64,000 nucleotides of DNA. Source: Burkholderia cenocepacia. Lineage in GTDB: Bacteria > Pseudomonadota > Gammaproteobacteria > Burkholderiales > Burkholderiaceae. Under the pieces are notes generated by a model, which ran no database searches, was not told where the DNA came from, and worked only from the letters and a program-made list of their open reading frames with translations. The stretch spans positions 434,001-498,000 of the forward strand of contig NZ_CP060041.1 of assembly GCF_014211915.1 (NCBI RefSeq). Reading direction: 5' to 3'. Below, one piece after another: positions 1 to 64,000 of this stretch; position 1 is the first letter of the stretch, and the number at the start of each line of letters is the position of its first letter. A program made the translations under genes and the position numbers.

Positions 1-602
1 TCTGGAACACCAGTTCGTCGCTGACCCACCAGCCCTATTCGTATTCGAAGACGGTCGCCGAGCGCGAAGCGTGGAAGATCGCCCGCCAGCAGCAACGCTG
101 GGATCTCGTCACCATCAACCCGTCGCTCGTGATCGGGCCGGGCATCAATCCGTACGCGACGTCGGAAAGCTTCGAAATCGTGCGGCAGATGGGCAACGGC
201 ACGATGAAGGCCGGCGTGCCGGATCTCGGCCTGGGTGCGGTGGATGTCCGCGACGTGGCCGATGCGCATCTGCGTGCGGCGTTCCTGCCGAACGCCAACG
301 GCCGTTACATCGTGTCGGCGCACGACACGAACCTGCCGGCGATGGCCGCCACGCTGCTGGAACGGTATGGCGCCGACTACCCGATTCCGCGGCGCATCCT
401 GCCGAAATGGCTGGTGTGGCTGATCGGCCCGCTCGCGAACAAGAGCGTGACGCGCCGCGTGGTCGCCCGCAACATCGGGCTGCCCTGGCGGGCCGACAAC
501 AGCCGCAGCCGCAACGAGCTCGGGATGCGCTATCGCCCGCTCGCCGAGTCGATGAACGACTTCTTCCAGCAGCTCGTCGAAACCGGGCAATTACAGAGAT
601 GA
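1..602 (+). CDS. NAD-dependent epimerase/dehydratase family protein (3' part; start lies outside window)
   Basis: Reading frame 3 is open from the window edge to the TGA at 600-602, giving about 199 residues of the C-terminal part of an extended short-chain dehydrogenase. The catalytic Tyr-x-x-x-Lys motif reads YSYSK (Tyr codon at 36, Lys codon at 48), followed by the NPSLVIGPG segment typical of dihydroflavonol-reductase/epimerase-type SDRs. The NAD-binding GxxGxxG end is missing only because the window begins inside the gene. The substrate cannot be told. The stop overlaps the ATG of the next gene (ATGA), so it is probably translationally coupled to the AraC regulator. Confidence 0.85.
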   Translation, partial: WNTSSSLTHQPYSYSKTVAEREAWKIARQQQRWDLVTINPSLVIGPGINPYATSESFEIVRQMGNGTMKAGVPDLGLGAVDVRDVADAHLRAAFLPNANGRYIVSAHDTNLPAMAATLLERYGADYPIPRRILPKWLVWLIGPLANKSVTRRVVARNIGLPWRADNSRSRNELGMRYRPLAESMNDFFQQLVETGQLQR

Positions 603-1588
603 ACCGCTTCGCGATCTCGCCCGGCTGGCAGGTCATGATGGTCGACCTTGGCCTGCGCGCCGACGAACTGCTGCGGCGCGCGCAGTTGCCCGCCGATCTG
701 TTCACGCGCCCCGAGAACGGGTTGACGACCCGCGAGTACTTCGGCCTGTGGCGCGCGATGGAAGACATGGCGAATACGCCGGCCGTCGCGCTGCGCATCC
801 TCGATCTGCTCGCCGTCGAAACCTTCGATCCGCCGCTGTTCGCCGCGTTGTGCAGCCCGAATCTGGAGATCGCGATCCGGCGCATCGGCCAGTTCAAGCC
901 GCTGATCGGCCCGATGCGGTTGCGTGTGTCGCACGAGGCCGACGCGCTCACCCTCGCCGTCGACTTCCTGGAACGCGACGTACCGCCGCCCGGCATGCTG
1001 GTCGCGGCCGAACTCGGCTTCTTCGTGAAACTCGCGCGGCTGGCGACCCGCACCGAGTTGCCCGCGCGCGCCGTCATGCTGCCGCGCGACGTCAGCCCCC
1101 ATCCCGGCTATGCGCGCTTTTTCGGCGTGACGCCGCAGTACGGCGATGCGCCTTCCGTGAGCGTGGCGCTGCAGGATGCGCGGCGTCCGTTCGTGACCGC
1201 GAACCATGCGATGTGGCAGATTTTCGAACCCGACCTGCGCCGCCGCCTCGACGCACTGTCGGCCGAGGCCGGCATCGTCGAGCGCGTGCGCGCGACGCTG
1301 CTCGAACTGATTCCGGGCGGGCTCGCCACCGCGGACGGCGTCGCGCAAACGCTTGCGATCAGCAAACGGACGCTGCAGCGGCGGCTCGGCGACGAAGGCG
1401 CGAACTTCAAGACCCTGCTTGCGGAAGTCCGCGAGAAGCTCGCGTGGCATTACCTCGATCGCTCGGATCTGCCCTACAGCCAGATCGCTTTCCTGCTCGG
1501 CTACCAGGACCCGAATTCGTTCTTCCGCGCATTCAATGAATGGACCGGAATGACGCCCGAAGCCGCCCGTTCACGCACGGCGCGTTGA
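599..1588 (+). CDS. AraC family transcriptional regulator (arabinose-binding-domain type)
   Basis: A 329-residue protein starting at the ATG inside the upstream stop (ATGA overlap). The N-terminal ~200 residues resemble the Arabinose_bd domain of OruR/ArgR-like AraC regulators (PGWQVMMVDLGLRADELLRRA opening). The C-terminal ~100 residues carry two helix-turn-helix motifs: SKRTLQRRLGDEG, then SQIAFLLGYQDPNSFFRAFNEWTG with the conserved GY-x-(D/E)-x-SxF-xRAF signature. It probably controls the coupled SDR gene or a nearby operon; the ligand is unknown. A longer open frame extends upstream, but the family N-terminus and the overlap favour this start. Confidence 0.9.
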   Translation: MNRFAISPGWQVMMVDLGLRADELLRRAQLPADLFTRPENGLTTREYFGLWRAMEDMANTPAVALRILDLLAVETFDPPLFAALCSPNLEIAIRRIGQFKPLIGPMRLRVSHEADALTLAVDFLERDVPPPGMLVAAELGFFVKLARLATRTELPARAVMLPRDVSPHPGYARFFGVTPQYGDAPSVSVALQDARRPFVTANHAMWQIFEPDLRRRLDALSAEAGIVERVRATLLELIPGGLATADGVAQTLAISKRTLQRRLGDEGANFKTLLAEVREKLAWHYLDRSDLPYSQIAFLLGYQDPNSFFRAFNEWTGMTPEAARSRTAR

Positions 1589-1596
1589 TCAACGCG
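1581..1596. repeat. 16-bp perfect palindrome over the AraC-gene stop codon
   Basis: The sequence CGCGTTGATCAACGCG is its own reverse complement and contains the TGA stop of the AraC-type gene. It lies between converging genes (AraC regulator and RidA). There is no T-run on either side, so it is not a classical intrinsic terminator, though it could fold at the mRNA 3' end or be a binding site. Confidence 0.5.
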
Positions 1597-1630
1597 AAGC
1601 GGCCCGCCCTGTCTACCCGGCCATTCCATA

Positions 1631-2119
1631 TCAGCCGGGCGTGCCGCTGCGCTTCAAGCCGAAAATGAAATCGGCTTCGACCGACGCGCCCTTCGGCAAT
1701 TGCAGCACGCCGACCGACGAACGCGTATGGATGCCGGCGTCGCCGAGCACCGCGACCAACACGTCCGACGCGCCGTCGGCCACTTCGCTCTGCATCGTGA
1801 AGCCGGGCGCGCTTCGCACGTACACGGTCATGCGCGGTACCGTCGCGATCGCATCGAGCGTGCCGCAATGCTTGCGGATCAGCGACAGCGCGCGCAGCGC
1901 CGAGATACCGGCTGCCCGGCGGCCATCGTCCAGCGAAACGGATTCGCCCACGACGCCGACGAAATGCACGACTTCACCGATTCGCGGCACCTGGCCGGCA
2001 ATGTAGGCCGTGCTTCCGTCGACCAGAACGGGCGTGTACTTTCCGCCGATCCTGATCGTTTCGTCCGGATCGAATCCGAATTCGGCTGCGACCTGTTTCA
2101 GTTTGTCATCCCTGTTCAT
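1631..2119 (-). CDS. RidA/YjgF family protein
   Basis: A 162-residue protein of the RidA (YER057c/UK114) superfamily, whose members hydrolyse reactive enamine/imine intermediates or act as related deaminases. Seen here are the N-terminal YTPVLVDGSTAYIAGQVPRIG stretch, which matches the family's strand-rich start, and the C-terminal SSVGVLQLPKGASVEADFIF segment, close to the usual R-x-A-V-x-x-x-x-LP-x-x-x-x-VE signature; Ser-Ser replaces the usual Arg-Ser. At this length it belongs to the longer RidA-like subgroup rather than the ~128-residue archetype. An ATG at 2119 with a G-rich stretch about 10 nt upstream is chosen over an in-frame TTG at 2134. Stand-alone gene, convergent with the AraC regulator. 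Confidence 0.85.
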   Translation of the reverse strand: MNRDDKLKQVAAEFGFDPDETIRIGGKYTPVLVDGSTAYIAGQVPRIGEVVHFVGVVGESVSLDDGRRAAGISALRALSLIRKHCGTLDAIATVPRMTVYVRSAPGFTMQSEVADGASDVLVAVLGDAGIHTRSSVGVLQLPKGASVEADFIFGLKRSGTPG

Positions 2120-2346
2120 CAGTGAATTCCCCAATCCCTCTGAAAAAAGATAAAGAATAATTGAGTCTCCGAAGCTTGTCCCGCACGAAAAGATCGGTCA
2201 CGAACGATCCAGTCAAACCACTTCTCAGGTGTTCGAAGCAGTCGCGGATTGCCATATCGGCAATGGAATTCACCGTCTCAGCAATTTTCTTCATCATTTC
2301 GGTTGAAACCGCTATCATGTATGGACACAAACCTGAAGAGTGATAT

Positions 2347-2646
2347 ATGGCAACTTACAAGGAACTGAAGGCTCAAATGGACGCTTTGGCCGAGAAAGCC
2401 GAAGCCGCGCGCGCCGCTGAATTCCAGGCGGTCGTCGACGACATCCGCACCAAAGTCGCGGAATACGGCATTACCGAGAAAGACATTTTCGGTACACGCC
2501 GTGGTCGGCCGGCCAAACAAGCGGGCGCCCCCGTGCAGGCAAAGTATCGCGATCCGAAGACCGGGGCGACCTGGTCGGGCCGCGGTCGCGCGCCCGCATG
2601 GATCAAGGATGCGAAGAATCGCAATCGATTCCTGATTCAGGAATAA
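2347..2646 (+). CDS. H-NS histone-like family DNA-binding protein
   Basis: A 99-residue H-NS/HvrA-type nucleoid protein. Residues 1-45 form a charged, Ala-rich helix (YKELKAQMDALAEKAEAARAAEF) for oligomerisation. The C-terminal half holds the DNA-binding domain, with RRGRPAKQ (AT-hook-like) and the YRDPKTGATWSGRGRAPAWI motif diagnostic of the H-NS C-terminal domain. Such proteins bind curved AT-rich DNA and silence acquired genes. The preceding ~180 bp is visibly more AT-rich than the rest of the window, in keeping with autoregulation (inference). SD-like GAAGAG lies about 8 nt before the ATG. Confidence 0.93.
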   Translation: MATYKELKAQMDALAEKAEAARAAEFQAVVDDIRTKVAEYGITEKDIFGTRRGRPAKQAGAPVQAKYRDPKTGATWSGRGRAPAWIKDAKNRNRFLIQE

Positions 2647-2818
2647 GCATCCCGGCATGGGCCGGCGCGCGATTCAACGCGCCGTCCGGCGATTTGGGCA
2701 TTGATTGGCGCATCGATACCGGCGGGTTTCCAACGCCGCTCCGGTTGACGAGGTCTTGCCCGATCGGCGTGTCGCGCACTGGCCAATCGGCCAATCGCAC
2801 CGCACGCCAATCCTTTCT

Positions 2819-3151
2819 TCAGCGTTCATAATAAACGGCAAGCCAGACGGTTTGCACTTCGTCATGCGTCCACGCGACACGATGACGGCAATGCGGCTCG
2901 ATCAGCACGTAATCTCCCGCGCGCATATCGAGCCGCGTTGCATCTTCTTCGAATTCGAGCACGGCCGCGCCGGACAGCAACACGACCCATTCGGCCCGCG
3001 CGTCGTCATACCAGAACCCGTCCGGGCTCGCATGGCCCATCGATACGATTCGCTCGACGTTCACGCGCGGGCTCGTCACGAGCAGGTCGATTCGCTCGTT
3101 GCCGCCGCGCCGCCCGTCGACGCTGAATAAATTACCGGTTTGAAGTTGCAT
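2819..3151 (-). CDS. Cupin-domain protein
   Basis: A 110-residue single-domain cupin. Residues ~45-105 form the beta-barrel: FWYDDARAEWVVLLSGAAVLEFE (motif 1 region without the usual His pair) and MRAGDYVLIEPHCRHRVAWT (motif 2, G-D-x(4)-P-x(2)-x-H). The FWYD-x(4)-EW pattern is typical of small stand-alone bacterial cupins of unknown substrate. The ATG is preceded by GAGGCG at 7 nt; the open frame extends 22 codons further upstream without similarity. Same strand as the upstream LysR gene but 450 bp away, so probably a separate transcript. Confidence 0.8.
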   Translation of the reverse strand: MQLQTGNLFSVDGRRGGNERIDLLVTSPRVNVERIVSMGHASPDGFWYDDARAEWVVLLSGAAVLEFEEDATRLDMRAGDYVLIEPHCRHRVAWTHDEVQTVWLAVYYER

Positions 3152-3604
3152 CGCTTCGCCTCGTCGTTGATCGTCGGGTAAATGCTGCGGCTTTAAAGAC
3201 GACGGAAATGGTCGCATCAGCCTGACATTGCGCTGGTCTGCACGGACGTCGTCAAATGTCTGATAAAAAGATGAAGAGTGGGTGCAACTTTACCGACGCT
3301 CATTCATTGGCGCGATAAAGTACATCGCGACATTCTTTTAGCGACGCGCGCGCCATAGCGCGCCATTTCGGTAAAAGCCGGCCGACATCCCGCCGGCGTC
3401 CGCAGCGTCGGGCCAAGCTCTTCACGCAAATAACGGGCTTGCGAGCACGCGTCGATCGACGCATTTTCCGTTCGCAGGCCGGCATGAGCAAGCATCGGCA
3501 CGGACATTCATTCTTTATTTCGATTCGAGGTCGTGTTTGCCCGATGAACGACAATATTGTCCGGGTCGTTGATATCGATGCGAGTGCCGACGAAGCAACC
3601 CCCG
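3152..3604. other. Intergenic region, no gene recognised
   Basis: 453 bp between the LysR stop and the cupin start, both genes on the minus strand. It holds only short open frames (for example 3304-3507 minus, 67 codons) without recognisable protein features. It presumably contains the cupin promoter. I see no convincing terminator or operator. Confidence 0.5.
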
Positions 3605-4528
3605 TCAAACCATCTCCCTCAACCACGCCAGCAACGCCGCCTGCGCACTTCCTTCCGCCACCGGCGCCGGCGTCAACAGGTAGTAATCCGATCCATCCTC
3701 GACGAACCCCATTGGCGCGACCAGCACACCGCTTTCGATGTCGTCGCGCACCAGATGCCACGGCCCGATCGCGACGCCCAACCCCGCAACGGCCGCCTGC
3801 AGACTGAAGTAGAAGTGATCGAACCGCTGCCCGCGCCCGTTCGCGGCCGGCTGATTCGACGCCGCCGCCCACGCGTTCCATGCGTCCGGCCGGGTCCGCG
3901 TATGCAGCAGCGCGGCGTCGGGCTTCAACGCGCGGCCGCCGCGCCGCGATGCAAACCACGCGCCGACCTTGTCCGGCCGGCAAACCGGCCCCACCCGCTC
4001 GGCGAACAGATGCTCGGCGTGATACCCCGCCGGCCACGCGAAATCGTTGCGACGTATCGCCATGTCGATACCGCTGTCGAACGAGAACGGGCCGCCCGCG
4101 GCGGCCAGATGGATATCGACGCCCGCATGCCGCGCCTGGAAATCCGGCCAGCGCGGGATCAGCCAGCGCATCAGCAGCGTCGGCTCGCACGACAGGACCG
4201 AACGCCGCGCACGGGCGGCCTCGGTGCGCAACGCGTGGGCGGCGTGACGCATCAGGCCCAGCCCATCATGGACGGCCCGGGCGAGTGCGCGGCCCGCCTC
4301 GGTCAGGAACACGCGACGACTGCGCCGCTCGAACAGCGCCACGCCCAGATCGTCCTCGAGCAGACGCACCGCGCGGCTGACCGCGCCGTGGGTCAGGCAC
4401 AGCTCGTCGGCCGCGCGACCGAAATGCTCGTGACGCGCCGCCGCGTCGAAACAACGCAGCGCCATCAGCGACGGCAGGTTCGTACGAATCGATTGTGATT
4501 CGAACTCACCATTCTGGTCAGAAATCAT
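3605..4528 (-). CDS. LysR family regulator (GcvA-like), divergent from LysE exporter
   Basis: A 307-residue LysR-type regulator. The N-terminal winged HTH (residues ~18-77: LPSLMALRCFDAAARHEHFGRAADEL, then LTHGAVSRAVRLLEDDLGVALFERR) is of the GcvA subtype. The effector-binding domain follows, with RWLIPRWPDFQARHAGVDIHL at its start. The ATG has an AGGAAAAA Shine-Dalgarno 6 nt upstream. It is transcribed away from the LysE-type gene, with 66 bp between their start codons, the classic arrangement for a LysR protein controlling its neighbour. The ligand is probably an exported amino acid (inference). Confidence 0.92.
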   Translation of the reverse strand: MISDQNGEFESQSIRTNLPSLMALRCFDAAARHEHFGRAADELCLTHGAVSRAVRLLEDDLGVALFERRSRRVFLTEAGRALARAVHDGLGLMRHAAHALRTEAARARRSVLSCEPTLLMRWLIPRWPDFQARHAGVDIHLAAAGGPFSFDSGIDMAIRRNDFAWPAGYHAEHLFAERVGPVCRPDKVGAWFASRRGGRALKPDAALLHTRTRPDAWNAWAAASNQPAANGRGQRFDHFYFSLQAAVAGLGVAIGPWHLVRDDIESGVLVAPMGFVEDGSDYYLLTPAPVAEGSAQAALLAWLREMV

Positions 4529-4594
4529 CGTTTTTCCTGGTGAAGCCCGATCGATAGGATTGTGCCATCAACCCACCCAGCGCAGGAGAAACGT

Positions 4595-5212
4595 ATGACC
4601 GAATGGATAGTCGTAGTCACCATTACGCTGCTGGCCGTCATCAGCCCGGGGCCGGACTTCGCGATGGTCACGCGCAACAGCCTGATGCTGTCGCGTCGTT
4701 CCGGCGTGCTCACCGCATGCGGGATCGGGCTCGGCGTAACGGTCCACGTGAGCTACACGCTGCTGGGCGTCGGGCTGCTGATCCGTCAGTCGCCGTGGCT
4801 CTTCAATGCCGTCAAGCTGATCGGCGCGATCTATCTGATCTACCTCGGTGCGAAGATGCTCATGACGAAATCCGGCGGCGTGCAAGCCGACAGCCGCGTG
4901 GCGGCGCTGTCGGATCTCGCCGCGCTGCGCACGGGCTTCCTGACCAACGCGCTGAATCCCAAGACCACGGTGTTCATCGTCAGCCTGTTCATGCAGGCCG
5001 TCCGGCCCGACACGCCGCTGATCGTGCAGCTCGGCTACGGCGCGTTCATCGCGGCCGCACATGCCGGCTGGTTCAGCCTCGTCGCGATGTGTCTCTCGGC
5101 CACGGCTGTCCGCGATCGGCTGCTGTCGCTGCGACACTGGATCGATCGCACGTTCGGCTGCCTGCTGGTGGGCTTCGGCGTCGCGCTCGCCATCGCACGC
5201 GGCGGGCGCTGA
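4595..5212 (+). CDS. LysE/RhtB family amino-acid exporter
   Basis: A 205-residue inner-membrane protein of the LysE/RhtB superfamily. It has the family opening W-(x)-V-x(3)-T-x-L-x-x-x-S-P-GPDFAMVTRNSL near residues 5-30 and about six hydrophobic segments (e.g. SYTLLGVGLLI, LFNAVKLIGAIYLIYLGAKML, C-terminal TFGCLLVGFGVALAIA). The conserved Asn-Pro-Lys in FLTNALNPKTTVFIVSLF is present. Members export amino acids such as threonine, homoserine or lysine. The ATG follows AGGAGAA at 4 nt. Divergent from the LysR gene at 4528, its likely regulator. Confidence 0.92.
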   Translation: MTEWIVVVTITLLAVISPGPDFAMVTRNSLMLSRRSGVLTACGIGLGVTVHVSYTLLGVGLLIRQSPWLFNAVKLIGAIYLIYLGAKMLMTKSGGVQADSRVAALSDLAALRTGFLTNALNPKTTVFIVSLFMQAVRPDTPLIVQLGYGAFIAAAHAGWFSLVAMCLSATAVRDRLLSLRHWIDRTFGCLLVGFGVALAIARGGR

Positions 5213-5290
5213 CGCTCGACCCGCACGGATGCGCGGCGGCGGGTGCTCTGCGGCGGGGTGCCCTGCGCCGGGTGCCCCGCACCACCAACC

Positions 5291-5923
5291 TCAGAACGTC
5301 CGTGCGATCGTTCGTGCCTCGTCGATCGCCCGACTCCGGTCGACCTTCCCGTCCGGGCCGAACAACGTGCGCTCGACGACGATCCCCGTGATGTCCGTCA
5401 CGCCCACGAACTTGAGCCACGTTTCCATGTAAGGGCGCTGCAGATCGAACTCGGCGGCCGGCGTAAACGACCCCGGCGACTGATAGGCGAGCCCGCGCGC
5501 GTAGACCACCGCCGCCTTTTTACCGGCCAGCTTGCCGGTAAAACCCGTTCCGTCGAACGTGAACAGCACGTCCTTCTGCGAGATCACGTCGATCAGGTGC
5601 TTGAGCTTGTACGGAATGCTGAAATTCCACAGCGGCACGCCGAACAGGAACTTGTCCGCTTCGTGGAACGGCGCCGCGAGCCGCTCGATCTGCTGCCACG
5701 CAGCCGCCTGCTCCTGCGTCAACGCCGTGCCGCTCAGTCCGGCATATTTCGCGGCCAGCGCGGCGCCATCGAATTCGGGCATCGCCAGATCCCAGATGTC
5801 GAGCTTCCGGATCTCGTGATCGGGATGGGCCTGCCGGTACGCGTCGAGAAATGCCTCGCACACCTCGATGGATGCCGAATAGGCCTTGTTGGGTGAGCCT
5901 TCGATATAGAGCACGCGTGTCAT
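5291..5923 (-). CDS. azoR: FMN-dependent NADH-azoreductase-like NAD(P)H dehydrogenase
   Basis: A 210-residue flavodoxin-fold protein of the AzoR/NQO1 type, expected to reduce quinones and azo compounds in the cytosol with FMN and NAD(P)H. Seen: the N-terminal LYIEGSPNKAYSASIEVCEAFLDAYRQ phosphate-binding region, the FMN-binding FGVPLWNFSIPYKLKHLIDVI motif (family P-M/L-x-N-F-x-I-P-x-x-L-K), and AAVVYARG in the NADH-contact region. The first in-frame Met giving the family N-terminus (MTRVLYIEGSP) is used. Divergent from the LysR gene at 6056, with a 132-bp shared promoter region; it is probably that regulator's target. Confidence 0.88.
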   Translation of the reverse strand: MTRVLYIEGSPNKAYSASIEVCEAFLDAYRQAHPDHEIRKLDIWDLAMPEFDGAALAAKYAGLSGTALTQEQAAAWQQIERLAAPFHEADKFLFGVPLWNFSIPYKLKHLIDVISQKDVLFTFDGTGFTGKLAGKKAAVVYARGLAYQSPGSFTPAAEFDLQRPYMETWLKFVGVTDITGIVVERTLFGPDGKVDRSRAIDEARTIARTF

Positions 5924-6004
5924 GGCGCCGATCCTTGTCGAGCGTGACGACGGCGCGCGGGATGCGCGCTCGCCCACTGCCCTTCGCAGCCTAGCGGGTC
6001 GGCC

Positions 6005-6047
6005 TATAATCCGGAAACGATATTAATTGATCAAACTAACCCGGATT
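6005..6047. promoter_or_regulatory. Divergent azoR/LysR promoter region with inverted repeat
   Basis: A TATAAT hexamer (6005-6010) on the plus strand suits the LysR gene at 6056. Arms AATCCGG (6008-6014) and CCGGATT (6041-6047) form a perfect 7-bp inverted repeat around an AT-rich centre containing TTGATCAA. On the minus strand TTGATC is followed 17 nt later by GATTAT, a possible azoR promoter. The arrangement is what a LysR operator between divergent genes looks like; binding is inferred. Confidence 0.45.
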
Positions 6048-6055
6048 GGTGATGA

Positions 6056-6934
6056 ATGAACGCTCCCCTCGACACGGCACTGCTTCATACGTTCGTCGCG
6101 GTCGCCGACGTGCGCAGCTTCACCGGCGCCGGGCGCCGGCTGAACCTCAGCCAGTCCGCGGTCAGCGCGCAGATCGTTCGCCTCGAGGAGCAGGTCGGCC
6201 AGGCGCTGCTCATGCGCAACACGCGCAGCGTCACGCTCACCGCGCATGGCGAGACGCTGCTCGGCTACGCGCGCGCGATGCTCAATCTGAGCGAGGAAGC
6301 GCGCGCCAGGCTGGGAACGGGTGACGCGATCGACGTCAAGCTGCGGATCGGTGTATCGGAGGACTTCGCAACTGGCTGGCTGCCGGACCTGATGCGCCGT
6401 CATGGCGCCGCGCGGCGCGGCCTGCGGCTGGATCTGGTCGTCGACATCGGCGACAGCCTGTTTCAACGGCACGCCAACGGCGAATTCGATCTCGTGATCG
6501 GCAGCCGGTGCTCGCACGCGGGCCACGGCGCGACGTTGTGGCAGGAACCGCTCGTCTGGGCGTTCGCGCGCCACGAGCCGCTTCCGGAAGGCGACGTGCC
6601 GCTCGCGTGCTTTCCCGATCCGTGCCCGTACCGCGGCGCCGCCATCAAGGCGCTCGCGCTGGCCGGCATGCGCTACCGGATCGCGTGCGAAAGCCCGAGT
6701 GTGACCGGCATCCGCACCTTCGCGCGGGCCGGCATCGCGATCGCGCCGGTGCCGCGCAGCGCGATCGACGACACGCTTCGCGAATTGGGTTTGCCCGAAG
6801 GCTTGCCGGAATTGCCGGCGATGGAATTCGTGATGATGCACGACGCGCGGATGCCGGCGGCCGCCGAATTCGCCGCGATGATCGTGGACGAAGCGGCCGC
6901 CCGCACGGGCACGGGCACGCGTCGCCGTGCGTAG
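6056..6934 (+). CDS. LysR family regulator divergent from azoreductase
   Basis: A 292-residue LysR protein. Winged HTH at residues ~5-65 (LLHTFVAVADVRSFTGAGRRLNLSQSAVSAQIVRLEEQVGQALLMR), then a substrate-binding domain beginning KLRIGVSEDFATGWLPDLMRR. The LDTALLHTFVAVADVRSFTGAGRRLNLSQS opening is of the HTH_1 subtype seen in regulators of oxidoreductases. It ends in a short basic tail (TGTGTRRRA). Position and divergence make the azoreductase its probable target. The ATG is preceded by GGTGATGA. Confidence 0.9.
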   Translation: MNAPLDTALLHTFVAVADVRSFTGAGRRLNLSQSAVSAQIVRLEEQVGQALLMRNTRSVTLTAHGETLLGYARAMLNLSEEARARLGTGDAIDVKLRIGVSEDFATGWLPDLMRRHGAARRGLRLDLVVDIGDSLFQRHANGEFDLVIGSRCSHAGHGATLWQEPLVWAFARHEPLPEGDVPLACFPDPCPYRGAAIKALALAGMRYRIACESPSVTGIRTFARAGIAIAPVPRSAIDDTLRELGLPEGLPELPAMEFVMMHDARMPAAAEFAAMIVDEAAARTGTGTRRRA

Positions 6935-7011
6935 CGGGTAGAGTCCGCCAGCGTACCGGCGAAGGCATCCACGCCCCCCGCGGCTGCTCGGATAGCTGAC
7001 GCGAACTGCGC

Positions 7012-8274
7012 TCAGATCACCTCGAAACGCAAGCCCGCGTGGCGAACGAGACGATCGACGAAACGCTCGTCGAACATCGTCGCGGGCGTCCAGAAACCGC
7101 CGCCGCGCCCGATCTTCACACCGTCACGGCTGCCATCGATCGCGAGGCTGATCGCGGCCTGGCCGAGCATCTTGCCGGTCGAGCCATAGCCGGGATCGCG
7201 ATCGCCGGTGACTTTCACGCGCAGGGTTCTGCCGTCGTCCGTGCGGCCGAAAAAGCGCAAATCGTAGCGGCCGGCCCGCTGCGCGTCGACGCTCGGCCCC
7301 TCGCCGGGCTTCGGCAGCAGGAAGCGCTCCATCAGGCCGCGCACGGGCCCGATGAGAACGCCCACCATGAACGCACCGAGGCCCGCCACCATCGTCAGCG
7401 CGCTCACGCGCCCCTTCAGGCCCGTGCCCGTCATCACGGCTTCGTCATAGGTGAAGCGGCTGCCGTACGCATTGCCCGCCAGCGCATTGGAGCGGTGCAC
7501 GACGCGCTCGTTGATCGCCGCCATCACGAACGGCGCGATCCACGCATCGCAGTCGCGATCGAATTCGGCGGATCGAACCGCATGCTGCCGCACCGTGAAG
7601 CCATGTCCTGGCGGGCACAGCGAATAAGGATCGAGCAGTTCCCGGCGCAATGCCGGATCGGCCGCCGCTTCGCGCACGACGTTGATCACGCTGGCCACGG
7701 TGCCGCCCGACGCGCCGCCCTTCAGCGTCTTGACGCGCATCTTCACGTGAGCGGCCGGCACGCCCCACTGCTGCCGCGCCTGTTGCTGCAGGAAGAACAC
7801 GCCCATGTCCGACGGCACCGAATCGAAGCCGCAGCAATGCACGATGCGCGCGCCCGATTGCCGGGCCGCAGGCTCGTACTTGTCGATCATCCGCTTGATC
7901 CATTGCGTCTCGCCGGTGAGATCGCAATAGTCGGTGCCGGTCTGCGCGCAGACCCGGACCAGCGGCTCGCCGTACAGCGCGTAGGGGCCGACGGTGGACA
8001 CCACCACCCGCGCTTGCGCGCACAGCGCCCGAAGCTGCGCTTCGTCGGCCGCGTCGGCAACGATGATCGGTACCGACTGCCCGGCCGCGCCGAGCGTATC
8101 CCGGACTTGCCTGAGCTTTGCGTCGGACCGGCCCGCGATCGCCCAGCGCAGCATCTCGCCCGCACCCGCGCCGGACAGATAGTCGGACAGATAGTCGGAC
8201 AGATAGCGGGCCAGAATCTGCCCGACGAAACTCGTGGCGCCGAATACGACGAGATCGTAGGTCGGTTGCGGCAT
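7012..8274 (-). CDS. Saccharopine dehydrogenase / trans-acting enoyl reductase family protein
   Basis: A 420-residue protein of the saccharopine dehydrogenase NADP-binding superfamily, in the branch annotated as trans-acting enoyl reductase. The N-terminal Rossmann motif is DLVVFGATSFVGQILARYL (residues ~6-24). The family segments RVVVSTVGPYALYGEPLVRVC, TDYCDLTGE and HCCGFDSVPSDMGV are clear, so the enzyme is full length. Reaction and substrate are unknown; trans-acting enoyl reductases act in lipid or polyketide reduction. It follows the ADC-family gene by 43 bp on the same strand, forming a two-gene operon. Residues ~26-37 contain three DYLS repeats from a 12-bp tandem duplication. Confidence 0.88.
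   Translation of the reverse strand: MPQPTYDLVVFGATSFVGQILARYLSDYLSDYLSGAGAGEMLRWAIAGRSDAKLRQVRDTLGAAGQSVPIIVADAADEAQLRALCAQARVVVSTVGPYALYGEPLVRVCAQTGTDYCDLTGETQWIKRMIDKYEPAARQSGARIVHCCGFDSVPSDMGVFFLQQQARQQWGVPAAHVKMRVKTLKGGASGGTVASVINVVREAAADPALRRELLDPYSLCPPGHGFTVRQHAVRSAEFDRDCDAWIAPFVMAAINERVVHRSNALAGNAYGSRFTYDEAVMTGTGLKGRVSALTMVAGLGAFMVGVLIGPVRGLMERFLLPKPGEGPSVDAQRAGRYDLRFFGRTDDGRTLRVKVTGDRDPGYGSTGKMLGQAAISLAIDGSRDGVKIGRGGGFWTPATMFDERFVDRLVRHAGLRFEVI
8172..8206. repeat. 12-bp tandem repeat inside the enoyl-reductase-like gene
   Basis: Three consecutive units of CGGACAGATAGT (third unit 11 of 12 bases) lie inside the coding region and encode repeated Asp-Tyr-Leu-Ser at the end of the first Rossmann helix. 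The reading frame is kept. It looks like recent replication slippage. Confidence 0.9.
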
Positions 8275-8317
8275 GGACGACTCCTTCGGCGCGCGCACGT
8301 CGCACGCAGCCGTATCG

Positions 8318-9234
8318 TTAGCGTGGCTTTCCGGGTTCATCGAAGGCCGTCAACGGCGTCGGCAGATTCAGCACCAGTTGCGCATCCTTGACCACGTCGA
8401 GACGCATGATGGTGGATGCGCCGAGCCCGTCGAGCAACTGGCTCAGCGGGCCGCCGTGCCGCACCAGCTCGACGTTGCGCGGCAACAGGCGCTGCGCGAA
8501 CGACAGCATGTTGGTCTGCACCGACGACTGGTGCCATTCGCCGTCGATGCGATTGACCATCGTCGCGGTGCTCATGTGCGATTGCGACGGAACTTGCGTC
8601 AGCGCCGGCAGCGGCACGCTCAGGCTCAGATCCGGCCGGCCGCCCGGGCCGGCGATACGTGCGCGCGCCGTCGCGCCGATGTCCACGTCGATATCCGCGA
8701 GCCACTTGGGCAGCTGATAGCCGTGCACGCCGCGCACCCGCGCGATTTCCGTCGTGACCGGCAGCGCCAGCACGTGCGCGAAGAAACTCCGGCGCCGCAT
8801 CGAGTCGATCAGCTCGAGCGCGTGCGACCCTTTCGCGCCGGGCCGGCGGATCACCACCGCGACGGATACTTCGTCGTACGGATCGTTGTCGCACACCGAA
8901 TACGAAAAGAACGTCAGCGCGACGAGCCCGTAGCCGGGCAGCGCCAGCAGCGGTTCGATCGGTACGGGAAGCATGGTTCTCAGGCGGTCGAGCGGCGCCA
9001 GGAACAGCAGCTGAATGCTGCTGGAGCGATAGTAGAAGTTCGGCGCCCACGTCGGGCCCACGCGCGACATCACCTGACGCTTCGGAATCCGGCGGAAAAA
9101 ATCGATGTCCCCGCGGCCGGGTCGCGCGCCACCGCGTCCAGGTCCGGATTCATCCGGAACCGGTCGTAGTAGCCGCCCTCGGGCACGTCGACCGTATGCG
9201 GCCCGAATTCGACCTGTGTAAAACGCCTGTCCAT
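8318..9234 (-). pseudogene. Acetoacetate decarboxylase (ADC) family protein, single frameshift
   Basis: The gene starts at ATG 9234 behind GGGAGA with MDRRFTQVEFGPHTVDVPEGGYYDRFRMNPDLDAVARDPAAG. The frame then breaks near 9096-9112, and the remaining ~250 residues continue in another frame from DIDFFRRIPKRQV to the stop at 8318. The downstream part is intact and shows ADC-superfamily features: APNFYYRSSSIQLLFLAPLDRLRTMLP, and YQLPKWLADIDV around a candidate active-site Lys. One extra base in the C4 run (9109-9112) or the A6 run (9096-9101) would rejoin the halves. With no other lesion, a sequencing error is as likely as true inactivation. It forms an operon with the downstream enoyl-reductase-like gene. 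Confidence 0.85.
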
Positions 9235-9309
9235 GTTCGTTGTCTCCCGTCGATGGTCGATCGGGGCAGGCAACACCCGAAGCCTGCCGATTCACCGTCG
9301 TCAGCAGGC

Positions 9310-9340
9310 ACTCTAAGCTTTAAGTCAGCTTCAAGGTCAA
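9310..9340 (-). promoter_or_regulatory. MerR-type promoter with 19-bp spacer
   Basis: On the minus strand a TTGACC -35 (9335-9340) and a TAGAGT -10 (9310-9315) are separated by 19 bp. The spacer region holds an 18-bp dyad (9318-9335) made of CTTGAAG and CTTAAAG around CTGA. An over-long 19-bp spacer filled by such a dyad is the hallmark of MerR/SoxR-family promoters. It lies ~75 bp upstream of the ADC-family start at 9234. No MerR gene lies in the window. Confidence 0.7.
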
Positions 9341-9484
9341 GGCGCCTAGTAGAGGAATATGTCGGACTGCGGGGGCGCGATTTGCCGGCGGCGTCGTTTC
9401 ATCGGCGATTGCGCGCCGCGATCGGCCCATCGCCGACAGCATTCGCCTATAGTGCCGATTGCCCATTCAACGAGGAGAACAGTC

Positions 9485-9892
9485 ATGACACTGCAGGCCC
9501 GCGGTCCGTTCGAAGTGAAACTGAATCCGGAACCCTTGAGCAACGTCGCGGAAGGCAGCGGGCTCGGCCGCATGTCGCTGGACAAGCATTTTCACGGCGA
9601 TCTGGAAGCCGTGAGCCACGGTGAAATGCTCGCGTTTCGCAGCAGCGTTCAGGGCTCGGCCGGCTACGTGGCGATGGAAACCGTCAAAGGCGTGCTTGGC
9701 GGACGCAAGGGCAGCTTCGTGCTGCAGCACAGCTCCACCATGACGCGCGGGCAGCCGACGCAGTCGATCACGGTCGTGCCCGATTCCGGCACGGACGAAT
9801 TGCTCGGGCTGTCCGGCGCGATGCGCATCGACATCGACAACGGCCAGCATGCGTACCGCTTCGACTACGCATTGCCTGACGCGCCGCAATAA
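9485..9892 (+). CDS. DUF3224 domain-containing protein
   Basis: A 135-residue protein matching DUF3224 in length and motifs: an opening ARGPFEVKLNPEPL, MSLDKHFHGDLEAVSHGEMLAF in the middle, and AGYVAMETVKGVLGGRKGSFVLQHSSTM with the terminal strand pattern. The fold is a small beta-barrel; no activity is established. The ATG is preceded by GAGGAG at 6 nt. Convergent with the chemoreceptor gene, 9 bp away. It is divergent from the ADC-family operon, with the MerR-type promoter in the shared upstream region. Confidence 0.85.
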   Translation: MTLQARGPFEVKLNPEPLSNVAEGSGLGRMSLDKHFHGDLEAVSHGEMLAFRSSVQGSAGYVAMETVKGVLGGRKGSFVLQHSSTMTRGQPTQSITVVPDSGTDELLGLSGAMRIDIDNGQHAYRFDYALPDAPQ

Positions 9893-9901
9893 GCCCGCCC
9901 G

Positions 9902-11467
9902 TCACGCGAGCGCTGCTTCGCGCAGACGGAACTGCGCGACCGCCGCGCTCAGCCGCGCGCCCTGTTCGTCGAGCGACAGCGCCGCGGCCGCCGCCTCCTC
10001 GACCAGCGCGGCATTGCGCTGCATCGTCTGCTCCATCTGGATCACCGCGGCGTTCACCTGCTCGATGCCCGACGACTGCTCGTCGAACGCCTGGCTCGTT
10101 TCGCCCATGATCGCGTTGACGCGCTCGACCGCCGCGACGAGCTCGGTCATCGCCGAGCCGGCCAGCGCGACCAGGCTGCTGCCGTCTTCGACGCGTTGCG
10201 CGGAATGACCGATCAGGTCGCGAATTTCCTTCGCCGCCGCCGCACAGCGCTGCGCGAGCCCGCGCACCTCGGTTGCGACGACCGCGAACCCGCGCCCCTG
10301 CTCGCCCGCGCGCGCGGCTTCGACGGCGGCGTTCAACGCGAGGATGTTGGTCTGGAACGCGATGCTCTCGATCACGCCGACGATGCCGGAAATGCGCGTG
10401 GAGCTCGTCGAAATTTCCGACATGGTCGCGACGACGCGCTGCATCGCTTCGCCGCCGCGCGACGCGATGCCGGCCGCGCCCTCGACGTACGTGCGCGCAT
10501 CGCGTGCGTTGTCCGCGTTCTGGCGCACGGCCGCCGTCAGTTGCTCGACGCTCGCGGCCGCCTGCTGCAGCGACACGGCCTGCTGCTCGGTGCGTGCGGA
10601 CAGGTCGACGTTGCCGCTCGCGATGGTGCGCACGTCGCCGACGATCGTCTCGGTGCTCGCACGCACCTGGCTCACGGTATCGACGAGGCCGTCCTGCATC
10701 CGCTTCAGCGCATTCAGCAGATACGCCATCTCGTTCTCGCCCGGGACGACGACGGTACCGGTCAGGTCGCCTTTCGAGATTTTCTCGAACTGATCGACCG
10801 CGAGATTGATCGGCCCGACGATCGCCTTCGCGAGCACGCGCTGCGCAACGAAGCCGACGACGAGCGCCAGCACCGCAACCGCCCCCATTCCCCACACGAT
10901 CCGGTGGAAATTGATGCCGGCCGCCTCGTAGCGGGCCTTCTGGCGCGCGACCTGGAACGATTCGAGCGCGTCGATCGCCTCCTGGTAGGCGGCGAAAAGC
11001 GCAGGCGGCGCGGTGCGCTGCGTGTCGAGGAAGTTGAATGCGTCGTCGCCGTCGAGCTGTGACAGCGCCTTCAGGAACACGCGGTCGAGCAGCGCGCGCC
11101 GACGGCTTTGCAGCGTGTCGAACAGCGCCTGCTCGCTGGCGTCGCGCGCATGCAGATGCGTGTACGCGTCCAGTTCGTCGTTGCTCTGCTTGAGCAATGT
11201 GTGAAGTTGCGCGACTTCCTCCTTCGCGGGCTGGCCGGCGCTGATGATCTGCGCGACGTCGCTCATGCGTTCGCGCAGCACGAGCATCCGCTCGGAGCTG
11301 GTCTTCAGGTGCAGCAGCGACGCGGTGTCGTCGCGGTACATCGCCTCGAGCGAACCGTTGCCGATGGTGAGGGCCGCGATGCCCGCACCGACCACCAGCA
11401 CGAGCAGCACGGTATAGCCGGCGATGGTCGCGACGAGTCCACCACGGATAGTGAGTTGTTTTCGCAT
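9902..11467 (-). CDS. Methyl-accepting chemotaxis protein
   Basis: A 521-residue transmembrane chemoreceptor. The first membrane segment is at residues ~11-34 and the second at ~190-212, enclosing a ~155-residue periplasmic four-helix-bundle-type sensor (4HB_MCP-like). A HAMP domain (~213-265) and the cytoplasmic signalling domain follow, with the hairpin-tip motif [40 protein letters not shown]. There is no C-terminal NWE(T/S)F-type CheR-docking pentapeptide (it ends [10 protein letters not shown]), so it may rely on other receptors for adaptation. The ATG after AAGGGAAC is chosen over a start 24 codons upstream. The ligand is unknown. Confidence 0.95.
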
Positions 11468-11655
11468 GACGTTCCCTTGAGCCGGCCGGGCACGGCCAGC
11501 GGCGGAGGTGAATTCCGGAACACGAACGGCGCGCGCCATGACGCACTACGCGGCGCGGGGTTGCGAACGAGTTAACGGCGCGGGGAACGGGCGGCTTTTA
11601 TCCGCACGCGACACGAATCTTGACGATTGCGACAGAGGGGGAAGGCGCAGCGCGG

Positions 11656-11887
11656 CTACCGGCGATCGCCGAGCCTCGAACGAATTTCGTCGGCCGACGC
11701 GCCGCGCTGGTGCGTGGCGATCTGCCAAACGTTTCCGCACGCGTCCCTCACCCTCAGCCGCCGGTCGCCGGACGGCATGTCGACGGGCGCTTCCAGCGGA
11801 ATCGTCTGCAATGCGCAGCGTCCGTCGACAGATCGAATCGGAGTCGTCGACATGCACGTACTGAAACACCTGTATCGCGTCAGGCAT
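11656..11887 (-). pseudogene. Decayed VOC (glyoxalase/bleomycin-resistance-like) gene remnant
   Basis: Only the C-terminal half of a VOC-fold protein is present, split over two frames. From 11887 one frame reads MPDAIQVFQYVHVDDSDSICRRT, a VOC strand-helix start. Near 11810 the frame shifts, and the other frame continues PLEAPVDMPSGDRRLRVRDACGNVWQIATH to a stop at 11656, matching the PhnB-type ending (P-x-GDR-x(4)-RD-x-x-GN-x-W-x-IATH). The N-terminal half of the domain is missing. Its first codons overlap the MBL-fold stop by 8 bp. This appears to be genuine decay rather than a lone sequencing error. Confidence 0.7.
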
Positions 11888-12725
11888 CGGTCTCGTAAAA
11901 CAGCCCGTATTCACCGCTCGCCCGCCTGATTCGCGCGAACCCGGGTTCGCCCAGATGCATGCCGGCGATCAACAGCCCTTCCGAGCTGACCCGGTCCAGC
12001 AGCCGCGAACGCGTGGTCGCTGCCTGCGACGCATCCTGGTCGAACGCAATCGACACGTCCGGCCGCCTGATCTGGATGTGCGGAAAATGCACGATGTCGC
12101 CCCACACGAGCAGGCCCTGATCGCCGGATGCGAGCAGGTATCCGGTATGTCCGTCGGTATGCCCCGGTAGCGGAATGGTGGCGATTCCGGGAAGCACCTC
12201 GCCTTCCTCGAAGGTCCGGAGCGCGTCGCGGTAAGCGTCGAATACCTGACGCGCGATCCGGAAATTGCCGCGGGCGCGCTCGCTGGCGCGGCTCAGGTTG
12301 CCGTCGTCCCGCCAGAATGCGACCTCGCGTCGATGCGCGACCAGCTCCGCATTCGGAAACGCGACGAGTCCATCGGCATGCACCAGCCCGCCGACGTGGT
12401 CGGGATGGGCGTGGGTGAGCAGGACGGTGTCGATCGCGGCAGGCTCGATGCCGGCGAGCCGCAAATTGTCCATCAGGCGGCCGCCCCATTGCTTGATGCC
12501 GCCGGCCCCGGCGTCGATGAGCACCGTGCGGCCCGCGCCGCGCACCACGTAGCAGTTGATGTGCACGGCGGACGGCGCCTGCTGCCCGGCCGCACGCTGC
12601 ATCCCGGCGGCGTCGGTCGCGTCGATATTCGACAGGAAATCGAGGCTGGCCGTGAGGTAGCCGTCACTGATCGCGGTGATCGTGAAATCCCCGACACGTT
12701 GGCCGGGAAACGTAACGTTGGACAT
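11880..12725 (-). CDS. MBL-fold metallo-hydrolase
   Basis: A 281-residue metallo-beta-lactamase-fold protein with the zinc motif HAHPDH at residues 105-110, the downstream His in LPGHTDGHTGYLL, and GLLVWGDIVHFPH supplying the bridging Asp. The chain INCYVVRGAGRTVLIDAGAG precedes the motif as in quorum-quenching lactonase-like members, but the substrate cannot be assigned. It has no signal peptide. It is the last gene of a three-gene minus-strand operon (13593 to 11880), 18 bp after the tautomerase-like gene; GGAGAAG precedes the ATG. The divergent LysR gene at 13762 probably controls the operon. Confidence 0.9.
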   Translation of the reverse strand: MSNVTFPGQRVGDFTITAISDGYLTASLDFLSNIDATDAAGMQRAAGQQAPSAVHINCYVVRGAGRTVLIDAGAGGIKQWGGRLMDNLRLAGIEPAAIDTVLLTHAHPDHVGGLVHADGLVAFPNAELVAHRREVAFWRDDGNLSRASERARGNFRIARQVFDAYRDALRTFEEGEVLPGIATIPLPGHTDGHTGYLLASGDQGLLVWGDIVHFPHIQIRRPDVSIAFDQDASQAATTRSRLLDRVSSEGLLIAGMHLGEPGFARIRRASGEYGLFYETDA

Positions 12726-12743
12726 CGTGCTTCTCCGTAGCGG

Positions 12744-13070
12744 CTAGTTTCGGGCGTGAAGGTTCGGTGCGGCATGACCGAAGCAACGGATGCGTGCGGT
12801 CAACCCGGTGCGGCGGACGATAGCGTGATCGAGCGCTTCCATGAATGCGTTCATGACCGCGGGCGGGCGAGACGGCGCGTCGCGATACTGGATTTCCGCG
12901 AAAACGGGATGCCCGCAGCCATGCCGAACCGCGACGTAAATGACGTGGACGTTCGTGATTTCTGCCTGAAGGACCCGCGTACAAAGGTCGATGCAATCGT
13001 CGGACAGCTCGGCGAGGCGCGCGTCCGGCGGCATGCGTTCCGCATCGATATGGAAAGTCACGTTAGGCAT
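12744..13070 (-). CDS. Tautomerase-like small protein
   Basis: A 108-residue protein starting Met-Pro (MPNVTFHIDAERMPPDARLAELSDDCIDLC), which would expose the N-terminal proline used as general base by the tautomerase superfamily. The beta-alpha-beta layout and the second strand (EITNVHVIYVAVRHGCGHPVFAEIQYRD) fit a 5-carboxymethyl-2-hydroxymuconate isomerase or MIF-like monomer. Sequence alone does not prove activity. It overlaps the upstream gene by 8 bp and precedes the MBL-fold gene, so the three are probably translated from one mRNA. Confidence 0.65.
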   Translation of the reverse strand: MPNVTFHIDAERMPPDARLAELSDDCIDLCTRVLQAEITNVHVIYVAVRHGCGHPVFAEIQYRDAPSRPPAVMNAFMEALDHAIVRRTGLTARIRCFGHAAPNLHARN

Positions 13071-13593
13071 CGCGGGCCGCCTTCGTCAGTTGTTCGGTCA
13101 TCGGCGTGTAAAGGTAAAGGCCGGCCGGCACGTTGTCGCCAAGCGGAGCGGCGCGCCGCGGCAGGACCGCGAGCCAGCGACGCGCCGGAAACTGTTCCAG
13201 TGCGACGGCCTGCATGGCCAGCGGCTTCAAGCCCAGTTCGATCAGCGAGTCGGGCCCGCCGGCGCTCAGCACGAGTAGCTCGTCGGCATTGACCGCCGGC
13301 GCACGACCGATGTCGCTATAGAGATTGCGGTGCCAGTCGGTGATGTGCTGCTGCCATCGCGCGAAATTGCCGCCGCCTTTTTGCCGATATTCATCGCCGG
13401 TCAGCACGTCGAGGCCGTCGATCGTGTGAATGGCCAGATAAACGGGGCAGCCGTCGTTGATCGCCCTGAAACGCTGCGACGTGTGAAAGCCAGCCACCGA
13501 GATGAGGGCCGGCAGCTTGTCGAGGCTGTAGAAGTCGTTCCATTCGGCTTCGCTGGCAGGGTCGGCGAAGCTGCATTCCACGGTGTAGATCAT
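13063..13593 (-). CDS. Conserved hypothetical protein (possible dimeric alpha/beta barrel)
   Basis: A 176-residue cytosolic protein, first gene of the operon with the tautomerase-like and MBL-fold genes. The start IYTVECSFADPASEAEWNDFYSLDKLPALISVAGFHTSQRF and a later SLIELGLKPLAMQAVALEQFPARRWLAVLP look like two ferredoxin-like halves of the kind seen in stress-responsive A/B barrel or EthD proteins. I cannot name a family. The ATG follows AAGGAAAA. Metabolic context suggests a step handling a small organic acid or aldehyde (inference). Confidence 0.65.
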   Translation of the reverse strand: MIYTVECSFADPASEAEWNDFYSLDKLPALISVAGFHTSQRFRAINDGCPVYLAIHTIDGLDVLTGDEYRQKGGGNFARWQQHITDWHRNLYSDIGRAPAVNADELLVLSAGGPDSLIELGLKPLAMQAVALEQFPARRWLAVLPRRAAPLGDNVPAGLYLYTPMTEQLTKAARDA

Positions 13594-13761
13594 CGGATTT
13601 TCCTTCGTGACGGATGCGCATCCTGCGCGTCGAATGCGGGATATTCAGTGCAGTGACGTAATGCTAATCTGCTGGTTTCCGCGTAGATATCGACTTAAAG
13701 TCAGTCTTCAGTGATATTTGATCAAGCTGATGGCCGAACGCGATACGACTCACGAGACCCC

Positions 13762-14655
13762 ATGCGACGCAAGATCCCGAGCAATTCCGCGCTCCTGGCC
13801 TTCGAGGCGGCGGCCCGACATGGCAGCTTCGCCCGCGCCGCCGACGAGCTGGCCCGCACCGAGGGCGCCGTCAGTCGCCAGATCGGCCGGCTGGAGGCGT
13901 TCCTCGGCGTGACGCTGTTCGAGCGCGTCGGCAACCGGGTGCGGCTTGCCCCCAACGGCACGCGATACGCAGTGCAGGTGCGCGAGATTCTGGATCGGCT
14001 GGAACGGGACAGCCTGTATCTGATGGGGCAGCCCGTCGAAGGCGCGAGCATCGACATCGCCGCGATTCCGACCTTCGCGACCCGCTGGCTGATCCCGCGG
14101 CTGAAGCGCTTTCAGGATCGCCATCCAAACGTCACCGTGCATATCGCCGAACGGATGGAACCCTTCCTGCTGGCCGGCAGCGGATTCGACGCGGCCATTC
14201 ACTTCGAGCATCCGGCCTGGGCCGGCATGCATCTGCATCCGCTGCTGGAGGAGGTGCTGGTGCCCGTCTGCAGTCCGGCGCTTCTCGAAGGAGTCGGCGC
14301 GAACCCGTCGCTGGATGCGCTGCCGCGCCTTCACCGGCGGCAGAATCCGGACGCGTGGCAGCGCTATGCCGACGAGACCGGCATCGTGCTGACCAATTCG
14401 GCGGTCGGCCCTCGATACGATCTTCATTCGATGCTGATCGAGGCCGCGCTGGCCGGCCTGGGCGTCGCGCTGGTGCCGCGCCTTTACATCGGCGCCGAGC
14501 TTGAACAACGGCGTCTGGTCGCGCCCTGGCCCGACGGCACGGCGGTGACGAAAAACTTCTGCCTCGTGCTGCCCGAGCCGATCGAATTGAGCGCGGCGCC
14601 GGTGCGGGCGTTTGCGGAGTGGGTACTGGGCGAGGCGCGAGATTTGGCGCGTTGA
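13762..14655 (+). CDS. LysR family regulator (GcvA-like), divergent from MBL-fold operon
   Basis: A 297-residue LysR protein. The winged HTH reads NSALLAFEAAARHGSFARAADELARTEGAVSRQIGRLEAFLGVTLFERVGNRVRL (residues ~7-62), then an effector domain starting DIAAIPTFATRWLIPRLKRFQDRHPNVTVHI. The chosen ATG gives MRRKIPSNSALLAFEAA, the usual GcvA-type start; a GTG at 13711 would add 17 codons without family similarity. It diverges from the 13593-11880 operon across 168 bp containing GACTTAAAGTC (13692-13702), a perfect arm pair that may be part of its operator. Confidence 0.88.
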   Translation: MRRKIPSNSALLAFEAAARHGSFARAADELARTEGAVSRQIGRLEAFLGVTLFERVGNRVRLAPNGTRYAVQVREILDRLERDSLYLMGQPVEGASIDIAAIPTFATRWLIPRLKRFQDRHPNVTVHIAERMEPFLLAGSGFDAAIHFEHPAWAGMHLHPLLEEVLVPVCSPALLEGVGANPSLDALPRLHRRQNPDAWQRYADETGIVLTNSAVGPRYDLHSMLIEAALAGLGVALVPRLYIGAELEQRRLVAPWPDGTAVTKNFCLVLPEPIELSAAPVRAFAEWVLGEARDLAR

Positions 14656-14712
14656 TGCCGCGCCCGCTGTTCCTCGCGACACGGATTCGGAAGGGCCTGC
14701 TCCGCCGCCCCG

Positions 14713-15618
14713 CTAATCGAGGTACGGCTCCAACACGCCCCCGATCCAGTCCATGAACGCCCGCACGCGCGGCGAAAGATTGCGCCGATGCGCGACGACG
14801 AGCGACGCGGCAAGCGGCTCGGGCCGCAAGTCGGGCAACACCTCCACGAGCGCGCCGCTTTCGATGTGATGCGCGAGCGCCGAATAGCCGGCCTGGATCA
14901 GTCCGATGCCCGCCAGCCCGGCCGCATGATAGGTCTGCACACTGTTGACCTGCATCGCGCTCGGCAACGGCAGCCACGCATAGCCGTCGCCGTCCGGGTA
15001 TTCCCAGCCGGGATGCCGCGCGCCGAGCGTCAGCGTGTAGTGAATCATCCTGTGCCCCTGGCTGTGCAGATCGGCGAGCGTACGCGGCACGCCATGCCGC
15101 GCCAGATAGTCCGGGCTCGCCGCATTCGTCATGCGCAGCCTGCCCAGCGGCCGGGCAATCAGCGTCTCGTCGGCGATCGGGCCCAGCCGGATCACGCAGT
15201 CGAACCCTTCCCGAACCAGATCGACACGCCGGTCGGTGCTGGAAAGCTCCAGCTCCAGATCCGGATGCGCGGCCATCAGTTGCGGCAGCGCCGGCACCAC
15301 GACGCTGCGCGCCAGTTCCGTGGGCATGTCTACACGCAACCTGCCGCGCAGCGATGCGCCACGCCCCGAAAACATCGACTGCAATTCCTGCACTTCCGCG
15401 AGCAGGTCGGTTGCGCGCGCATAGAACGCGCGTCCGTCTTCGGTGAGCTGCACGCGCCGCGTGGTCCGATGCAGCAGTGCGACGCCCATGTCCCGTTCAA
15501 GCGTGCGGACGACCGTCGATACCCGTCCTTTCTGAATTCCGAGGCTTTCAGCCGCACGCGTGAAGCTCGCCATTTCGGCGACACGGGCAAAAATCAAAAG
15601 CGCATCAAGGTTCTGCAT
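14713..15618 (-). CDS. LysR family regulator divergent from flavodoxin/WrbA-like gene
   Basis: A 301-residue LysR protein of the large group that starts LDALLIFARVAEMASFTRAAESLGIQKGRVSTVVRTLERDMGVALLHRTTRRVQLTEDG. This wHTH is followed by an effector domain (RLRVDMPTELARSVVVPALPQLMAAHPDLELEL). LysR proteins of this subtype commonly regulate an adjacent NAD(P)H or flavin oxidoreductase. The 116-bp gap to the flavodoxin-like gene at 15735 carries a 16-bp palindrome and AGAACGTT-centred symmetry. Confidence 0.9.
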   Translation of the reverse strand: MQNLDALLIFARVAEMASFTRAAESLGIQKGRVSTVVRTLERDMGVALLHRTTRRVQLTEDGRAFYARATDLLAEVQELQSMFSGRGASLRGRLRVDMPTELARSVVVPALPQLMAAHPDLELELSSTDRRVDLVREGFDCVIRLGPIADETLIARPLGRLRMTNAASPDYLARHGVPRTLADLHSQGHRMIHYTLTLGARHPGWEYPDGDGYAWLPLPSAMQVNSVQTYHAAGLAGIGLIQAGYSALAHHIESGALVEVLPDLRPEPLAASLVVAHRRNLSPRVRAFMDWIGGVLEPYLD

Positions 15619-15696
15619 TGTTCATCCGGAAAGTAACAGAACGTTCAATCTGTCGTCGTTTATCACCCGATCGCCGCTCGCTAGAGTGGTTTCCCA

Positions 15697-15712
15697 CGTC
15701 GTCCGAACGACG
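15697..15712. promoter_or_regulatory. Palindrome upstream of the flavodoxin-like gene
   Basis: CGTCGT and ACGACG flank the 4-nt centre CCGA, a 16-bp inverted repeat 22 bp upstream of the flavodoxin ATG and inside the LysR divergent region. It could be the downstream half of a LysR operator or a 5'-UTR hairpin in front of the Shine-Dalgarno at about 15721. Confidence 0.4.
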
Positions 15713-15734
15713 CTCCAACCGAAAGGAAACCCTC

Positions 15735-16325
15735 ATGGATCAACTCAACCCGCCGGTGAAAACGGCCGTCGTCTACCACTCCGGCTACGGCCATACGCAA
15801 CGGATGGCCGCCGCCGTCGCGGACGGCGCCGGCGCCGCACTCGTCGCGATCGATGCCGACGGCAACCTGGCCGACGACGCGTGGAACACATTGGCCGACG
15901 CCGATGCAATCCTGTTCGGCTCGCCGACCTACATGGGCGGCCCGAGCTGGCAGTTCAAGAAGTTCGCGGACGCGTCGTCGAAGGTCTGGTTCGAAAGCGG
16001 ATGGCAAAACAAGATCTTCGGCGGCTTCACCAATAGCGCCAGCATCAACGGCGACAAGCTCAATACGCTCGAATACTTCTTCCTGCTGGCCGGCCAGCAC
16101 GGCGGCATCTGGGTCAGCATGGACATCAAGCCGGCCAACCTGAAAGCGTCGACGCGCGACGACCTGAACCGCATGGGCGCCTACATCGCGCCGATGGCGC
16201 AGACGCCGGCCGATGCGTCGCCCGAAGAGATGTCGCCGGGCGATCTCGAAACGGCCCGCCGCTATGGCGCGCGCGTTGCGGCGATTGCCGGGCAGTTGCG
16301 GGCCGGCCAATCACGCTCCAACTAA
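15735..16325 (+). CDS. Flavodoxin family / WrbA-like NAD(P)H:quinone oxidoreductase
   Basis: A 196-residue flavodoxin-fold protein. VVYHSGYGHTQRMAAAVADGA near residue 12 is the FMN-phosphate loop (family Y-S-x-x-G-x-T/H). DAILFGSPTYMGGPSWQFKKFADAS and NKIFGGFTNSASINGDKLNTLEYFF are the WrbA-type isoalloxazine and tetramer segments. Expected to reduce quinones by two electrons. The ATG is preceded by GAAAGGAAA. Divergent from, and presumably regulated by, the LysR protein at 15618; the aldo/keto reductase at 16400 may belong to the same transcript (74-bp gap). Confidence 0.9.
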   Translation: MDQLNPPVKTAVVYHSGYGHTQRMAAAVADGAGAALVAIDADGNLADDAWNTLADADAILFGSPTYMGGPSWQFKKFADASSKVWFESGWQNKIFGGFTNSASINGDKLNTLEYFFLLAGQHGGIWVSMDIKPANLKASTRDDLNRMGAYIAPMAQTPADASPEEMSPGDLETARRYGARVAAIAGQLRAGQSRSN

Positions 16326-16399
16326 CATTCCGCCGTTCATGCGGGGCGCCACCGGCCGACGCCTCGCATCGTGTCCGGCCGATTCTGAAGGGCGCTGCA

Positions 16400-17455
16400 A
16401 TGAAATACAAGCAATTGGGCCGCACCGGCCTCTATGTGTCCGAGCTGTGTCTCGGCACGATGACGATGGGCGGCAACGCGGATGCCGGCATGTGGGCGGC
16501 GATCGGCGCGGTCGGCCAGGACGACGCGAACCGCTTGATTGCCCGCGCGCTCGACGCAGGCATCAACTTCATCGACACCGCGGATATTTACTCGTTCGGC
16601 CAGGCCGAACGCGTGGTCGGGCAGGCGCTGCGCGACCTCGGCGTCCCGCGCCACGAAATCGTGCTGGCGACGAAGACGGCCGGCGTGATGGGCGCGGGCC
16701 CGAACGACCAGGGCGCGTCGCGCGGTCACATCATGGATTCGGTGCGGCGCAGCCTCGAGCGGCTGCAGGTCGACCATATCGACCTGTACCAGATTCACGC
16801 GAGCGACCCCGTCACGCCGATCGAGGAGACGCTGCGCGCGCTCGACGATCTCACGCGACAGGGGCTGATCCGTTACGTCGGCGTGTCGAACTGGCGCGCG
16901 GGCAAGATCGGCAAGGCGCTCGGCCTGAGTGCCGCGCTGCACGCCACGCGCTTCGAGACGCTGCAGGCCTACTACTCGATCGCCGGGCGCGACGTGGAGC
17001 GCGAACTGGTTCCGCTCGCCGTCGACGAGCAGATGGGGCTGCTCGTGTGGTCGCCGCTCGCCGGCGGATTGCTGTCGGGCAAGTTCGGCCCCGGTGCGGC
17101 GACCGAAGCAGGTTCGCGGCGCGGCCATTTCGATTTTCCGCCGGTCGATCTCGATCGGGCCTGGCCGTGCGTCGCGGAAATGCGCGCGATTGCCGGCGCG
17201 CATCGCGTGTCGGTCGCGCGGATCGCGCTCGCGTGGTTGCTCGCCAGGCCGGCGGTCACGAGCGTCATCATCGGCGCCAGGCGGATCGACCAGCTCGACG
17301 ACAACCTCGGCGCGGTCGATGTCGTCCTGACCGACGATGAGCTGGCGCGTCTCGACGCCGTGAGCGCGTTGCCGCCCTGCTATCCCGGCTGGATGATCGC
17401 GCGTCAGGAAGCGGGCAGGATTCCCGGGCCGTTTACGCGCACCGCGTCGAAATAG
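16400..17455 (+). CDS. Aldo/keto reductase
   Basis: A 351-residue (beta/alpha)8 NADPH-dependent aldo/keto reductase. The start MKYKQLGRTGLYVSELCLGTMTMGG and the tetrad regions are visible: Asp-Tyr in NFIDTADIYSFGQAE (catalytic Tyr), Lys in VLATKTAG, and His in DLYQIHASDP. The C-terminal SVIIGARRIDQLDDNLGAVD binds the NADPH phosphate. Length and motifs match the YajO/Tas-like bacterial AKR group acting on aldehydes and sugars. AAGGGCG precedes the ATG. Follows the flavodoxin-like gene on the same strand. Confidence 0.93.
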   Translation: MKYKQLGRTGLYVSELCLGTMTMGGNADAGMWAAIGAVGQDDANRLIARALDAGINFIDTADIYSFGQAERVVGQALRDLGVPRHEIVLATKTAGVMGAGPNDQGASRGHIMDSVRRSLERLQVDHIDLYQIHASDPVTPIEETLRALDDLTRQGLIRYVGVSNWRAGKIGKALGLSAALHATRFETLQAYYSIAGRDVERELVPLAVDEQMGLLVWSPLAGGLLSGKFGPGAATEAGSRRGHFDFPPVDLDRAWPCVAEMRAIAGAHRVSVARIALAWLLARPAVTSVIIGARRIDQLDDNLGAVDVVLTDDELARLDAVSALPPCYPGWMIARQEAGRIPGPFTRTASK

Positions 17456-17541
17456 GAGCGGCGGCACTTCATCTCATCGGTGGTTCGACGCGGGGGTGGC
17501 GAAGCTGCTCGTGTCGAACCGGGTGGGCGTGCGACGTGTGC

Positions 17542-17769
17542 TTACATCCGATAGCCCGGTTTCTTGTACAACGTTCCGGAACGCGCATCGATATCCGGAC
17601 GATAGACTTCCTCCTTCCATCTATCCGCCGGAATCTCCTCGAAACCAACTGAAACGGATTCCTCACCATAACCGAGTATGTCCATCACGTCGCGCGTGAT
17701 GGCGTCCGCGAGACGTTGCTTCTGTTCCTCGGTCTTCCCGGGCCAGGCTTTGACGATGACGTGGGGCAT
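17542..17769 (-). CDS. 4-oxalocrotonate tautomerase family protein (PptA/YdcE-like)
   Basis: A 75-residue protein starting [51 protein letters not shown]. This gives the N-terminal catalytic Pro after Met removal, the amphipathic helix and the second strand of the 4-OT fold. The extended C-terminus ([22 protein letters not shown]) resembles PptA. Such enzymes interconvert keto-enol tautomers. GGAGAAGGA precedes the ATG. Same strand as the upstream carboxymuconolactone decarboxylase-like gene (42 bp gap), so probably the last gene of that operon. Confidence 0.88.
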
Positions 17770-17811
17770 GACATCCTTCTCCGAAATTCGAAACGACCGC
17801 GTGCACGCGCA

Positions 17812-18627
17812 TCACGCCGCGCGCCATGAAAATACGTCCTTGAATACCGGCAGCGCCGAAAAGACGTTCGGCCATCCCGCGTAGAACGCCAGTTGCGTCA
17901 ACGTCTCGGACGCTTCGGCCTGCGTGAGCCCGTTGTCCATCGCACGATTCAGGTGATACGGGATTTGCGCGACCTGGCCGTTGGCGACGAGCGCGCTCAC
18001 CGTCACCAGGCTGCGGTCGCGCGGCGCGAGCCCGGGGCGCAGCCACAAGTCGCGAAACAGCGCATCGGTCGTGTACTCGACCACGCCGGGCGCGACCGCG
18101 CCGAAGTTTTCCGAGACCGTCCGCGCACGCTGCGCCTCGGCTGCCTCGTTCAGCGGCAGCGGCGTGACGTCCGCCGGCGCGAGCTGATCGGGCCCGATGC
18201 CGCGTTCGTCATAGACATGCCTGACGATGATCGATGCGGCGCTCGCGTTGGCCCATCCCGCGTAAAAAGCCAGATGCGCGATCATTTCCGATATTTCCGC
18301 GGGCTTCACGCCGTGATCCAGCGCGAGACGCGCATGCAGCGGCATCTCGACGGTCTGGCCGCGGGCGATCAGCACCGACAGCGTCACGATGCTGCGATCG
18401 CGCAGCGACAGGTGCGGTCGCTTCCAAAGGCCGTCGAATACGGTATGGCTCGTGTATCGCTCGAAGGCCGGGGCAACCGCCTTCAAGGCGTCAACAGACA
18501 AGGGTTCCTGCATGGTGTCGGTCCTTTGCATGGTGGTGCACGCGGCGGCCAGCAGTGCCAGCCCTGTCGCGGCGACGAATCGCGACAGGCGCCGCGTGCG
18601 ATCGTCAACGCGCGCCGTGCTGCGCAT
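17812..18627 (-). CDS. Carboxymuconolactone decarboxylase family lipoprotein (two CMD domains)
   Basis: A 271-residue protein with a lipoprotein-type signal (RFVAATGLALLAAAC, Cys30) and two repeated CMD domains. The first contains LRDRSIVTLSVLIARGQTVEMPLHARLALDHGVKPAEISEMIAHLAFYAGW; the second contains PRDRSLVTVSALVANGQVAQIPYHLNRAMDNGLTQAEASETLTQLAFYAGW. There is no Cys-x-x-Cys peroxidatic pair, so it is not AhpD-like. Neighbours (cupin, tautomerase, LysR) suggest an aromatic or muconolactone-type pathway, but an envelope location is unusual for that. An alternative ATG at 18663 has a stronger GGGAGG site. Confidence 0.85.
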   Translation of the reverse strand: MRSTARVDDRTRRLSRFVAATGLALLAAACTTMQRTDTMQEPLSVDALKAVAPAFERYTSHTVFDGLWKRPHLSLRDRSIVTLSVLIARGQTVEMPLHARLALDHGVKPAEISEMIAHLAFYAGWANASAASIIVRHVYDERGIGPDQLAPADVTPLPLNEAAEAQRARTVSENFGAVAPGVVEYTTDALFRDLWLRPGLAPRDRSLVTVSALVANGQVAQIPYHLNRAMDNGLTQAEASETLTQLAFYAGWPNVFSALPVFKDVFSWRAA

Positions 18628-18802
18628 CGGTGACGTGTTCGGGCCGGTTGACGTCGCGCCCATCGAGTGCCTCCCGAAGCGCGACCTGCGTGCCGCTGCG
18701 CGCAACCGCGATGCCCGCGCTCGCCGCCGCATCGGCCGATGCGGCCGCTGCGGCGAACGACGCGCGGGCCGGCATCGAATTCAAGGCTGCTGGCGTATTC
18801 AT
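18605..18802 (-). pseudogene. Second, truncated cupin tail coupled to the cupin gene
   Basis: A 65-codon open frame whose ATG overlaps the cupin stop (ATGA). After an Ala-rich stretch it reads TQVALREALDGRDVNRPEHVTDAQ, in register with the cupin ending [24 protein letters not shown]. The nucleotide sequences are similar as well, so it is a partial duplication that lost the barrel. It overlaps the start of the CMD gene in another frame. It may now act only as a coupling leader. Confidence 0.6.
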
Positions 18803-19209
18803 CGCGGTCCGCCGCTGCCGAGGTATTGCTCGTCCGTGACCTTCTCCAGCCAACGGACGTTCTTGCCGTCGAGCGCTTCCTGAATCGCGACGTGAGTCAT
18901 CGCGGTGGTCGACGTCGCACCGTGCCAGTGCCTGTGGCCCGGCGGGCACCAGACCACGTCGCCCGCGCGGATCTCGACGCGCGGTTCGCCGTCGCATTGC
19001 GTCCAGCCGCAGCCGGCGGTCACGAGCAGCGTCTGGCCGAGCGGATGCGTATGCCACGCGGTGCGGGCGCCCGGCTCGAACGTCACGCTGGCGCACGATA
19101 CGCGCGCCGGCGGCGGCGGTGCGTTCAGCGGGTCGATCCGGACCGTGCCGGTGAACCATTCGTCGGGGCCCTTGATCGAGGGCTGCGAGCCCGCGCGCTT
19201 CAGTTCCAT
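18799..19209 (-). CDS. Cupin-domain protein, (R)-mandelonitrile-lyase-like
   Basis: A 136-residue cupin with a complete metal site: H53-x-H55 and Gln59 in [17 protein letters not shown], and His95 in [16 protein letters not shown], the pattern of Mn-dependent small cupins such as AcHNL ((R)-selective hydroxynitrile lyase). The terminal [22 protein letters not shown] is also characteristic. Whether it works as a lyase or in another carbon-carbon step is unknown. First gene of the cupin-CMD-tautomerase operon, divergent from the LysR gene at 19328. Confidence 0.88.
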
Positions 19210-19309
19210 GATGTCGTCCTCTACCGAAAAGGGTGCCGCATGGATCGCTCCAGCGGCCAGCCATCCCACTTTAATGACTCGCGATTCATGCGACTAGATG
19301 GCAAAATCG

Positions 19310-19323
19310 GCATAGGCCTATGC
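19310..19323. promoter_or_regulatory. 14-bp perfect palindrome in the cupin/LysR divergent region
   Basis: GCATAGGCCTATGC reads the same on both strands and ends 4 bp before the LysR ATG at 19328, about 100 bp upstream of the cupin start. A perfect palindrome in a 118-bp divergent gap is a good candidate operator for the LysR protein, and its position would allow autorepression. Confidence 0.5.
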
Positions 19324-19327
19324 TGTG

Positions 19328-20248
19328 ATGCATGAATCAATGGAAGACTTCAACGATCTGGTGGCGTTCATGGCGGTCGCGCGCGAACGCAATTTCACGC
19401 GGGCGGCCGCGCAGCTCGGCGTGTCTCAATCGGCGTTGAGCCGAACGGTGCGGGCGCTGGAAGCGCGCATGGGCATTCCGTTGCTGACGCGCACGACGCG
19501 CAGCGTATCGCCGACCGAGGCCGGCGAGCGCTTGCTGGAATCGATCGCCCCGCGCTTTCAGGAAATCGAGGCGGAGCTGGAGTCGCTGCGCGCGATGACG
19601 GATCAGCCGGCCGGCAACGTCCGGATCACCGCGACCGACTACGCGGCGAACGAGTACGTGTGGCCGCGGCTGCAACCGCTGCTGCGTCGCTATCCCGCGC
19701 TCAAGGTCGAACTGGTGAACGACTATGGCCTGACCGATCTCGTCGCCGGCCGCTACGACATCGGCATACGGCTCGGCGACCAGGTCGCCAGGGACATGGT
19801 CGCGCAGCGTATCGCGCCGGACATGACGATGTCGATCATCGGTTCTCCCGAGTACCTGGCGTCCCGACCCGTGACGAAAACGCCTCAGGACCTGACGCAA
19901 CACAACTGCATCAACCTTCGGCTGCCGACCAGAAACGCGCTGCTATCGTGGGAGTTGAGCAAGGGGCGCCGCGAATTGCAGGTTCGCGTCGAAGGCCAAC
20001 TGACGTTCAACAACGTCTATCAGATGGTCGACGCGGCGCTTGCCGGCTTCGGGCTCGCCTATGTGCCGAAGGATCTGGTCGCGCATCACGTTGAAGCCGG
20101 CCGGCTCGGCTGGGTGCTGGAGGACTGGTTTCCGACGTTCGTCGGGCACCACGTCTATTACCCGAGCCGGCGCAAATCGTCGCGGGCCGTCGAGCTCGTG
20201 GTCGATGCGCTCAGGAGCGGCTATCAACGCAATGCGCGGCAAGCTTGA
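19328..20248 (+). CDS. LysR family regulator of the cupin-CMD operon
   Basis: A 306-residue LysR protein. Its wHTH is MEDFNDLVAFMAVARERNFTRAAAQLGVSQSALSRTVRALEARMGIPLLTRTTRSVSPTEAG, and the effector domain starts VRITATDYAANEYVWPRLQPLLRRYPALKVEL. ATG 19328 is used, but ATG 19340 (MEDFNDL) matches the family start equally well; neither has a clear Shine-Dalgarno. It diverges from the cupin gene across a gap holding a perfect palindrome, so it probably controls the cupin-CMD-tautomerase operon. Confidence 0.9.
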   Translation: MHESMEDFNDLVAFMAVARERNFTRAAAQLGVSQSALSRTVRALEARMGIPLLTRTTRSVSPTEAGERLLESIAPRFQEIEAELESLRAMTDQPAGNVRITATDYAANEYVWPRLQPLLRRYPALKVELVNDYGLTDLVAGRYDIGIRLGDQVARDMVAQRIAPDMTMSIIGSPEYLASRPVTKTPQDLTQHNCINLRLPTRNALLSWELSKGRRELQVRVEGQLTFNNVYQMVDAALAGFGLAYVPKDLVAHHVEAGRLGWVLEDWFPTFVGHHVYYPSRRKSSRAVELVVDALRSGYQRNARQA

Positions 20249-20467
20249 GCCGTCACGCCGGCGTGTCGACAGCGGGCAGCGCTGGAAACGCGATGCCCGC
20301 ATGGACGCGCCGCCGCGGTATTGAACGGAAATCGAGCACCGCCGGCACCGCTGCGTCGAGTAACGGGCAGACGTGATCGGCAATCCCGGCTTCGATACGC
20401 GCGGTACGTCGAACAGCGCCGTCGAGCGACGTGACCTCGCCTGACGACCTCGATCCTGCGTCGCCCA

Positions 20468-21118
20468 TCACTTCGGAAACACGCCTCTGCTCATCGCATC
20501 GAGCTGCCGAACGATCTCCGCGCGCAATTCGGCCGATACCTCGACGCTGTCGAGCAATTCCGAAATCCACAACCCGTCGGCCGCGAGCCGGCAGATCATC
20601 AGCGTCGCGGCCTGTTCGAGCGGTACCGGATCGGGCCGTGTCCATTCGCGCATCGGCACCGACCAGCGCGCACGCGTGTCCTGCTCGGTGATCATCGACG
20701 CGACCAGCACGCGCAGCACCTCGATACTCGCGGCCGGATTGGCCGCGTCGAGCACCGCATGCAGATACGCGCGCGCCGCCGCGCCGTCGCCGCTGGAATC
20801 GGCCGCCATCCGCGCGGTCAACTGCGCGCCGAACCGCTCGGTCGCCTGCCCGAACAGCGCATCCAGCAGCCCCTGCTTGTTCGCGAAGTGATATTGCAGC
20901 GCGCCTTTCGTCACGCCGGCCCGTTCGGCCACCGCATCGAGCGTCAACGCGGCCACGCCGTGATGCGTCGCGATCTCCGACGCGGCCGCCAGCAATTGCG
21001 CGCGCACCTGGTCCGGCGCTTTTTTTCGCCGCACGCCGGCCACGGCTGCGGCCGGCGCCGATGATCCTTCGGAGGCCCGTGTATCGGGCGTTCCAGCCGG
21101 TTCGACAGGCGCGGACAC
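20468..21118 (-). CDS. TetR family transcriptional regulator
   Basis: A 216-residue TetR protein if translation starts at GTG 21118; the frame stays open far upstream, so the start is uncertain. The HTH is RAQLLAAASEIATHHGVAALTLDAVAERAGVTKGALQYHFANKQGLLDALF (residues ~39-90), a strong TetR_N match. The C-terminal ligand domain (PAASIEVLRVLVASMITEQDTRARWSVPMREW) resembles TetR_C regulators of efflux or fatty-acid genes. Its 5' end lies next to the remnant of a squalene-hopene cyclase, so the normal divergent target has probably been lost. Confidence 0.88.
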   Translation of the reverse strand: MSAPVEPAGTPDTRASEGSSAPAAAVAGVRRKKAPDQVRAQLLAAASEIATHHGVAALTLDAVAERAGVTKGALQYHFANKQGLLDALFGQATERFGAQLTARMAADSSGDGAAARAYLHAVLDAANPAASIEVLRVLVASMITEQDTRARWSVPMREWTRPDPVPLEQAATLMICRLAADGLWISELLDSVEVSAELRAEIVRQLDAMSRGVFPK

Positions 21119-21159
21119 GTCGCGCGGCGCGATGCTCGATCGCCGCGGACGGCACGCAC

Positions 21160-21948
21160 CCGTACGCGTCGCGCGTCGCACGCGCGCTCGACTGGATGCG
21201 CGGGCTGCAATCGCGCAACGGCGGCTTCGCGGCGTTCGACGCGGACTGCGACCGCATGTATCTGAACGCGATTCCGTTCGCCGATCACGGCGCGCTGCTC
21301 GACCCGCCGACCGAGGACGTATCGGGCCGCGTGCTGCTGTGCTTCGGCGTGACGAAGCGCGCCGCAGACCGCGCGTCGCTCGCCCGCGCGATCGACTACG
21401 TGAAGCGCACGCAGCAGCCCGACGGCAGCTGGTGGGGCCGCTGGGGCACGAACTACCTCTACGGTACGTGGAGCGTGCTGGCCGGCCTCGCGCTCGCCGG
21501 CGAGGACAGGTCGCAGCCCTATATCGCCCGCGCGCTCGACTGGCTGCGCGCGCGGCAGCACGCTGACGGCGGCTGGGGCGAGACCAACGACAGCTACCTC
21601 GATCCGAAGCTGGCCGGCACGAACGGCGGCGCGAGCACGTCGAACTGCACCGCGTGGGCGCTGCTCGCGCAGATGGCGTTCGGCGACTGCGAATCCGATT
21701 CGGTGAAGCGCGGCATCGCGTATCTGCAGTCGGTGCAGCAGGAAGACGGCTTCTGGTGGCACCGCTCGCACAATGCGCCGGGCTTCCCGCGCATCTTCTA
21801 TCTGAAGTATCACGGCTATACCGCTTACTTCCCGCTGTGGGCGCTCGCGCGTTATCGGCGGCTGGCAGGGGCGAAGGATGCGGGCGCAACCAGGTCGTGC
21901 GCGTCCGGTGCGTCCGCCACATCCGTAACGGACGACGCGCTCGCCTGA
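21160..21948 (+). pseudogene. Squalene-hopene cyclase, C-terminal remnant
   Basis: About 260 codons match the last 40% of squalene-hopene cyclase (normally ~650-680 residues): ARALDWMRGLQSRNGGFAAFDAD, AIPFADHGALLDPPTEDVSGRVL and the QW repeats QQPDGSWWGRWGTNYLYGTWSVL, QHADGGWGE and QQEDGFWW. The catalytic DxDD motif and the whole N-terminal part are absent; the TetR gene begins immediately upstream. A deletion or rearrangement must have removed the front. The open frame continues at 21061, but no cyclase similarity is visible there. The fragment cannot cyclise squalene. Confidence 0.9.
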
Positions 21949-22033
21949 GCCGGGACCTCGGCCGAAACGGCAACGCCCCGGCACGCCCGACGGCGTCGGG
22001 CGCGCTCGCGACGACTCCCCTCCCTATTCCCGC

Positions 22034-22948
22034 TTACATGTCGCGCGGCGCCCGCATCCGCGCGAACGCGTCACGCAAATCCGCGCAGAACGCGTCGCCG
22101 ATCATCGACAGCGGCTGCGACGCGGACGTCACCAGATAGAAGTGATCGGGCACGGCCGGCTCGAACGGCTTGACGGCCACGCGATGCCCCGCATATGCGG
22201 CCGTCACCGGATCGATCAGCGCGACGCCGGCGCCGTTCGCGACGAACGCGACGATGGTCTGCGACAGTTGCGCCTCGATCGACAGCACGCGCGACACGCC
22301 GGCTTCGACGAATACGCGATCGATCGCGCTGCGCGCCTCGAAACTCGGCGGAAACGAGATGAACGCTTCGTCGCGCAGGTCGGCCGGCCGCACGACGCGC
22401 TTGCGCGCGAGCCGATGCCCACGCGGCACGATGCAGCGCATCGCGCTTTCCGCGAGCCGCTCGCCGCGCACGGCCGGATGCGGGACGGGTTCGGCAATCA
22501 GCCCGACATCGCATTGCCCCGACGCGACCTTGTCGACGACGGTGGACGCACTGTGCGCGAGCAACGTGATGTCGACGCCCGGATGCGCATGCGAGAAACG
22601 CGTGACGAGCTGCGGCAGCAGGTCGAGCGCGACGGCCGGCGAGCCGGCCACGCGCAGCGTGCCGCGCCGCATCGCGCGGATCTGCTCGGCGGCCTGCGCG
22701 ACGCGGTCGAGGCCGACGAACGCGCGTTCGACCTCCTCGTACAGCACACGTGCCTGCGCGGTCGGCGTGAAGCGCCCCTGCTGCCGCTCGAACAGCACGA
22801 AGCCGACCCGGTCCTCGAGATCGGCGATCAGCCGGCTCACGGCCGGCTGCGAGATATGGAGATCGCGTGCCGCACGCGTGACGGTATGGCGCTGCATCAC
22901 TGCGCGAAACGCTTCGATCTGACGAATCCTGAGCGAGGGCGTGGTCAT
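22034..22948 (-). CDS. LysR family regulator (OccR/NocR-like)
   Basis: A 304-residue LysR protein. Its wHTH LRIRQIEAFRAVMQRHTVTRAARDLHISQPAVSRLIADLEDRVGFVLFERQQGRFTPT is of the subtype found in octopine/nopaline regulators and related amino-acid-catabolism LysR proteins. The effector domain follows (LRVAGSPAVALDLLPQLVTRFSHAHPGVDITLLAHS). It is divergent from a three-subunit FAD dehydrogenase operon starting at 23098, which supports a role as an opine- or amino-acid-responsive activator. The 149-bp gap contains AT-rich stretches suited to a LysR operator. Confidence 0.9.
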   Translation of the reverse strand: MTTPSLRIRQIEAFRAVMQRHTVTRAARDLHISQPAVSRLIADLEDRVGFVLFERQQGRFTPTAQARVLYEEVERAFVGLDRVAQAAEQIRAMRRGTLRVAGSPAVALDLLPQLVTRFSHAHPGVDITLLAHSASTVVDKVASGQCDVGLIAEPVPHPAVRGERLAESAMRCIVPRGHRLARKRVVRPADLRDEAFISFPPSFEARSAIDRVFVEAGVSRVLSIEAQLSQTIVAFVANGAGVALIDPVTAAYAGHRVAVKPFEPAVPDHFYLVTSASQPLSMIGDAFCADLRDAFARMRAPRDM

Positions 22949-23097
22949 AACACTGGATTATGGGTCGTTGATCAAGCTGTATTGGACAGCCCATTTTGCC
23001 TGCCCGAACATCGGTTCCGCAACGTATTGAAAGCAAGGAGCCGCGCCGCCATGGGATATAACACGCAACCGCCTCACCCGCGACACCGGAGCCGCGC

Positions 23098-24222
23098 ATG
23101 ACCGTGCGCCGCTTCGACGTCGTCGTGGCCGGCGGCGGTCTCGTCGGCATGGCCATCGCATGGGGCATCGCACGTCTCGGCCAGCGCGTCGCGGTGTGCG
23201 ACGGCGACGACATCGCGTTTCGCGCGGCGCGCGGCAACTTCGGGCTCGTGTGGGTGCAGGGCAAGGGCGGCCGCTGCCTGCCGTATGCGCGCTGGTCGCG
23301 CGAATCGTCGGCGCGCTGGCACGCTTTCGCCGCGCAGTTGCGGCGCGAAACGGGCGTGGACTGCGCGTTCGAGCGTCCGGGCGGCATCGAGCTGTTCGAG
23401 CATCGCGCGGAACTCGACAGCGCGACCGACCTGCTCGAATCGCTGCGCCGGCAGGAAACCGCGCTGTCGTACGAGGTGCTCGATCCGGCGGCGCTGCGCC
23501 GGCGCGTTCCCGCGGCGTCGCCGTCGCTGGCCGGCGCGCTGTGGTCGCCGAACGACGGTCACGCGAATCCGCTCACCACGCTGCGCGCGATGCTGCAGGC
23601 GTTTCAGCAGTGCGGCGGCGTCTATCTGCCGCGCAGCGAAGTCGCCGAGATCCGGCCGCGCGCCGGGCGCTTCGAGATCGACACGCGCCACGCGCAGCTC
23701 GAAGCCGGGCGCGTGGTGCTCGCGGCCGGTCTCGACAACGCGCGGCTCGCGCCGATGGTCGACCTGCGCGCACCGATCTCGCCGCTGCGCGGCCAGATCA
23801 TGGTCACCGAACGCCTCGCGCCGTTTCTCGACTATCCGACACTCGTCGTCCGGCAAACGCCGGAAGGCTCGGTGCTCCTCGGCGACTCGGCCGAAGACGT
23901 CGGCTTCGACGACGGCCAGACACGCCCCGCGATGGTCGACATCGCCCGCCGCGCCCGCACCGCGTTCCCGGCGCTGGCCCATGCGCGCATCGTGCGCGCA
24001 TGGGGTGCGCTGCGCATCATGACGCCCGACGGCCTGCCCGTCTACGAGGCGTCGGCCACGTACCCCGGCGCGTTCATCGCGATCTGCCACAGCGGCGTGA
24101 CGCTCGCGGCGACCCACGCCGATCTCGTCGCGCCGTGGATCGCAGGCGGCGCCGCGCCGGCCGACCTGTCCGCCTTTACCACCGCGCGCTTCGACGCGCC
24201 CACGGAAGCCCGGCATGTTTGA
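23098..24222 (+). CDS. FAD-dependent oxidoreductase, beta-type subunit (OoxB/HcnC-like)
   Basis: A 374-residue DAO-family flavoprotein. The Rossmann motif FDVVVAGGGLVGMAIAWGIARLG lies at residues ~6-28, and ISPLRGQIMVTERLAPFL plus the C-terminal IVRAWGALRIMTPDGLPVYEASATYPGAFIAICHSGVTLAATHADLVAPWI match the substrate-oxidising subunit of octopine/nopaline oxidase, hydrogen cyanide synthase HcnC and D-hydroxyproline dehydrogenase. It would oxidise an amine or opine and pass electrons to the FAD/[2Fe-2S] partner. GGAG lies 7 nt before the ATG. The next gene overlaps by 8 bp. Confidence 0.88.
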   Translation: MTVRRFDVVVAGGGLVGMAIAWGIARLGQRVAVCDGDDIAFRAARGNFGLVWVQGKGGRCLPYARWSRESSARWHAFAAQLRRETGVDCAFERPGGIELFEHRAELDSATDLLESLRRQETALSYEVLDPAALRRRVPAASPSLAGALWSPNDGHANPLTTLRAMLQAFQQCGGVYLPRSEVAEIRPRAGRFEIDTRHAQLEAGRVVLAAGLDNARLAPMVDLRAPISPLRGQIMVTERLAPFLDYPTLVVRQTPEGSVLLGDSAEDVGFDDGQTRPAMVDIARRARTAFPALAHARIVRAWGALRIMTPDGLPVYEASATYPGAFIAICHSGVTLAATHADLVAPWIAGGAAPADLSAFTTARFDAPTEARHV

Positions 24223-24514
24223 ATCCCTCATTCCCGCCGCCGCGATGCTCGAGCGCGTGCGCATCCATATCGACGGCACGCCGCACGACGTACCCGCGCA
24301 TTACAGCGTCGCGGCCGCGATGCTCGCCGCCGGCTCGGCCGCGTGCCGCACGAGCGCCGTGAGCGGCGCGCCGCGCGGCCCGTTCTGCATGATGGGCGTG
24401 TGCTTCGACTGCCTCGTCGAAATCGACGGCGTACCGAACGTGCAAGGCTGCATGACACCCGTTGCCGACGGCATGCAGGTCCACACGATGCACGGCAAGG
24501 CGAGGCTCGCATGA
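24215..24514 (+). CDS. Small (2Fe-2S)-binding subunit (HcnA-like gamma subunit)
   Basis: A 99-residue ferredoxin-like subunit. Cysteines C58-x4-C63-x2-C66-x12-C79 in FCMMGVCFDCLVEIDG...QGCM form the plant-type [2Fe-2S] cluster found in HcnA-like gamma subunits. It overlaps the upstream FAD subunit by 8 bp and the downstream one by an ATGA, so all three subunits are made together. Its role is electron transfer between the two flavoproteins. Confidence 0.9.
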   Translation: MFESLIPAAAMLERVRIHIDGTPHDVPAHYSVAAAMLAAGSAACRTSAVSGAPRGPFCMMGVCFDCLVEIDGVPNVQGCMTPVADGMQVHTMHGKARLA

Positions 24515-25947
24515 CGCGCCGCCAGTGCGACCTGCTGATCGTCGGCGCCGGGCCGGCGGGAATGGCGGCGGCGACTGCCGCGCATGCGGCCGGCTTGTCG
24601 GTCGTCGTCGCGGACGAAGGGCGCGCGCCCGGCGGCCAGATCTACCGCAACGTGGCCGATGCGCCGCCACCGCTCGCGCAATGGCTCGGCGCCGACTACA
24701 CGGCGGGCCGCCCGCTCGTCGACGGCCTGCTCGCCAGCGGCGCGCATTACCTGCCCCGCAGCGTCGTGTGGCAAATCGCGTTCGAGCCGGCGCCCGTCGC
24801 GATGCTCACGCAAGGCGGCCCGGCGCGCGGCACGCTCGAAATCGGCGCGCGCGCGGTGCTGATCGCGACCGGCGCGCAGGAGCGGCCGTGGCCGGTACAC
24901 GGCTGGACGTTGCCCGGCGTGATGGGCGTCGGCGCCGCGCAGACGCTGCTGAAGGCGTCCGGCCTCGCGCCGTCCGCCGACGCCGTGCTCGCGGGCAGCG
25001 GCCCGCTGCTGTGGCTGTTCGCCGCGCAATTGCTGAATGCCGGCCGGCGCGTGCGCGCGCTGGTCGACACGACACCGCGCGATGCGTGGCGCCGCGCGCT
25101 TCCGCATGCGCTACCGGCACTGCGCGGCGCCGACTATCTGCTCAAGGGCTGGCGCATGCTGCGCGCGGTGCGCCGCGCCGGGATTCCGGTGTATCGCGGC
25201 GCGACCGACGTCCGCATCGACGGCGAAAGCCGCGCCGAACGCATCCGCTTTCGCGACGCAGACGGCATCGTGCAAACACTCGACACGTCGCTCGTGCTGC
25301 TGCATCAGGGCGTCATTCCGTCGACGCAGCTCGCGCGTTCGCTCGGCTGCGCACACGAATGGGATGAATCGTCGGCATGCTGGCGGCCGCAGTGCGACGC
25401 GCGCGGCCGCAGCAGCGTACCGCACGTGTGGATCGCGGGCGACGGCGCGGGCATCGGCGGCGCGCGGGCGGCGGCACTCGCCGGCGAAGTGTCGGCGCTC
25501 GACATCGCCGCGCGACTCGGCGCGCTCGACACGCAACGACAGGCCGCACGCGAACGCCCGGTGCTGCGCGCGTTGCACCGCCACCTCGCGGTGCGCCCGC
25601 TGCTCGACGCGCTGTACACGCCGCCCACCGCGCTGCGCCGCCCCGACGACGACACGATCGTGTGCCGCTGCGAGGAAGTCGCGGCCGGCGAGATCCGCCG
25701 GCTCGCGGCGCTCGGCTGCCAGGGGCCGAACCAGATGAAGGCGTTTACGCGCTGCGGCATGGGTCCGTGCCAGGGACGCTGGTGCGGCACGACGGTCGGC
25801 GAGCTGATCGCCGACGTGCAGCAGCGCGGCGTCGGCGACGTCGGCCACTACCGGATTCGCGCGCCGATCAAGCCCGTCACCGTCGGCGAGATGGCCGACG
25901 CCCTCGAACTGTCGAACGATTTTCAGCGCGGCGAATTTCCGAGCTGA
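24511..25947 (+). CDS. FAD/NAD(P)-binding oxidoreductase, alpha-type subunit (OoxA/HcnB-like) with BFD domain
   Basis: A 478-residue flavoprotein. FAD motif LLIVGAGPAGMAAATAAHAAG (residues ~8-28); second dinucleotide fold around AVLAGSGPLLWLFAAQLLNAG; HVWIAGDGAGIGGARAAALAG closes the FAD site. The C-terminal BFD-like domain binds a [2Fe-2S] cluster through C385-x-C387 and C415-x4-C420 (IVCRCEEV ... TRCGMGPCQGRWC). This architecture is the alpha subunit of octopine/nopaline oxidase, HcnB and D-hydroxyproline dehydrogenase. With the beta and gamma subunits it forms a membrane-associated dehydrogenase, probably for an opine or D-amino acid; the exact substrate is not evident. Confidence 0.9.
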   Translation: MTRRQCDLLIVGAGPAGMAAATAAHAAGLSVVVADEGRAPGGQIYRNVADAPPPLAQWLGADYTAGRPLVDGLLASGAHYLPRSVVWQIAFEPAPVAMLTQGGPARGTLEIGARAVLIATGAQERPWPVHGWTLPGVMGVGAAQTLLKASGLAPSADAVLAGSGPLLWLFAAQLLNAGRRVRALVDTTPRDAWRRALPHALPALRGADYLLKGWRMLRAVRRAGIPVYRGATDVRIDGESRAERIRFRDADGIVQTLDTSLVLLHQGVIPSTQLARSLGCAHEWDESSACWRPQCDARGRSSVPHVWIAGDGAGIGGARAAALAGEVSALDIAARLGALDTQRQAARERPVLRALHRHLAVRPLLDALYTPPTALRRPDDDTIVCRCEEVAAGEIRRLAALGCQGPNQMKAFTRCGMGPCQGRWCGTTVGELIADVQQRGVGDVGHYRIRAPIKPVTVGEMADALELSNDFQRGEFPS

Positions 25948-25987
25948 CGCGCACGCCCACTCTTCCCCACACGAACGGAGCCTGACC

Positions 25988-26770
25988 ATGAAGACGCGCC
26001 TCACGATTCTCCTGTCCGCCGCCGCGATGGCCTTCGCGTCGCCGGCGTCGGCGAAGGAATGGACGACCATCCGCATCGGCGTCGACCCGACCTACCCGCC
26101 GTTCGAATCGACCGCGACCGACGGCAGCGTGAAAGGCTTCGACATCGATCTCGGCAACGCGCTGTGCGCGAAGCTGAAGGCGAAATGCGTGTGGGTGTCG
26201 AGCAGTTTCGACGGGCTGATTCCCGGGCTGCAGGCGCGCAAGTTCGACGTGATCCTGTCGTCGATGGCCGCGACCGAACAGCGGCGCCAGCAGATCGACT
26301 TCACCGATCGCCTGTACCGCAACCAGACGCGGCTGATCGCGCGCACCGGGTCGGGGCTGCTGCCGGACGCGGCGAAGCTCGCCGGCAAGCGCGTCGCGGT
26401 CGAACAGGGCACGGTCCAGGAAACCTATGCGCGCGAGAAGTGGGCGCCCGCGAAGGTCGAGGTCGTGCCGTATCCGAGCTACGACCAGGCGTATGCGGAC
26501 CTCGTCACGGGGCGCGTCGACGGCGTGCTGATGGACGCCGTGCAAGGCCAGCTCGGGTTCCTCGCGACGCCGCGCGGCAAGGGCTTCTCGTTCGCGGGCG
26601 GCGTGGTGTACGACGCGAAGATCATGGGCAACGGCGATGCGGCCGGCGTGCGCAAGGCCGACACCGACCTGCGCGACGCGCTGAATCGCGCCATCGCGCA
26701 GATTCGCGGCGACGGCACCTACAACACGATCCAGGCGAAATATTTCGACTTCGACATGTACGGGAACTGA
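25988..26770 (+). CDS. Periplasmic amino-acid/opine-binding protein (SBP_bac_3)
   Basis: A 260-residue secreted binding protein with a clear signal peptide (KTRLTILLSAAAMAFASPASAKEW, cleaved after ASA). The family-3 core is IRIGVDPTYPPFESTATDGSVKGFDIDLGNALCAKL, DGLIPGLQARKFDVILSSMAATEQR and DFTDRLYRNQTRLIA. This resembles LAO/arginine/octopine-binding proteins. It follows the dehydrogenase operon by 40 bp with GGAG before the ATG. No permease or ATPase gene lies next to it, so it must borrow another transporter's membrane parts, or the rest was lost. Confidence 0.92.
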   Translation: MKTRLTILLSAAAMAFASPASAKEWTTIRIGVDPTYPPFESTATDGSVKGFDIDLGNALCAKLKAKCVWVSSSFDGLIPGLQARKFDVILSSMAATEQRRQQIDFTDRLYRNQTRLIARTGSGLLPDAAKLAGKRVAVEQGTVQETYAREKWAPAKVEVVPYPSYDQAYADLVTGRVDGVLMDAVQGQLGFLATPRGKGFSFAGGVVYDAKIMGNGDAAGVRKADTDLRDALNRAIAQIRGDGTYNTIQAKYFDFDMYGN

Positions 26771-26999
26771 CGGCAGCGCGGGCTCGGTTTCGCTCGTGTG
26801 ACCCATGCGAGCGCGACGTCTAGCCGTCGCGCCGCAGCCGGTTCGCGCGGGCCAGGCGTGAACATCCCGCGCTTTTCTCCGTCGATGGACGGTCTTCGCC
26901 GACTTTCGTGCTGACGCAGCTTTCGCGGCGGCGATGGTCGAGGCTCACGCGTTTCTCCTGGTGCGGCAGGAAAGTGAATCCGGCCCAGGTTGCACGAAT

Positions 27000-27050
27000 A
27001 AGTCCGAATGGGACATAATTCATCAATATTGAGTCCCATCAGGTCTGACA
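27000..27050. promoter_or_regulatory. Conserved 51-bp element, copy 1 (upstream of LysR gene)
   Basis: The sequence shares 34 of 51 positions, without gaps, with 29686-29736. Conserved blocks are AAGTC, GAC, AATTC, TTGAGTCCC and AGGTCTGA. Two AGTCC boxes lie 31 bp apart, three helical turns. It also contains a 7-bp inverted repeat ATGGGAC (27008-27014) / GTCCCAT (27033-27039). The element runs up to the LysR ATG at 27050, consistent with autoregulation. Confidence 0.65.
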
Positions 27051-27961
27051 TGCTCGACATCCGCCAGCTTCAATATTTCATCGCGGTCGCGGAAGAGGAA
27101 CACGTCGGCCGGGCGGCCGAACGCCTGCACATCTCGCAGTCGCCGCTCAGCCGCCAGATCGCGCAGCTCGAGGAAAAGCTCGGCCTGACGCTGTTCGAAC
27201 GCAGCCAGCAGCGCATTCGTCTGACGCGTGACGGGCGCACGTTCCTCAGCGAAGCGCACGCGTTCCTGCGCCATGCGAACCGGCTCGAATCGCTCGCGCG
27301 CCGGCTCGGCCGCGGCGACGAAGGCGGCCTGTGCATCGGCTACCTGGAAACGGCCACCCACTCGGGCGTGCTGCCGCGTGCGCTGAAAACGCTGCGCGCC
27401 GAGCGCCCGTCGGTGCATATCGCGCTGTACAACTATCCATCCGCCGCGCAGCTCGAAGGCCTGCGCGAACGCAGCCTCGACATCGCGCTCGTGACCGAGC
27501 CGCCCGCGCCGGACGATCCGGAACTCGATTCGACGATGGTGCTGAACGATCCGATGCTGCTCGCGCTGCCCGACGGACACCCGCTCGCGAAGAAGAAGAC
27601 GCTGAGCGCCGACGATCTCGCCGCGCAGGCGTGGATCGGCGTCACGCAGCAGGAAAGCGCGCCGCGGCACGGCGCATTCGTCGCGGCCTGTGCGAAGGCC
27701 GGTTTTTCGCCGGACATTTCGGTGGAAGCGACCGAGCCGCTCGCGGCGCTCGGGCTCGTCGCCGCCGGGCTCGGCGTGACGATGATCCAGCAAAGCCTGC
27801 GTCACCAGGTGCCGGAAGGCGTCGTGCTGCGCGAGCTGCCGTGGTTCAGCTACCGCACGCCGCTGTGGGCCGCATGGCACAAGGTCAACCTGCGGCCGCT
27901 GGTCGGCATCTTCCGCGAGATCCTGACCGGCGAGGAGGTCGTCGCGGCAGCTGGAAAATGA
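27050..27961 (+). CDS. LysR family regulator (CatM/BenM-like N-terminus)
   Basis: A 303-residue LysR protein starting MLDIRQLQYFIAVAEEEHVGRAAERLHISQSPLSRQIAQLEEKLGLTLFERSQQRIRLTRDG, the CbnR/CatM-type wHTH. The effector domain reads LCIGYLETATHSGVLPRALKTLRAERPSVHIALYNY. An upstream ATG at 27008 is rejected because it sits inside the conserved promoter element. The same element recurs upstream of the aldo/keto reductase operon at 29634, which is therefore the likely target. Confidence 0.92.
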   Translation: MLDIRQLQYFIAVAEEEHVGRAAERLHISQSPLSRQIAQLEEKLGLTLFERSQQRIRLTRDGRTFLSEAHAFLRHANRLESLARRLGRGDEGGLCIGYLETATHSGVLPRALKTLRAERPSVHIALYNYPSAAQLEGLRERSLDIALVTEPPAPDDPELDSTMVLNDPMLLALPDGHPLAKKKTLSADDLAAQAWIGVTQQESAPRHGAFVAACAKAGFSPDISVEATEPLAALGLVAAGLGVTMIQQSLRHQVPEGVVLRELPWFSYRTPLWAAWHKVNLRPLVGIFREILTGEEVVAAAGK

Positions 27962-28180
27962 AGCCATGAACACGCGAAGCGCCGTTGCATCACGGCGCGT
28001 TGCGCACCCGCAGCGAGTGTGCCGATTGCTTTGCAACCCTGATCTTCGTCGTACGATGCGCGATTCCCGATCGACGCGCGCCACAGGTGCGCCAACGCCT
28101 TCGCAGCCGGTCGAAACCGCGGCGAAGGCGTGGCCGGAGCCGGAAAGCCCGCCCCCATCGCACGATGCGATGTGCCGCCG

Positions 28181-28597
28181 TCAGGCCGTCGCGAAACGCT
28201 TCGCGAGTTCCGCGAGACCGTCTTCATAAATCCCGCGGAACAGCCGGACGGTTTCGTCGTCGGTCGCGCCGTGCGGCGTGAACGTGCCCGACCACTCGAC
28301 CTTCGATGCGTTCGGGCCGTTCTCGCGCACGCGCAGCGTGGAGCGATAGTTCACGACCGGGAACGGTGCTTCGAGAATCGCGTACGTATAGCTGCGTTCC
28401 GCTTCGTCGAACGCGACCAGCCGCTCGACGATCGCGTCGCCCGCCGGGTTCGCGAGACGCCGCACGCGCCCGCCTTCGCTCAGTTCGCTGGCCGGAATGT
28501 ACGACAGCCAGTCGGGCAGTGCGCCGAAGCCGCCGATCAGTTGCCAGACCGTGTCGGCCGACGCCGCGATCTCGATACCTGCATGGGCCTGTGCCAT
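28181..28597 (-). CDS. SRPBCC family protein (polyketide cyclase/dehydrase-like)
   Basis: A 138-residue START/Bet v1-like protein: AGIEIAASADTVWQLIGGFGALPDWLSYIPASELSEGGRVRRLANPAGDAIVERL is the PYR/SRPBCC-type opening, and VEWSGTFTPHGATDDETVRLFRGIYEDGLAELAKRF closes the fold. Such proteins bind small hydrophobic ligands; no catalytic residue can be pointed out. Its ATG lies 18 bp after the aldo/keto reductase stop, behind AAAGGTGA, so the two form an operon. Confidence 0.88.
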   Translation of the reverse strand: MAQAHAGIEIAASADTVWQLIGGFGALPDWLSYIPASELSEGGRVRRLANPAGDAIVERLVAFDEAERSYTYAILEAPFPVVNYRSTLRVRENGPNASKVEWSGTFTPHGATDDETVRLFRGIYEDGLAELAKRFATA

Positions 28598-28614
28598 GTC
28601 ATCACCTTTCAGGA

Positions 28615-29634
28615 TCAACGATCGGTCGGCAGCGGCGCATTGGCCGCAATCAGACCTTGTTCACGCATCTCGCGCCAGAAGTCGGCCGGAATCGCCACGT
28701 TCAGCGCCGCCTGGTCTTCCGCGATCCGCTCCGGACGGCTCGCGCCCGGAATCACCGCGACGGTGGCCGGATGCGACATCGAGAACTGCAGCGCGGCGGC
28801 CTTGATCGGCACGTCGTAACGCGCGGCGATCGCCTTGATCCGGTCGACCTTCGCGAGAATGTCCGGCGACGCCTTCTGGTATTCGAAGTGCGTGCCGCCC
28901 GCGAGCACGCCCGAGCTGTACGGGCCGCCGACGACGATCCCGACGTTCTGCGCGGCCGCCGCCGGCATCACGCGCTGCAGCGCGCGTTCGTGATCGAGCA
29001 GCGTGTAGCGGCCGGCCAGCAGCATGCCGTCCGGTTGCGGTTCGGCGAGGTCGAGCACCAGTTCGATCGGCTCGACGCGGTTCACGCCGAGGCCCCATGC
29101 GTTGATCACGCCTTCCTCGCGCAGCTTGCTCAGCACGCGGAAGGCACCCTTGCGCGCCACTTCGAATTGCGCGAGCCATTCGTCGCCGTAGAAATCCTGC
29201 GCGATGTCGTGCACCCACACGATATCGAGGCGGTCGGTGCGCAGGCGCTTCAGGCTGTCCTCGATCGAGCGCAGCGTCGCGTCGGCCGTGTAGTCGTTGA
29301 CGATGCGGTTCGGCCGGCCGTGTTCGAACAGGCCGCCTTTTTCGCCGAGATCGCGCGCCGACACGTCTTCGATTTCGTCGAGGATCACGCGGCCGACCTT
29401 CGTGCTCAGCACGTATTCGTCACGCGGATGGCTCGCCAAGGCGTCGCCGAGGCGGATTTCCGCGAGGCCTGCGCCGTAGAACGGGGCCGAGTCGAAATAA
29501 CGGATGCCGTGTTGCCATGCCGCTTCAACGGTGGCCGCGGCTTCCGCGTCGGGGATGTTGCGGAACATGTTGCCGAGCGGCGCCGTACCGAAACCGAGGA
29601 TCTTGTTGCCGGGCAGCTTGTCTTCGAGACTCAT
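28615..29634 (-). CDS. Aldo/keto reductase (D-threo-aldose dehydrogenase/pyridoxal reductase-like)
   Basis: A 339-residue AKR barrel: GFGTAPLGNMFRNIPDAEAAATVEAAWQHGIRYFDSAPFYGAGLAEIRLGDAL carries the catalytic Asp-Tyr, YVLSTKVGR the Lys, and DIVWVHDIAQD the His. The GFGTAPLGNMF start and PxYG-x-G-x(2)-E-x-R-LG block match the L-fucose/D-threo-aldose dehydrogenase group. GGAG precedes the ATG. The conserved 51-bp element lies 52 bp upstream, tying it to the LysR gene at 27050; the SRPBCC gene follows. Confidence 0.92.
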   Translation of the reverse strand: MSLEDKLPGNKILGFGTAPLGNMFRNIPDAEAAATVEAAWQHGIRYFDSAPFYGAGLAEIRLGDALASHPRDEYVLSTKVGRVILDEIEDVSARDLGEKGGLFEHGRPNRIVNDYTADATLRSIEDSLKRLRTDRLDIVWVHDIAQDFYGDEWLAQFEVARKGAFRVLSKLREEGVINAWGLGVNRVEPIELVLDLAEPQPDGMLLAGRYTLLDHERALQRVMPAAAAQNVGIVVGGPYSSGVLAGGTHFEYQKASPDILAKVDRIKAIAARYDVPIKAAALQFSMSHPATVAVIPGASRPERIAEDQAALNVAIPADFWREMREQGLIAANAPLPTDR

Positions 29635-29968
29635 GATTTTCTCCAGGGAGTAAAGGAAAGCGAGTTCAGTCTAGGGAAACGGGTTAAGTCTGTCCAAGAC
29701 GGAATTCGACACACTTGAGTCCCGCGAGGTCTGATACAGGGATTTGCGGCCTGTTTCGAACACCGGCTCCGGCGCGGTGTTCGGCCGAGACGCCCGACCG
29801 GCAAGGCTGCCGACCGAATCCACGTTCGATTCGTGACGCAGGATCAAAAATGATTTGGCGCGGCGGCCGTTTTTCCCGAGTGCCGGCGTACCTATATTGG
29901 CTGCACTCGCAACGACATCGACGTGGTCGACGGTGGTTGCGGCTCACTCAACCAGACAGGTACCCACG
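29635..29968. other. Intergenic promoter region between aldo/keto reductase and DUF4148 gene
   Basis: 334 bp between divergent genes. It holds copy 2 of the conserved 51-bp element (29686-29736) near the aldo/keto reductase and about 230 bp of sequence before the DUF4148 gene in which I recognise no coding sequence. Confidence 0.6.
29686..29736. promoter_or_regulatory. Conserved 51-bp element, copy 2 (upstream of aldo/keto reductase)
   Basis: Second copy of the element at 27000-27050, in the same strand orientation. TTGAGTCCC at 29715-29723 and AGGTCTGA at 29727-29734 match exactly. It starts 52 bp upstream of the aldo/keto reductase ATG, so it can overlap that promoter. It is probably bound by the LysR protein encoded at 27050. 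Confidence 0.65.
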
Positions 29969-30310
29969 ATGAAAACGCTCGTTTCTTCCACCCTTGCAGC
30001 ACTGATCCTTTCCGCACCGGCGCTGTCGTTCGCGCAACAAGCCGACCATCCGCTGACCCGCGCCGACGTGAAGGCCGAGATGGCCCGTCTCGCGGCCGTC
30101 GGCTACACCCCGGCGCTGGATCACAACCAGTACCCGGCCGCAATCCTCGCCGCCGAACAGCGTGTGCGTGAAAACACCGTCGCGCAATCCGCCCCGAACG
30201 CCGCCCCGACCGCGGACAACACCGGTTACGGCAGTGAAGCCCGCACGAGCGGCGAATCCGGCCGCGCGATGATGATCAACGGCCGCAACTCGATCTATCG
30301 CGGTCATTGA
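29969..30310 (+). CDS. DUF4148 domain-containing secreted protein
   Basis: A 113-residue exported protein. Signal peptide MKTLVSSTLAALILSAPALSFAQ is followed by LTRADVKAEMARLAAVGYTPALDHNQYPAAILAAEQRV, the DUF4148 core that is abundant in Burkholderia and relatives, and a polar, Gly/Asn-rich tail. The function of the family is unknown. It stands alone, divergent from the aldo/keto reductase. Confidence 0.9.
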   Translation: MKTLVSSTLAALILSAPALSFAQQADHPLTRADVKAEMARLAAVGYTPALDHNQYPAAILAAEQRVRENTVAQSAPNAAPTADNTGYGSEARTSGESGRAMMINGRNSIYRGH

Positions 30311-30603
30311 GTCACGTCGGCGTGCAAGCAAGCACGCCTTTCGATACGCGCAACCGCTCGTCCATCCCCTCCGCATGGCCGGCCCGAATCGCCTGAACAG
30401 GCATTCGGGCCGCGCGTCGTCGCTGCCCTTGCGCTCCGTCGCCCTGCTCCGCGAAACCGGCTCGCGCGTGGCCGCCGCAGGCAGCGATTCGTGACTGCGC
30501 AGTACAAGTTCTTATGCCGCTTCATCCGTTTATCCGGCACGCGCCGCGCACGATACTTCGCACCGTCAGGCGCCACGCGCCCCACTCGCCATCTCGTACG
30601 CAT

Positions 30604-31803
30604 ATGAACCGATATCCAGGATTGAAGCGCATCGCGCGATCGGCCGCGCTGGCCGCCGTTCCGCTGGCCGCGCTCGTCGCGTTGTCCGGCTGCCAGTCGG
30701 ACGACAAGGCCCCGGCCACGACGCCGAGCGTGATCGTCAGCGCGCCCGTCGCGCGCGACGTCAACGACGTCGACGTCTACACCGGCCGCTTCGAGGCGGT
30801 CGACACCGTCGACGTGCGCCCGCGCGTGAGCGGCTATCTCGACAAGGTCGCGTTCCAGGACGGCGCGACCGTCCGCAAGGGCGACCTGCTGTTCGTCATC
30901 GACCCGCGCCCGTACCAGGCGGCCGTCACCGCCGCGCAGGGCGCGCTCGAACGCGCGCAGTCGCAACTGAAGCTGAGCCGGCAGGATTTCGAGCGCGCGA
31001 GCATCCTGATCAAGACCGACACGATCGCGCAGAGCCTCTACGACCAGCGCAGGCAGGCGGTGCAAAGCGCGCAGGCCGAGGTGACCAGCGCGCAAGGCGC
31101 ACTCGAACGCGCGCGGCTCGACCTGTCGTTCACGCGCATCGTCGCGCCGATGTCCGGCCGCATCAGCCGCAAACTCGTGAGCGAGGGCAATCTCGTGAAA
31201 GGCGGCGACAGCGACGCGACCGTGCTGACGACGATCGTGTCGCAGGACCCGATCGACATCTACTTCGACGTCGACGAGGAAAGCTACCTGCGCTATACGC
31301 GCGAAGCACGGAAAAGCGGCGGCAACGCGTCGTCGCGGCAGGTCGCGATCGCGCTGCCGGGCGACGTGCAGCCGTCGCTGACGGGGACGATGGATTTCGT
31401 CGACAACCGTCTCGACGACTCGACCGGCACCCTGCGCCAGCGTGCGCGCGTCGCGAATCCGGACCGGCGCCTGAGCCCTGGCCAGTTCGGCCGCGTGTAT
31501 CTGTCGAGCCGCGTCGCGCACCCTGCGCTGCTCGTGCCGGATGCGGCGGTCGCGACCGATGCGACGCGCCGCGTGCTGTACTTCGTCGACGCGAACGGCA
31601 CCGTCGCGATCCGCCCGGTGACGCCCGGCCGCCTGTACGGCAACCTACGCGAGATCGATGCGGGGCTGAACGCGGGCGATACCGTGATCGTCGACGGCTT
31701 CCAGCGCGTGCAGGCCGGCGACAAGGTCAAGGCCGTGCCGCGCGCGATCGAAGCGGCCGCGGTGGCCCGCGCGGCGAGCGGCACGACCGGGAGCGCGCAA
31801 TGA
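30604..31803 (+). CDS. RND efflux periplasmic adaptor (membrane fusion) lipoprotein, MexE-like
   Basis: A 399-residue adaptor with lipobox LVALSGC (Cys30) after a basic N-terminus, so it is anchored to the inner membrane. HlyD-type core: VDVRPRVSGYLDKVAFQDGATVRKGDLLFVIDPRPYQAAV (lipoyl half), a helical hairpin (AQSQLKLSRQDFERA ... YDQRRQAVQSAQAEVTSAQGALE), then LSFTRIVAPMSGRISRKLVSEGNLVKGG. It links the RND pump and outer-membrane channel encoded next. ATGA overlap with the pump gene. No clear Shine-Dalgarno precedes the ATG. A 293-bp gap upstream contains the presumed operon promoter. Confidence 0.93.
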   Translation: MNRYPGLKRIARSAALAAVPLAALVALSGCQSDDKAPATTPSVIVSAPVARDVNDVDVYTGRFEAVDTVDVRPRVSGYLDKVAFQDGATVRKGDLLFVIDPRPYQAAVTAAQGALERAQSQLKLSRQDFERASILIKTDTIAQSLYDQRRQAVQSAQAEVTSAQGALERARLDLSFTRIVAPMSGRISRKLVSEGNLVKGGDSDATVLTTIVSQDPIDIYFDVDEESYLRYTREARKSGGNASSRQVAIALPGDVQPSLTGTMDFVDNRLDDSTGTLRQRARVANPDRRLSPGQFGRVYLSSRVAHPALLVPDAAVATDATRRVLYFVDANGTVAIRPVTPGRLYGNLREIDAGLNAGDTVIVDGFQRVQAGDKVKAVPRAIEAAAVARAASGTTGSAQ

Positions 31804-34800
31804 ACCTCGGCCGCCTGTCCGTCCAGCAGCCGGTGCTCGCGATCGTCCTGTCGATCGTGCTGACGATCGCGGGCGCGCTGGCCTATTTCTCGCTCGCGGT
31901 ATCCGAGTATCCGGACATCGCGCCGCCGACCGTCGTGATCCAGGCGACCTATCCGGGCGCCTCCGCGGAAACGGTCTCGCAAACGGTGTCGACGCCGATC
32001 GAACTGGAAGTGAACGGCGTGGAAGACATGCTGTACATGTACAGCCAGGCGACGTCCGACGGCAGCCTGAACATCACCGTGACGTTCAAGCCCGGCACCG
32101 ACGTCGACAAGGCGCAGGTGCTCGTGCAGAACCGCGTCGCGCTCGCGACGCCGCGTCTGCCCGAGCCCGTGCAGCGCAGCGGCGTGTCGGTACGCAAGTC
32201 GTCGCCGACGCAGCTCGGCACGATCTTCCTGTACTCGCCGGACCAGCGCTACGATCCGCTGTACGTATCGAACTATGCGATCCGCAACGTCGCGGACGTG
32301 CTCAAGCGGATCGAAGGCGTCGGCGACATCAACGCGCTCGGCGCGCGCGAATACTCGATGCGCATCTGGCTCGACCCCGAGCGCGTCGCGTCGTTCGGCC
32401 TGAGCCCGGCCGACCTGATCGCCGCGGTACGCGCGCAGAATACGCAGCTCGCGGGCGGCGTGGTCGCGCAGGCGCCGATCACGAACCAGGCGTTCCAGCC
32501 GAACCTGGTCTTCGAGGGGCGGCTCAAGCGCCCCGAGGATTTCAGCGACATCGTCGTCAAGCAGGGCAAGGACGGCAGGCTCGTGCGGCTGAAGGACGTG
32601 GCTCGCGTCGAAGTCGGCGCGCTCGCGTATGCGACCGACAGCTACATGCTGCGCCATCCGACGATCGCGCTGCAGGTGCTGCAGCAACCCGGCGCGAACG
32701 CGGTCGCGACGATGGCCGCGGTCGAGAAGAAGATGGCCGAACTGTCCCGCGACTTCCCGAAGGGCATCGTCTACAACATCGGCTACAACCCGACCGCGTT
32801 CATCGGCGACAGCATCCACGAACTCGTCAAGACGATCTACGAAGCCGTCGTGCTCGTCGTGTTCGTCGTGCTGCTGTTCCTGCAGGGCTGGCGGCCGTCG
32901 ATCATCCCGATCCTGTCGATTCCGGTATCGCTCGTCGGCACGTTCGCGGCGATGGCCGTGCTCGGCTACTCGATCAACAACCTGACGCTGTTCGGCCTCG
33001 TGCTCGCGGTGGGGATCGTCGTCGACAACGCGATCGTCGTGGTCGAGAACGTCGAGCGGCACCTGGCGGCCGGCGCCGGGCCACGCGACGCGACGCTGCT
33101 GACGATGAAGGAAGTCGGCGGCGCGCTGTTCGCGATCACGCTCGTGCTGTGCGCGGTGTTCGTGCCGACCTCGTTCATTCCCGGCATCTCGGGCCAGTTC
33201 TTCCGTCAGTTCGGCGTGACGATCGCCGTGTCGACCGCGATCTCGTTCTTCACGTCGGTGACGCTCGCGCCCGCGCTGTCCGCGATGATGCTGAAAGCGC
33301 ACGCCGGCGACCATGACGCACCCGCGCCGACCTCACGCATCGCCATGCTGTTCGCGCCGGCGATGCGCGTCGCGCGACGCTTCTCGAACGCGTTCAACCG
33401 CCTGTTCCAGCGCCTGTCCGATGCGTATGGCCGGCTGGTCCGGAAAGTCGTCCGGATCATCCCCGCCATGACCGCACTGTACGTGGTACTGATTGCCGCA
33501 ACCGGCTACCTGCTCGTATCGAGCCCGAAGGGCTTCATTCCCGCGCAGGATCGCGGCTACCTCGTCGTGCTCGTGCGGATGCCCGACGGCGCGACGCTCG
33601 AACGCACCAGCGCGGTCGCGCGCAAGATCGAGGACATCGCGCTGTCGGTGCCCGGGGTCGCGCGCGTACCGGTGTTCTCCGGCGTCAACGCGGCGACCGG
33701 CACGAACTCGGCGAACAGCGCCGGCCTGTTCCCGGTGTTCCAGCCCTGGCCGGAACGCAAGGCGCGCGGCCTGACGATCGACACGATCGCCGCCGAGATG
33801 CGCAAGCGGCTCGCGACCATCACCGAAGCGTCGATCGTCGTCGCGATGCCGCCGCCGGTGCAGGGGCTCGGCAGCACGGGGGGCTTCGCGATGCGGCTCG
33901 AAGACCGCAACGGCCTCGGCACCGCCGCGCTCGCGAAGGCGACGCAGGATCTCGTCGCGGCCGCGAACCGCACGCCCGGCATGGTCGGCGTCTACACGCC
34001 CTACTCCGCGACGAGCCCGCAGGTGCACGTCGAACTCGACCGCGAGAAGGCCGAGATGCTCGGCGTGCCGAGCCAGGCGATCAACGATGCGGTCGAGACG
34101 TATTTCGGTTCGACCTACATCAACGACTTCAACATCGTCGGGCGCACCTATCGCGTGACCGCGCAGGCGGACTTGCCGTTCCGCGTCGGCGCGTCGGATC
34201 TCGCGCGGCTGAAGGTGCGCAACCGCGACGGCGAGATGGTGCCGATCGGCAGCGTGACGCGCATCGACGACATGCTCGGCGTCGACCGCGCACCGCGCTA
34301 CAACCTGTATCCGGCCACCGAAATCAACGGCGATACCGCGCCGGGCCTCGGCTCGGGCTTCGCGATCAAGACAATGGAGACGCTGGCGAAGCAGGTGCTG
34401 CCGCCCGGCATTTCGTTCGAGTGGACCGATCTGTCGTATCAGCAGACCACGGCCGGCAACACGGGGCTGCTCGTGTTCCCGCTGTGCGTGCTGCTCGTCT
34501 ACCTGGTGCTCGCCGCGCAGTACGGCAGCTGGAGCCTGCCGGTATCGATCCTGCTGATCGTGCCGATGTGCCTGCTGGCCGCGTCGCTCGGCGTGCGCGC
34601 GCTCGGCCAGGACGTGAACATCCTCACGCAGATCGGCTTCATCGTGCTGGTCGGGCTCGCCGCGAAGAACGCGATCCTGATCGTCGAGGTCGCCAGGCAG
34701 CTGGAGGCCGACGGCGCCGAGCTCGTCGAGGCCGTCGTCGAGGCATGCGTGCAGCGGCTGCGCCCGATCGTGATGACGTCGCTCGCGTTCATCCTCGGCG

Positions 34801-34991
34801 TGCTGCCCCTCGTGATCTCCGAAGGCGCGGGTGCGGAAATGCGCCAGGCCGTCGGCGCGGCGGTGTTCTTCGGGATGATCGGCGTGACGTTCTTCGGGTT
34901 GCTGTTTACGCCCGTGTTCTATGTGATGGTTCGCCGGCTCGCGATGCGCAAGACCGCTGTCGCAGCCGTCGCGACGGAGGCTGTGCAATGA
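31800..34991 (+). CDS. RND multidrug efflux permease, HAE-1 family (MexF-like)
   Basis: A 1063-residue inner-membrane proton/drug antiporter, full length for HAE-1. Twelve membrane segments with two large periplasmic loops: TM1 VLAIVLSIVLTIAGALAYFSLAV, then EYPDIAPPTVVIQATYPGASAETV. In TM4, GLVLAVGIVVDNAIVVVENVERHL holds the two proton-relay aspartates (DD pair replaced by V-D-N with the family Asp). QYGSWSLPVSILLIVPMCLLAASLGVRALGQDVNILTQIGFIVLVGLAAKNAILIVEVARQ is TM9-TM11. Overlaps both neighbouring genes by ATGA. Substrates cannot be read from the sequence. Confidence 0.95.
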   Translation: MNLGRLSVQQPVLAIVLSIVLTIAGALAYFSLAVSEYPDIAPPTVVIQATYPGASAETVSQTVSTPIELEVNGVEDMLYMYSQATSDGSLNITVTFKPGTDVDKAQVLVQNRVALATPRLPEPVQRSGVSVRKSSPTQLGTIFLYSPDQRYDPLYVSNYAIRNVADVLKRIEGVGDINALGAREYSMRIWLDPERVASFGLSPADLIAAVRAQNTQLAGGVVAQAPITNQAFQPNLVFEGRLKRPEDFSDIVVKQGKDGRLVRLKDVARVEVGALAYATDSYMLRHPTIALQVLQQPGANAVATMAAVEKKMAELSRDFPKGIVYNIGYNPTAFIGDSIHELVKTIYEAVVLVVFVVLLFLQGWRPSIIPILSIPVSLVGTFAAMAVLGYSINNLTLFGLVLAVGIVVDNAIVVVENVERHLAAGAGPRDATLLTMKEVGGALFAITLVLCAVFVPTSFIPGISGQFFRQFGVTIAVSTAISFFTSVTLAPALSAMMLKAHAGDHDAPAPTSRIAMLFAPAMRVARRFSNAFNRLFQRLSDAYGRLVRKVVRIIPAMTALYVVLIAATGYLLVSSPKGFIPAQDRGYLVVLVRMPDGATLERTSAVARKIEDIALSVPGVARVPVFSGVNAATGTNSANSAGLFPVFQPWPERKARGLTIDTIAAEMRKRLATITEASIVVAMPPPVQGLGSTGGFAMRLEDRNGLGTAALAKATQDLVAAANRTPGMVGVYTPYSATSPQVHVELDREKAEMLGVPSQAINDAVETYFGSTYINDFNIVGRTYRVTAQADLPFRVGASDLARLKVRNRDGEMVPIGSVTRIDDMLGVDRAPRYNLYPATEINGDTAPGLGSGFAIKTMETLAKQVLPPGISFEWTDLSYQQTTAGNTGLLVFPLCVLLVYLVLAAQYGSWSLPVSILLIVPMCLLAASLGVRALGQDVNILTQIGFIVLVGLAAKNAILIVEVARQLEADGAELVEAVVEACVQRLRPIVMTSLAFILGVLPLVISEGAGAEMRQAVGAAVFFGMIGVTFFGLLFTPVFYVMVRRLAMRKTAVAAVATEAVQ

Positions 34992-36382
34992 AGTTCGTTC
35001 GACTCGTGGCCGCGCTGTCCGCGGCGGCCGTCCTGACCGCGTGCACGAGCGCGCCGGTCGCCACCGTCACCCCGCCGCCGCTGGCCGCGACCTATGCGAA
35101 CGCGGATCTCGCGGCCGGCGGCCCGGCCGCCGACACCGGTGCGTGGTGGCATGGCTTCCGCGATCCGATCCTCGACCGGCTGGTCGACACCGCGCTCGCG
35201 AACAACCTCGACCTGCAGGCGGCCGTCGCTCGCATCGACGCGGCCCGCGCGGTACGGATCGGCGCGGCGTCGCAATGGTTCCCGTCCGTCGACCTGAATG
35301 CCGGCGCCGGCCGTCAGCGGCAGTCCGCATCGCAGGCGTTCCCGACCGATACGCCGACGACCGGCAACGCGTTCGACCTGAATGCGAGCCTCGCATGGGA
35401 AATCGACATCTTCGGCCGCATCCGCCAGGGGGTGTCGGCAGCCGACGCGGATATCGCATCCGCGCAAAACGATGCGGCGGCCGTGCGGATCGCGACGATC
35501 GACGAAACCGTGCGCACCTACGTGACGGTGCGCGGCCTCGAACAGCGGCTCGCGCTGGTCGAGGCCAACGCGTCGAGCCAGCGCGGCACCGAGGAATCGA
35601 CACGGCGCCTGTTCGACGCGGGCGTCGTGCCGATCGCCGACGTCGACCGCGCCGCCGCGCAGACGGAAACGACGCTGGCCGAACTGCCCGCGCTGCAACT
35701 GCAGCGGCAGGCCGCGATTCACCGGCTGTCGATCATCACCGCATCGACGCCGCAAGATATCTATGCGCGGCTCGACCCGCCCGCGCCCGAGCCGGTGTGG
35801 ACCGCCGGCGCGCCGGGCATCGGCACGCCGGCCGACCTGCTGCGTCGGCGGCCCGACGTGCGCGCGGCCGAGGCGCGCGTCGTCGCGGCCTATGCGCGCA
35901 TCGGCGTCGCCGAGGCCGACCTGAAGCCGCACCTGCAACTGATCGGCGTGATCGGCGCGGCGATCGACGGTTTCTCGGGCGCGTCGCTCGCGCGTTCGCT
36001 CGTATGGATGGCCGGCGCCGGCGCGAGCGCGCCGCTGATCGACGGCGGCCGGCGCCGCAGCGTCGTCGCGTTGCGGCGCGCGCAGGCCGACCAGGCGCTC
36101 GCCGCCTATCGCACGGCCGTGCTGACGGCCGTCGGCGACGTCGAGACGTCGGTGGCCGCGACCGCCCGAAATCACGGCCGGACCGAACGCCTCGAGCGCG
36201 CGGTGTCGAATGCGCGGGGTGCGTATACGCAGATCAACCGGTCGTGGCGCAGCGGCGAATCGGCGTTCATCGATACGCTGGAAGTGCAGCGTGCGCTGCT
36301 CGCGGCCGAGGATTCGCTCGCACGGGCGCGCACCGAGGAAACGCTGAGCCGGGTCAGGCTGATGAGTGCGCTGGGGCAGTAA
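34988..36382 (+). CDS. RND outer-membrane channel lipoprotein (OprM/NodT family)
   Basis: A 464-residue outer-membrane factor with lipobox VLTAC (Cys19). Two OEP repeats are seen: the first around WWHGFRDPILDRLVDTALANNLDLQAAVARIDAARA, the second around TPADLLRRRPDVRAAEARVVAAYARIGVAEADLKPHLQLIGVIG, the classic DLLRRRPDVRAAE signature of NodT proteins. It completes the tripartite pump. The last gene of the operon, it is followed by a strong intrinsic terminator at 36411-36450. Confidence 0.94.
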   Translation: MKFVRLVAALSAAAVLTACTSAPVATVTPPPLAATYANADLAAGGPAADTGAWWHGFRDPILDRLVDTALANNLDLQAAVARIDAARAVRIGAASQWFPSVDLNAGAGRQRQSASQAFPTDTPTTGNAFDLNASLAWEIDIFGRIRQGVSAADADIASAQNDAAAVRIATIDETVRTYVTVRGLEQRLALVEANASSQRGTEESTRRLFDAGVVPIADVDRAAAQTETTLAELPALQLQRQAAIHRLSIITASTPQDIYARLDPPAPEPVWTAGAPGIGTPADLLRRRPDVRAAEARVVAAYARIGVAEADLKPHLQLIGVIGAAIDGFSGASLARSLVWMAGAGASAPLIDGGRRRSVVALRRAQADQALAAYRTAVLTAVGDVETSVAATARNHGRTERLERAVSNARGAYTQINRSWRSGESAFIDTLEVQRALLAAEDSLARARTEETLSRVRLMSALGQ

Positions 36383-36410
36383 GCGCGCGGTTCGGGTTCG
36401 ATCATGCGCG

Positions 36411-36453
36411 AAGGGCGACGGGTTCGATGTCATTCGAACCCGTCGCCCTTTTA
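36411..36453 (+). terminator. Intrinsic terminator of the RND operon
   Basis: A 17-bp perfect stem (36411-36427 with 36434-36450), loop TGTCAT, and a run of four T (36449-36452). It lies 28 bp after the channel gene stop and 33 bp before the stop of the convergent LysR gene. The stem begins AAGGGCGACGGG, so it can work mainly on the plus strand and more weakly on the other. Confidence 0.85.
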
Positions 36454-36485
36454 CGTGGCGTGAACCCGTGCGGGCGGCATCGACA

Positions 36486-37388
36486 TCAATCGATGTCGCC
36501 GCCTGCCTTCAACTGCGCGCTCACATAGTCGAGAAAGCTGACGATGCGCGACGACAGCGTCGTGTTGCGATAAAACACCGCATGAATCGGCTGGCGGAAC
36601 TCGAGGGTGTCGTCGACGAGCAGTTCGACGAGGCTGCCATCGCGGCGATGCGTGCCCGTCATGTAGTCGGCGAGACATACGACGCCCGCGCCATTGAGCG
36701 CGAGCGTCAGCAGCGTCTCGCCGCTCGACGCCTGCAGCGCCGGATGAATGCGGTACACGCCATCGTCCGCGGTGCGCAGCGGCCAGTGGTTCAGCGTTTC
36801 CGGCTGCACGAAGCCGAGCAGCGTGTGGTTCGCGAGATCGGCGACGCTCGCCGGCACGCCGGCTTTCTCCAGATAGGCCGGGCCCGCCAGAATGCGCAGC
36901 CGGCTGCTGCCGAGCCGGCGCGCATGCAGCGTCGAATCGCGCAGCTCGCCGATCCGGATCGCGACGTCGGTGCGCTGTTCGAGCAGGTCGATGATCTCGT
37001 CGCTCGTATGAAGTTCGGCCTCGATCGCCGGATACGCGTCGCGAAAGCCCGGCATCATCGGCGCGATCACATGCTGCATGAACGGCATCGCCGCATTGAT
37101 CCGCAACCGCCCGGCCGGCGCCTCGCGCTGGCTGACGATCTGTTCCTCGGCGAATTCGACCGACGCGATGATCTCGCGCGCGTAGTCGAGAAAGAGCTTG
37201 CCCTCCTCGGTCATTTCGAGGCGGCGTGTCGTGCGGCGGATCAGCGTGGTGTCGAGTTTCTCCTCGAGACGCCGCAGAATCCGGCTCATCACCGAGGTCG
37301 GCTGATGCAGTTTGTCCGCCGCGCCCGTCAATGAACCGGTATCGGCGATAGTCACGAACGCGAGCATCTCGTCGAGGGTCGTCTTCAT
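36486..37388 (-). CDS. LysR family regulator next to RND operon
   Basis: A 300-residue LysR protein: TTLDEMLAFVTIADTGSLTGAADKLHQPTSVMSRILRRLEEKLDTTLIRRTTRRLEMTEEG (wHTH), then LRINAAMPFMQHVIAPMMPGFRDAYPAIEAEL. It lies convergent to the RND operon, 103 bp beyond its end. LysR proteins often activate RND pumps of the MexEF/BpeEF type, but those usually sit upstream; regulation here is inferred from proximity only. Confidence 0.9.
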   Translation of the reverse strand: MKTTLDEMLAFVTIADTGSLTGAADKLHQPTSVMSRILRRLEEKLDTTLIRRTTRRLEMTEEGKLFLDYAREIIASVEFAEEQIVSQREAPAGRLRINAAMPFMQHVIAPMMPGFRDAYPAIEAELHTSDEIIDLLEQRTDVAIRIGELRDSTLHARRLGSSRLRILAGPAYLEKAGVPASVADLANHTLLGFVQPETLNHWPLRTADDGVYRIHPALQASSGETLLTLALNGAGVVCLADYMTGTHRRDGSLVELLVDDTLEFRQPIHAVFYRNTTLSSRIVSFLDYVSAQLKAGGDID

Positions 37389-37498
37389 GGTCGGCAGTCG
37401 TCAGCGGTATCAGGGACCGTCACGATAGTGCCGCCGCGCCGCTTTGATAAGCGGGTTCGCGTGCGAATCATAGTTGATTTCGATTCAATAATGCGCGG

Positions 37499-37519
37499 CG
37501 AATATTGTCGGAATATTCG
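37499..37519. repeat. 21-bp inverted repeat between the epimerase-like and LysR genes
   Basis: CGAATATT and AATATTCG flank GTCGG, a perfect 8-bp arm pair in a 208-bp gap, 77 bp beyond the epimerase stop and ~110 bp upstream of the LysR start. AT-rich arms and no T-tail favour an operator over a terminator. Confidence 0.45.
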
Positions 37520-37596
37520 GATGTGAAACGGGCAGCCGGGCCTGCAAGCACGCGCGGATCGACGCGCGTTTCAGCAGGCAACGCGGTGCGGCAGCG

Positions 37597-38508
37597 TCAG
37601 GCCGCGACGGGCATCTCGTGGCGAATCCAGTCGAGCATCGCGCCGTGCCGCGGCGCCCACCCGAGTTCCCGTCGCGCCCGCAGCGCCTTCACGCGGCTGT
37701 TCGAGGCGAGCGAGAAATGCGCACGCGAGTGACCGAGCACCTCGACGGCATCGGCGACGTCCCATTCGACGACCGAGCGCAAACCGAGCCGCGCGGCGAG
37801 CGCAAGACCGATTTCCGCGAACGACGCTTCGCCGTTTTCCGCGAAGTAGAACGCGCCCGGCGGCGCGGCATGGACCGCGCGCAGATAGAGATCGGCGACA
37901 TCGTCGACGTGCACGTTCGACCAGCGGTTCAGCCCCTTGCCGATCACGCGCACCGCGCCGGCGTCGCGCGCGATGGCCGCGAGCAGCGGCAGTTGCGCGC
38001 TGTCGCGACGCAGCCCGAGGCCGTCGCCGTAGATCATGCTGTTGCAGATCACGGCCGAGCGGATGCCGAGGGTGGCGGCCGACATCACGAGCCGGTCGAT
38101 CGCGCGGCGCTCGGCCTTCGCGGGGTGGACGATCGGCGTCGTTTCGTCGAACACGATCGCATCGCCGTGCGCGCCCTGCGCATCGTCCGCGATCACGCTC
38201 GTGCCGCTCGTGTGCAGGAACGCCTTGCCCGAGCCGCTCAGCGCCGCGATGATCGTCTCGACGGCCTCGCGGTGATCGCTGCTCGCCGCGTTGACGACGC
38301 AGTCCGCGTCGCGCGCGAACGCATGCAGCAGCGCCGTGTCGTCGAGCGTGCCGACGACCGGCATGATGCCGGCCGCCGCGAGTTTCGCGGCGTTGTCGCC
38401 ATCGCGCGTCAAGCCGGTGACGACGTGCCCGGCCGAGACGAGCCGCGCGGCCACCGATCCGCCGATGTAGCCGGTCGCGCCCGTCACGAATATCCTGCTG
38501 CCTTTCAT
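37597..38508 (-). CDS. NAD(P)-dependent epimerase/dehydratase-like protein
   Basis: A 303-residue atypical extended SDR. The Rossmann motif SRIFVTGATGYIGGSVAARLVSAGHVVTGLTRD lies at residues 4-36, followed by ADCVVNAASSDHREAV and the FLHTSGTSVI strand. The Tyr-x-x-x-Lys motif is not in its usual place: VHPAKAERRAIDRLV occupies that position without Tyr, as in many NmrA-like/atypical SDRs. Enzyme or redox-sensor roles are both possible. It is monocistronic as far as can be seen. Confidence 0.85.
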   Translation of the reverse strand: MKGSRIFVTGATGYIGGSVAARLVSAGHVVTGLTRDGDNAAKLAAAGIMPVVGTLDDTALLHAFARDADCVVNAASSDHREAVETIIAALSGSGKAFLHTSGTSVIADDAQGAHGDAIVFDETTPIVHPAKAERRAIDRLVMSAATLGIRSAVICNSMIYGDGLGLRRDSAQLPLLAAIARDAGAVRVIGKGLNRWSNVHVDDVADLYLRAVHAAPPGAFYFAENGEASFAEIGLALAARLGLRSVVEWDVADAVEVLGHSRAHFSLASNSRVKALRARRELGWAPRHGAMLDWIRHEMPVAA

Positions 38509-38851
38509 CCGCTGCTCCGGGAAGCGAGGCGGGCCATGCGGCGCACGTCTCGCGAAATATCGTGCGTCGCAGTATCGACGGCCGGTGCCGTCGGCGGAAG
38601 AGGTGAATCGCTAAAACAGTTTTGCGCGCGGCGGGATGATGGGTCGTGTCGGACGAAACCCGCTTCGATGGGCGTGCAGCCGTTCGCTGTGATCTCGCGC
38701 CGCCGGCCGCGCGTCGTCGAGCGCGGCCCCGCCCGTGATTCCGCCCCATGCGATGCTCGATCGGTCCGCCTCCGTCGACCGGTGTCGCGCTCGCCGCGCA
38801 CCGGCTTGCCCGCCCATCACGGGCATTTCCCGACAGGCGGGCATGGCGACG

Positions 38852-40021
38852 TCACCGCCCGTCGCCGAGCGACCCGAGAATCCGGTAGGCGACCTTCACG
38901 CGGTCCTCGATCGGCACGTTGCCGTTCGCGAGCATCACGATCCCGATCCGCTTCGCGGGAACGAACGCGACGTACGTGCTGAAGCCACCGGTCGAGCCCG
39001 TCTTGTTGATCCAGGTCGCGGGGTTCGGCGCGAGCGGCGGCTGGATCGCGCTGGCCGGCACCGCGTCGAACAGCATCTTCGGCGCGTTGCCGGCCAGCAG
39101 CGTCGGCAATGCGACCGGGTACGGATACTGTTCCCAGATCAGGTCCTGCGTCAGCGGCCCCGCGCGGAAATAGCCGGCGTGCGTGCGTTCGATCGCGCGC
39201 TGCAGGCGCGGCGCCGTCTGGATCATCCCCAGGTTCGCCTGCACGAAGCGCAGCAGGTCGGCCGCCGTGGTCCGCACGCCGTACGCCGGCTGCCACAGCA
39301 TGCCTTGCGTCATCCGCACCGGCTTGCCGTCCTTCGTGTAGCCCTGCGCATAGTCGGCCATGCGCGCGGCGGGCACGTCGATGTACGTGTGCGTCATCCC
39401 GAGCGCGGGAAAGAGCCGCTGCTCCATCAGTGTCGCGAAATCCTCGTGCATCGCCTTCGCGGTGAGCCAGCCGAGCATGCCGATCGCGACGTTCGAATAC
39501 TTGCGGTGCGTGCCCGGCGCATACTCGGGCCGCCACGCGTCGAGGTAGCGGATCAGGTCCGCATCGTCGCGAATGCTGTCCGGCACCTGCAGCGGCGTCC
39601 CGCCGGGCGTGTGCGTGCCGAGCTGAAGCAGCGTGACGACGCCGAACGGCTTGCCCTGCAACTCGGGCAGATATCTGGCCACCGGGTCCGCGAGCGACAG
39701 TTCGCCGCCCTCCTGCGCGTCCGCGGCGAGCGTCGCGGTCAGCGTCTTGCTGACCGAACCGATCTCGAAGAGCGTGTCGCCGGTCACCGGCTTGCCGGTC
39801 TGCTTCGACATCACGCCGTAGTCGAACACCTGCGGCTTGCCGTCGGCGACGATGCCGATCGCCATGCCGGGGATCGCATACTGCTTCATCAGCGGCGCGA
39901 TATGGCGCGTGACGGTGTCGTGGAGGTCGTCCTGCGTGACGGCGGCCGCGCGACCGGCCGTGGCGGTCGCGCATGCGGCGACGAACAGGGTCGCGGCGAC
40001 ACGTGTCGCATTGAATCGCAT
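38852..40021 (-). CDS. ampC: Class C beta-lactamase (AmpC)
   Basis: A 389-residue serine beta-lactamase. An export signal (RFNATRVAATLFVAACATATAGRAAA) is followed by the mature domain with all class C motifs: S89-V-S-K92 (GSVSKTL), Y175-S-N177 and K340-T-G342. VTQDDLHDTVTRHIAPLMKQYAIPGMAIGI is the expected mature start. It would hydrolyse cephalosporins in the periplasm. No ampR gene lies upstream, where the usual divergent regulator would be; 612 bp without a recognised gene is found there. The ATG at 40021 is preferred over 40060 because it starts the signal peptide. Confidence 0.92.
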   Translation of the reverse strand: MRFNATRVAATLFVAACATATAGRAAAVTQDDLHDTVTRHIAPLMKQYAIPGMAIGIVADGKPQVFDYGVMSKQTGKPVTGDTLFEIGSVSKTLTATLAADAQEGGELSLADPVARYLPELQGKPFGVVTLLQLGTHTPGGTPLQVPDSIRDDADLIRYLDAWRPEYAPGTHRKYSNVAIGMLGWLTAKAMHEDFATLMEQRLFPALGMTHTYIDVPAARMADYAQGYTKDGKPVRMTQGMLWQPAYGVRTTAADLLRFVQANLGMIQTAPRLQRAIERTHAGYFRAGPLTQDLIWEQYPYPVALPTLLAGNAPKMLFDAVPASAIQPPLAPNPATWINKTGSTGGFSTYVAFVPAKRIGIVMLANGNVPIEDRVKVAYRILGSLGDGR

Positions 40022-40633
40022 GAGGGCGGTTCCTTCTATTTCCGATGGTTGCATGGACAACAGATCCGGCCGCGCCGCGCGGAAAAGGCGGCGGCCGTCC
40101 TGTCGAAGCAGGACTATCCGCTACCGTCCGACCGCCAACAATCGACGATATGTTGCGCGAGCCGAAAGAAAAACTTATGAAATAGGCGGAATGCGGGACG
40201 AGGCAGCCGCCATGGCCGGACCACTCACCCGTTTTCCGGGAAAACCTGTCGGTTTTAACAGCATCGAATCCGGCGGCCGAATGGCGCCGCGTCGAAAATC
40301 GACGAAAAAGAGATAAGTCTTGTCAGATCCACGGGTGCCGGCCAGCCGCGCGATTGATTCATCCGCACGGATCGAAGTAGACTCGCGGAAGCCAAAAATA
40401 AGATCCGACCTGAGAGAATCCATGAATCGCCCTTTTCCGCTCGTCCGCTCCCGAGTCATCGGCTCCCGCGCGCTCGCGTGACGTTCACGCACCGCCCGAC
40501 CTGAACCGGACTACGCGACGCCGCCGCGTTTGTTTGCGCGCGTACGCTCGTCGTTTCGCCGTTGAGTCAGAAGAACCGCCAGGGTCCCGCGCGCACCGCC
40601 CGCGCACGCCCTGCCCGACCGGAGAGTGAGCCC
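40022..40633. other. Intergenic region upstream of ampC and the PcfJ operon
   Basis: 612 bp between divergent genes. A short open frame on the minus strand (40175-40492) has no recognisable features. A 6-bp inverted repeat CGTCGA / TCGACG (40290-40304) is the only structure seen. The region must contain both promoters. Confidence 0.5.
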
Positions 40634-41941
40634 GTGACCGAAACCTTGGCCGCGTCGGCCTATCGGCCGCGCGATGTCGTCAATGCGCCCGACATCAAGG
40701 CGGCCATCGCCCGCCGCAGCGCCGCGCGCGGCGATCCGGCCGAGATCCGCGCATGGCTCGGCAATCATTTCTTCCGCTGGGTCGTCGGTGCGTTCGAGCA
40801 GGCGCAGCCGCTCGCTTCGCTCGCCGATTACCGCGCGCTCGCCGGCGCCGACCGGCCGGCACCCGAATGGCTCGTGCGCCGGTTCCGCGCGCAACCGGCA
40901 TCTGCGACCCCCGCGACCTCCGGCGCGGCGGCCGACGCGGCGCTACCGCCCGCCGCCGAGCCGACGCCGCTCTACTTCATCGATTCCGAGCACATGCTGC
41001 TGATCGATCGCGAACGCGTGCTGGTCGAATTCCTGCGCTCGCGCGCCGGCACGCGGCTCGCGCAGAAACTGCAGCGCATCACCTGCGCGATGGCGCTCGA
41101 CATGTGGGAACGCGAGCACCAGCGGATGCAGGCGCGCCGCGACAAAGGCTGGGTGCCGAGCAGCGGCCTCGCGCTGCGCGAGGTACTGCGTACGCCGAAC
41201 GGGATCGTGTTCGAATTCGTCGGCGATCATGCGGCGCTGCGTGAGGAGCTCGCGTACGAGTCGTACTACATGCAGCACTGCCTCGGCCAGTTCGCCGATC
41301 GCCGCCGGTTGCGCGGCGGCTACGGCGAGCAGTACGCGCAAGCCGCGCGGGACGGCCGGCTGCGCCTGTTCACGCTGCGCGGCGCGGGCAACCAGCCGCA
41401 TGTGACGATCAGCCTGCAGGTCAGCGGCGACGGCCTGCGCATCGACCAGATCAAGGGCAAGCAGAATCGCCATCCGGTGCGCCGCTATGCCGACGACGTC
41501 CGCCAGTTCCTGCGCGCGCTCGCGCCGCGCGGCGAGCGTCACCCCGATTGCGAGGGCATGGGCCTCGTGTTCGAGCCGGATGCACCGGGCGCGGCCACCG
41601 GCGCCTGGACCTTCGTCACCGACGTGCGCTCGCCCGACCATCTGCTGAGCGTGATGAGCGCCAACTTCCATCTGATCGAGCATTTCGAGCAGCCGCCGGC
41701 CGTGCTGCAATGGCTGCTGTTGCGCAACGCACCCTATGCGCTCGGCCAGTTGCGGCAGATCGATCCGGCCGTCGCGGCGGCCGCGCGCCATGCGTTGCCG
41801 GCCGATGCGCTGCCCGCCGCGCGCACGCCCGACGCACCGCCGGCCACGGCCGCATTCGAGATCGAAGGCATCGCGATCGATCCCGCGCTGTGCGCGGCGT
41901 TCGCGTTGCCCGTGCCGGCGGACGGGAGTCCATCATGCTGA
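40634..41941 (+). CDS. PcfJ-like protein, first gene of three-gene operon
   Basis: A 435-residue protein if started at GTG 40634, which has GGAG 9 nt upstream; a TTG at 40562 would add 24 basic residues. The PcfJ-like core lies at residues ~205-300: SYYMQHCLGQFADRRRLRGGYGEQYAQAARDGRLRLFTLRG, PHVTISLQV and IDQIKGKQNRHPVRRYADDVRQFL, the H-C-x-G ... S/T-L-R ... V-x-G-x-x-N-R pattern. The family was named from conjugative plasmids, and its activity is unknown. A Pro/Ala-rich segment and FAL/EGIAI tail follow. Overlaps the DUF1266 gene by 7 bp. Confidence 0.8.
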   Translation: MTETLAASAYRPRDVVNAPDIKAAIARRSAARGDPAEIRAWLGNHFFRWVVGAFEQAQPLASLADYRALAGADRPAPEWLVRRFRAQPASATPATSGAAADAALPPAAEPTPLYFIDSEHMLLIDRERVLVEFLRSRAGTRLAQKLQRITCAMALDMWEREHQRMQARRDKGWVPSSGLALREVLRTPNGIVFEFVGDHAALREELAYESYYMQHCLGQFADRRRLRGGYGEQYAQAARDGRLRLFTLRGAGNQPHVTISLQVSGDGLRIDQIKGKQNRHPVRRYADDVRQFLRALAPRGERHPDCEGMGLVFEPDAPGAATGAWTFVTDVRSPDHLLSVMSANFHLIEHFEQPPAVLQWLLLRNAPYALGQLRQIDPAVAAAARHALPADALPAARTPDAPPATAAFEIEGIAIDPALCAAFALPVPADGSPSC

Positions 41942-42717
41942 AACTGCTGCTTGGCGCGGCCGTGCTATGGCTCGTGTGGTACGTATGGCGCTCGTTCCGG
42001 GTCGCCGCGCGGCTGGTGCGCGAAGTCGACGCCGACCAGGCCGCGGGCGCCGACGGCGCGGTGCCGGTGCGGCAAACCACGGCCGTCCGGCTCGCGCATG
42101 CGCAGGCCGAGCAGGCGCCGCCGAACCGCCGCCGCTGGGCGCTCGCGCTGGCCGACATCCTGCTGATCCGCAACGGGCTGCGCTGCGATTGCGACGACCT
42201 CGTCTATACGCTGCCGGACTCGCAGCGCGAACAGCTCGCGCGCCAGCTGCGGCGCGAACTCGACCTGCCGGCCGACCTGCCCGAGTGGCAAATCGTGCAG
42301 CGCGTGCCGTCGATCCTCGCGGGCTGGATTCGCGGCGTCGGTCGCTCGCACGACGGCTTCTACGAGCAACTCGCCGCGCTCGGGCGCGTGCGCGACGCAC
42401 TCGCGTTCGACTGCGCGCGCACCGCGTTTCTCGTGCGCTGCATCGCGCTGCTCGGCTGGGCGTCCGAACAGCACGCGTGGGTCGTGCTGCTGCTCAATGC
42501 GCAGCGCGCGCAGGACAGCTTCGACAGCTGGGAAGATTTCGGGCTCGCGTATGCGCGGGCGCGCCAGCAGTGGCTGCGCGGCAGCGGCCAGGACGGCCCC
42601 GCGTCGTCGCGCGCCACGCAGGAAGTGCGCGAGCACCTGCGCAATCCGTCCGGAAACTGGCTTGCGCTGCCGTGGAAGCGCTACCGCATCTTCGATCCCC
42701 AACCCGTTTCGTCATGA
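41935..42717 (+). CDS. DUF1266 domain-containing membrane-anchored protein
   Basis: A 260-residue protein. One N-terminal membrane segment (MLKLLLGAAVLWLVWYVWRSF) anchors it, probably with the rest in the cytosol, since the segment is followed by Arg. Residues ~60-250 fit DUF1266: RRWALALADILLIRNGLRCDCDDL and especially DCARTAFLVRCIALLGWASEQHAWVVLLLNAQRAQDSFDSWEDFGLAYARARQQW. The family has no known activity. It overlaps both neighbours (7 bp and ATGA), so the three products are made in fixed proportion and may form a complex (inference). Confidence 0.82.
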   Translation: MLKLLLGAAVLWLVWYVWRSFRVAARLVREVDADQAAGADGAVPVRQTTAVRLAHAQAEQAPPNRRRWALALADILLIRNGLRCDCDDLVYTLPDSQREQLARQLRRELDLPADLPEWQIVQRVPSILAGWIRGVGRSHDGFYEQLAALGRVRDALAFDCARTAFLVRCIALLGWASEQHAWVVLLLNAQRAQDSFDSWEDFGLAYARARQQWLRGSGQDGPASSRATQEVREHLRNPSGNWLALPWKRYRIFDPQPVSS

Positions 42718-44720
42718 CCGCCGATACCGACATGTCCTCCGCTTCCGCCGACCTGATTCCGCCCGCGCCATCCCGCTGGCACATTTGCGACGTCGACGCG
42801 CTGCTGCGCGCGGGCGACCATGCCGCGCTCGACGCGCAACTCGATGCCGCGCTCGCCGCCAGCTTCGCCGATCGCACCGCCGAAGCGCGATACGTCGACG
42901 CGCTGCCGGCCGACGTGCAGCCGTGCATCGACGCCGGCGCCGAAGGCCTCGCGCGCCTGCGCGCGTGGCAGGCCGCGAACCCGCGCTCCGCGCATGCATG
43001 GCTGTGCGAAGCGCATTACTGGCATCACTGGGCCTACGAGTACCGCGGCAGCGGGTGGGCCGAAACGGTGACCGAAGCCGGCTGGATCGGCGCGCATGCG
43101 TGCGCGACGCTGACGCTCGTCGCCGCGCTGCGCGCGCTGGTGCTCGCGCCGACGATGTGGAGCGCGCCGATGGTGATCTTCACGAGCGTGTCGTCGTTCG
43201 GCGAACCCGAGTGGCTCGCGCAGCTCGTGCGCGAGCGCCGCTGGCCCGTCACCGAGTTGCACCTGAACGCCGGCGCCGAGGACGAAGCCACGCGCGCCGA
43301 ACTGCAGCACATGTTCGCGCGTTCGGGACTGAATCCCGACGTGCCGGCCGCCTGCCCGCCGGAATTTCCCGACGCGCTGCCCGGCGCCGTCCAGGGCAAG
43401 AAGCTGCGCAAGGAAAAGTGGTACTGGATGGAGGCGACGCTGCACATCCACCCGACGCTGTTCTTCCCGATGCGCACGTTCATCTGGTACATGCAGCCGC
43501 GCTGGGGCGGCTCGCACGATCACATTCGCGCGTTCGTCGCGTCCGACGCGTGCGCGCACCTCGATGCGATCGAGAAGGACCGGCTGCTGCACGAGATCTG
43601 GCGCGACGACTACGCCGGCAACACGCTCGACGCGGATGACGACGAAGACGATGCGCGCCGCGCGATGACCGCGACGCTCGCGCGTGCGCAGGCCGCGCTG
43701 CATCCGTACCACCGCTGGGAGACGCTGCACTGGCTCGCGTACAGCCATTTCAAGCGCAGCGAGTACGAACAGGCCTACGCGCGGCTGCAGGAAGCCGAAC
43801 GCAACGAGCCGATCGACGACAACCGCGCCATGGCGATGGGTTTGCGGCTGGCGCTCGGCCTCGATCCACAGGGCGGCTGGCTGCCCCGCGCGATCGAACG
43901 TGCATCGGACGCACGCGCCTGCACGTCGGCGATGATCCTGCGCGGCTACGCCCATCGCACCGGCACGTTCGGCTTCGCCCAGGACGACGCGCGCGGCGAC
44001 GCCTGGCTCGAAGCCGCGCGCGAGAATGAGCCCGGCTCGCTCGCATGGAACCAGATCGCCACCGCGTTCGAGTATGAAAACCGGCGCCCCGCCGATGCCC
44101 TCGCCATCTGCCAGCTCGGCTACGAGGCGGGCGGCGATTCGTGCGACTACCTGCTCGGCTGCTTCTACAAGGAAGGCATGCATGTCGAGGCCGACCCGTA
44201 CCGCGCCGCCCACTACTTCCGCGAATCGATGGAGGCCGGCGGCAACATGGCAGCGTACCGGCTCGGCTACACGTACCATCACATCGGGCAGACCAGCACG
44301 GACCGTGCCGAACGCGTGCGCATGCAGACCGAGGCCGTCGAGGCCGCGCGCAAGGCGCACGAGATGGGGCATACGGACGGCCTGGAGTGCATGCTGATGT
44401 TCATCGGCGACATCGAGGACTATCCGTCGCGCCATCGCTACGTCGACGAACTGCGCCGACATGCCGAAGGCGGTCACCCGGCCGCGATGGCCGCGCTATC
44501 GTTCTTCCTTGCCGACATCAACGACAAGTCGCTGTACGACTATCGCGAAAGCGTGCGATGGATCATGGGCGCCCAGGCCATCGCACCGGACGACGAATAC
44601 GTGCTGAACATCACGCGTGTCAGCCACGAAGACGGCATGCTCGGGAAGCTTCGCTACAAGCTGCAGCGCAAGCAGATCAAGGCGCACGAGATTCCGGGCG
44701 CCGACAACGCGATGGTCTGA
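42714..44720 (+). CDS. DUF4034 protein with Sel1-like repeats
   Basis: A 668-residue protein, third gene of the PcfJ-DUF1266 operon (ATGA overlap). The N-terminal ~330 residues match DUF4034: WHICDVDALLRAGDHAALDAQLDAAL, LRAWQAANPRSAHAWLCEAHYWHHWAYEYRGSGWAETVTEAGW, and RKEKWYWMEATLHIHPTLFFPMRTFIWYMQPRWGGSHD. The rest is TPR/Sel1-like helical repeat: HWLAYSHFKRSEYEQAYARLQEAERNEP, and DYLLGCFYKEGMHVEADPYRAAHYFRESMEAGGNMAAYRLGYTY. Such repeats mediate protein contacts. No signal peptide is seen. Its function is unknown. Confidence 0.85.
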   Translation: MTADTDMSSASADLIPPAPSRWHICDVDALLRAGDHAALDAQLDAALAASFADRTAEARYVDALPADVQPCIDAGAEGLARLRAWQAANPRSAHAWLCEAHYWHHWAYEYRGSGWAETVTEAGWIGAHACATLTLVAALRALVLAPTMWSAPMVIFTSVSSFGEPEWLAQLVRERRWPVTELHLNAGAEDEATRAELQHMFARSGLNPDVPAACPPEFPDALPGAVQGKKLRKEKWYWMEATLHIHPTLFFPMRTFIWYMQPRWGGSHDHIRAFVASDACAHLDAIEKDRLLHEIWRDDYAGNTLDADDDEDDARRAMTATLARAQAALHPYHRWETLHWLAYSHFKRSEYEQAYARLQEAERNEPIDDNRAMAMGLRLALGLDPQGGWLPRAIERASDARACTSAMILRGYAHRTGTFGFAQDDARGDAWLEAARENEPGSLAWNQIATAFEYENRRPADALAICQLGYEAGGDSCDYLLGCFYKEGMHVEADPYRAAHYFRESMEAGGNMAAYRLGYTYHHIGQTSTDRAERVRMQTEAVEAARKAHEMGHTDGLECMLMFIGDIEDYPSRHRYVDELRRHAEGGHPAAMAALSFFLADINDKSLYDYRESVRWIMGAQAIAPDDEYVLNITRVSHEDGMLGKLRYKLQRKQIKAHEIPGADNAMV

Positions 44721-44766
44721 ACCCGGGCTGACGCACGCGCCCGCTCGCCGGCGGGCCGTGCGTGCA

Positions 44767-45579
44767 TCACCCCGGCAGCCGGTCGAGAAACGCCAGCATC
44801 GCCGCATTGAACCGCGCGGGCCGCTGCAGCGGCGCGAAATGGCTCACGCCGGGCAGGATCGTCAACGTCGCGCCGGGGATCGTCCGCGCGAGGTATGCCG
44901 CATGCTCGGGCCGGATGAATTCGTCGTGCTCGCCCTGCACGATCGCGACCGGTACGGCGATCGCCGCGAGATCCTGCGCGGTGTAATTCGGTTGCGTGCG
45001 CATCATTTCGCTGACGGCCGCGACGAACGCGTCGAACTGCTCCGGCGTCGCGGACAGTCTCACATAGTCCTTGCGATGCCGCGCGAAGCAGCGGTCGATC
45101 AGCGGGCTCGGCGCCATCTCCTTCGTGCCGCCCGGATCCATGTTGCAGGCGAAGAAGAACACGCCGGCCGCGCGTTCCGGTGCGCGCGCGGCCAGCACGA
45201 GCGCGATGCATGCGCCGTCGCTCCAGCCGACGAAGCGTGCATGGTCGACCTGCAGCGCGTCGAGGACGGCCAGCACGTCCGATGCCATGCGTTCGTAGGA
45301 GTAGGGGCGTTCGTCGCGCGTGCTCCGGCCGTGGCCGCGGCTGTCGATCACGATCGCGCGGTAGCCGGCCGCGAGCAGTGCCGGCACCTGGTTGCCCCAG
45401 TTGCCGCCGTGGCCGAGGCCGCCGTGCAGCAGCACGACCGCCGGCCCCCGGCCGAACGACGCGTGCCAGATGCGCGCGCCGTCGTGGTCGAGCCACCCTT
45501 CGGCGTCGGCTGCCGGCAGCGGCGTGCCGCCGTGCGCGTCGAAGCGAATGAGTTCGTCGTCGTCGAGTTCCGCATTCAT
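44767..45579 (-). CDS. Alpha/beta hydrolase
   Basis: A 270-residue alpha/beta-hydrolase. Oxyanion region LLHGGLGHGGNWGNQ (residues 51-64), nucleophile elbow G-W-S120-D-G, acidic residue region QGEHDEFI, and catalytic His in GVSHFAPLQ. It is close to 3-oxoadipate enol-lactonase or general esterase types but not assignable. GAGGATGG precedes the ATG. Convergent with the DUF4034 gene, 46 bp away; unrelated neighbour on the other side. Confidence 0.92.
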   Translation of the reverse strand: MNAELDDDELIRFDAHGGTPLPAADAEGWLDHDGARIWHASFGRGPAVVLLHGGLGHGGNWGNQVPALLAAGYRAIVIDSRGHGRSTRDERPYSYERMASDVLAVLDALQVDHARFVGWSDGACIALVLAARAPERAAGVFFFACNMDPGGTKEMAPSPLIDRCFARHRKDYVRLSATPEQFDAFVAAVSEMMRTQPNYTAQDLAAIAVPVAIVQGEHDEFIRPEHAAYLARTIPGATLTILPGVSHFAPLQRPARFNAAMLAFLDRLPG

Positions 45580-45649
45580 CGTTCAGCCATCCTCGAGAAG
45601 GAGACGAGCTTGCGATTGTAATGCGGGCGGCCGACGCCGCCGTGGCCGC

Positions 45650-46132
45650 TCAGGCCTGCGTCGACACCAGGCCGCCCGACGGCGAGCCGCCGGATTTCTC
45701 GAGTGCCGCGGCGAGTTGCGAGATCGCCGTCGCCAGCGCGGCCGAAATCGCGCTGGCTTCCGCGCTCAGCGACTGCTGTTCGACGGCCGCGGCCGGGTCG
45801 TCCTTCGCGCGCTGGGCGGCGGTAGCCATCTGCCGCTCCAGCGTCGCGAGCTGCTTCTGCAGCCGCTCGATCAGCGCCTTCAACTGGGCAACTGCTGGGT
45901 CTTCCGACGATGCGCCCGCCGCACCGGGCGTTTCGCCGGTGGCGCCGGCCGAATCCTTCGTGCCGGAGGTGCGGGAGGTATTTGTCGTACCGGTCGCACC
46001 CGTGGTGCCGTCCGTGCCCGTCGCGCTCGCGGCATTCGTTGCGCCGGTGGGCGACGTCGCGGAGGGCGGATTCGCGGCCGCGCCGCTATCCGCGAGCGGG
46101 GATCGCACGGTCGGGGGGAAATCGATCTGCAT
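45650..46132 (-). CDS. Hypothetical Thr/Gly/Ala-rich protein with C-terminal coiled coil (possibly FlxA-like)
   Basis: A 160-residue protein. Residues ~20-80 are a low-complexity Thr/Ser/Gly/Ala stretch (SATGTDGTTGATGTTNTSRTSG). This leads into a coiled coil, PAVAQLKALIERLQKQLATLERQMATAAQRAK, and a second helix, SLSAEASAISAALATAISQLAAAL. The IERLQKQLATLERQ segment resembles FlxA-like proteins, but the match is weak. There is no signal peptide. Neither ATG 46132 nor the upstream GTG 46207 has a good ribosome site. Confidence 0.6.
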   Translation of the reverse strand: MQIDFPPTVRSPLADSGAAANPPSATSPTGATNAASATGTDGTTGATGTTNTSRTSGTKDSAGATGETPGAAGASSEDPAVAQLKALIERLQKQLATLERQMATAAQRAKDDPAAAVEQQSLSAEASAISAALATAISQLAAALEKSGGSPSGGLVSTQA

Positions 46133-46526
46133 CGTGTCGGTCCGTATGTCGGTAAACGAAGTGACAGGGCGAAAATCGCCTTCCAGTTCGTTTACGGCAT
46201 TCGTCACACGAAACTTGAATATCGGGGCCGGGTGGATTGCCGTGCGATGAGCACAATGGATCGGGAAAGGGCCAGATTGGCGGCATGACGGCGCTGGTAA
46301 AATCGCCGCTTCGCCGGCTGGCTACGCATGTCGAGCGCCTTCCCGTGCTCGACCGCGACGCCGCCGGCTTCGACTCCCGGCCCCCGTTGCGCGCGGCATG
46401 CGACATGGGCCGGCGCCGCGATCGCGGCTTCCCGAGTAGCCGTTTCCGTCCGCATGCGCTCGCCCGCTCGAGCGGCGAACGCCGCGCGGCACACATTCAC
46501 CTCATCACGCATTCGAGGAACACACG
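46133..46526. other. Intergenic region before the small membrane protein
   Basis: 394 bp between divergent genes. A TAAAAT box at about 46296 is preceded by TTGGCG with a 15-bp spacer, a poor promoter candidate. No coding sequence is recognised; several open frames here overlap each other on both strands as GC-rich shadows. Confidence 0.4.
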
Positions 46527-46661
46527 ATGGCCCGCATCGGCGCCTTCTGCATCACGACGTGGCTCGCCGCCGCGATTCTCTACTTCGGCCAGCACTCCGT
46601 CGCGATGATCGTGCTCAGCGGTGTCGTGGTGTTCGGCGGATTCGATCTGCTGCGTCCGTAA
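46527..46661 (+). CDS. Small 44-residue hydrophobic membrane protein
   Basis: The ATG at 46527 follows GAGGAA with a 7-nt gap and opens a 44-codon frame ending in TAA. The peptide is almost entirely two hydrophobic segments: FCITTWLAAAILYFG and VAMIVLSGVVVFGGFDLL, separated by QHS. Good ribosome site, hydrophobic pattern and stop support a real small inner-membrane protein. No family recognised. It is convergent with the GH92 gene and stands alone. Confidence 0.65.
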   Translation: MARIGAFCITTWLAAAILYFGQHSVAMIVLSGVVVFGGFDLLRP

Positions 46662-46801
46662 GTGCGCGGCCGTACCGGGTGCCTCTTGTCGCACGCATCC
46701 TCGTGCGTGCGTCGCAGGTTCGCCAGTTCCTTCAATCCTTGAAGCGCTGCGACGCGCTCGACGGATGCGCGCAGCGCGGCGCCCCGCGCGCACCCTTGCG
46801 T

Positions 46802-49503
46802 TCATCGCACGCCGCCCTGGTGCTGCATGCGCATCGCGGTTGAGGCACCGCCCGCCGTCATCTGCGTGTAGTCCGCATTCGGCCCGGATGGCGGCGTCAG
46901 GTTGTCCGCGGCCGCCCATTGCGTCGGCGTGGCGGACAGCGCATAGCTCATCGCGCCGCCATTGGCGATCTTGCCCAGCGGCAGCCACGAGCCCGCGTAG
47001 TCCGCGCCGTTGACCTTCAGCGACTGGATGTACGGGAACGCGGCATGGCCGGTATCGTCGGCCGCGACCTGCTTGTCGCTTTCGAGTCGCAGCGTCTTGC
47101 CGTTGCCGAGCCAGACCGTGATCCCGCTGAACTGCGGCGTCGACAGCGCAAGACCGGCTTCCGACGGAATCACCGGGAACATGCCGAGCGTCGCCCACAC
47201 GTACCAGCTCGACGTCGCGCCCATGTCGTCGTTGCCCGGCAGGCCGTCGCGGCCGGTGCCGAACGTCTGCGCCATGATGATCGGCAGGATGTACTGCGCC
47301 CCGCTCGGTTGCCCGGCCCAGTTGTAGCCCCACGGCGACTGGAACGACGGTTCGTTGCCGATATAGAGGCCGTTCGACGATTCGCCACCGTTCAGGCTGC
47401 CGGCGGTCGGCACGGTCGAATACGGCGTCGTGATCGAGAACAGCTTGTTGAGCCGCGCGACGGCCGCCTGCTTGCCGCCGATCGCGTCGATCAGCGCGGA
47501 CCAGTCCTGCGCGAAGGTCCAGAAGTAGTTCGGCTCCGTCGATTCATGGAACGCGCCCTGCACGAGCGTGCCCAGCGTGCCGGGCGCCGCCCCGGCCGGC
47601 GGCGCGTTGCGCGCGGCGATCACCTTGTTCGGGTAGTCGAAGATGTTGCGCCACCACGACGCACGCGTATACAGCGTGCCGATGTTGTCCGCCGTCACGC
47701 CGACCGACGGCGCGTTCAGCACGCCGGCAGGCAGCGCCTGCAGGAACGCGGCCGCGGAGCGGTCGCTCAGCACGCGCTCGATGGTCGCGGACGACGAATG
47801 GCCATCGTCGCTCTGCGACAGGTAATGGGCCGTCAGGAAGTTGGCGAGCCCGGGCGCACTCGCGCGGTCGTTGCACGCGCTCGACGGATCGAACACCGAC
47901 TGCTTCGTCAGCCGTGCGGCCGACACCAGGTCGAAGTCGGTCGCGCCGAACTTGTAGGAACCGGCAATCACGTTCAGTGCGTTGTCGCCCGCCATCGGCG
48001 TCGAATCGTCGCTGCCGTCGACCCAGTGCGGGAACGCGCCGCATTGCAGCCCGTCGACGACGAGCGACTGCATCATGTCGCTCGCTTCCCGCGGGGCAAG
48101 CAATGCCAGCAGTTGCGCCTGCGACCGGTACGTATCCCACAGCGAGAAGCCCGTGTAGTGATTGGCGCCACCGCCTTGCGAGCCGTCCGGACGTTTGTAC
48201 GCGTAGTCCTTCACGTTCGCGGTGGCACGCTGCGGGACGGTGCCGGTCCGGTCGACCGAGGTCGGATAGCTGCCGTTCGCGTTCCTCGGCTGACGCATGC
48301 TGCGGAACTCGCCATTCGTGTCGCTATAGAGCGTCGGCGCGCTGAATACGTGATACAGCGCCGTATAGAACTTCGTGAGGTTCGCCTTCTGCGTGGCGTT
48401 CAGCACAGCCGGGTCCTTCGCCTGATCGATCTGGATCGTATTGAGCCGGTCGTTCCACGCCGCCGATGCCTTCGCACGCGCATCGTCGAACGCGAGTTTT
48501 TCACCCTCGGCCGCGAGGTTCGCCTGCGCATTCGACACGCTGACGGACGAGATGCCGACCTTCACGGTGACGGTCTTGTCGGCATCGGTCAGGTCGAACT
48601 GCAGCGTCGCGGCGCCGTTGCTCGCGGTATTCACCGACGACGTACCGGTTTGCTTGCGCAGCGGCTTGTCGAAGGTCGCGTAGAAATACACGGGAGCATT
48701 CCAGATCGTGCCGTACGGCGTGCAGAACGCCGGCGCGACCGCCTGCCCGCTCATCGACTTGCCGTCGCCGGCGATCGCAAGCGCCACGTTGTTCGCGGTG
48801 ATGCTCGTGCTGCCCGAATCGCTGTTGCCGTTCAGCTTCGCATCGACCGAGAAGAAACCCTTGTCCTTGTCCGTGTACGTAAAGCGCGCGAGGCCGGCGC
48901 GCGCGGTCGCGCTCACCTCCGTCGTGATGCCACTCGCGAGGCGTACCTTGTAGTAGCCCGGTTGAGCCACTTCGTCCGAATAGCTGTATGCGATACCGGT
49001 CGGTCTGCCGCCCGGCGCGATGGCGTTCGCCCCGTCGGTGGGCAGCATCGCGACCGCGCCCTGCCCCGGACAGCCGACGCCGCTCAGGTGCGTGACGCTG
49101 AAGAAGTCGATCGTGCCGCCCGACCCACCCGACGACAGGTAGCCGCCCGAGCCGTTGAAGTTGTAGCGCGGTGTGTTCGGACCGAAATCCACCATTCCGA
49201 ACGGCACGGTGGCGCCCGGGTTCACGTTGCCCCGTAGCCGGAGTCATTGTTGACCTGCGTGCCGATCAGCGGGTTGACGAACTGCGTCAGCTGCATGTTG
49301 GTGCGCGCGGGCGTGGACGGTTGGCCGGGTTGTGATGGCTGCCCGGGCTGCGATGGCCCCGATGTCGATGGCCCGTCCGTGCCGCCATTACCGACGGTGC
49401 CGCCGCTGCCGGCGATCGACGGGCTGTTCACGTCATCGCCGCCACACGCGGCGAGCGCCGCACACGTCAGCGCAGCGACGATCAAGAGTCGTGTATTTTT
49501 CAT
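46802..49503 (-). pseudogene. GH92 family glycosidase lipoprotein (alpha-1,2-mannosidase-like), single frameshift
   Basis: From ATG 49503 the protein begins with a lipobox signal (LTCAALAAC, Cys20), a Gly/Ser/Pro-rich linker, and the GH92 start NMQLTQFVNPLIGTQVNNDSGYG. The frame then breaks near 49230, and NVNPGATVPFGMVDFGPNTPRYNFNGSGGYLS continues in another frame for ~800 intact residues (GTIDFFSVTHLSGVGC, GFSLWDTYRSQAQLL, NEPSFQSPWGYNWAGQPSGAQ, GNDDMGATSSWYVWATLGMFPVIP). One extra base in the C4 run at 49230-49233 restores a single ~900-residue enzyme. GH92 exo-mannosidases trim mannosyl glycans. No other lesion is seen, so the break may be a sequencing error. Confidence 0.88.
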
Positions 49504-49507
49504 TTTT

Positions 49508-49530
49508 CGTTTAGCACCGTTAATTAAACG
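49508..49530. promoter_or_regulatory. GTTTA inverted repeat at the GH92 start
   Basis: CGTTTA and TAAACG flank an 11-nt centre immediately upstream of the GH92 ATG at 49503. The half-site recurs in the palindrome at 49760-49777. A repressor bound here would block transcription or translation initiation. Confidence 0.45.
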
Positions 49531-49759
49531 AATCATCCTGCATCGACGATGTTCCGGCGGGACGTCAGGCTTGCCACCTTGCGCGGCGCGGCGCGACGCC
49601 GGCTGGTCTCCCATCGGCGTCGCACGGACTTCCGCTTGTGACTACCCGGCGCGCTATCGCGCGGCCCGCGATTTACCTCGGACCGTCGGCGCCGTTCCCG
49701 CGGGCCTACAGTGCCGCAACGACTGTTTATTCACCACAAGAAGTTTCCCGAATTTTCAG

Positions 49760-49777
49760 TTTGTTTAACTAAACAAA
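49760..49777. promoter_or_regulatory. 18-bp TTTGTTTA palindrome upstream of GH92
   Basis: TTTGTTTA and TAAACAAA flank AC, an 8-bp perfect arm pair about 255 bp upstream of the GH92 start. It shares the GTTTA/TAAAC half-site with 49508-49530. Two copies would suit a looping repressor or an activator. No candidate LacI-type gene is in the window. Confidence 0.45.
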
Positions 49778-49855
49778 TGGGAGTTAAGTGGCTTTGGGTA
49801 TAAATTGCCGAGGCTTGTTGCGTTGCAACCAGACTGGAAAGGAGGGGGCTCGACG

Positions 49856-49883
49856 GGCACCCGAAGAAACCGGGTGCCGTTTT
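49856..49883 (+). terminator. Terminator-like hairpin with plus-strand T-run
   Basis: GGCACCCG (49856-49863) pairs perfectly with CGGGTGCC (49871-49878) around a 7-nt loop, followed by GTTTTC. The T-run lies on the plus strand, yet no plus-strand gene precedes it. A TATAAA box at about 49799 leaves room for a ~85-nt small transcript. It also lies just after the stop of the beta-propeller gene on the other strand. Confidence 0.45.
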
Positions 49884-49923
49884 CACTCAGGGATACGAAC
49901 GAATGGATGAAGCGTGCGACGCG

Positions 49924-51111
49924 TCAGCGCGGCAACGTCCTCAACGAAGACGGCCCGCCCGTCAGCGCGATCCGCTTGCCCGTATCGCGCAGCTTGCCGC
50001 CTTCCACCGCATACAGCGCAAGCTGCCGTTCGACGTTGAATTGCACGATCACGTGCCGGCTGTCGGCGGTAAACACGATGCCCTGCGCGGCTTCGCCGCC
50101 CGGCACCTCGTTCACCTTCACGGCCCGCCCGTCGCGGATCTCGAACAGCAGCACCTTGCCGAGCTTGTGGCGGCCCGGGTTGTCGGCCGTCAGGTTCGAG
50201 CCGTCCATCGCCTGCACGGCGATCCACTTGCCGTTCGGCGAAATCGCGACGCCTTCCGGCAGCGACGGCACCGTCAGGTACTGAACCGTGCGGAACGGCA
50301 CGCGCGACACGTCGATCAGCGCGACCGAATCGGCGTCGCCCGCCAGCGTGCCGGTGTAACCCGGCAGCCCGGCGAGCCCGACGTTGCTGACGACGGCCCA
50401 GCGGTTGTCGCTCGACACGTCGATCGTGTAAGGTGCGACGCCCGTGCTCAGGCGCGTGCCGCTGTCGGTCACCTTGCCGTCGTCGACGTTCAGCACCGCA
50501 ATGCCCTGCTCGTCGCGCAGCGACACGAGCGCATGCCTGCCGTCGTGCGTGAAGCTGATCCCCGCCAGCCGCTTCTTGCCGATTTTCAGGTTGCCTTCGA
50601 GCGTCACCTGCGTGCCGTCGATGCGCAGGATCGACACGCTGCCGTCGACGTTGGCGACGAGCGCCAGCCGGCCCGAGCGATCGATCGCGATCCCTTGCGG
50701 ATGCGTGCCGAGCTCGATGCGCGTGATCGCGGGCGGTGCGCTGTCGAGATTCACGACTTGCAGAAACGTGTCGAATACGAGCTGCTTCGCGGCCGTGTCA
50801 TAGCGCGTCGGCGCGCCGACCAGCGCAAGCTTCGCGTCGGGCGTGATCGCGACGGCCTGCGGCGGCCCCTGGATGCCGTTCTCGACGTCGACCTGCAGCG
50901 CGACCTTCGGCGGGAAGGTACTCGCATCGAGCAGCGTCAGCGTGTCGGCGGGCGGGGAGGGCAAATAGGTGTCGCGGCCCTCGACGCGCTGGTACTTGCC
51001 GTCGTTGCCGGACACGATCCAGTCGGCGGCGTGCACGGCAACGGCCGTCGTGGCGAGGGTCAGCGCGGCGAGCAGGCGCGCGCTGCGCAGGCGGAAAAGG
51101 TTCGAATGCAT
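49924..51111 (-). CDS. YncE-like beta-propeller protein, exported
   Basis: A 395-residue secreted protein. Signal peptide RSARLLAALTLATTAVAVHAADW (cleavage after VHA) is followed by a seven-bladed propeller of the YncE/lactonase-like type, with repeated blades such as GTHPQGIAIDRSGRLALVANVDGSVSIL, LAGISFTHDGRHALVSLRDEQGIAVLNVD and PEGVAISPNGKWIAVQAMDGSN. No catalytic function is evident; such proteins bind or organise ligands in the periplasm. The first blade DWIVSGNDGKYQRVEGRDTYLPSPPADTLTLLDAS is well formed. It follows the MlrC gene by 126 bp. Confidence 0.88.
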   Translation of the reverse strand: MHSNLFRLRSARLLAALTLATTAVAVHAADWIVSGNDGKYQRVEGRDTYLPSPPADTLTLLDASTFPPKVALQVDVENGIQGPPQAVAITPDAKLALVGAPTRYDTAAKQLVFDTFLQVVNLDSAPPAITRIELGTHPQGIAIDRSGRLALVANVDGSVSILRIDGTQVTLEGNLKIGKKRLAGISFTHDGRHALVSLRDEQGIAVLNVDDGKVTDSGTRLSTGVAPYTIDVSSDNRWAVVSNVGLAGLPGYTGTLAGDADSVALIDVSRVPFRTVQYLTVPSLPEGVAISPNGKWIAVQAMDGSNLTADNPGRHKLGKVLLFEIRDGRAVKVNEVPGGEAAQGIVFTADSRHVIVQFNVERQLALYAVEGGKLRDTGKRIALTGGPSSLRTLPR

Positions 51112-51237
51112 GGCGGTCGGTTCTCCGGATCGGTTGCGGACGCAATGGATTGCCCGACCCTGCTGCTCGACGGGCCGGCGCCATCGCATGATGCCCGAAA
51201 GCGGGCCGACCCGGCGTCTCGTTCCGGTTCGGTTCCG

Positions 51238-52740
51238 TCAATCCGTGCGTCGCGTGTCCGACGACCACTCGACGATGTCGTCGAGCGGATACACCGGCCG
51301 CGCGAGCCGCTCGTAGCGAAACAGTCCGTAGTCCGAGCCCGTCACGCCGCGGCTGTCGCATTCGACCAGCGCGGACGAAATCGGCACGAACACCGGCCGG
51401 CAATACATCCGCGACTTCAGCAGCAGGAAGCGCGCGCGGCGCGGATCGACGCCCACGCTCTCGAACACGCCGAGATCCCACGGCTCCTGCGTGCGCTCGG
51501 TGACGACGAGCGTGGCCGTGCCGATGTCGAGCACGGCCGCGCGGCCCATGTACGCACGCTGCCCGGTATACGTCGGCCCGGTGATCACGTATTCGCCGTC
51601 GGTGATCGCGCGCACGATGCCCGTCGCGCGAAACGGTTCGCGCCGCACGCCGCCGTGCGACGGCAGCCGGTTGCCGACCGGCACCGTGACGGTTGCGCCG
51701 ACGCCCGCGTCGATCAGCGCCGCGACCGCGTCCGGGTCGCACAACGGTCCGCTGACGATCCCGTCGAGCCCGTGCGCGAGCGCGGCTTCGAGCAGGTCCA
51801 TCGTGTCGCACGGGCCGCCCGACATGCAGTTGTCGCCGTGATCGAGCATCAGCACGGGGCGGTCCGCGCCGTGCGCAAGCGCGGCGGCCTGCGCGACCGA
51901 TTCGGCGAGCGGCGCGCTGCGATAGACGAATTCGTCGCGCGCATCCCAGATCTGCCGCGCGATGCGCTCGGCCACTGCGTCGGCGGCGGCGCGGTCGCCA
52001 TCGGCCACCACGACCACACTGATGCACGGTGCAGGAATATCCGCGAGCGAGAAGCCGGGCAGGATCGACACCGCGAGCATCCCGTCGGCCTCGGCCGCGC
52101 GCGCGGCCTCCACCGCGCGCCGCATTGCGCCTTCGGCGCTCGCGCTGCGCAGCGTCGACGTCATCAGCGGCGGCTGCCGCCACGCGAGCACGGGCCGCGC
52201 GCGGCCGTACAGCCGGTCGAGCAGCAGCCGCGCCACGTGCTCGCCGGTCTCGTACATGTCGACGTGCGGATAAGTCTTGAAGCTGACGAGCACGTCCGCG
52301 TTGTCGATCATCTTCTGCGTGACGTTCGCGTGCAGGTCGAGCGCGACCGCGATCGGCGCGTCGGGCAGCGCCGCACGCACGCGCGCGAGCAGGTCGCCCT
52401 CGCCGTCCGCGCTCTGTTCGGCAACCATCGCGCCATGCAGGTCGAGCATCACCGCGTCGCAGCCCGGCGCCGCGGCGACGATCGCATCGCAGATCGCCGC
52501 ATACGCGTCGGCCGCGACCGGCCCGCTGGGGTTCGCAGCCGCCGACACGGGCGTCACGATGTCCGCGCCCGCGCGTTCGGCCGCGTCGATGAACGCCGCC
52601 ATCGCGGTACGCATCCCGCGATTCGCGCGATACGCGTCGTCGCCCCAGTCGGGGCCGTTGCGGCCGAACGCGGCGAGCGGCGTCGGCACCGGCGAGAACG
52701 TGTTGGTCTCGTGGTTCATCCGGGCGATCAGGATCTTCAT
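51238..52740 (-). CDS. M81 family metallopeptidase (MlrC-like)
   Basis: A 500-residue MlrC/M81 protein. ILIARMNHETNTFSPVPTPLAAFG at the N-terminus carries the family H-E-T-N-T-F-S motif; CDAVMLDLHGAMVAE and VALDLHANVTQKMIDNADVLVSFKTYPHVDMYETG hold the metal-binding D-x-H pairs; VLMLDHGDNCMSGGPCDTMDLLEAAL is also characteristic. The archetype cleaves linearised microcystin peptides, but most members sit in small-molecule catabolic operons. Its ATG overlaps the stop of the M20 hydrolase by 4 bp, so it belongs to the uptake-hydrolase operon. Confidence 0.9.
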   Translation of the reverse strand: MKILIARMNHETNTFSPVPTPLAAFGRNGPDWGDDAYRANRGMRTAMAAFIDAAERAGADIVTPVSAAANPSGPVAADAYAAICDAIVAAAPGCDAVMLDLHGAMVAEQSADGEGDLLARVRAALPDAPIAVALDLHANVTQKMIDNADVLVSFKTYPHVDMYETGEHVARLLLDRLYGRARPVLAWRQPPLMTSTLRSASAEGAMRRAVEAARAAEADGMLAVSILPGFSLADIPAPCISVVVVADGDRAAADAVAERIARQIWDARDEFVYRSAPLAESVAQAAALAHGADRPVLMLDHGDNCMSGGPCDTMDLLEAALAHGLDGIVSGPLCDPDAVAALIDAGVGATVTVPVGNRLPSHGGVRREPFRATGIVRAITDGEYVITGPTYTGQRAYMGRAAVLDIGTATLVVTERTQEPWDLGVFESVGVDPRRARFLLLKSRMYCRPVFVPISSALVECDSRGVTGSDYGLFRYERLARPVYPLDDIVEWSSDTRRTD

Positions 52741-54026
52741 CGCGCTTGGCCCTCCGCGATCCCGGCCGCGGCCAGCATCGCATGCAGCAGCACGTTGCAG
52801 CCGGCTTCCAGATGCGCCGGATCGGCGTCTTCGATCTCGTTGTGGCTGATGCCGTCCTTGCACGGCACGAAGATCATCGCGGTCGGCGCGACGCGCGCGA
52901 GATACACCGCGTCGTGACCCGCACCGCTGATCACGTTCATCGACGACAGCCCGAGCGCGCTCGCGCCGGCGCGGACCTGCTCGACCAGCGCCGGATCGAA
53001 CGGCTGCGGCGGAAAGTACACGACCGGCTCGATGTCGATCCGCATCCCGGCCGCCGCGCCGTGGTCGGCACATGCCGCACGCAATTCCGCATCCATCGCC
53101 GTCAGCGTCGCGTCGTCGGCCGCACGCAGGTCGACGGTCAACGTCACACGGCCGGGAATCACGTTGCGCGAATTCGGGTGCACGTCGACCCAGCCGACCG
53201 TGCCGCGTCCGTGCGGCGGATGCGCACGCGCGATGCCGTTCACCGCACGCACGAGATCGGCTGCGACCAGCAGCGCGTCGCGGCGCAGTTCCATCGGCGT
53301 CGGGCCCGCATGCGCCTCCATCCCGTGGACGGTCACGTCGTACCAGCGCTGTCCGAGCGCCCCGTCGACCACGCCGATCGTCGTGTCATGCGCTTCCAGC
53401 ACCGGCCCCTGCTCGATATGCGCTTCGAAATACGCGCCGACCGGATGCGCGCCGTGCCCCTCGTCGGCACTGCCCGCATAGCCGATCGCGGCCAGCGCAT
53501 CGCGCACCGACACGCCGTCGCGGTCGCATTGCGCGAGCGCATGGTCGAGCGTGAACGCGCCCGCGAACACGCCGGAACCCATCATCACCGGCACGAAGCG
53601 CGACCCTTCCTCGTTGGTCCAGACGGCCACCTCGAGCGGCGCGCGCGTGCGAACCCCGGCGTCGTCGAGCGTACGCAGCACCTCGAGGCCGGCCAGCACG
53701 CCGTAGTTGCCGTCGAACTTGCCGCCAGTGGGCTGCGTGTCGATATGGCTGCCCGTCGTCACGGGCGGCAGGTCGTCCCGTTCGCCCGCGCGCCGCGCAA
53801 AGATATTGCCGATCGCATCGACGCGCACCGTGCAGCCGATGTCCTTCGCCCATGCGACGAACAGGTCGCGCGCGTCGCGATCGAGTTCGGTGAGCGCGAG
53901 GCGGCACACGCCGCCCTTGTCGGTCGCGCCGATCCGCGCGAGCCGCATCAGGCTGTCCCACAGCCGCGCGCCATCGACGCGCAAGCCGGACGCCGCGACG
54001 CCCGGAGTCAAATCCTGTACTTGCAT
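52737..54026 (-). CDS. Zn-dependent M20 family hydrolase (N-carbamoyl-amino-acid hydrolase/allantoate amidohydrolase type)
   Basis: A 429-residue amidohydrolase of the hydantoinase/carbamoylase M20 branch. Metal and catalytic residues: H94-x-D96 in TGSHIDTQPTGGKFDGNYG, D105, E139-E140 in VWTNEEGSRF, and HIEQGPVLE and SGAGHDAVYLA with the later His ligands. DVTVHGMEAHAGPTPMELRRDAL is the dimerisation-domain signature of carbamoylases. The ATG at 54026 has GAGGA about 10 nt upstream; earlier Mets crowd that site. Likely role: remove a carbamoyl or ureido group from the imported compound. Confidence 0.92.
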   Translation of the reverse strand: MQVQDLTPGVAASGLRVDGARLWDSLMRLARIGATDKGGVCRLALTELDRDARDLFVAWAKDIGCTVRVDAIGNIFARRAGERDDLPPVTTGSHIDTQPTGGKFDGNYGVLAGLEVLRTLDDAGVRTRAPLEVAVWTNEEGSRFVPVMMGSGVFAGAFTLDHALAQCDRDGVSVRDALAAIGYAGSADEGHGAHPVGAYFEAHIEQGPVLEAHDTTIGVVDGALGQRWYDVTVHGMEAHAGPTPMELRRDALLVAADLVRAVNGIARAHPPHGRGTVGWVDVHPNSRNVIPGRVTLTVDLRAADDATLTAMDAELRAACADHGAAAGMRIDIEPVVYFPPQPFDPALVEQVRAGASALGLSSMNVISGAGHDAVYLARVAPTAMIFVPCKDGISHNEIEDADPAHLEAGCNVLLHAMLAAAGIAEGQAR

Positions 54027-54060
54027 CGTTGCCATTCCTCGCATTGAAAGGGCACGGCGC

Positions 54061-54762
54061 TCATGCCACACCGACACCCAGGTAGCGGTCCTTCACGTCA
54101 TGATCGGCCGCGAACGCCGCGTTGCTGCCTTCGTAGACGATCACGCCCTGTTCGATCACGAAGTGGCGGTCCGCGAGCTGCGTGCACACTTCGAGGTTCT
54201 GCTCGACGAGCAGGATCGCGACGCCGGCCGCCTTGATCCGCTTCAACTGCTCGACGATCTCCTCGACGATCACCGGCGCGAGCCCCTCGACCGGCTCATC
54301 GAGCATCAGCAGCCGCGGATGATTCATCAGCGCGCGGCCGATCGCGAGCATCTGCTGCTCGCCGCCCGACAACTGCGCACCGCCGTTGCGGCGGCGCTCC
54401 TTCAGGCGCGGAAAGATCCGGTAGATATCGTCGAGCTGCCACGGCGAATCGCGGCGCGCGCCGAGCCGCAGGTTTTCCTCGACCGACAGCAGCCGGAAAA
54501 TCCCGCGATGCTCGGGCACGAAGCACAGTCCGCCCGCGGCGATCCGGTGCGCCGGCTGCCCGGCCACCGGCCGGCCCGCGAACGTCACCGTGCCGCCGGT
54601 CGGCGCGACGACGCCCGCGATCGTCTTCAGCGTCGTCGATTTACCCGCGCCGTTGCGGCCGAGCAGCGTCACCGTCTCGCCTTCGTTCACGTTCAGCGAA
54701 ATGCCCTGCAGCACGTGGCTCTTGCCGTAGCACGCGTGCACCTCCTTCACGTCGAGCATCAT
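54061..54762 (-). CDS. Branched-chain amino-acid-type ABC transporter ATPase (LivF-like)
   Basis: A 233-residue ABC ATPase. Walker A GRNGAGKST at residues 35-43, signature LSGGEQQMLAIGRALM, Walker B LLMLDEPVEGLAP with the LivF-specific VEGLAP, and switch His region LLVEQNLEV. With the LivG-like partner it powers the uptake system. Overlaps livG-like gene by ATGA; 34 bp before the M20 hydrolase gene. Confidence 0.94.
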   Translation of the reverse strand: MMLDVKEVHACYGKSHVLQGISLNVNEGETVTLLGRNGAGKSTTLKTIAGVVAPTGGTVTFAGRPVAGQPAHRIAAGGLCFVPEHRGIFRLLSVEENLRLGARRDSPWQLDDIYRIFPRLKERRRNGGAQLSGGEQQMLAIGRALMNHPRLLMLDEPVEGLAPVIVEEIVEQLKRIKAAGVAILLVEQNLEVCTQLADRHFVIEQGVIVYEGSNAAFAADHDVKDRYLGVGVA

Positions 54763-55526
54763 GCGCGGCCTCCGGTGATCATGTTGCCGAGATACGCGCT
54801 GCGCACGCGCGCGTCGCCGCGAATCACGTCGGGTTGGCCTTCGACCAGCACGCGCCCCTGCTGCATCACCGTGATCGTGTCCGAGATATCCATCACGATG
54901 CCCATGTTGTGCTCGATCAGCACGACCGTGTAGTCGTCGCGCAGGCCGCGGATCAGCGCCTTCATGTCGTCGAGATCGTCGATGCCCATGCCCGACGTCG
55001 GCTCGTCGAGGAAGATCGCGCGCGGCCGCGCCGCCAGCGCCATGCCGACCTCGAGCCGGCGTTGCTGGCCATGCGACAGCACGCCGGCCGCCGTGTCGGC
55101 GAAGCGCTGCAGGCCGAGCCGCTCGAGGACGTCGTCGACGATGCCGTCATGCGCGAGCGCGCCGCGCGGCGGCGTCCACGGATTCAGCGCCCGCCGCGAT
55201 TCGACGCCCTGTGCGGCGACGCGCAGGTTCTCGCGCACGCTCAGGTTCGGAAACAGGCTCGTGACCTGGAACGAGCGGGCGATGCCGCGCCGCACGCGCT
55301 TGTGATCGGGTTCGTGCGACACGTCGTGACCGTCGAACAGGATCGAGCCCGACGTGATCGGCAGCGTGCCCGTCAGCGTATGGAACAGCGTCGTCTTGCC
55401 CGCGCCGTTCGGGCCGATCACCGAATGCACGGTGCGCGGCATGATGCGCAGATCGACGCCGCCCAGCGCCGTGAATTTGCCGTAACGCTTGACGATGCCG
55501 CGTGCTTCGAGAATCGCTTCGCTCAT
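54759..55526 (-). CDS. Branched-chain amino-acid-type ABC transporter ATPase (LivG-like)
   Basis: A 255-residue ATPase. Walker A GPNGAGKTT, Q-loop RSFQVTSLFPNLSVRENL, signature LSHGQQRRLEVGMALA (SHGQ instead of SGGQ, as in urea and amide LivG-like proteins), Walker B AIFLDEPTSGMGIDDL, and LIEHNMGIVMDISD. The ALNPWTPP insertion is typical of LivG. Overlaps both neighbours by 4 bp (ATGA). The SHGQQ signature hints at the urea/amide branch rather than strict leucine transport (inference). Confidence 0.93.
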   Translation of the reverse strand: MSEAILEARGIVKRYGKFTALGGVDLRIMPRTVHSVIGPNGAGKTTLFHTLTGTLPITSGSILFDGHDVSHEPDHKRVRRGIARSFQVTSLFPNLSVRENLRVAAQGVESRRALNPWTPPRGALAHDGIVDDVLERLGLQRFADTAAGVLSHGQQRRLEVGMALAARPRAIFLDEPTSGMGIDDLDDMKALIRGLRDDYTVVLIEHNMGIVMDISDTITVMQQGRVLVEGQPDVIRGDARVRSAYLGNMITGGRA

Positions 55527-56566
55527 TGCCGCTCCTTGACCGTGACCGCCGCGCGATCGCCACGCCGCAGCGACGCCACGATGCGTTCGCCCAGCCCCCA
55601 CAACCCGCGCTGCATGAACAGGCTGACCGCGATCAGCACGAGGCCGAGCAGCAGCAGCCAGCGCGGCCACAGCGTCGACAGCCAGTCCGCGAACAGCACG
55701 TAGAACGCCGCGCCGAGCACCGACGCGAACAGGTTGCCCGTGCCGCCGATCACCGTCATCACGAGGATCATTTCACTCGTGTGATAGTCGATGTTCGACA
55801 GCGGCGCGATGCCCGTCATCAGCGCGTGCAGCGCCCCCGCCAGGCCCGTGACCGCGCCCGAGATCACGAACGCCGCGAGCTTGAAGCGTTTCACGTCGTA
55901 GCCGGCCGCCGCCGCGCGCGCCTCGTTGTCGCGAATCGCGAGCAGCGTGCGGCCGAACACCGAGCGCGACACGCGCAGCAGCAGCCAGAACACCGCGACG
56001 AACAACACCGCGACGAAGCCGTAGTAACGCCACGGCGAATCCAGCGCGACGAGCGGATGCCCGAACGCGGCGAGCGCGGGGCGCGGGATGTCGAGCAGCC
56101 CGTTGTCGCCGCCCGTCACATCCGGCGTCGTATACGCGAGGAAGTAGAACAACTGCCCGAACGCGAGCGTCAGCATCACGAAGTAAGTGCCGCGCTGCCG
56201 GATCGAGAACCAGCCGACGAGTGCGGCCGCGACGGCGCCGAGCACCGCCGCCGCCAGCAGCGCGACGCTCACCGATGCGACACCGCGCGTCAGCACCAGC
56301 CCCGCCGCGTAGCTGCCGAGCCCGAAGAAGATGCCCTGCCCGAACGACAGCAGGCCCGTGTACCCGAGCAGCAGGTTGCAGCCGAGCGCGGCGAGCGCGA
56401 ACACCAGCACTTCGGTCGCGAGCGAGCCCGAACTCAACACGAGCGGCAACACGCACGCGGCGACCACCGCGAGCCAGCCTTCCGGCCGCTGCAGCACGCC
56501 GCGCCACGGCCGCGGGCGTTGCGACGCCGCCGCGCCCGGCGGCAACGGTTTCGACGAATCGATCAT
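55523..56566 (-). CDS. Branched-chain amino-acid-type ABC transporter permease (LivM-like)
   Basis: A 347-residue inner-membrane permease with about ten membrane segments. FALAALGCNLLLGYTGLLSFGQGIFFGLGSYAAGLVL is the N-terminal LivM signature, and GRTLLAIRDNEARAAAAGYDVKRFKLAAFVISGAVTGLAGALHALM the E-A-A coupling loop. A polar N-terminus (PPGAAASQRPRP) precedes. ATGA overlaps with both livH-like and livG-like genes. Confidence 0.94.
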   Translation of the reverse strand: MIDSSKPLPPGAAASQRPRPWRGVLQRPEGWLAVVAACVLPLVLSSGSLATEVLVFALAALGCNLLLGYTGLLSFGQGIFFGLGSYAAGLVLTRGVASVSVALLAAAVLGAVAAALVGWFSIRQRGTYFVMLTLAFGQLFYFLAYTTPDVTGGDNGLLDIPRPALAAFGHPLVALDSPWRYYGFVAVLFVAVFWLLLRVSRSVFGRTLLAIRDNEARAAAAGYDVKRFKLAAFVISGAVTGLAGALHALMTGIAPLSNIDYHTSEMILVMTVIGGTGNLFASVLGAAFYVLFADWLSTLWPRWLLLLGLVLIAVSLFMQRGLWGLGERIVASLRRGDRAAVTVKERQ

Positions 56567-57423
56567 GCGGCCCTCCCCAGCAAACCGTTCGGACGCAGCA
56601 GCAGTACGGCCGCCATCGCGACGTAGATCATCAATCGCGCGCCTTCCGGCCACAGCGTGCTCATCAGGCTCTGCACGATGCCGACCAGCAGCCCGCCGAC
56701 GAGCGCACCGAGAAAATTCCCCATCCCGCCGACGACGACCACGACGAACGCGACGCCGAGCGCCTCGATCCCCATGAACGGATCGACGCCGCGGATCGGT
56801 GCGGCGAGCACGCCGGCCAGCGCGGCCGTCGCCGCGCCGAGCGCGAACACGAGGCTGAACACACGCGTCACGTTGATGCCGAGCAGCGACACCATCTCCG
56901 TCGACTCGCTGCCCGCGCGCACCGTACTGCCGAGCCGCGTACCTTCGAGCACCCACCACAGCAGCGCGGCGAGCACGGCCGTGAAGCCGATCACGAACAG
57001 CCGGTACTTCGGATAGACGAAGCCGCCCCAGATCACGACGCCGTTCAGCGCGTCGGGCGGCGGCACGTTGTCGCCGAGCGGGCCCCACGCGAGGATCGCG
57101 CACTCCTGCAGCACGAGCGCGAGGCCGACCGTCGCCAAGATGTGAAATTCGTGCTGCTGCGCGTACACGTGGCGCAGCACCAGCTTCTCGACGATCCATG
57201 CGAACGCGCCGACGACGAGCGGCACGATCGCGAGCGCGACCCAGAAATTCGCCGACCATTGCAGCGCCTGGTAGCAGAGATACGCGCCGAGCAGATAGAA
57301 CGCGCCGTGAGCGAAATTCACGAAGCGCAGCAGGCCGAACACGATCGACAGGCCGACGGCGAGCAGGAAATACAGCATGCCCACGCCGATGCCGTTGACG
57401 ATCTGCAGCAGATAGACGTTCAT
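56563..57423 (-). CDS. Branched-chain amino-acid-type ABC transporter permease (LivH-like)
   Basis: A 286-residue permease. MNVYLLQIVNGIGVGMLYFLLAVGLSIVFGLLRFVNFAHGAFYLLGAYLCYQAL is the LivH start with the G-L-x-x-x-N-F-A-H-G motif. The coupling region is STEMVSLLGINVTRVFSLVFALGAATAALAGVLAAP. The ATG at 57423 starts this motif; upstream codons do not fit. It lies 70 bp after the binding-protein gene and overlaps livM-like gene by 4 bp. Confidence 0.94.
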   Translation of the reverse strand: MNVYLLQIVNGIGVGMLYFLLAVGLSIVFGLLRFVNFAHGAFYLLGAYLCYQALQWSANFWVALAIVPLVVGAFAWIVEKLVLRHVYAQQHEFHILATVGLALVLQECAILAWGPLGDNVPPPDALNGVVIWGGFVYPKYRLFVIGFTAVLAALLWWVLEGTRLGSTVRAGSESTEMVSLLGINVTRVFSLVFALGAATAALAGVLAAPIRGVDPFMGIEALGVAFVVVVVGGMGNFLGALVGGLLVGIVQSLMSTLWPEGARLMIYVAMAAVLLLRPNGLLGRAA

Positions 57424-57493
57424 GGCTTCCGTGTCGGAGAGGAAGGTAACGGACGCCCGCGGCGCGCGTGGCGCCGCGAACGCATGCACGGCG

Positions 57494-58717
57494 TCACGCG
57501 AGCTTGCAGCCCGTCTTGTCGAGCGGCAGGAACGACTGGCCGGAGCTGACGATGTCGGCATAGTCGTCCGCGTTCTTCATCCGGCTCTTCGGCTTGCCCT
57601 TCAGCAGGTAGTAGTTCTTCAGCACCTGGTGGTCGCCCTTGCGGATTTCCTCCGGACCCGTGAGCCCGTCGTACTTCATCCCTTCCATCGCCGCGACGAC
57701 CTTCTTCGGATCGGCGCTGCCGGCCTTCACCATCGCGTCGATCAGGATCTTCGAGCAGATGTACGAGCCCGCGAGGCTGTAGTTCGGGTTCGCCTTGAAC
57801 GCGGCGTTCGCGCGCTTCACGAGATCGCGGTTCAGCGGCGAATCGATGCCGTGCCAGTACTGCGCGCCGAAATACACGCCGTCGCAGATGTCCGGCCCGA
57901 GCGCCTCGAACTGCTCGAGGCCCGATGCCCACGCGAGCAGGATCGTGCAGTTGCGCTTCATCCCGAAGCTGACGGCCTGGCGCAGCGTGTCCGACGATTG
58001 CGAGCCGAAGTTCAGGATCAGCAGCACGTCCGGCTGCGCGGCCGCCGCATTCGTCAGGTAGCCGCTGAACTCCTTCTCGGCGAGCGAGTGATAGCTGTTG
58101 CCGACGTGCTCGATGCCCTTCTCCTTGAAGACCGCCTTCGCGGCCGACAGCAGGCCGTCGCCGAACACGTATTGCGGCGTGATCGTGTACCAGCGCTTCG
58201 CCTTCGGCAGCATCTGGATCAACGGGCGCACCGTCTGCTCGATCGCGCCGAAGGTCGGCACCGACCAGCGGAACGTCGCCGCGTTGCAGTCCTTGCCGGT
58301 GATCTCGTCCGCGCCGGCCGTCGTGATGAACACGCCGTCCGCCTTCTGGACTTCCTTGCCCATCGCCAGCGATTCGGACGACAGGATGCCGCCCGCGAAG
58401 AAACGCACGCCCTTCTGCTGCGCGATCTCCTGCACGCGCCGCACGGCCGTCGCGGGCTTGCCCTCGGTGTCGAGCGCCGTATAGGCGAGCGGCGCGCCGA
58501 GCACCTTGCCGTATTGCTTGACGGCGAGCTGCATGCCGAGATCGGCGTACTTGCCGTTGGCGGCGAACGGGCCGGACATCGGCACCGGGCAGGCAAGCTG
58601 GATGGGCGCGCCCTGCGCGAACGCGACCCGGGACGACATGCTGCCGAGCGCGCCCGGCACGGCCGACAGCGCGGCCAGTTTCAACAGTTCTCGGCGATTC
58701 AAGTTGACGCTCCTCAT
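57494..58717 (-). CDS. ABC transporter substrate-binding protein (Peripla_BP_6, LivJ/amide type) with Tat-like signal
   Basis: A 407-residue periplasmic binding protein. The signal NRRELLKLAALSAVPGALGSMSSRVAFAQ contains twin arginines, indicating Tat or similar export. The Peripla_BP_6 core follows: IQLACPVPMSGPFAANGKYADLGMQLAVKQYG, VRFFAGGILSSESLAMGKEVQ, YTITPQYVFGDGLLSAAKAVFKEKG. A TTG at 58702 with AGGAG 8 nt upstream would give MNRRELLKL and may be the true start; ATG 58717 lacks a ribosome site. First gene of the seven-gene operon; the GntR palindrome lies 67 bp upstream. Confidence 0.93.
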   Translation of the reverse strand: MRSVNLNRRELLKLAALSAVPGALGSMSSRVAFAQGAPIQLACPVPMSGPFAANGKYADLGMQLAVKQYGKVLGAPLAYTALDTEGKPATAVRRVQEIAQQKGVRFFAGGILSSESLAMGKEVQKADGVFITTAGADEITGKDCNAATFRWSVPTFGAIEQTVRPLIQMLPKAKRWYTITPQYVFGDGLLSAAKAVFKEKGIEHVGNSYHSLAEKEFSGYLTNAAAAQPDVLLILNFGSQSSDTLRQAVSFGMKRNCTILLAWASGLEQFEALGPDICDGVYFGAQYWHGIDSPLNRDLVKRANAAFKANPNYSLAGSYICSKILIDAMVKAGSADPKKVVAAMEGMKYDGLTGPEEIRKGDHQVLKNYYLLKGKPKSRMKNADDYADIVSSGQSFLPLDKTGCKLA

Positions 58718-58784
58718 GAGGGGGACACACGCGATACGACCGACTGCCAAACCGTGCCCACGCCACTCTTCGATGCGCGCCGCC

Positions 58785-58820
58785 GGTTGATCCTATTTAT
58801 CATGATAAATAGAATCAACC
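58785..58820. promoter_or_regulatory. 36-bp near-perfect palindrome between binding-protein and GntR genes
   Basis: The arms read GGTTGATCCTATTTATCATG and its reverse complement with a single mismatch (C versus T). The AT-rich core TATTTATCATGATAAATA spans 58793-58810. It is centred between the divergent starts at 58717 and 58932. Its length and symmetry suit a FadR-type GntR dimer or pair of dimers, and on the minus strand TTGATT-N17-TAGGAT within it could be the operon promoter, so repression is likely. Confidence 0.7.
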
Positions 58821-58931
58821 TGATGCTAGAGTTGATCAAAATTGGTGTCAATCAGGCAAAATTCCGTACCCGCGCCGGGACCGATCGTCGACGATGACGC
58901 GGGCGCGCGGTCAGACAAAGGAGTCGTGAAG

Positions 58932-59789
58932 ATGGTCATGGACCGAGCCAGGGCGGGCCTCGCGGTCGAAATCAAGCAGCCGAAGCGGGCCGACCTCGTC
59001 GCCGAGGAGATCAAGCGGCTGATCACCGAGAAGGACCTGAAGCCGGGCGACCGCCTGCCGCGCGAGGCCGAGCTGCAGCAGCTCTATGCGGTGAGCAAGA
59101 GCACGATCCGGGAGGCGCTGAAATCGCTCGAGGTGCAGGGGCTCATCAAGGTCACGACAGGGCCGTCGGGCGGCGGGATGGTCGTCGAGGTGCCACTCGA
59201 CCGCACGCTTCAGTTGCTGCAGAACTACCTGTTCTTCAAGGACGTGACGATCGACGACATCTATACGGTGCGCAAGCTGCTCGAACCCGAGCTCGCTGCC
59301 GGCGCCGTACCGCACCTGACCGAGCGCGACTTCGCGGCGCTGGAATCCAACATCGCGTGCTGCGACGGCGGGTCGGGCGTGCACGATCGCGGCCACATGC
59401 TGCGTCAGCGGCAGGAGGACACGACGTTCCACGACATCCTCGCGGCCGCGAATCCGAATCCGTTCCTGCGCTTCAGCTGCGAACTGATCAACGAGATGAT
59501 CCGGCAATTGATCGAGTTCCGGAACGATACGCCGCTCGCCGAGCACAAGCGCTTCGGCGAGGCGAACGTATCGATCCACAAGGCGATCCTGCAGGCCGCG
59601 CGCGAGCGTGATGCCGAACGCGTCCGTGCGCTGATGGTCGAGCACATGACCGAAGCGCCCAAGCATGTGAAGCGGATGAAAGGCAAGCTGCGCGGGCGGC
59701 TGATCCTCGATTCCGAGATCCGCAGGCGGGCCGCCGCCGCACCCGTCGCCGAATCCGGTACGGCCGCGGCGGACCCGGAAGAACGCTGA
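58932..59789 (+). CDS. GntR family (FadR/FCD-type) regulator of the uptake-hydrolase operon
   Basis: A 285-residue protein. The N-terminal winged HTH is ADLVAEEIKRLITEKDLKPGDRLPREAELQQLYAVSKSTIREALKSLEVQGLIKVTTGPSGG. The FCD domain follows, with VRKLLEPELAAGAVPHLTERDF, HDILAAANPNPFL and the metal-site His in SIHKAILQAARERDAERVRALMVEHM. AGGAG lies 8 nt before ATG 58932; an earlier open frame is discarded. Divergent from the seven-gene operon across the 36-bp palindrome; almost certainly its repressor. Confidence 0.92.
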   Translation: MVMDRARAGLAVEIKQPKRADLVAEEIKRLITEKDLKPGDRLPREAELQQLYAVSKSTIREALKSLEVQGLIKVTTGPSGGGMVVEVPLDRTLQLLQNYLFFKDVTIDDIYTVRKLLEPELAAGAVPHLTERDFAALESNIACCDGGSGVHDRGHMLRQRQEDTTFHDILAAANPNPFLRFSCELINEMIRQLIEFRNDTPLAEHKRFGEANVSIHKAILQAARERDAERVRALMVEHMTEAPKHVKRMKGKLRGRLILDSEIRRRAAAAPVAESGTAAADPEER

Positions 59790-60442
59790 GCCGCGGCACA
59801 TGCGGCGTGGCGTCGAGGGCTGCAAGGGCCGACCGCTTCGCGGGAATCGAAGTCGTCGAATATCGCGCGGCACTCGGCGTGCTCGGGAAGACCGCGCCGA
59901 CGATCGCACGCGTGCGCCGCGACGACGGTTTTACCGAACTGATTCGGTCTTCGAATCAATTTTTACGCACGCAGCGCTTCGCTACCGCGCTCCCGGCGAC
60001 GCATCGCCGCGATCTCCCGCGGGTAGACGCGATTTATCGATTGTTCTATACTCGCGTCAACTTCATCACAAAACGCATGATCTCGTGCGTAACGTGATGC
60101 CATTTCGCACTTCGTTGCGCATGCATCCGTTTCGCCACGTCAAAGGGGCCTCCGGCCCCAGCGGTCGGCTTCCAGCCGTCCGCATCCATGCCGTCTTCAC
60201 AGGACGGTGCCCTGCTCGAACGCGCCTCGCCGTTACGGCGCCGCCGGGCTGAACCTGACAATCAGACGAACGCGTCGTTGCGTTCACCCGACCGCCAGCC
60301 GCACCTCGGTGCAGCCGGCAGCACTGTTTCCGTCAGTTCAATCGCGGCCATGCCGGGATCACGAACTTCCATCGCGACGCCATGCGGCGTCATCGCGGCG
60401 TGCGCCTGCGCGCGCCGCACCGAATCGAGGAGGCGTATCTTC
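59790..60442. other. Intergenic region between GntR and betaine-transporter operon
   Basis: 653 bp without a recognisable gene; an open frame at 59807-60097 shows no family features. It contains a possible promoter at 60024-60052 and a short GGGGCC/GGCCCC hairpin (60145-60159) without a T-run on the plus strand. Confidence 0.5.
60024..60052 (+). promoter_or_regulatory. Candidate promoter for the betaine-transporter operon
   Basis: TAGACG (60024-60029), a 17-bp spacer and TATACT (60047-60052) approximate a sigma-70 promoter (4 of 6 and 5 of 6 consensus bases). It would leave a leader of about 390 nt before the ATG at 60443. Confidence 0.35.
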
Positions 60443-61159
60443 ATGACTCGACGCACTGTCCAGCGGGTGGGCAGCCTGGTGGCAATCATCGCCGTGGGAT
60501 GGGCATTGGCGCGCGGCATTGGCGCCGAAACGTTCCATCAGCGCGCGGACGATCTCGCCTACTACGCGGGCCAGCACATGCTGCTGGTCGTCTATTCGAT
60601 GACATTGGCCATCGCCGTGGGCGTGCCCGCCGGCGTGCTGCTGAGCCGGCCGCGATTCCAGCATCAGGCCGAGCGCTTCATGCAGGTCTTCAACATCGGC
60701 AACACGATCCCGTCGCTCGCGGTGCTCGCCATCGCGCTCGGCATCTTCGGCATCGGCAACGTGCCCGCGATCGTCGCGCTGTTCCTCGCGTCGCTGCTGC
60801 CCGTCACGCGCAATGCGTACGAAGGCATGAAGAACGTGCCGGCCGCGCTGCGCGAGGCCGCCAAGGGCATCGGCATGACCGGCTGGCAGTCGCTGGTTCG
60901 CGTGGAGCTGCCCAATGCACTGCCGATCATCGTCGGCGGCGTGCGCACCGCGCTCGCGATCAACGTCGGGACGGCGCCGCTCGCGTACCTGATCGGCGCG
61001 GACAGCCTCGGCTCGCTGATCTTCCCGGGCATCTACCTCGACAATCAGCCGCTGCTGCTGCTCGGCGCATCGCTCACCGCGATCCTCGCACTGGTGCTGG
61101 ACGGCATCGTCGCGGCCGGCAGCCGCCATTGGCTCGCACGCCATGGAGGTGCCGCATGA
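60443..61159 (+). CDS. Glycine betaine/choline-type ABC transporter permease (OpuCB/OsmW-like)
   Basis: A 238-residue permease. HMLLVVYSMTLAIAVGVPAGVLLSR begins the BPD_transp_1 domain; NIGNTIPSLAVLAIALGIFGIGNVPAIVALFLASLLPVTRNAYEGMKNVPAALREAAKGIGMTGWQSLVRVELPNALPIIVGGVRTALAINVGTAPLAYLIGADSLG includes the EAA loop characteristic of ProW/OpuC permeases. GAGGAGG lies 9 nt before the ATG. ATGA overlap with the binding-protein gene. First gene of the operon; imports an osmoprotectant. Confidence 0.92.
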   Translation: MTRRTVQRVGSLVAIIAVGWALARGIGAETFHQRADDLAYYAGQHMLLVVYSMTLAIAVGVPAGVLLSRPRFQHQAERFMQVFNIGNTIPSLAVLAIALGIFGIGNVPAIVALFLASLLPVTRNAYEGMKNVPAALREAAKGIGMTGWQSLVRVELPNALPIIVGGVRTALAINVGTAPLAYLIGADSLGSLIFPGIYLDNQPLLLLGASLTAILALVLDGIVAAGSRHWLARHGGAA

Positions 61160-62067
61160 CGCTTCATCGCATCCTTCGATCGCTCGCACGCCTGTGCGCC
61201 GCCAGTGCGCTGTGCGTCGCGGCCGGCACGCCGGCATTCGCCGCGAAGCTCGTGCTCGGCGCGAAGAACTTCACCGAGCAATACGTGCTCGCGGAACTCA
61301 CGTCGCAGTACCTGCGCTCGCGCGGCTACGACGTCGAAGTCCGCGCCGGGCTCGGCAGTACGCTCGCCCGCAGCGCGCTGGAGAACGGCCAGTTCGACCT
61401 GATGTGGGATTACACGGGCACCGCGGCGCTCGTCTACAACAAGATCCAGGACAAGCTGTCGCCCGAGGAAATGTACCGGCGCGTCAAGGCGCTCGACGTG
61501 CCGCGCGGGCTCGTGTGGCTCGACGCGTCGCCGCTCAACGACACCTACGCGATCGGCCTGCCGAGCCAGCTCGCGCAGGCCACCGGCATCCGGACGGTGT
61601 CGCAGCTCGCCGAGCACCTGAAGACCGATCCGGCGGCGAAGCATTACGTGTTCGGCATGGACGCGGAATTCGCGAACCGCCCCGACGGCCTCAAGCCGCT
61701 GCTCGCCGCCTACGGCATGCAGTTCAGCCGCGCGCAACTGAAGCAGATGGACCCGGGGCTCGTCTATACGGCCCTGCACAACAACCAGTTGAAGATCGGC
61801 CTCGTCTACACGACCGACGGACGCGTGAAGGGCTTCGGCATCGTGCCGCTCGAGGACGACAGGCACTTCTTCCCGCCGTACAACGCGACGCCCGTGGTCC
61901 GCCAGGACACGCTCGCGCACAACCCGAAGCTCGCGGCGCAGCTCAACGCGCTGTCGGCCGCGCTCGACAACGATGCGATGCAGGCGATGGCCAAGGCGGT
62001 CGATCTCGATGGCAAATCGCCGCGCGACGTCGCCGATGCATTCCTGCGCACCCACCCGCTACCTTGA
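61156..62067 (+). CDS. Glycine betaine/osmoprotectant-binding protein (OpuAC/OsmF-like)
   Basis: A 303-residue periplasmic protein. Signal RILRSLARLCAASALCVAAGTPAFAAKL (cleaved after AFA) is followed by LVLGAKNFTEQYVLAELTSQYLRSRGYDVEVRAGLGSTLARSALENGQFDLMWDYTGTAALVYN, the OpuAC start with its aromatic ligand-cage residues. GYxMQF and NNQLKIGLVYTTDGRVKGFGIVPLEDDRHFFPPYNATPVVR are also typical of OsmF/ChoX-like proteins. It is placed between the two permease genes, overlapping the first by ATGA. Ligand expected to be glycine betaine, choline or carnitine. Confidence 0.92.
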   Translation: MTLHRILRSLARLCAASALCVAAGTPAFAAKLVLGAKNFTEQYVLAELTSQYLRSRGYDVEVRAGLGSTLARSALENGQFDLMWDYTGTAALVYNKIQDKLSPEEMYRRVKALDVPRGLVWLDASPLNDTYAIGLPSQLAQATGIRTVSQLAEHLKTDPAAKHYVFGMDAEFANRPDGLKPLLAAYGMQFSRAQLKQMDPGLVYTALHNNQLKIGLVYTTDGRVKGFGIVPLEDDRHFFPPYNATPVVRQDTLAHNPKLAAQLNALSAALDNDAMQAMAKAVDLDGKSPRDVADAFLRTHPLP

Positions 62068-62078
62068 AGGAGCAACCG

Positions 62079-62728
62079 ATGAGCGTATTCGACTATCTCG
62101 CTTCGAGCTGGCCCGAGCTGCTGCAGCTCACGCTGCAGCACGTGTGGCTCGTCGCGATCGCCGTGGGCTGCGCGATCGTCGCCGGCGTACCGCTCGGCAT
62201 CCTGATCAATCGCCACGACTGGCTCGCCGGGCCGCTGCTCGGCATTGCCACGCTCGTGCTCACGCTGCCGTCCATCGCGCTGTTCGGCCTGATGATCCCG
62301 TTGTTCTCGCGCTTCGGCCAGGGTATCGGCGCCGCGCCCGCGATCACCGCCGTGTTCCTCTACTCGCTGCTGCCGATCATGCGCAACACCTACCTCGCGT
62401 TGCACAACGTGGAGGCGGGGATCAAGGAAGCCGGCACCGGCATCGGCATGACGTCGTGGCAGCGCCTGCGCCTCGTCGAGCTGCCGCTGGCGGTGCCCGT
62501 GATTCTCGCGGGCGTGCGCACCGCGGTCGTGATGAACATCGGCGTAATGACGATCGCCGCCGTGATCGGCGCGGGCGGCCTCGGCACGCTGATCCTGCGT
62601 GCGATCGGACAGAGCAGCATGATGAAACTGCTGGTGGGCGCGGTGCTCGTGAGCCTGCTCGCGATCGTCGCCGACCGGCTGCTGCAGATGCTGCAACGTG
62701 CATTGACACCGAAGGGAGTGCAGAAGAC

Positions 62729-62732
<4 letters not shown>
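62079..62732 (+). CDS. Glycine betaine/choline-type ABC transporter permease, second subunit (OpuCD-like)
   Basis: A 217-residue permease homologous to the first one in this operon: LTLQHVWLVAIAVGCAIVAGVPLGILINRHDWLAGPLLGIATLVLTLPSIALFGLMIPLF, and YLALHNVEAGIKEAGTGIGMTSWQRLRLVELPLAVPVILAGVRTAVVMNIGVMTIAAVIGAGGLG with the EAA loop. GAAGGAGC lies 7 nt before the ATG. It overlaps the ATPase gene by ATGA. The two permeases make a heterodimeric channel. Confidence 0.92.
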
Positions 62733-63907
<1,175 letters not shown>

Positions 63908-63919
63908 GTCGCGCCCGGG

Positions 63920-63942
63920 CCGGCGCTTCGTGGCGCCGGTTT
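63920..63942 (+). terminator. Probable terminator of the betaine-transporter operon
   Basis: CCGGCGC (63920-63926) pairs with GCGCCGG (63933-63939), loop TTCGTG, followed by TTT. It lies 13 bp after the ATPase stop. The T-run is short, so termination strength is uncertain. Confidence 0.5.
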
Positions 63943-64000
63943 CGGGAAGCGGATCGATGCCGCGCGTTGCGGAAAAATGTCATCGCGTTCGTTCGAGCAT

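Follow-up and report, generated by a model that had tools for sequence, protein, structure and literature searches.

Three overlapping genes of Burkholderia cenocepacia, g1 for a PcfJ-related protein, g2 for a DUF1266 protein, and g3 for a DUF4034 protein, almost certainly constitute a single conserved unit, in which the products of g1 and g2 are very probably physically paired. Three families without an assigned function are thereby turned into one testable unit, which consists of a fixed g1–g2 core and either of two alternative large partners. We tentatively explain this unit as a transferase-like complex that would be held together by DUF1266, might be bound to the membrane, and would choose its substrate through the large partner. 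In the open-access literature searched, we saw no account of these three genes as a system.

Gene layout and family assignments

The window, that is, the whole stretch of 64,000 nucleotides that was analysed, is part of contig C3 of a 7.6-Mb genome assembled in four contigs. The genome has one g1 locus, and the nearest protein relatives are from Burkholderia, including B. cenocepacia. The features of the unit are:

40634..41941, + strand: g1, PcfJ-related protein (GTG start, 435 aa; PF14284 E = 0.001, below the Pfam cut-off)
41159..41668, + strand: g1 core (residues 176–345), predicted GNAT-like strand/helix order (model of the homologous L078 fusion, transferred via alignment A7)
41276..41281, + strand: g1 His215-Cys216, the HC pair (invariant alignment columns)
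41447..41467, + strand: g1 QIKGKQN (residues 272–278), putative beta4-to-alpha3 turn of the core (alignment and mapping on the L078 model)
41935..41941, + strand: g1/g2 overlap, 7 bp (sequence)
41935..42717, + strand: g2, DUF1266 protein (260 aa; PF06889 E = 1.2e-19)
41935..41994, + strand: g2 hydrophobic N-terminal segment, predicted membrane anchor (from hydropathy, with a mean of 1.97 across 17 residues)
42714..42717, + strand: g2/g3 overlap, ATGA, 4 bp (sequence)
42714..44720, + strand: g3, DUF4034 protein with a TPR/Sel1-like solenoid (ATG at 42714, 668 aa; PF13226 E = 6.4e-64)
42780..43604, + strand: g3 DUF4034 region (residues 23–297), helical in the model (Pfam and model)
44685..44717, + strand: g3 C-terminal tail HEIPGADNAMV (alignment; model disorder in the final four residues)

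Direct reading confirmed the 7-bp and ATGA overlaps claimed in a preliminary description of this DNA. The closest recognisable gene upstream of g1 encodes a beta-lactamase-family serine hydrolase (38852–40060, − strand), and the closest past g3 encodes an alpha/beta hydrolase (44767–45579, − strand). A 105-aa open frame (40175–40492, − strand) lies between the beta-lactamase-family gene and g1, and RND efflux genes lie farther upstream. Promoter and terminator patterns around the unit were not above the shuffled-sequence level, and Rfam had no match within the window.

Two of the four family labels given in the preliminary description are solid: g2 scores 71.6 bits against DUF1266 (PF06889, cut-off 27) and g3 scores 216.4 bits against DUF4034 (PF13226, cut-off 21.3). 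The other two are below the Pfam cut-offs, as g1 misses that of PcfJ-like PF14284 (19.4 bits, gathering cut-off 25) and g3 falls far short of that of Sel1 (PF08238; 12.8 bits versus 30.7). No NCBIfam model matched the three proteins above its cut-off. The aligned g1 relatives are 38–97 per cent identical; of 24 relatives scanned, 15 reach E ≤ 0.01 against PF14284 (best E = 5.4e-8), and the family is precomputed on five among the relatives listed (for example, P0041 and P0048). Sequence searches of the PDB gave no match below E = 0.6 for g1, a designed protein as the best match for g2 (E = 0.003), a best E of 0.95 with alignment A1, and no match with alignment A6.

Conservation of the three-part unit

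A genome scan confirmed 113 matches, the best 80 of which provided 79 loci with a g1 relative; 78 of these loci are from Pseudomonadota and one (L042) is from a Desulfovibrionaceae bin. Among these best 80 of 113 matches, 78 of 79 loci have a DUF1266 gene either directly after g1 or fused with g1, and a large partner is likewise present in 78, either a DUF4034-type protein encoded downstream (26 loci) or a TPR-like protein encoded upstream (52 loci); the two types of partner never share a locus (0 of 79). Both exceptions lie at contig ends: the locus without DUF1266 (L032) stops just past g1, and the locus without a large partner (L068) starts inside g1. The TPR-like protein is in two frames at L051 and is cut by the contig start in a few loci. 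The g1–g2–g3 order is also seen elsewhere among beta- and gammaproteobacteria. When neighbours were called with a rough gene caller of our own, clustered, and labelled at genus level, the module's four clusters covered 23, 18, 13, and 11 labels in the 79 loci from the best 80 of 113 matches, and no other cluster in that set covered more than six. The earlier claim of a tightly coupled unit held, and the objection named in the preliminary description, that the three families might rarely co-occur beyond close relatives, does not apply to this g1 subfamily. Since the loci were fetched with g1 motifs and alignment A1 included fused proteins, the co-occurrence applies to this g1 subfamily, not to all PcfJ, DUF1266, and DUF4034 proteins.

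In eight loci of the same set (best 80 of 113 matches), g1 and g2 are fused, and the fusions include loci of both partner types. Further g1–g2 fusions, from Rhizobium and Lysobacter, came from the protein search. Because such natural fusions exist, a g1–g2 complex is strongly implied.

Genome surveys gave the same picture for this subfamily beyond close relatives. In a control set of 65 genomes of the genus, g1 is found at 27 places in 26 genomes (26 of 65 species), these 26 genomes also have 27 g2 sites, and no g1 lacks g2. A full-length g3 adjoins 18 of the 27 g1 genes and a TPR-like protein adjoins eight (in two frames in G284); the remaining one belongs to G323 and lies right at the start of its contig. 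One genome (G289) has an incomplete TPR-like match with neither g1 nor g2, and weak Sel1-like matches in all 65 genomes belong to other proteins. In the family sample, in which only g1 was scored, 17 of 249 genomes were positive (g1 is in two pieces in G467). A class-wide sample of 274 genomes contained g1 in two, both with an adjoining DUF1266 gene, DUF4034 in six, and DUF1266 in seven; the latter two occur mostly without g1, which means that both families are broader than the module. For other DUF1266 genes of the class-wide sample, a scan of the neighbours at three loci, plus a single gene at one more, gave mixed families and no common partner.

Evolutionary history of the module

In the g1 phylogeny (79 rows, from the best 80 of 113 matches), the two partner types are separated by one change with support of 100/99; L068, whose contig starts inside g1, was assigned to the TPR group by default. 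Fusions of g1 and g2 occur at four loci of the g3 clade (L048, L050, L069, and L087) and at four of the TPR clade (L042; L047, L072, and L078). The two genes were thus fused at least two separate times, and probably three, with the qualification that the program warned of long branches at some joins of the tree. The g2 phylogeny (FastTree) has the same split into two types and carries the same long-branch warning. Both partner types are present in Burkholderia, where they lie on distant branches, and also within B. paludis (L022 and L038), which indicates that the module was inherited or moved as a unit.

Two unrelated-looking large partners

The structural model of g3 (pLDDT 92.0, pTM 0.83) is nearly all alpha and supports a solenoid fold despite the Sel1 score below cut-off; residues 665–668 have pLDDT below 50. 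The TPR-like partner has about 780 residues, is encoded directly upstream of g1, and has sub-threshold TPR matches only in Pfam (two proteins scanned). Homology of the two partners was not detected by hhalign (probability 1.8 per cent). Conserved C-terminal tails are common to both: in the 79 loci from the best 80 of 113 matches, 17 of 26 g3 proteins end in DNxMV and 48 of 52 TPR-like proteins have a WWxxW tail, and four enteric g3 proteins end in VNPMV. Distances among TPR-like proteins were taken from 48 of 52 rows (>600 aa), and the co-evolution measures retain shared descent.

The g1 core

The model of the natural L078 g1–g2 fusion (pLDDT 90) has a PcfJ-type core with GNAT-like strand/helix order. 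Its top rows in a Foldseek search of BFVD are PcfJ-like (E = 8.2e-9, with prob 1.00, and E = 2.1e-8), a match between the model of a g1 relative and models of phage PcfJ-like proteins. In the VIA rows for the same model, 36 of 50 are titled acetyltransferase and two more HAT1; nearly all of these lie on model residues 170–343, so that the DUF1266 part is barely covered. Foldseek gave no significant match to GNATs, so that the structural likeness is suggestive and not significant. Homology to GNATs and LF-transferases was also sought with profiles, which gave no match; the GNAT/LF-transferase pair failed in the same comparison.

The invariant residues of g1 are clustered in one part of the core. 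In the model, an invariant His-Cys pair would follow the first helix, and an invariant QxKGKQN would be placed at the beta4–alpha3 turn, where GNATs bind the pyrophosphate of the cofactor. The GNAT pyrophosphate loop after beta4 has the motif Q/R-x-x-G-x-G/A, of which g1 fits the Q and the G and does not fit the final G/A. Phage PcfJ-like segments share such residues (H215 in 33 of 35, C216 in 34 of 35, R249 in 53 of 56, and T258 in 52 of 57; 84 distinct segments, with per-column counts that vary with gaps). The phage loci were fetched by Q[IV]KGKQN or YESxxM[QR]HC, so that the conservation of QKGKQN is partly built in; few segments can have entered through the HC pattern, since 31 of 33 have G at position 210.

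On this model, we somewhat favour the view that the g1 core is GNAT-like. That g1 is a working transferase is quite possible, if short of probable. We know of no activity of PcfJ-like proteins. If the GNAT-like reading is true, this phage and plasmid family gains a chemical hypothesis with named residues. A wider proposal, which we consider rather unlikely, is that PcfJ-like proteins are a divergent branch of GNAT-fold transferases and that the module is their tamed cellular form, held by DUF1266, with its client set by either large partner.

Proposed mechanism and alternatives

We propose that g1, g2, and the large partner would likely form one complex in which g1 and g2 bind each other, that the hydrophobic N-terminus of g2 would likely hold g1 at the cytosolic face of the inner membrane, and that the solenoid of the large partner would likely bind the client. 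Less certainly, the QxKGKQN loop of a GNAT-like g1 would bind an acyl or aminoacyl donor, the conserved His-Cys region would face the acceptor, and the complex would modify a protein (or a small molecule) delivered by the solenoid. A swap of the solenoid would alter the client and leave the chemistry unchanged. The membrane-linked complex suggested in the preliminary description thus survives in part: the fusions argue for the g1–g2 complex, whereas membrane tethering via g2 is plausible from hydropathy, and five aligned fusion proteins have, by eye, no hydrophobic helix at the junction. Neither the existence of two unrelated-looking types of large partner nor a possible GNAT-like core in g1 had been anticipated in that description.

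The DUF1266 genes of Escherichia coli K-12 bring in a non-enzymatic alternative, a chaperone-like scaffold in which DUF1266 would serve as the adaptor between a solenoid and its changing partners, and g1 would bind the client without catalysis. In K-12, the pairs ybeR-djlB and ybeU-djlC (DUF1266, then a J-domain protein) overlap by 4 bp and are accompanied by two Sel1 genes and the Hsp70-type hscC; in a Dickeya table, hscC, a YbeS-like J protein, and a DUF1266 protein have consecutive gene numbers (excerpt of PMC6329079). By analogy, the J-domain and Sel1 neighbours suggest that DUF1266 may be a common adaptor. We nevertheless regard such a scaffold as rather unlikely, given that no further cluster accompanies the g1 module across more than six genus-level labels (best 80 of 113 matches), and that invariance in g1 is concentrated in one part of the core, with the same residues in phage PcfJ-like proteins. 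The GNAT-like reading, if true, may also explain why DUF1266 genes stand beside solenoid genes in K-12.

Enteric copies of the module bear on two further alternatives. In three E. coli records, the interval from yegQ to yegP-baeR contains PcfJ, DUF1266, and DUF4034 genes along with a small fourth gene (the first two module genes are annotated as frameshifted in one of them), and on a 302-kb Salmonella plasmid record, a module copy adjoins baeSR and has a TPR gene after it. From position and size, we infer that STM2133–2135 of S. Typhimurium are this module and that STM2135/t0737 (~700 aa) is g3; by gene order, STM2133 would be g1. DUF1266 genes and genes of the K-12 locus appear in passages of other papers: a DUF1266 gene is raised when hns is mutated in E. 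coli 042 (PMC7582179), ybeT and ybeU-hscD are among the raised transcripts in a paper on SlyA (PMC5797941), and a paper that mentions DUF1266 has an IS10 insertion in ynjI (PMC10044804). We found no paper on DUF4034 in the open-access literature.

The first of these alternatives is an immunity or defence module against rival bacteria or phages, a role raised as possible in the preliminary description. The yegQ site adjoining the putative g3 receives the T6SS/CDI immunity islet SAIDI-1 in Salmonella; according to an excerpt of the same paper, the islet is absent from this site in most salmonellae (PMC7400221). The patchy distribution of the module would also fit, both in the genus and family samples described above and in E. 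coli (g1 blastn match in 297 of 5426 genomes, none over 80 per cent of the Citrobacter query), as would the distant PcfJ-like proteins of many phage contigs and a 47 per cent relative in six viral contigs (L104–L109). Yet the module lies outside SAIDI-1, INPHARED phage records had no match to g1 at E 1e-5, and the six contigs are probably host DNA beside a prophage, by analogy with the E. coli records. PADLOC matched none of g1–g3 (0 families at E up to 1). In the flanks, 133 of 179 listed proteins (one per homologous cluster, 90–900 aa), from 43 of the 79 loci (best 80 of 113 matches), matched 20 PADLOC families with one protein each, 10 of them methyltransferase models, and gave no sign of defence-gene enrichment, in a scan that had no background set. 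Pfam families of the flanks (25 of 191) are mostly transporters, regulators, and metabolic enzymes, some of them flagellar-type. In the flanks so covered, a defence island is therefore unsupported by PADLOC and Pfam, and we consider a defence role improbable.

More improbable still is a complex that regulates motility or the envelope. A Salmonella screen tabulates an STM2133 deletion as hypermotile (1.08±0.10 and 1.55±0.46; excerpt of PMC4219756), and the module adjoins baeSR-mdt genes in the enterics examined; against this, the motility effect is small and, in that excerpt, comes from a single plate screen, and other genera have different flanks. PcfJ was named from conjugative plasmids, and yet the conjugation-related role once suggested by that name is very improbable, as no conserved transfer gene was found among the called neighbours of the 79 loci (best 80 of 113 matches) and the plasmids that matched the E. 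coli relative P0048 (8 records, 0.3 to 1.3 Mb) or the window DNA (3 records) are all typed as non-mobilizable.

Comparison with known systems

The proposed transferase-like complex resembles several known systems in part. With the PcfJ-like proteins of plasmids and phages (PF14284), g1 shares the core and the pattern HC...Y...R...P..T...QxKGKQN; it differs from them in its sub-cut-off score, in the chromosomal or chromid location of its subfamily, and in its fixed partners. With GNAT transferases (HAT1, RimL, FemX, and LF-transferase), g1 would, on the fusion model, share the strand/helix order and QxxG at the beta4–alpha3 turn, whereas its loop is without the last G/A and no significant Foldseek or profile match was obtained. 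SAIDI-1 inserts beside the putative g3, but it is a separate insertion of immunity genes, with the module outside the islet. Compared with Sel1/TPR repeat proteins such as LceB and LGN, g3 has two additions, the DUF4034 region, which is helical, and a C-terminal tail that is conserved. Finally, the K-12 locus ybeQ-ybeR-djlB-ybeT-ybeU-djlC-hscC is similar in its DUF1266 genes with 4-bp overlaps and adjoining Sel1 genes, and differs in gene order and in having J-domain and Hsp70-type proteins in place of the PcfJ-like protein.

The upstream TPR-like partner

The TPR-like protein, which is encoded upstream of g1 (the PcfJ-related gene of the module) at loci where it takes the place of the downstream DUF4034 protein, was compared across 52 copies (L031:5659-8004 and its relatives at 51 other loci), 48 of which terminate in WWxxW. 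WWxxW is thus a conserved motif at the C-terminus of this protein. In one genome of the genus sample (G289), the TPR-like match (C14:81285-83252) spans only positions 6-658 of 781, and a search of that genome for g1 and g2 (the DUF1266 gene) found neither. This match is possibly a relic.

Enteric copies and public records

In E. coli SCU-485 (L090:9486-11418), the PcfJ and DUF1266 genes are annotated as frameshifted; the DUF4034 gene is not so annotated. Another E. coli record carries a small fourth gene 3' of the DUF4034 gene (L088:15595-16200), for which a Pfam scan returned no match at E 0.01; in Salmonella, a TPR gene occupies its place.

Six viral contigs (L104-L109) carry a g1 relative (47%) close to the contig end, and probably represent E. 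coli host DNA adjoining a prophage at yegQ. Public databases list three Delftia relatives of g1 (P0074, P0075, and P0077) under the name collagen alpha-1(I) chain, which appears to be a misannotation.

Surroundings of the module

Upstream of the module, at positions 30514-34991 of the window, lie genes for RND efflux, which Pfam matches identify as HlyD-like and AcrB-like. An RND operon also lies near the module copies of enterics, which is probably a coincidence. A-over-T skew is strong at 56001-57000, where it reaches its maximum among 1-kb steps (0.378), and no long tandem repeat accounts for it.

Comparison with DUF1266 pairs of E. coli K-12

In the K-12 pairs ybeR-djlB and ybeU-djlC (L093:4212-9164), each DUF1266 gene is followed by a J-domain gene with a 4-bp overlap; the neighbours are Sel1 genes and hscC. 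Judging by these pairs, DUF1266 may be a general partner within coupled gene pairs.
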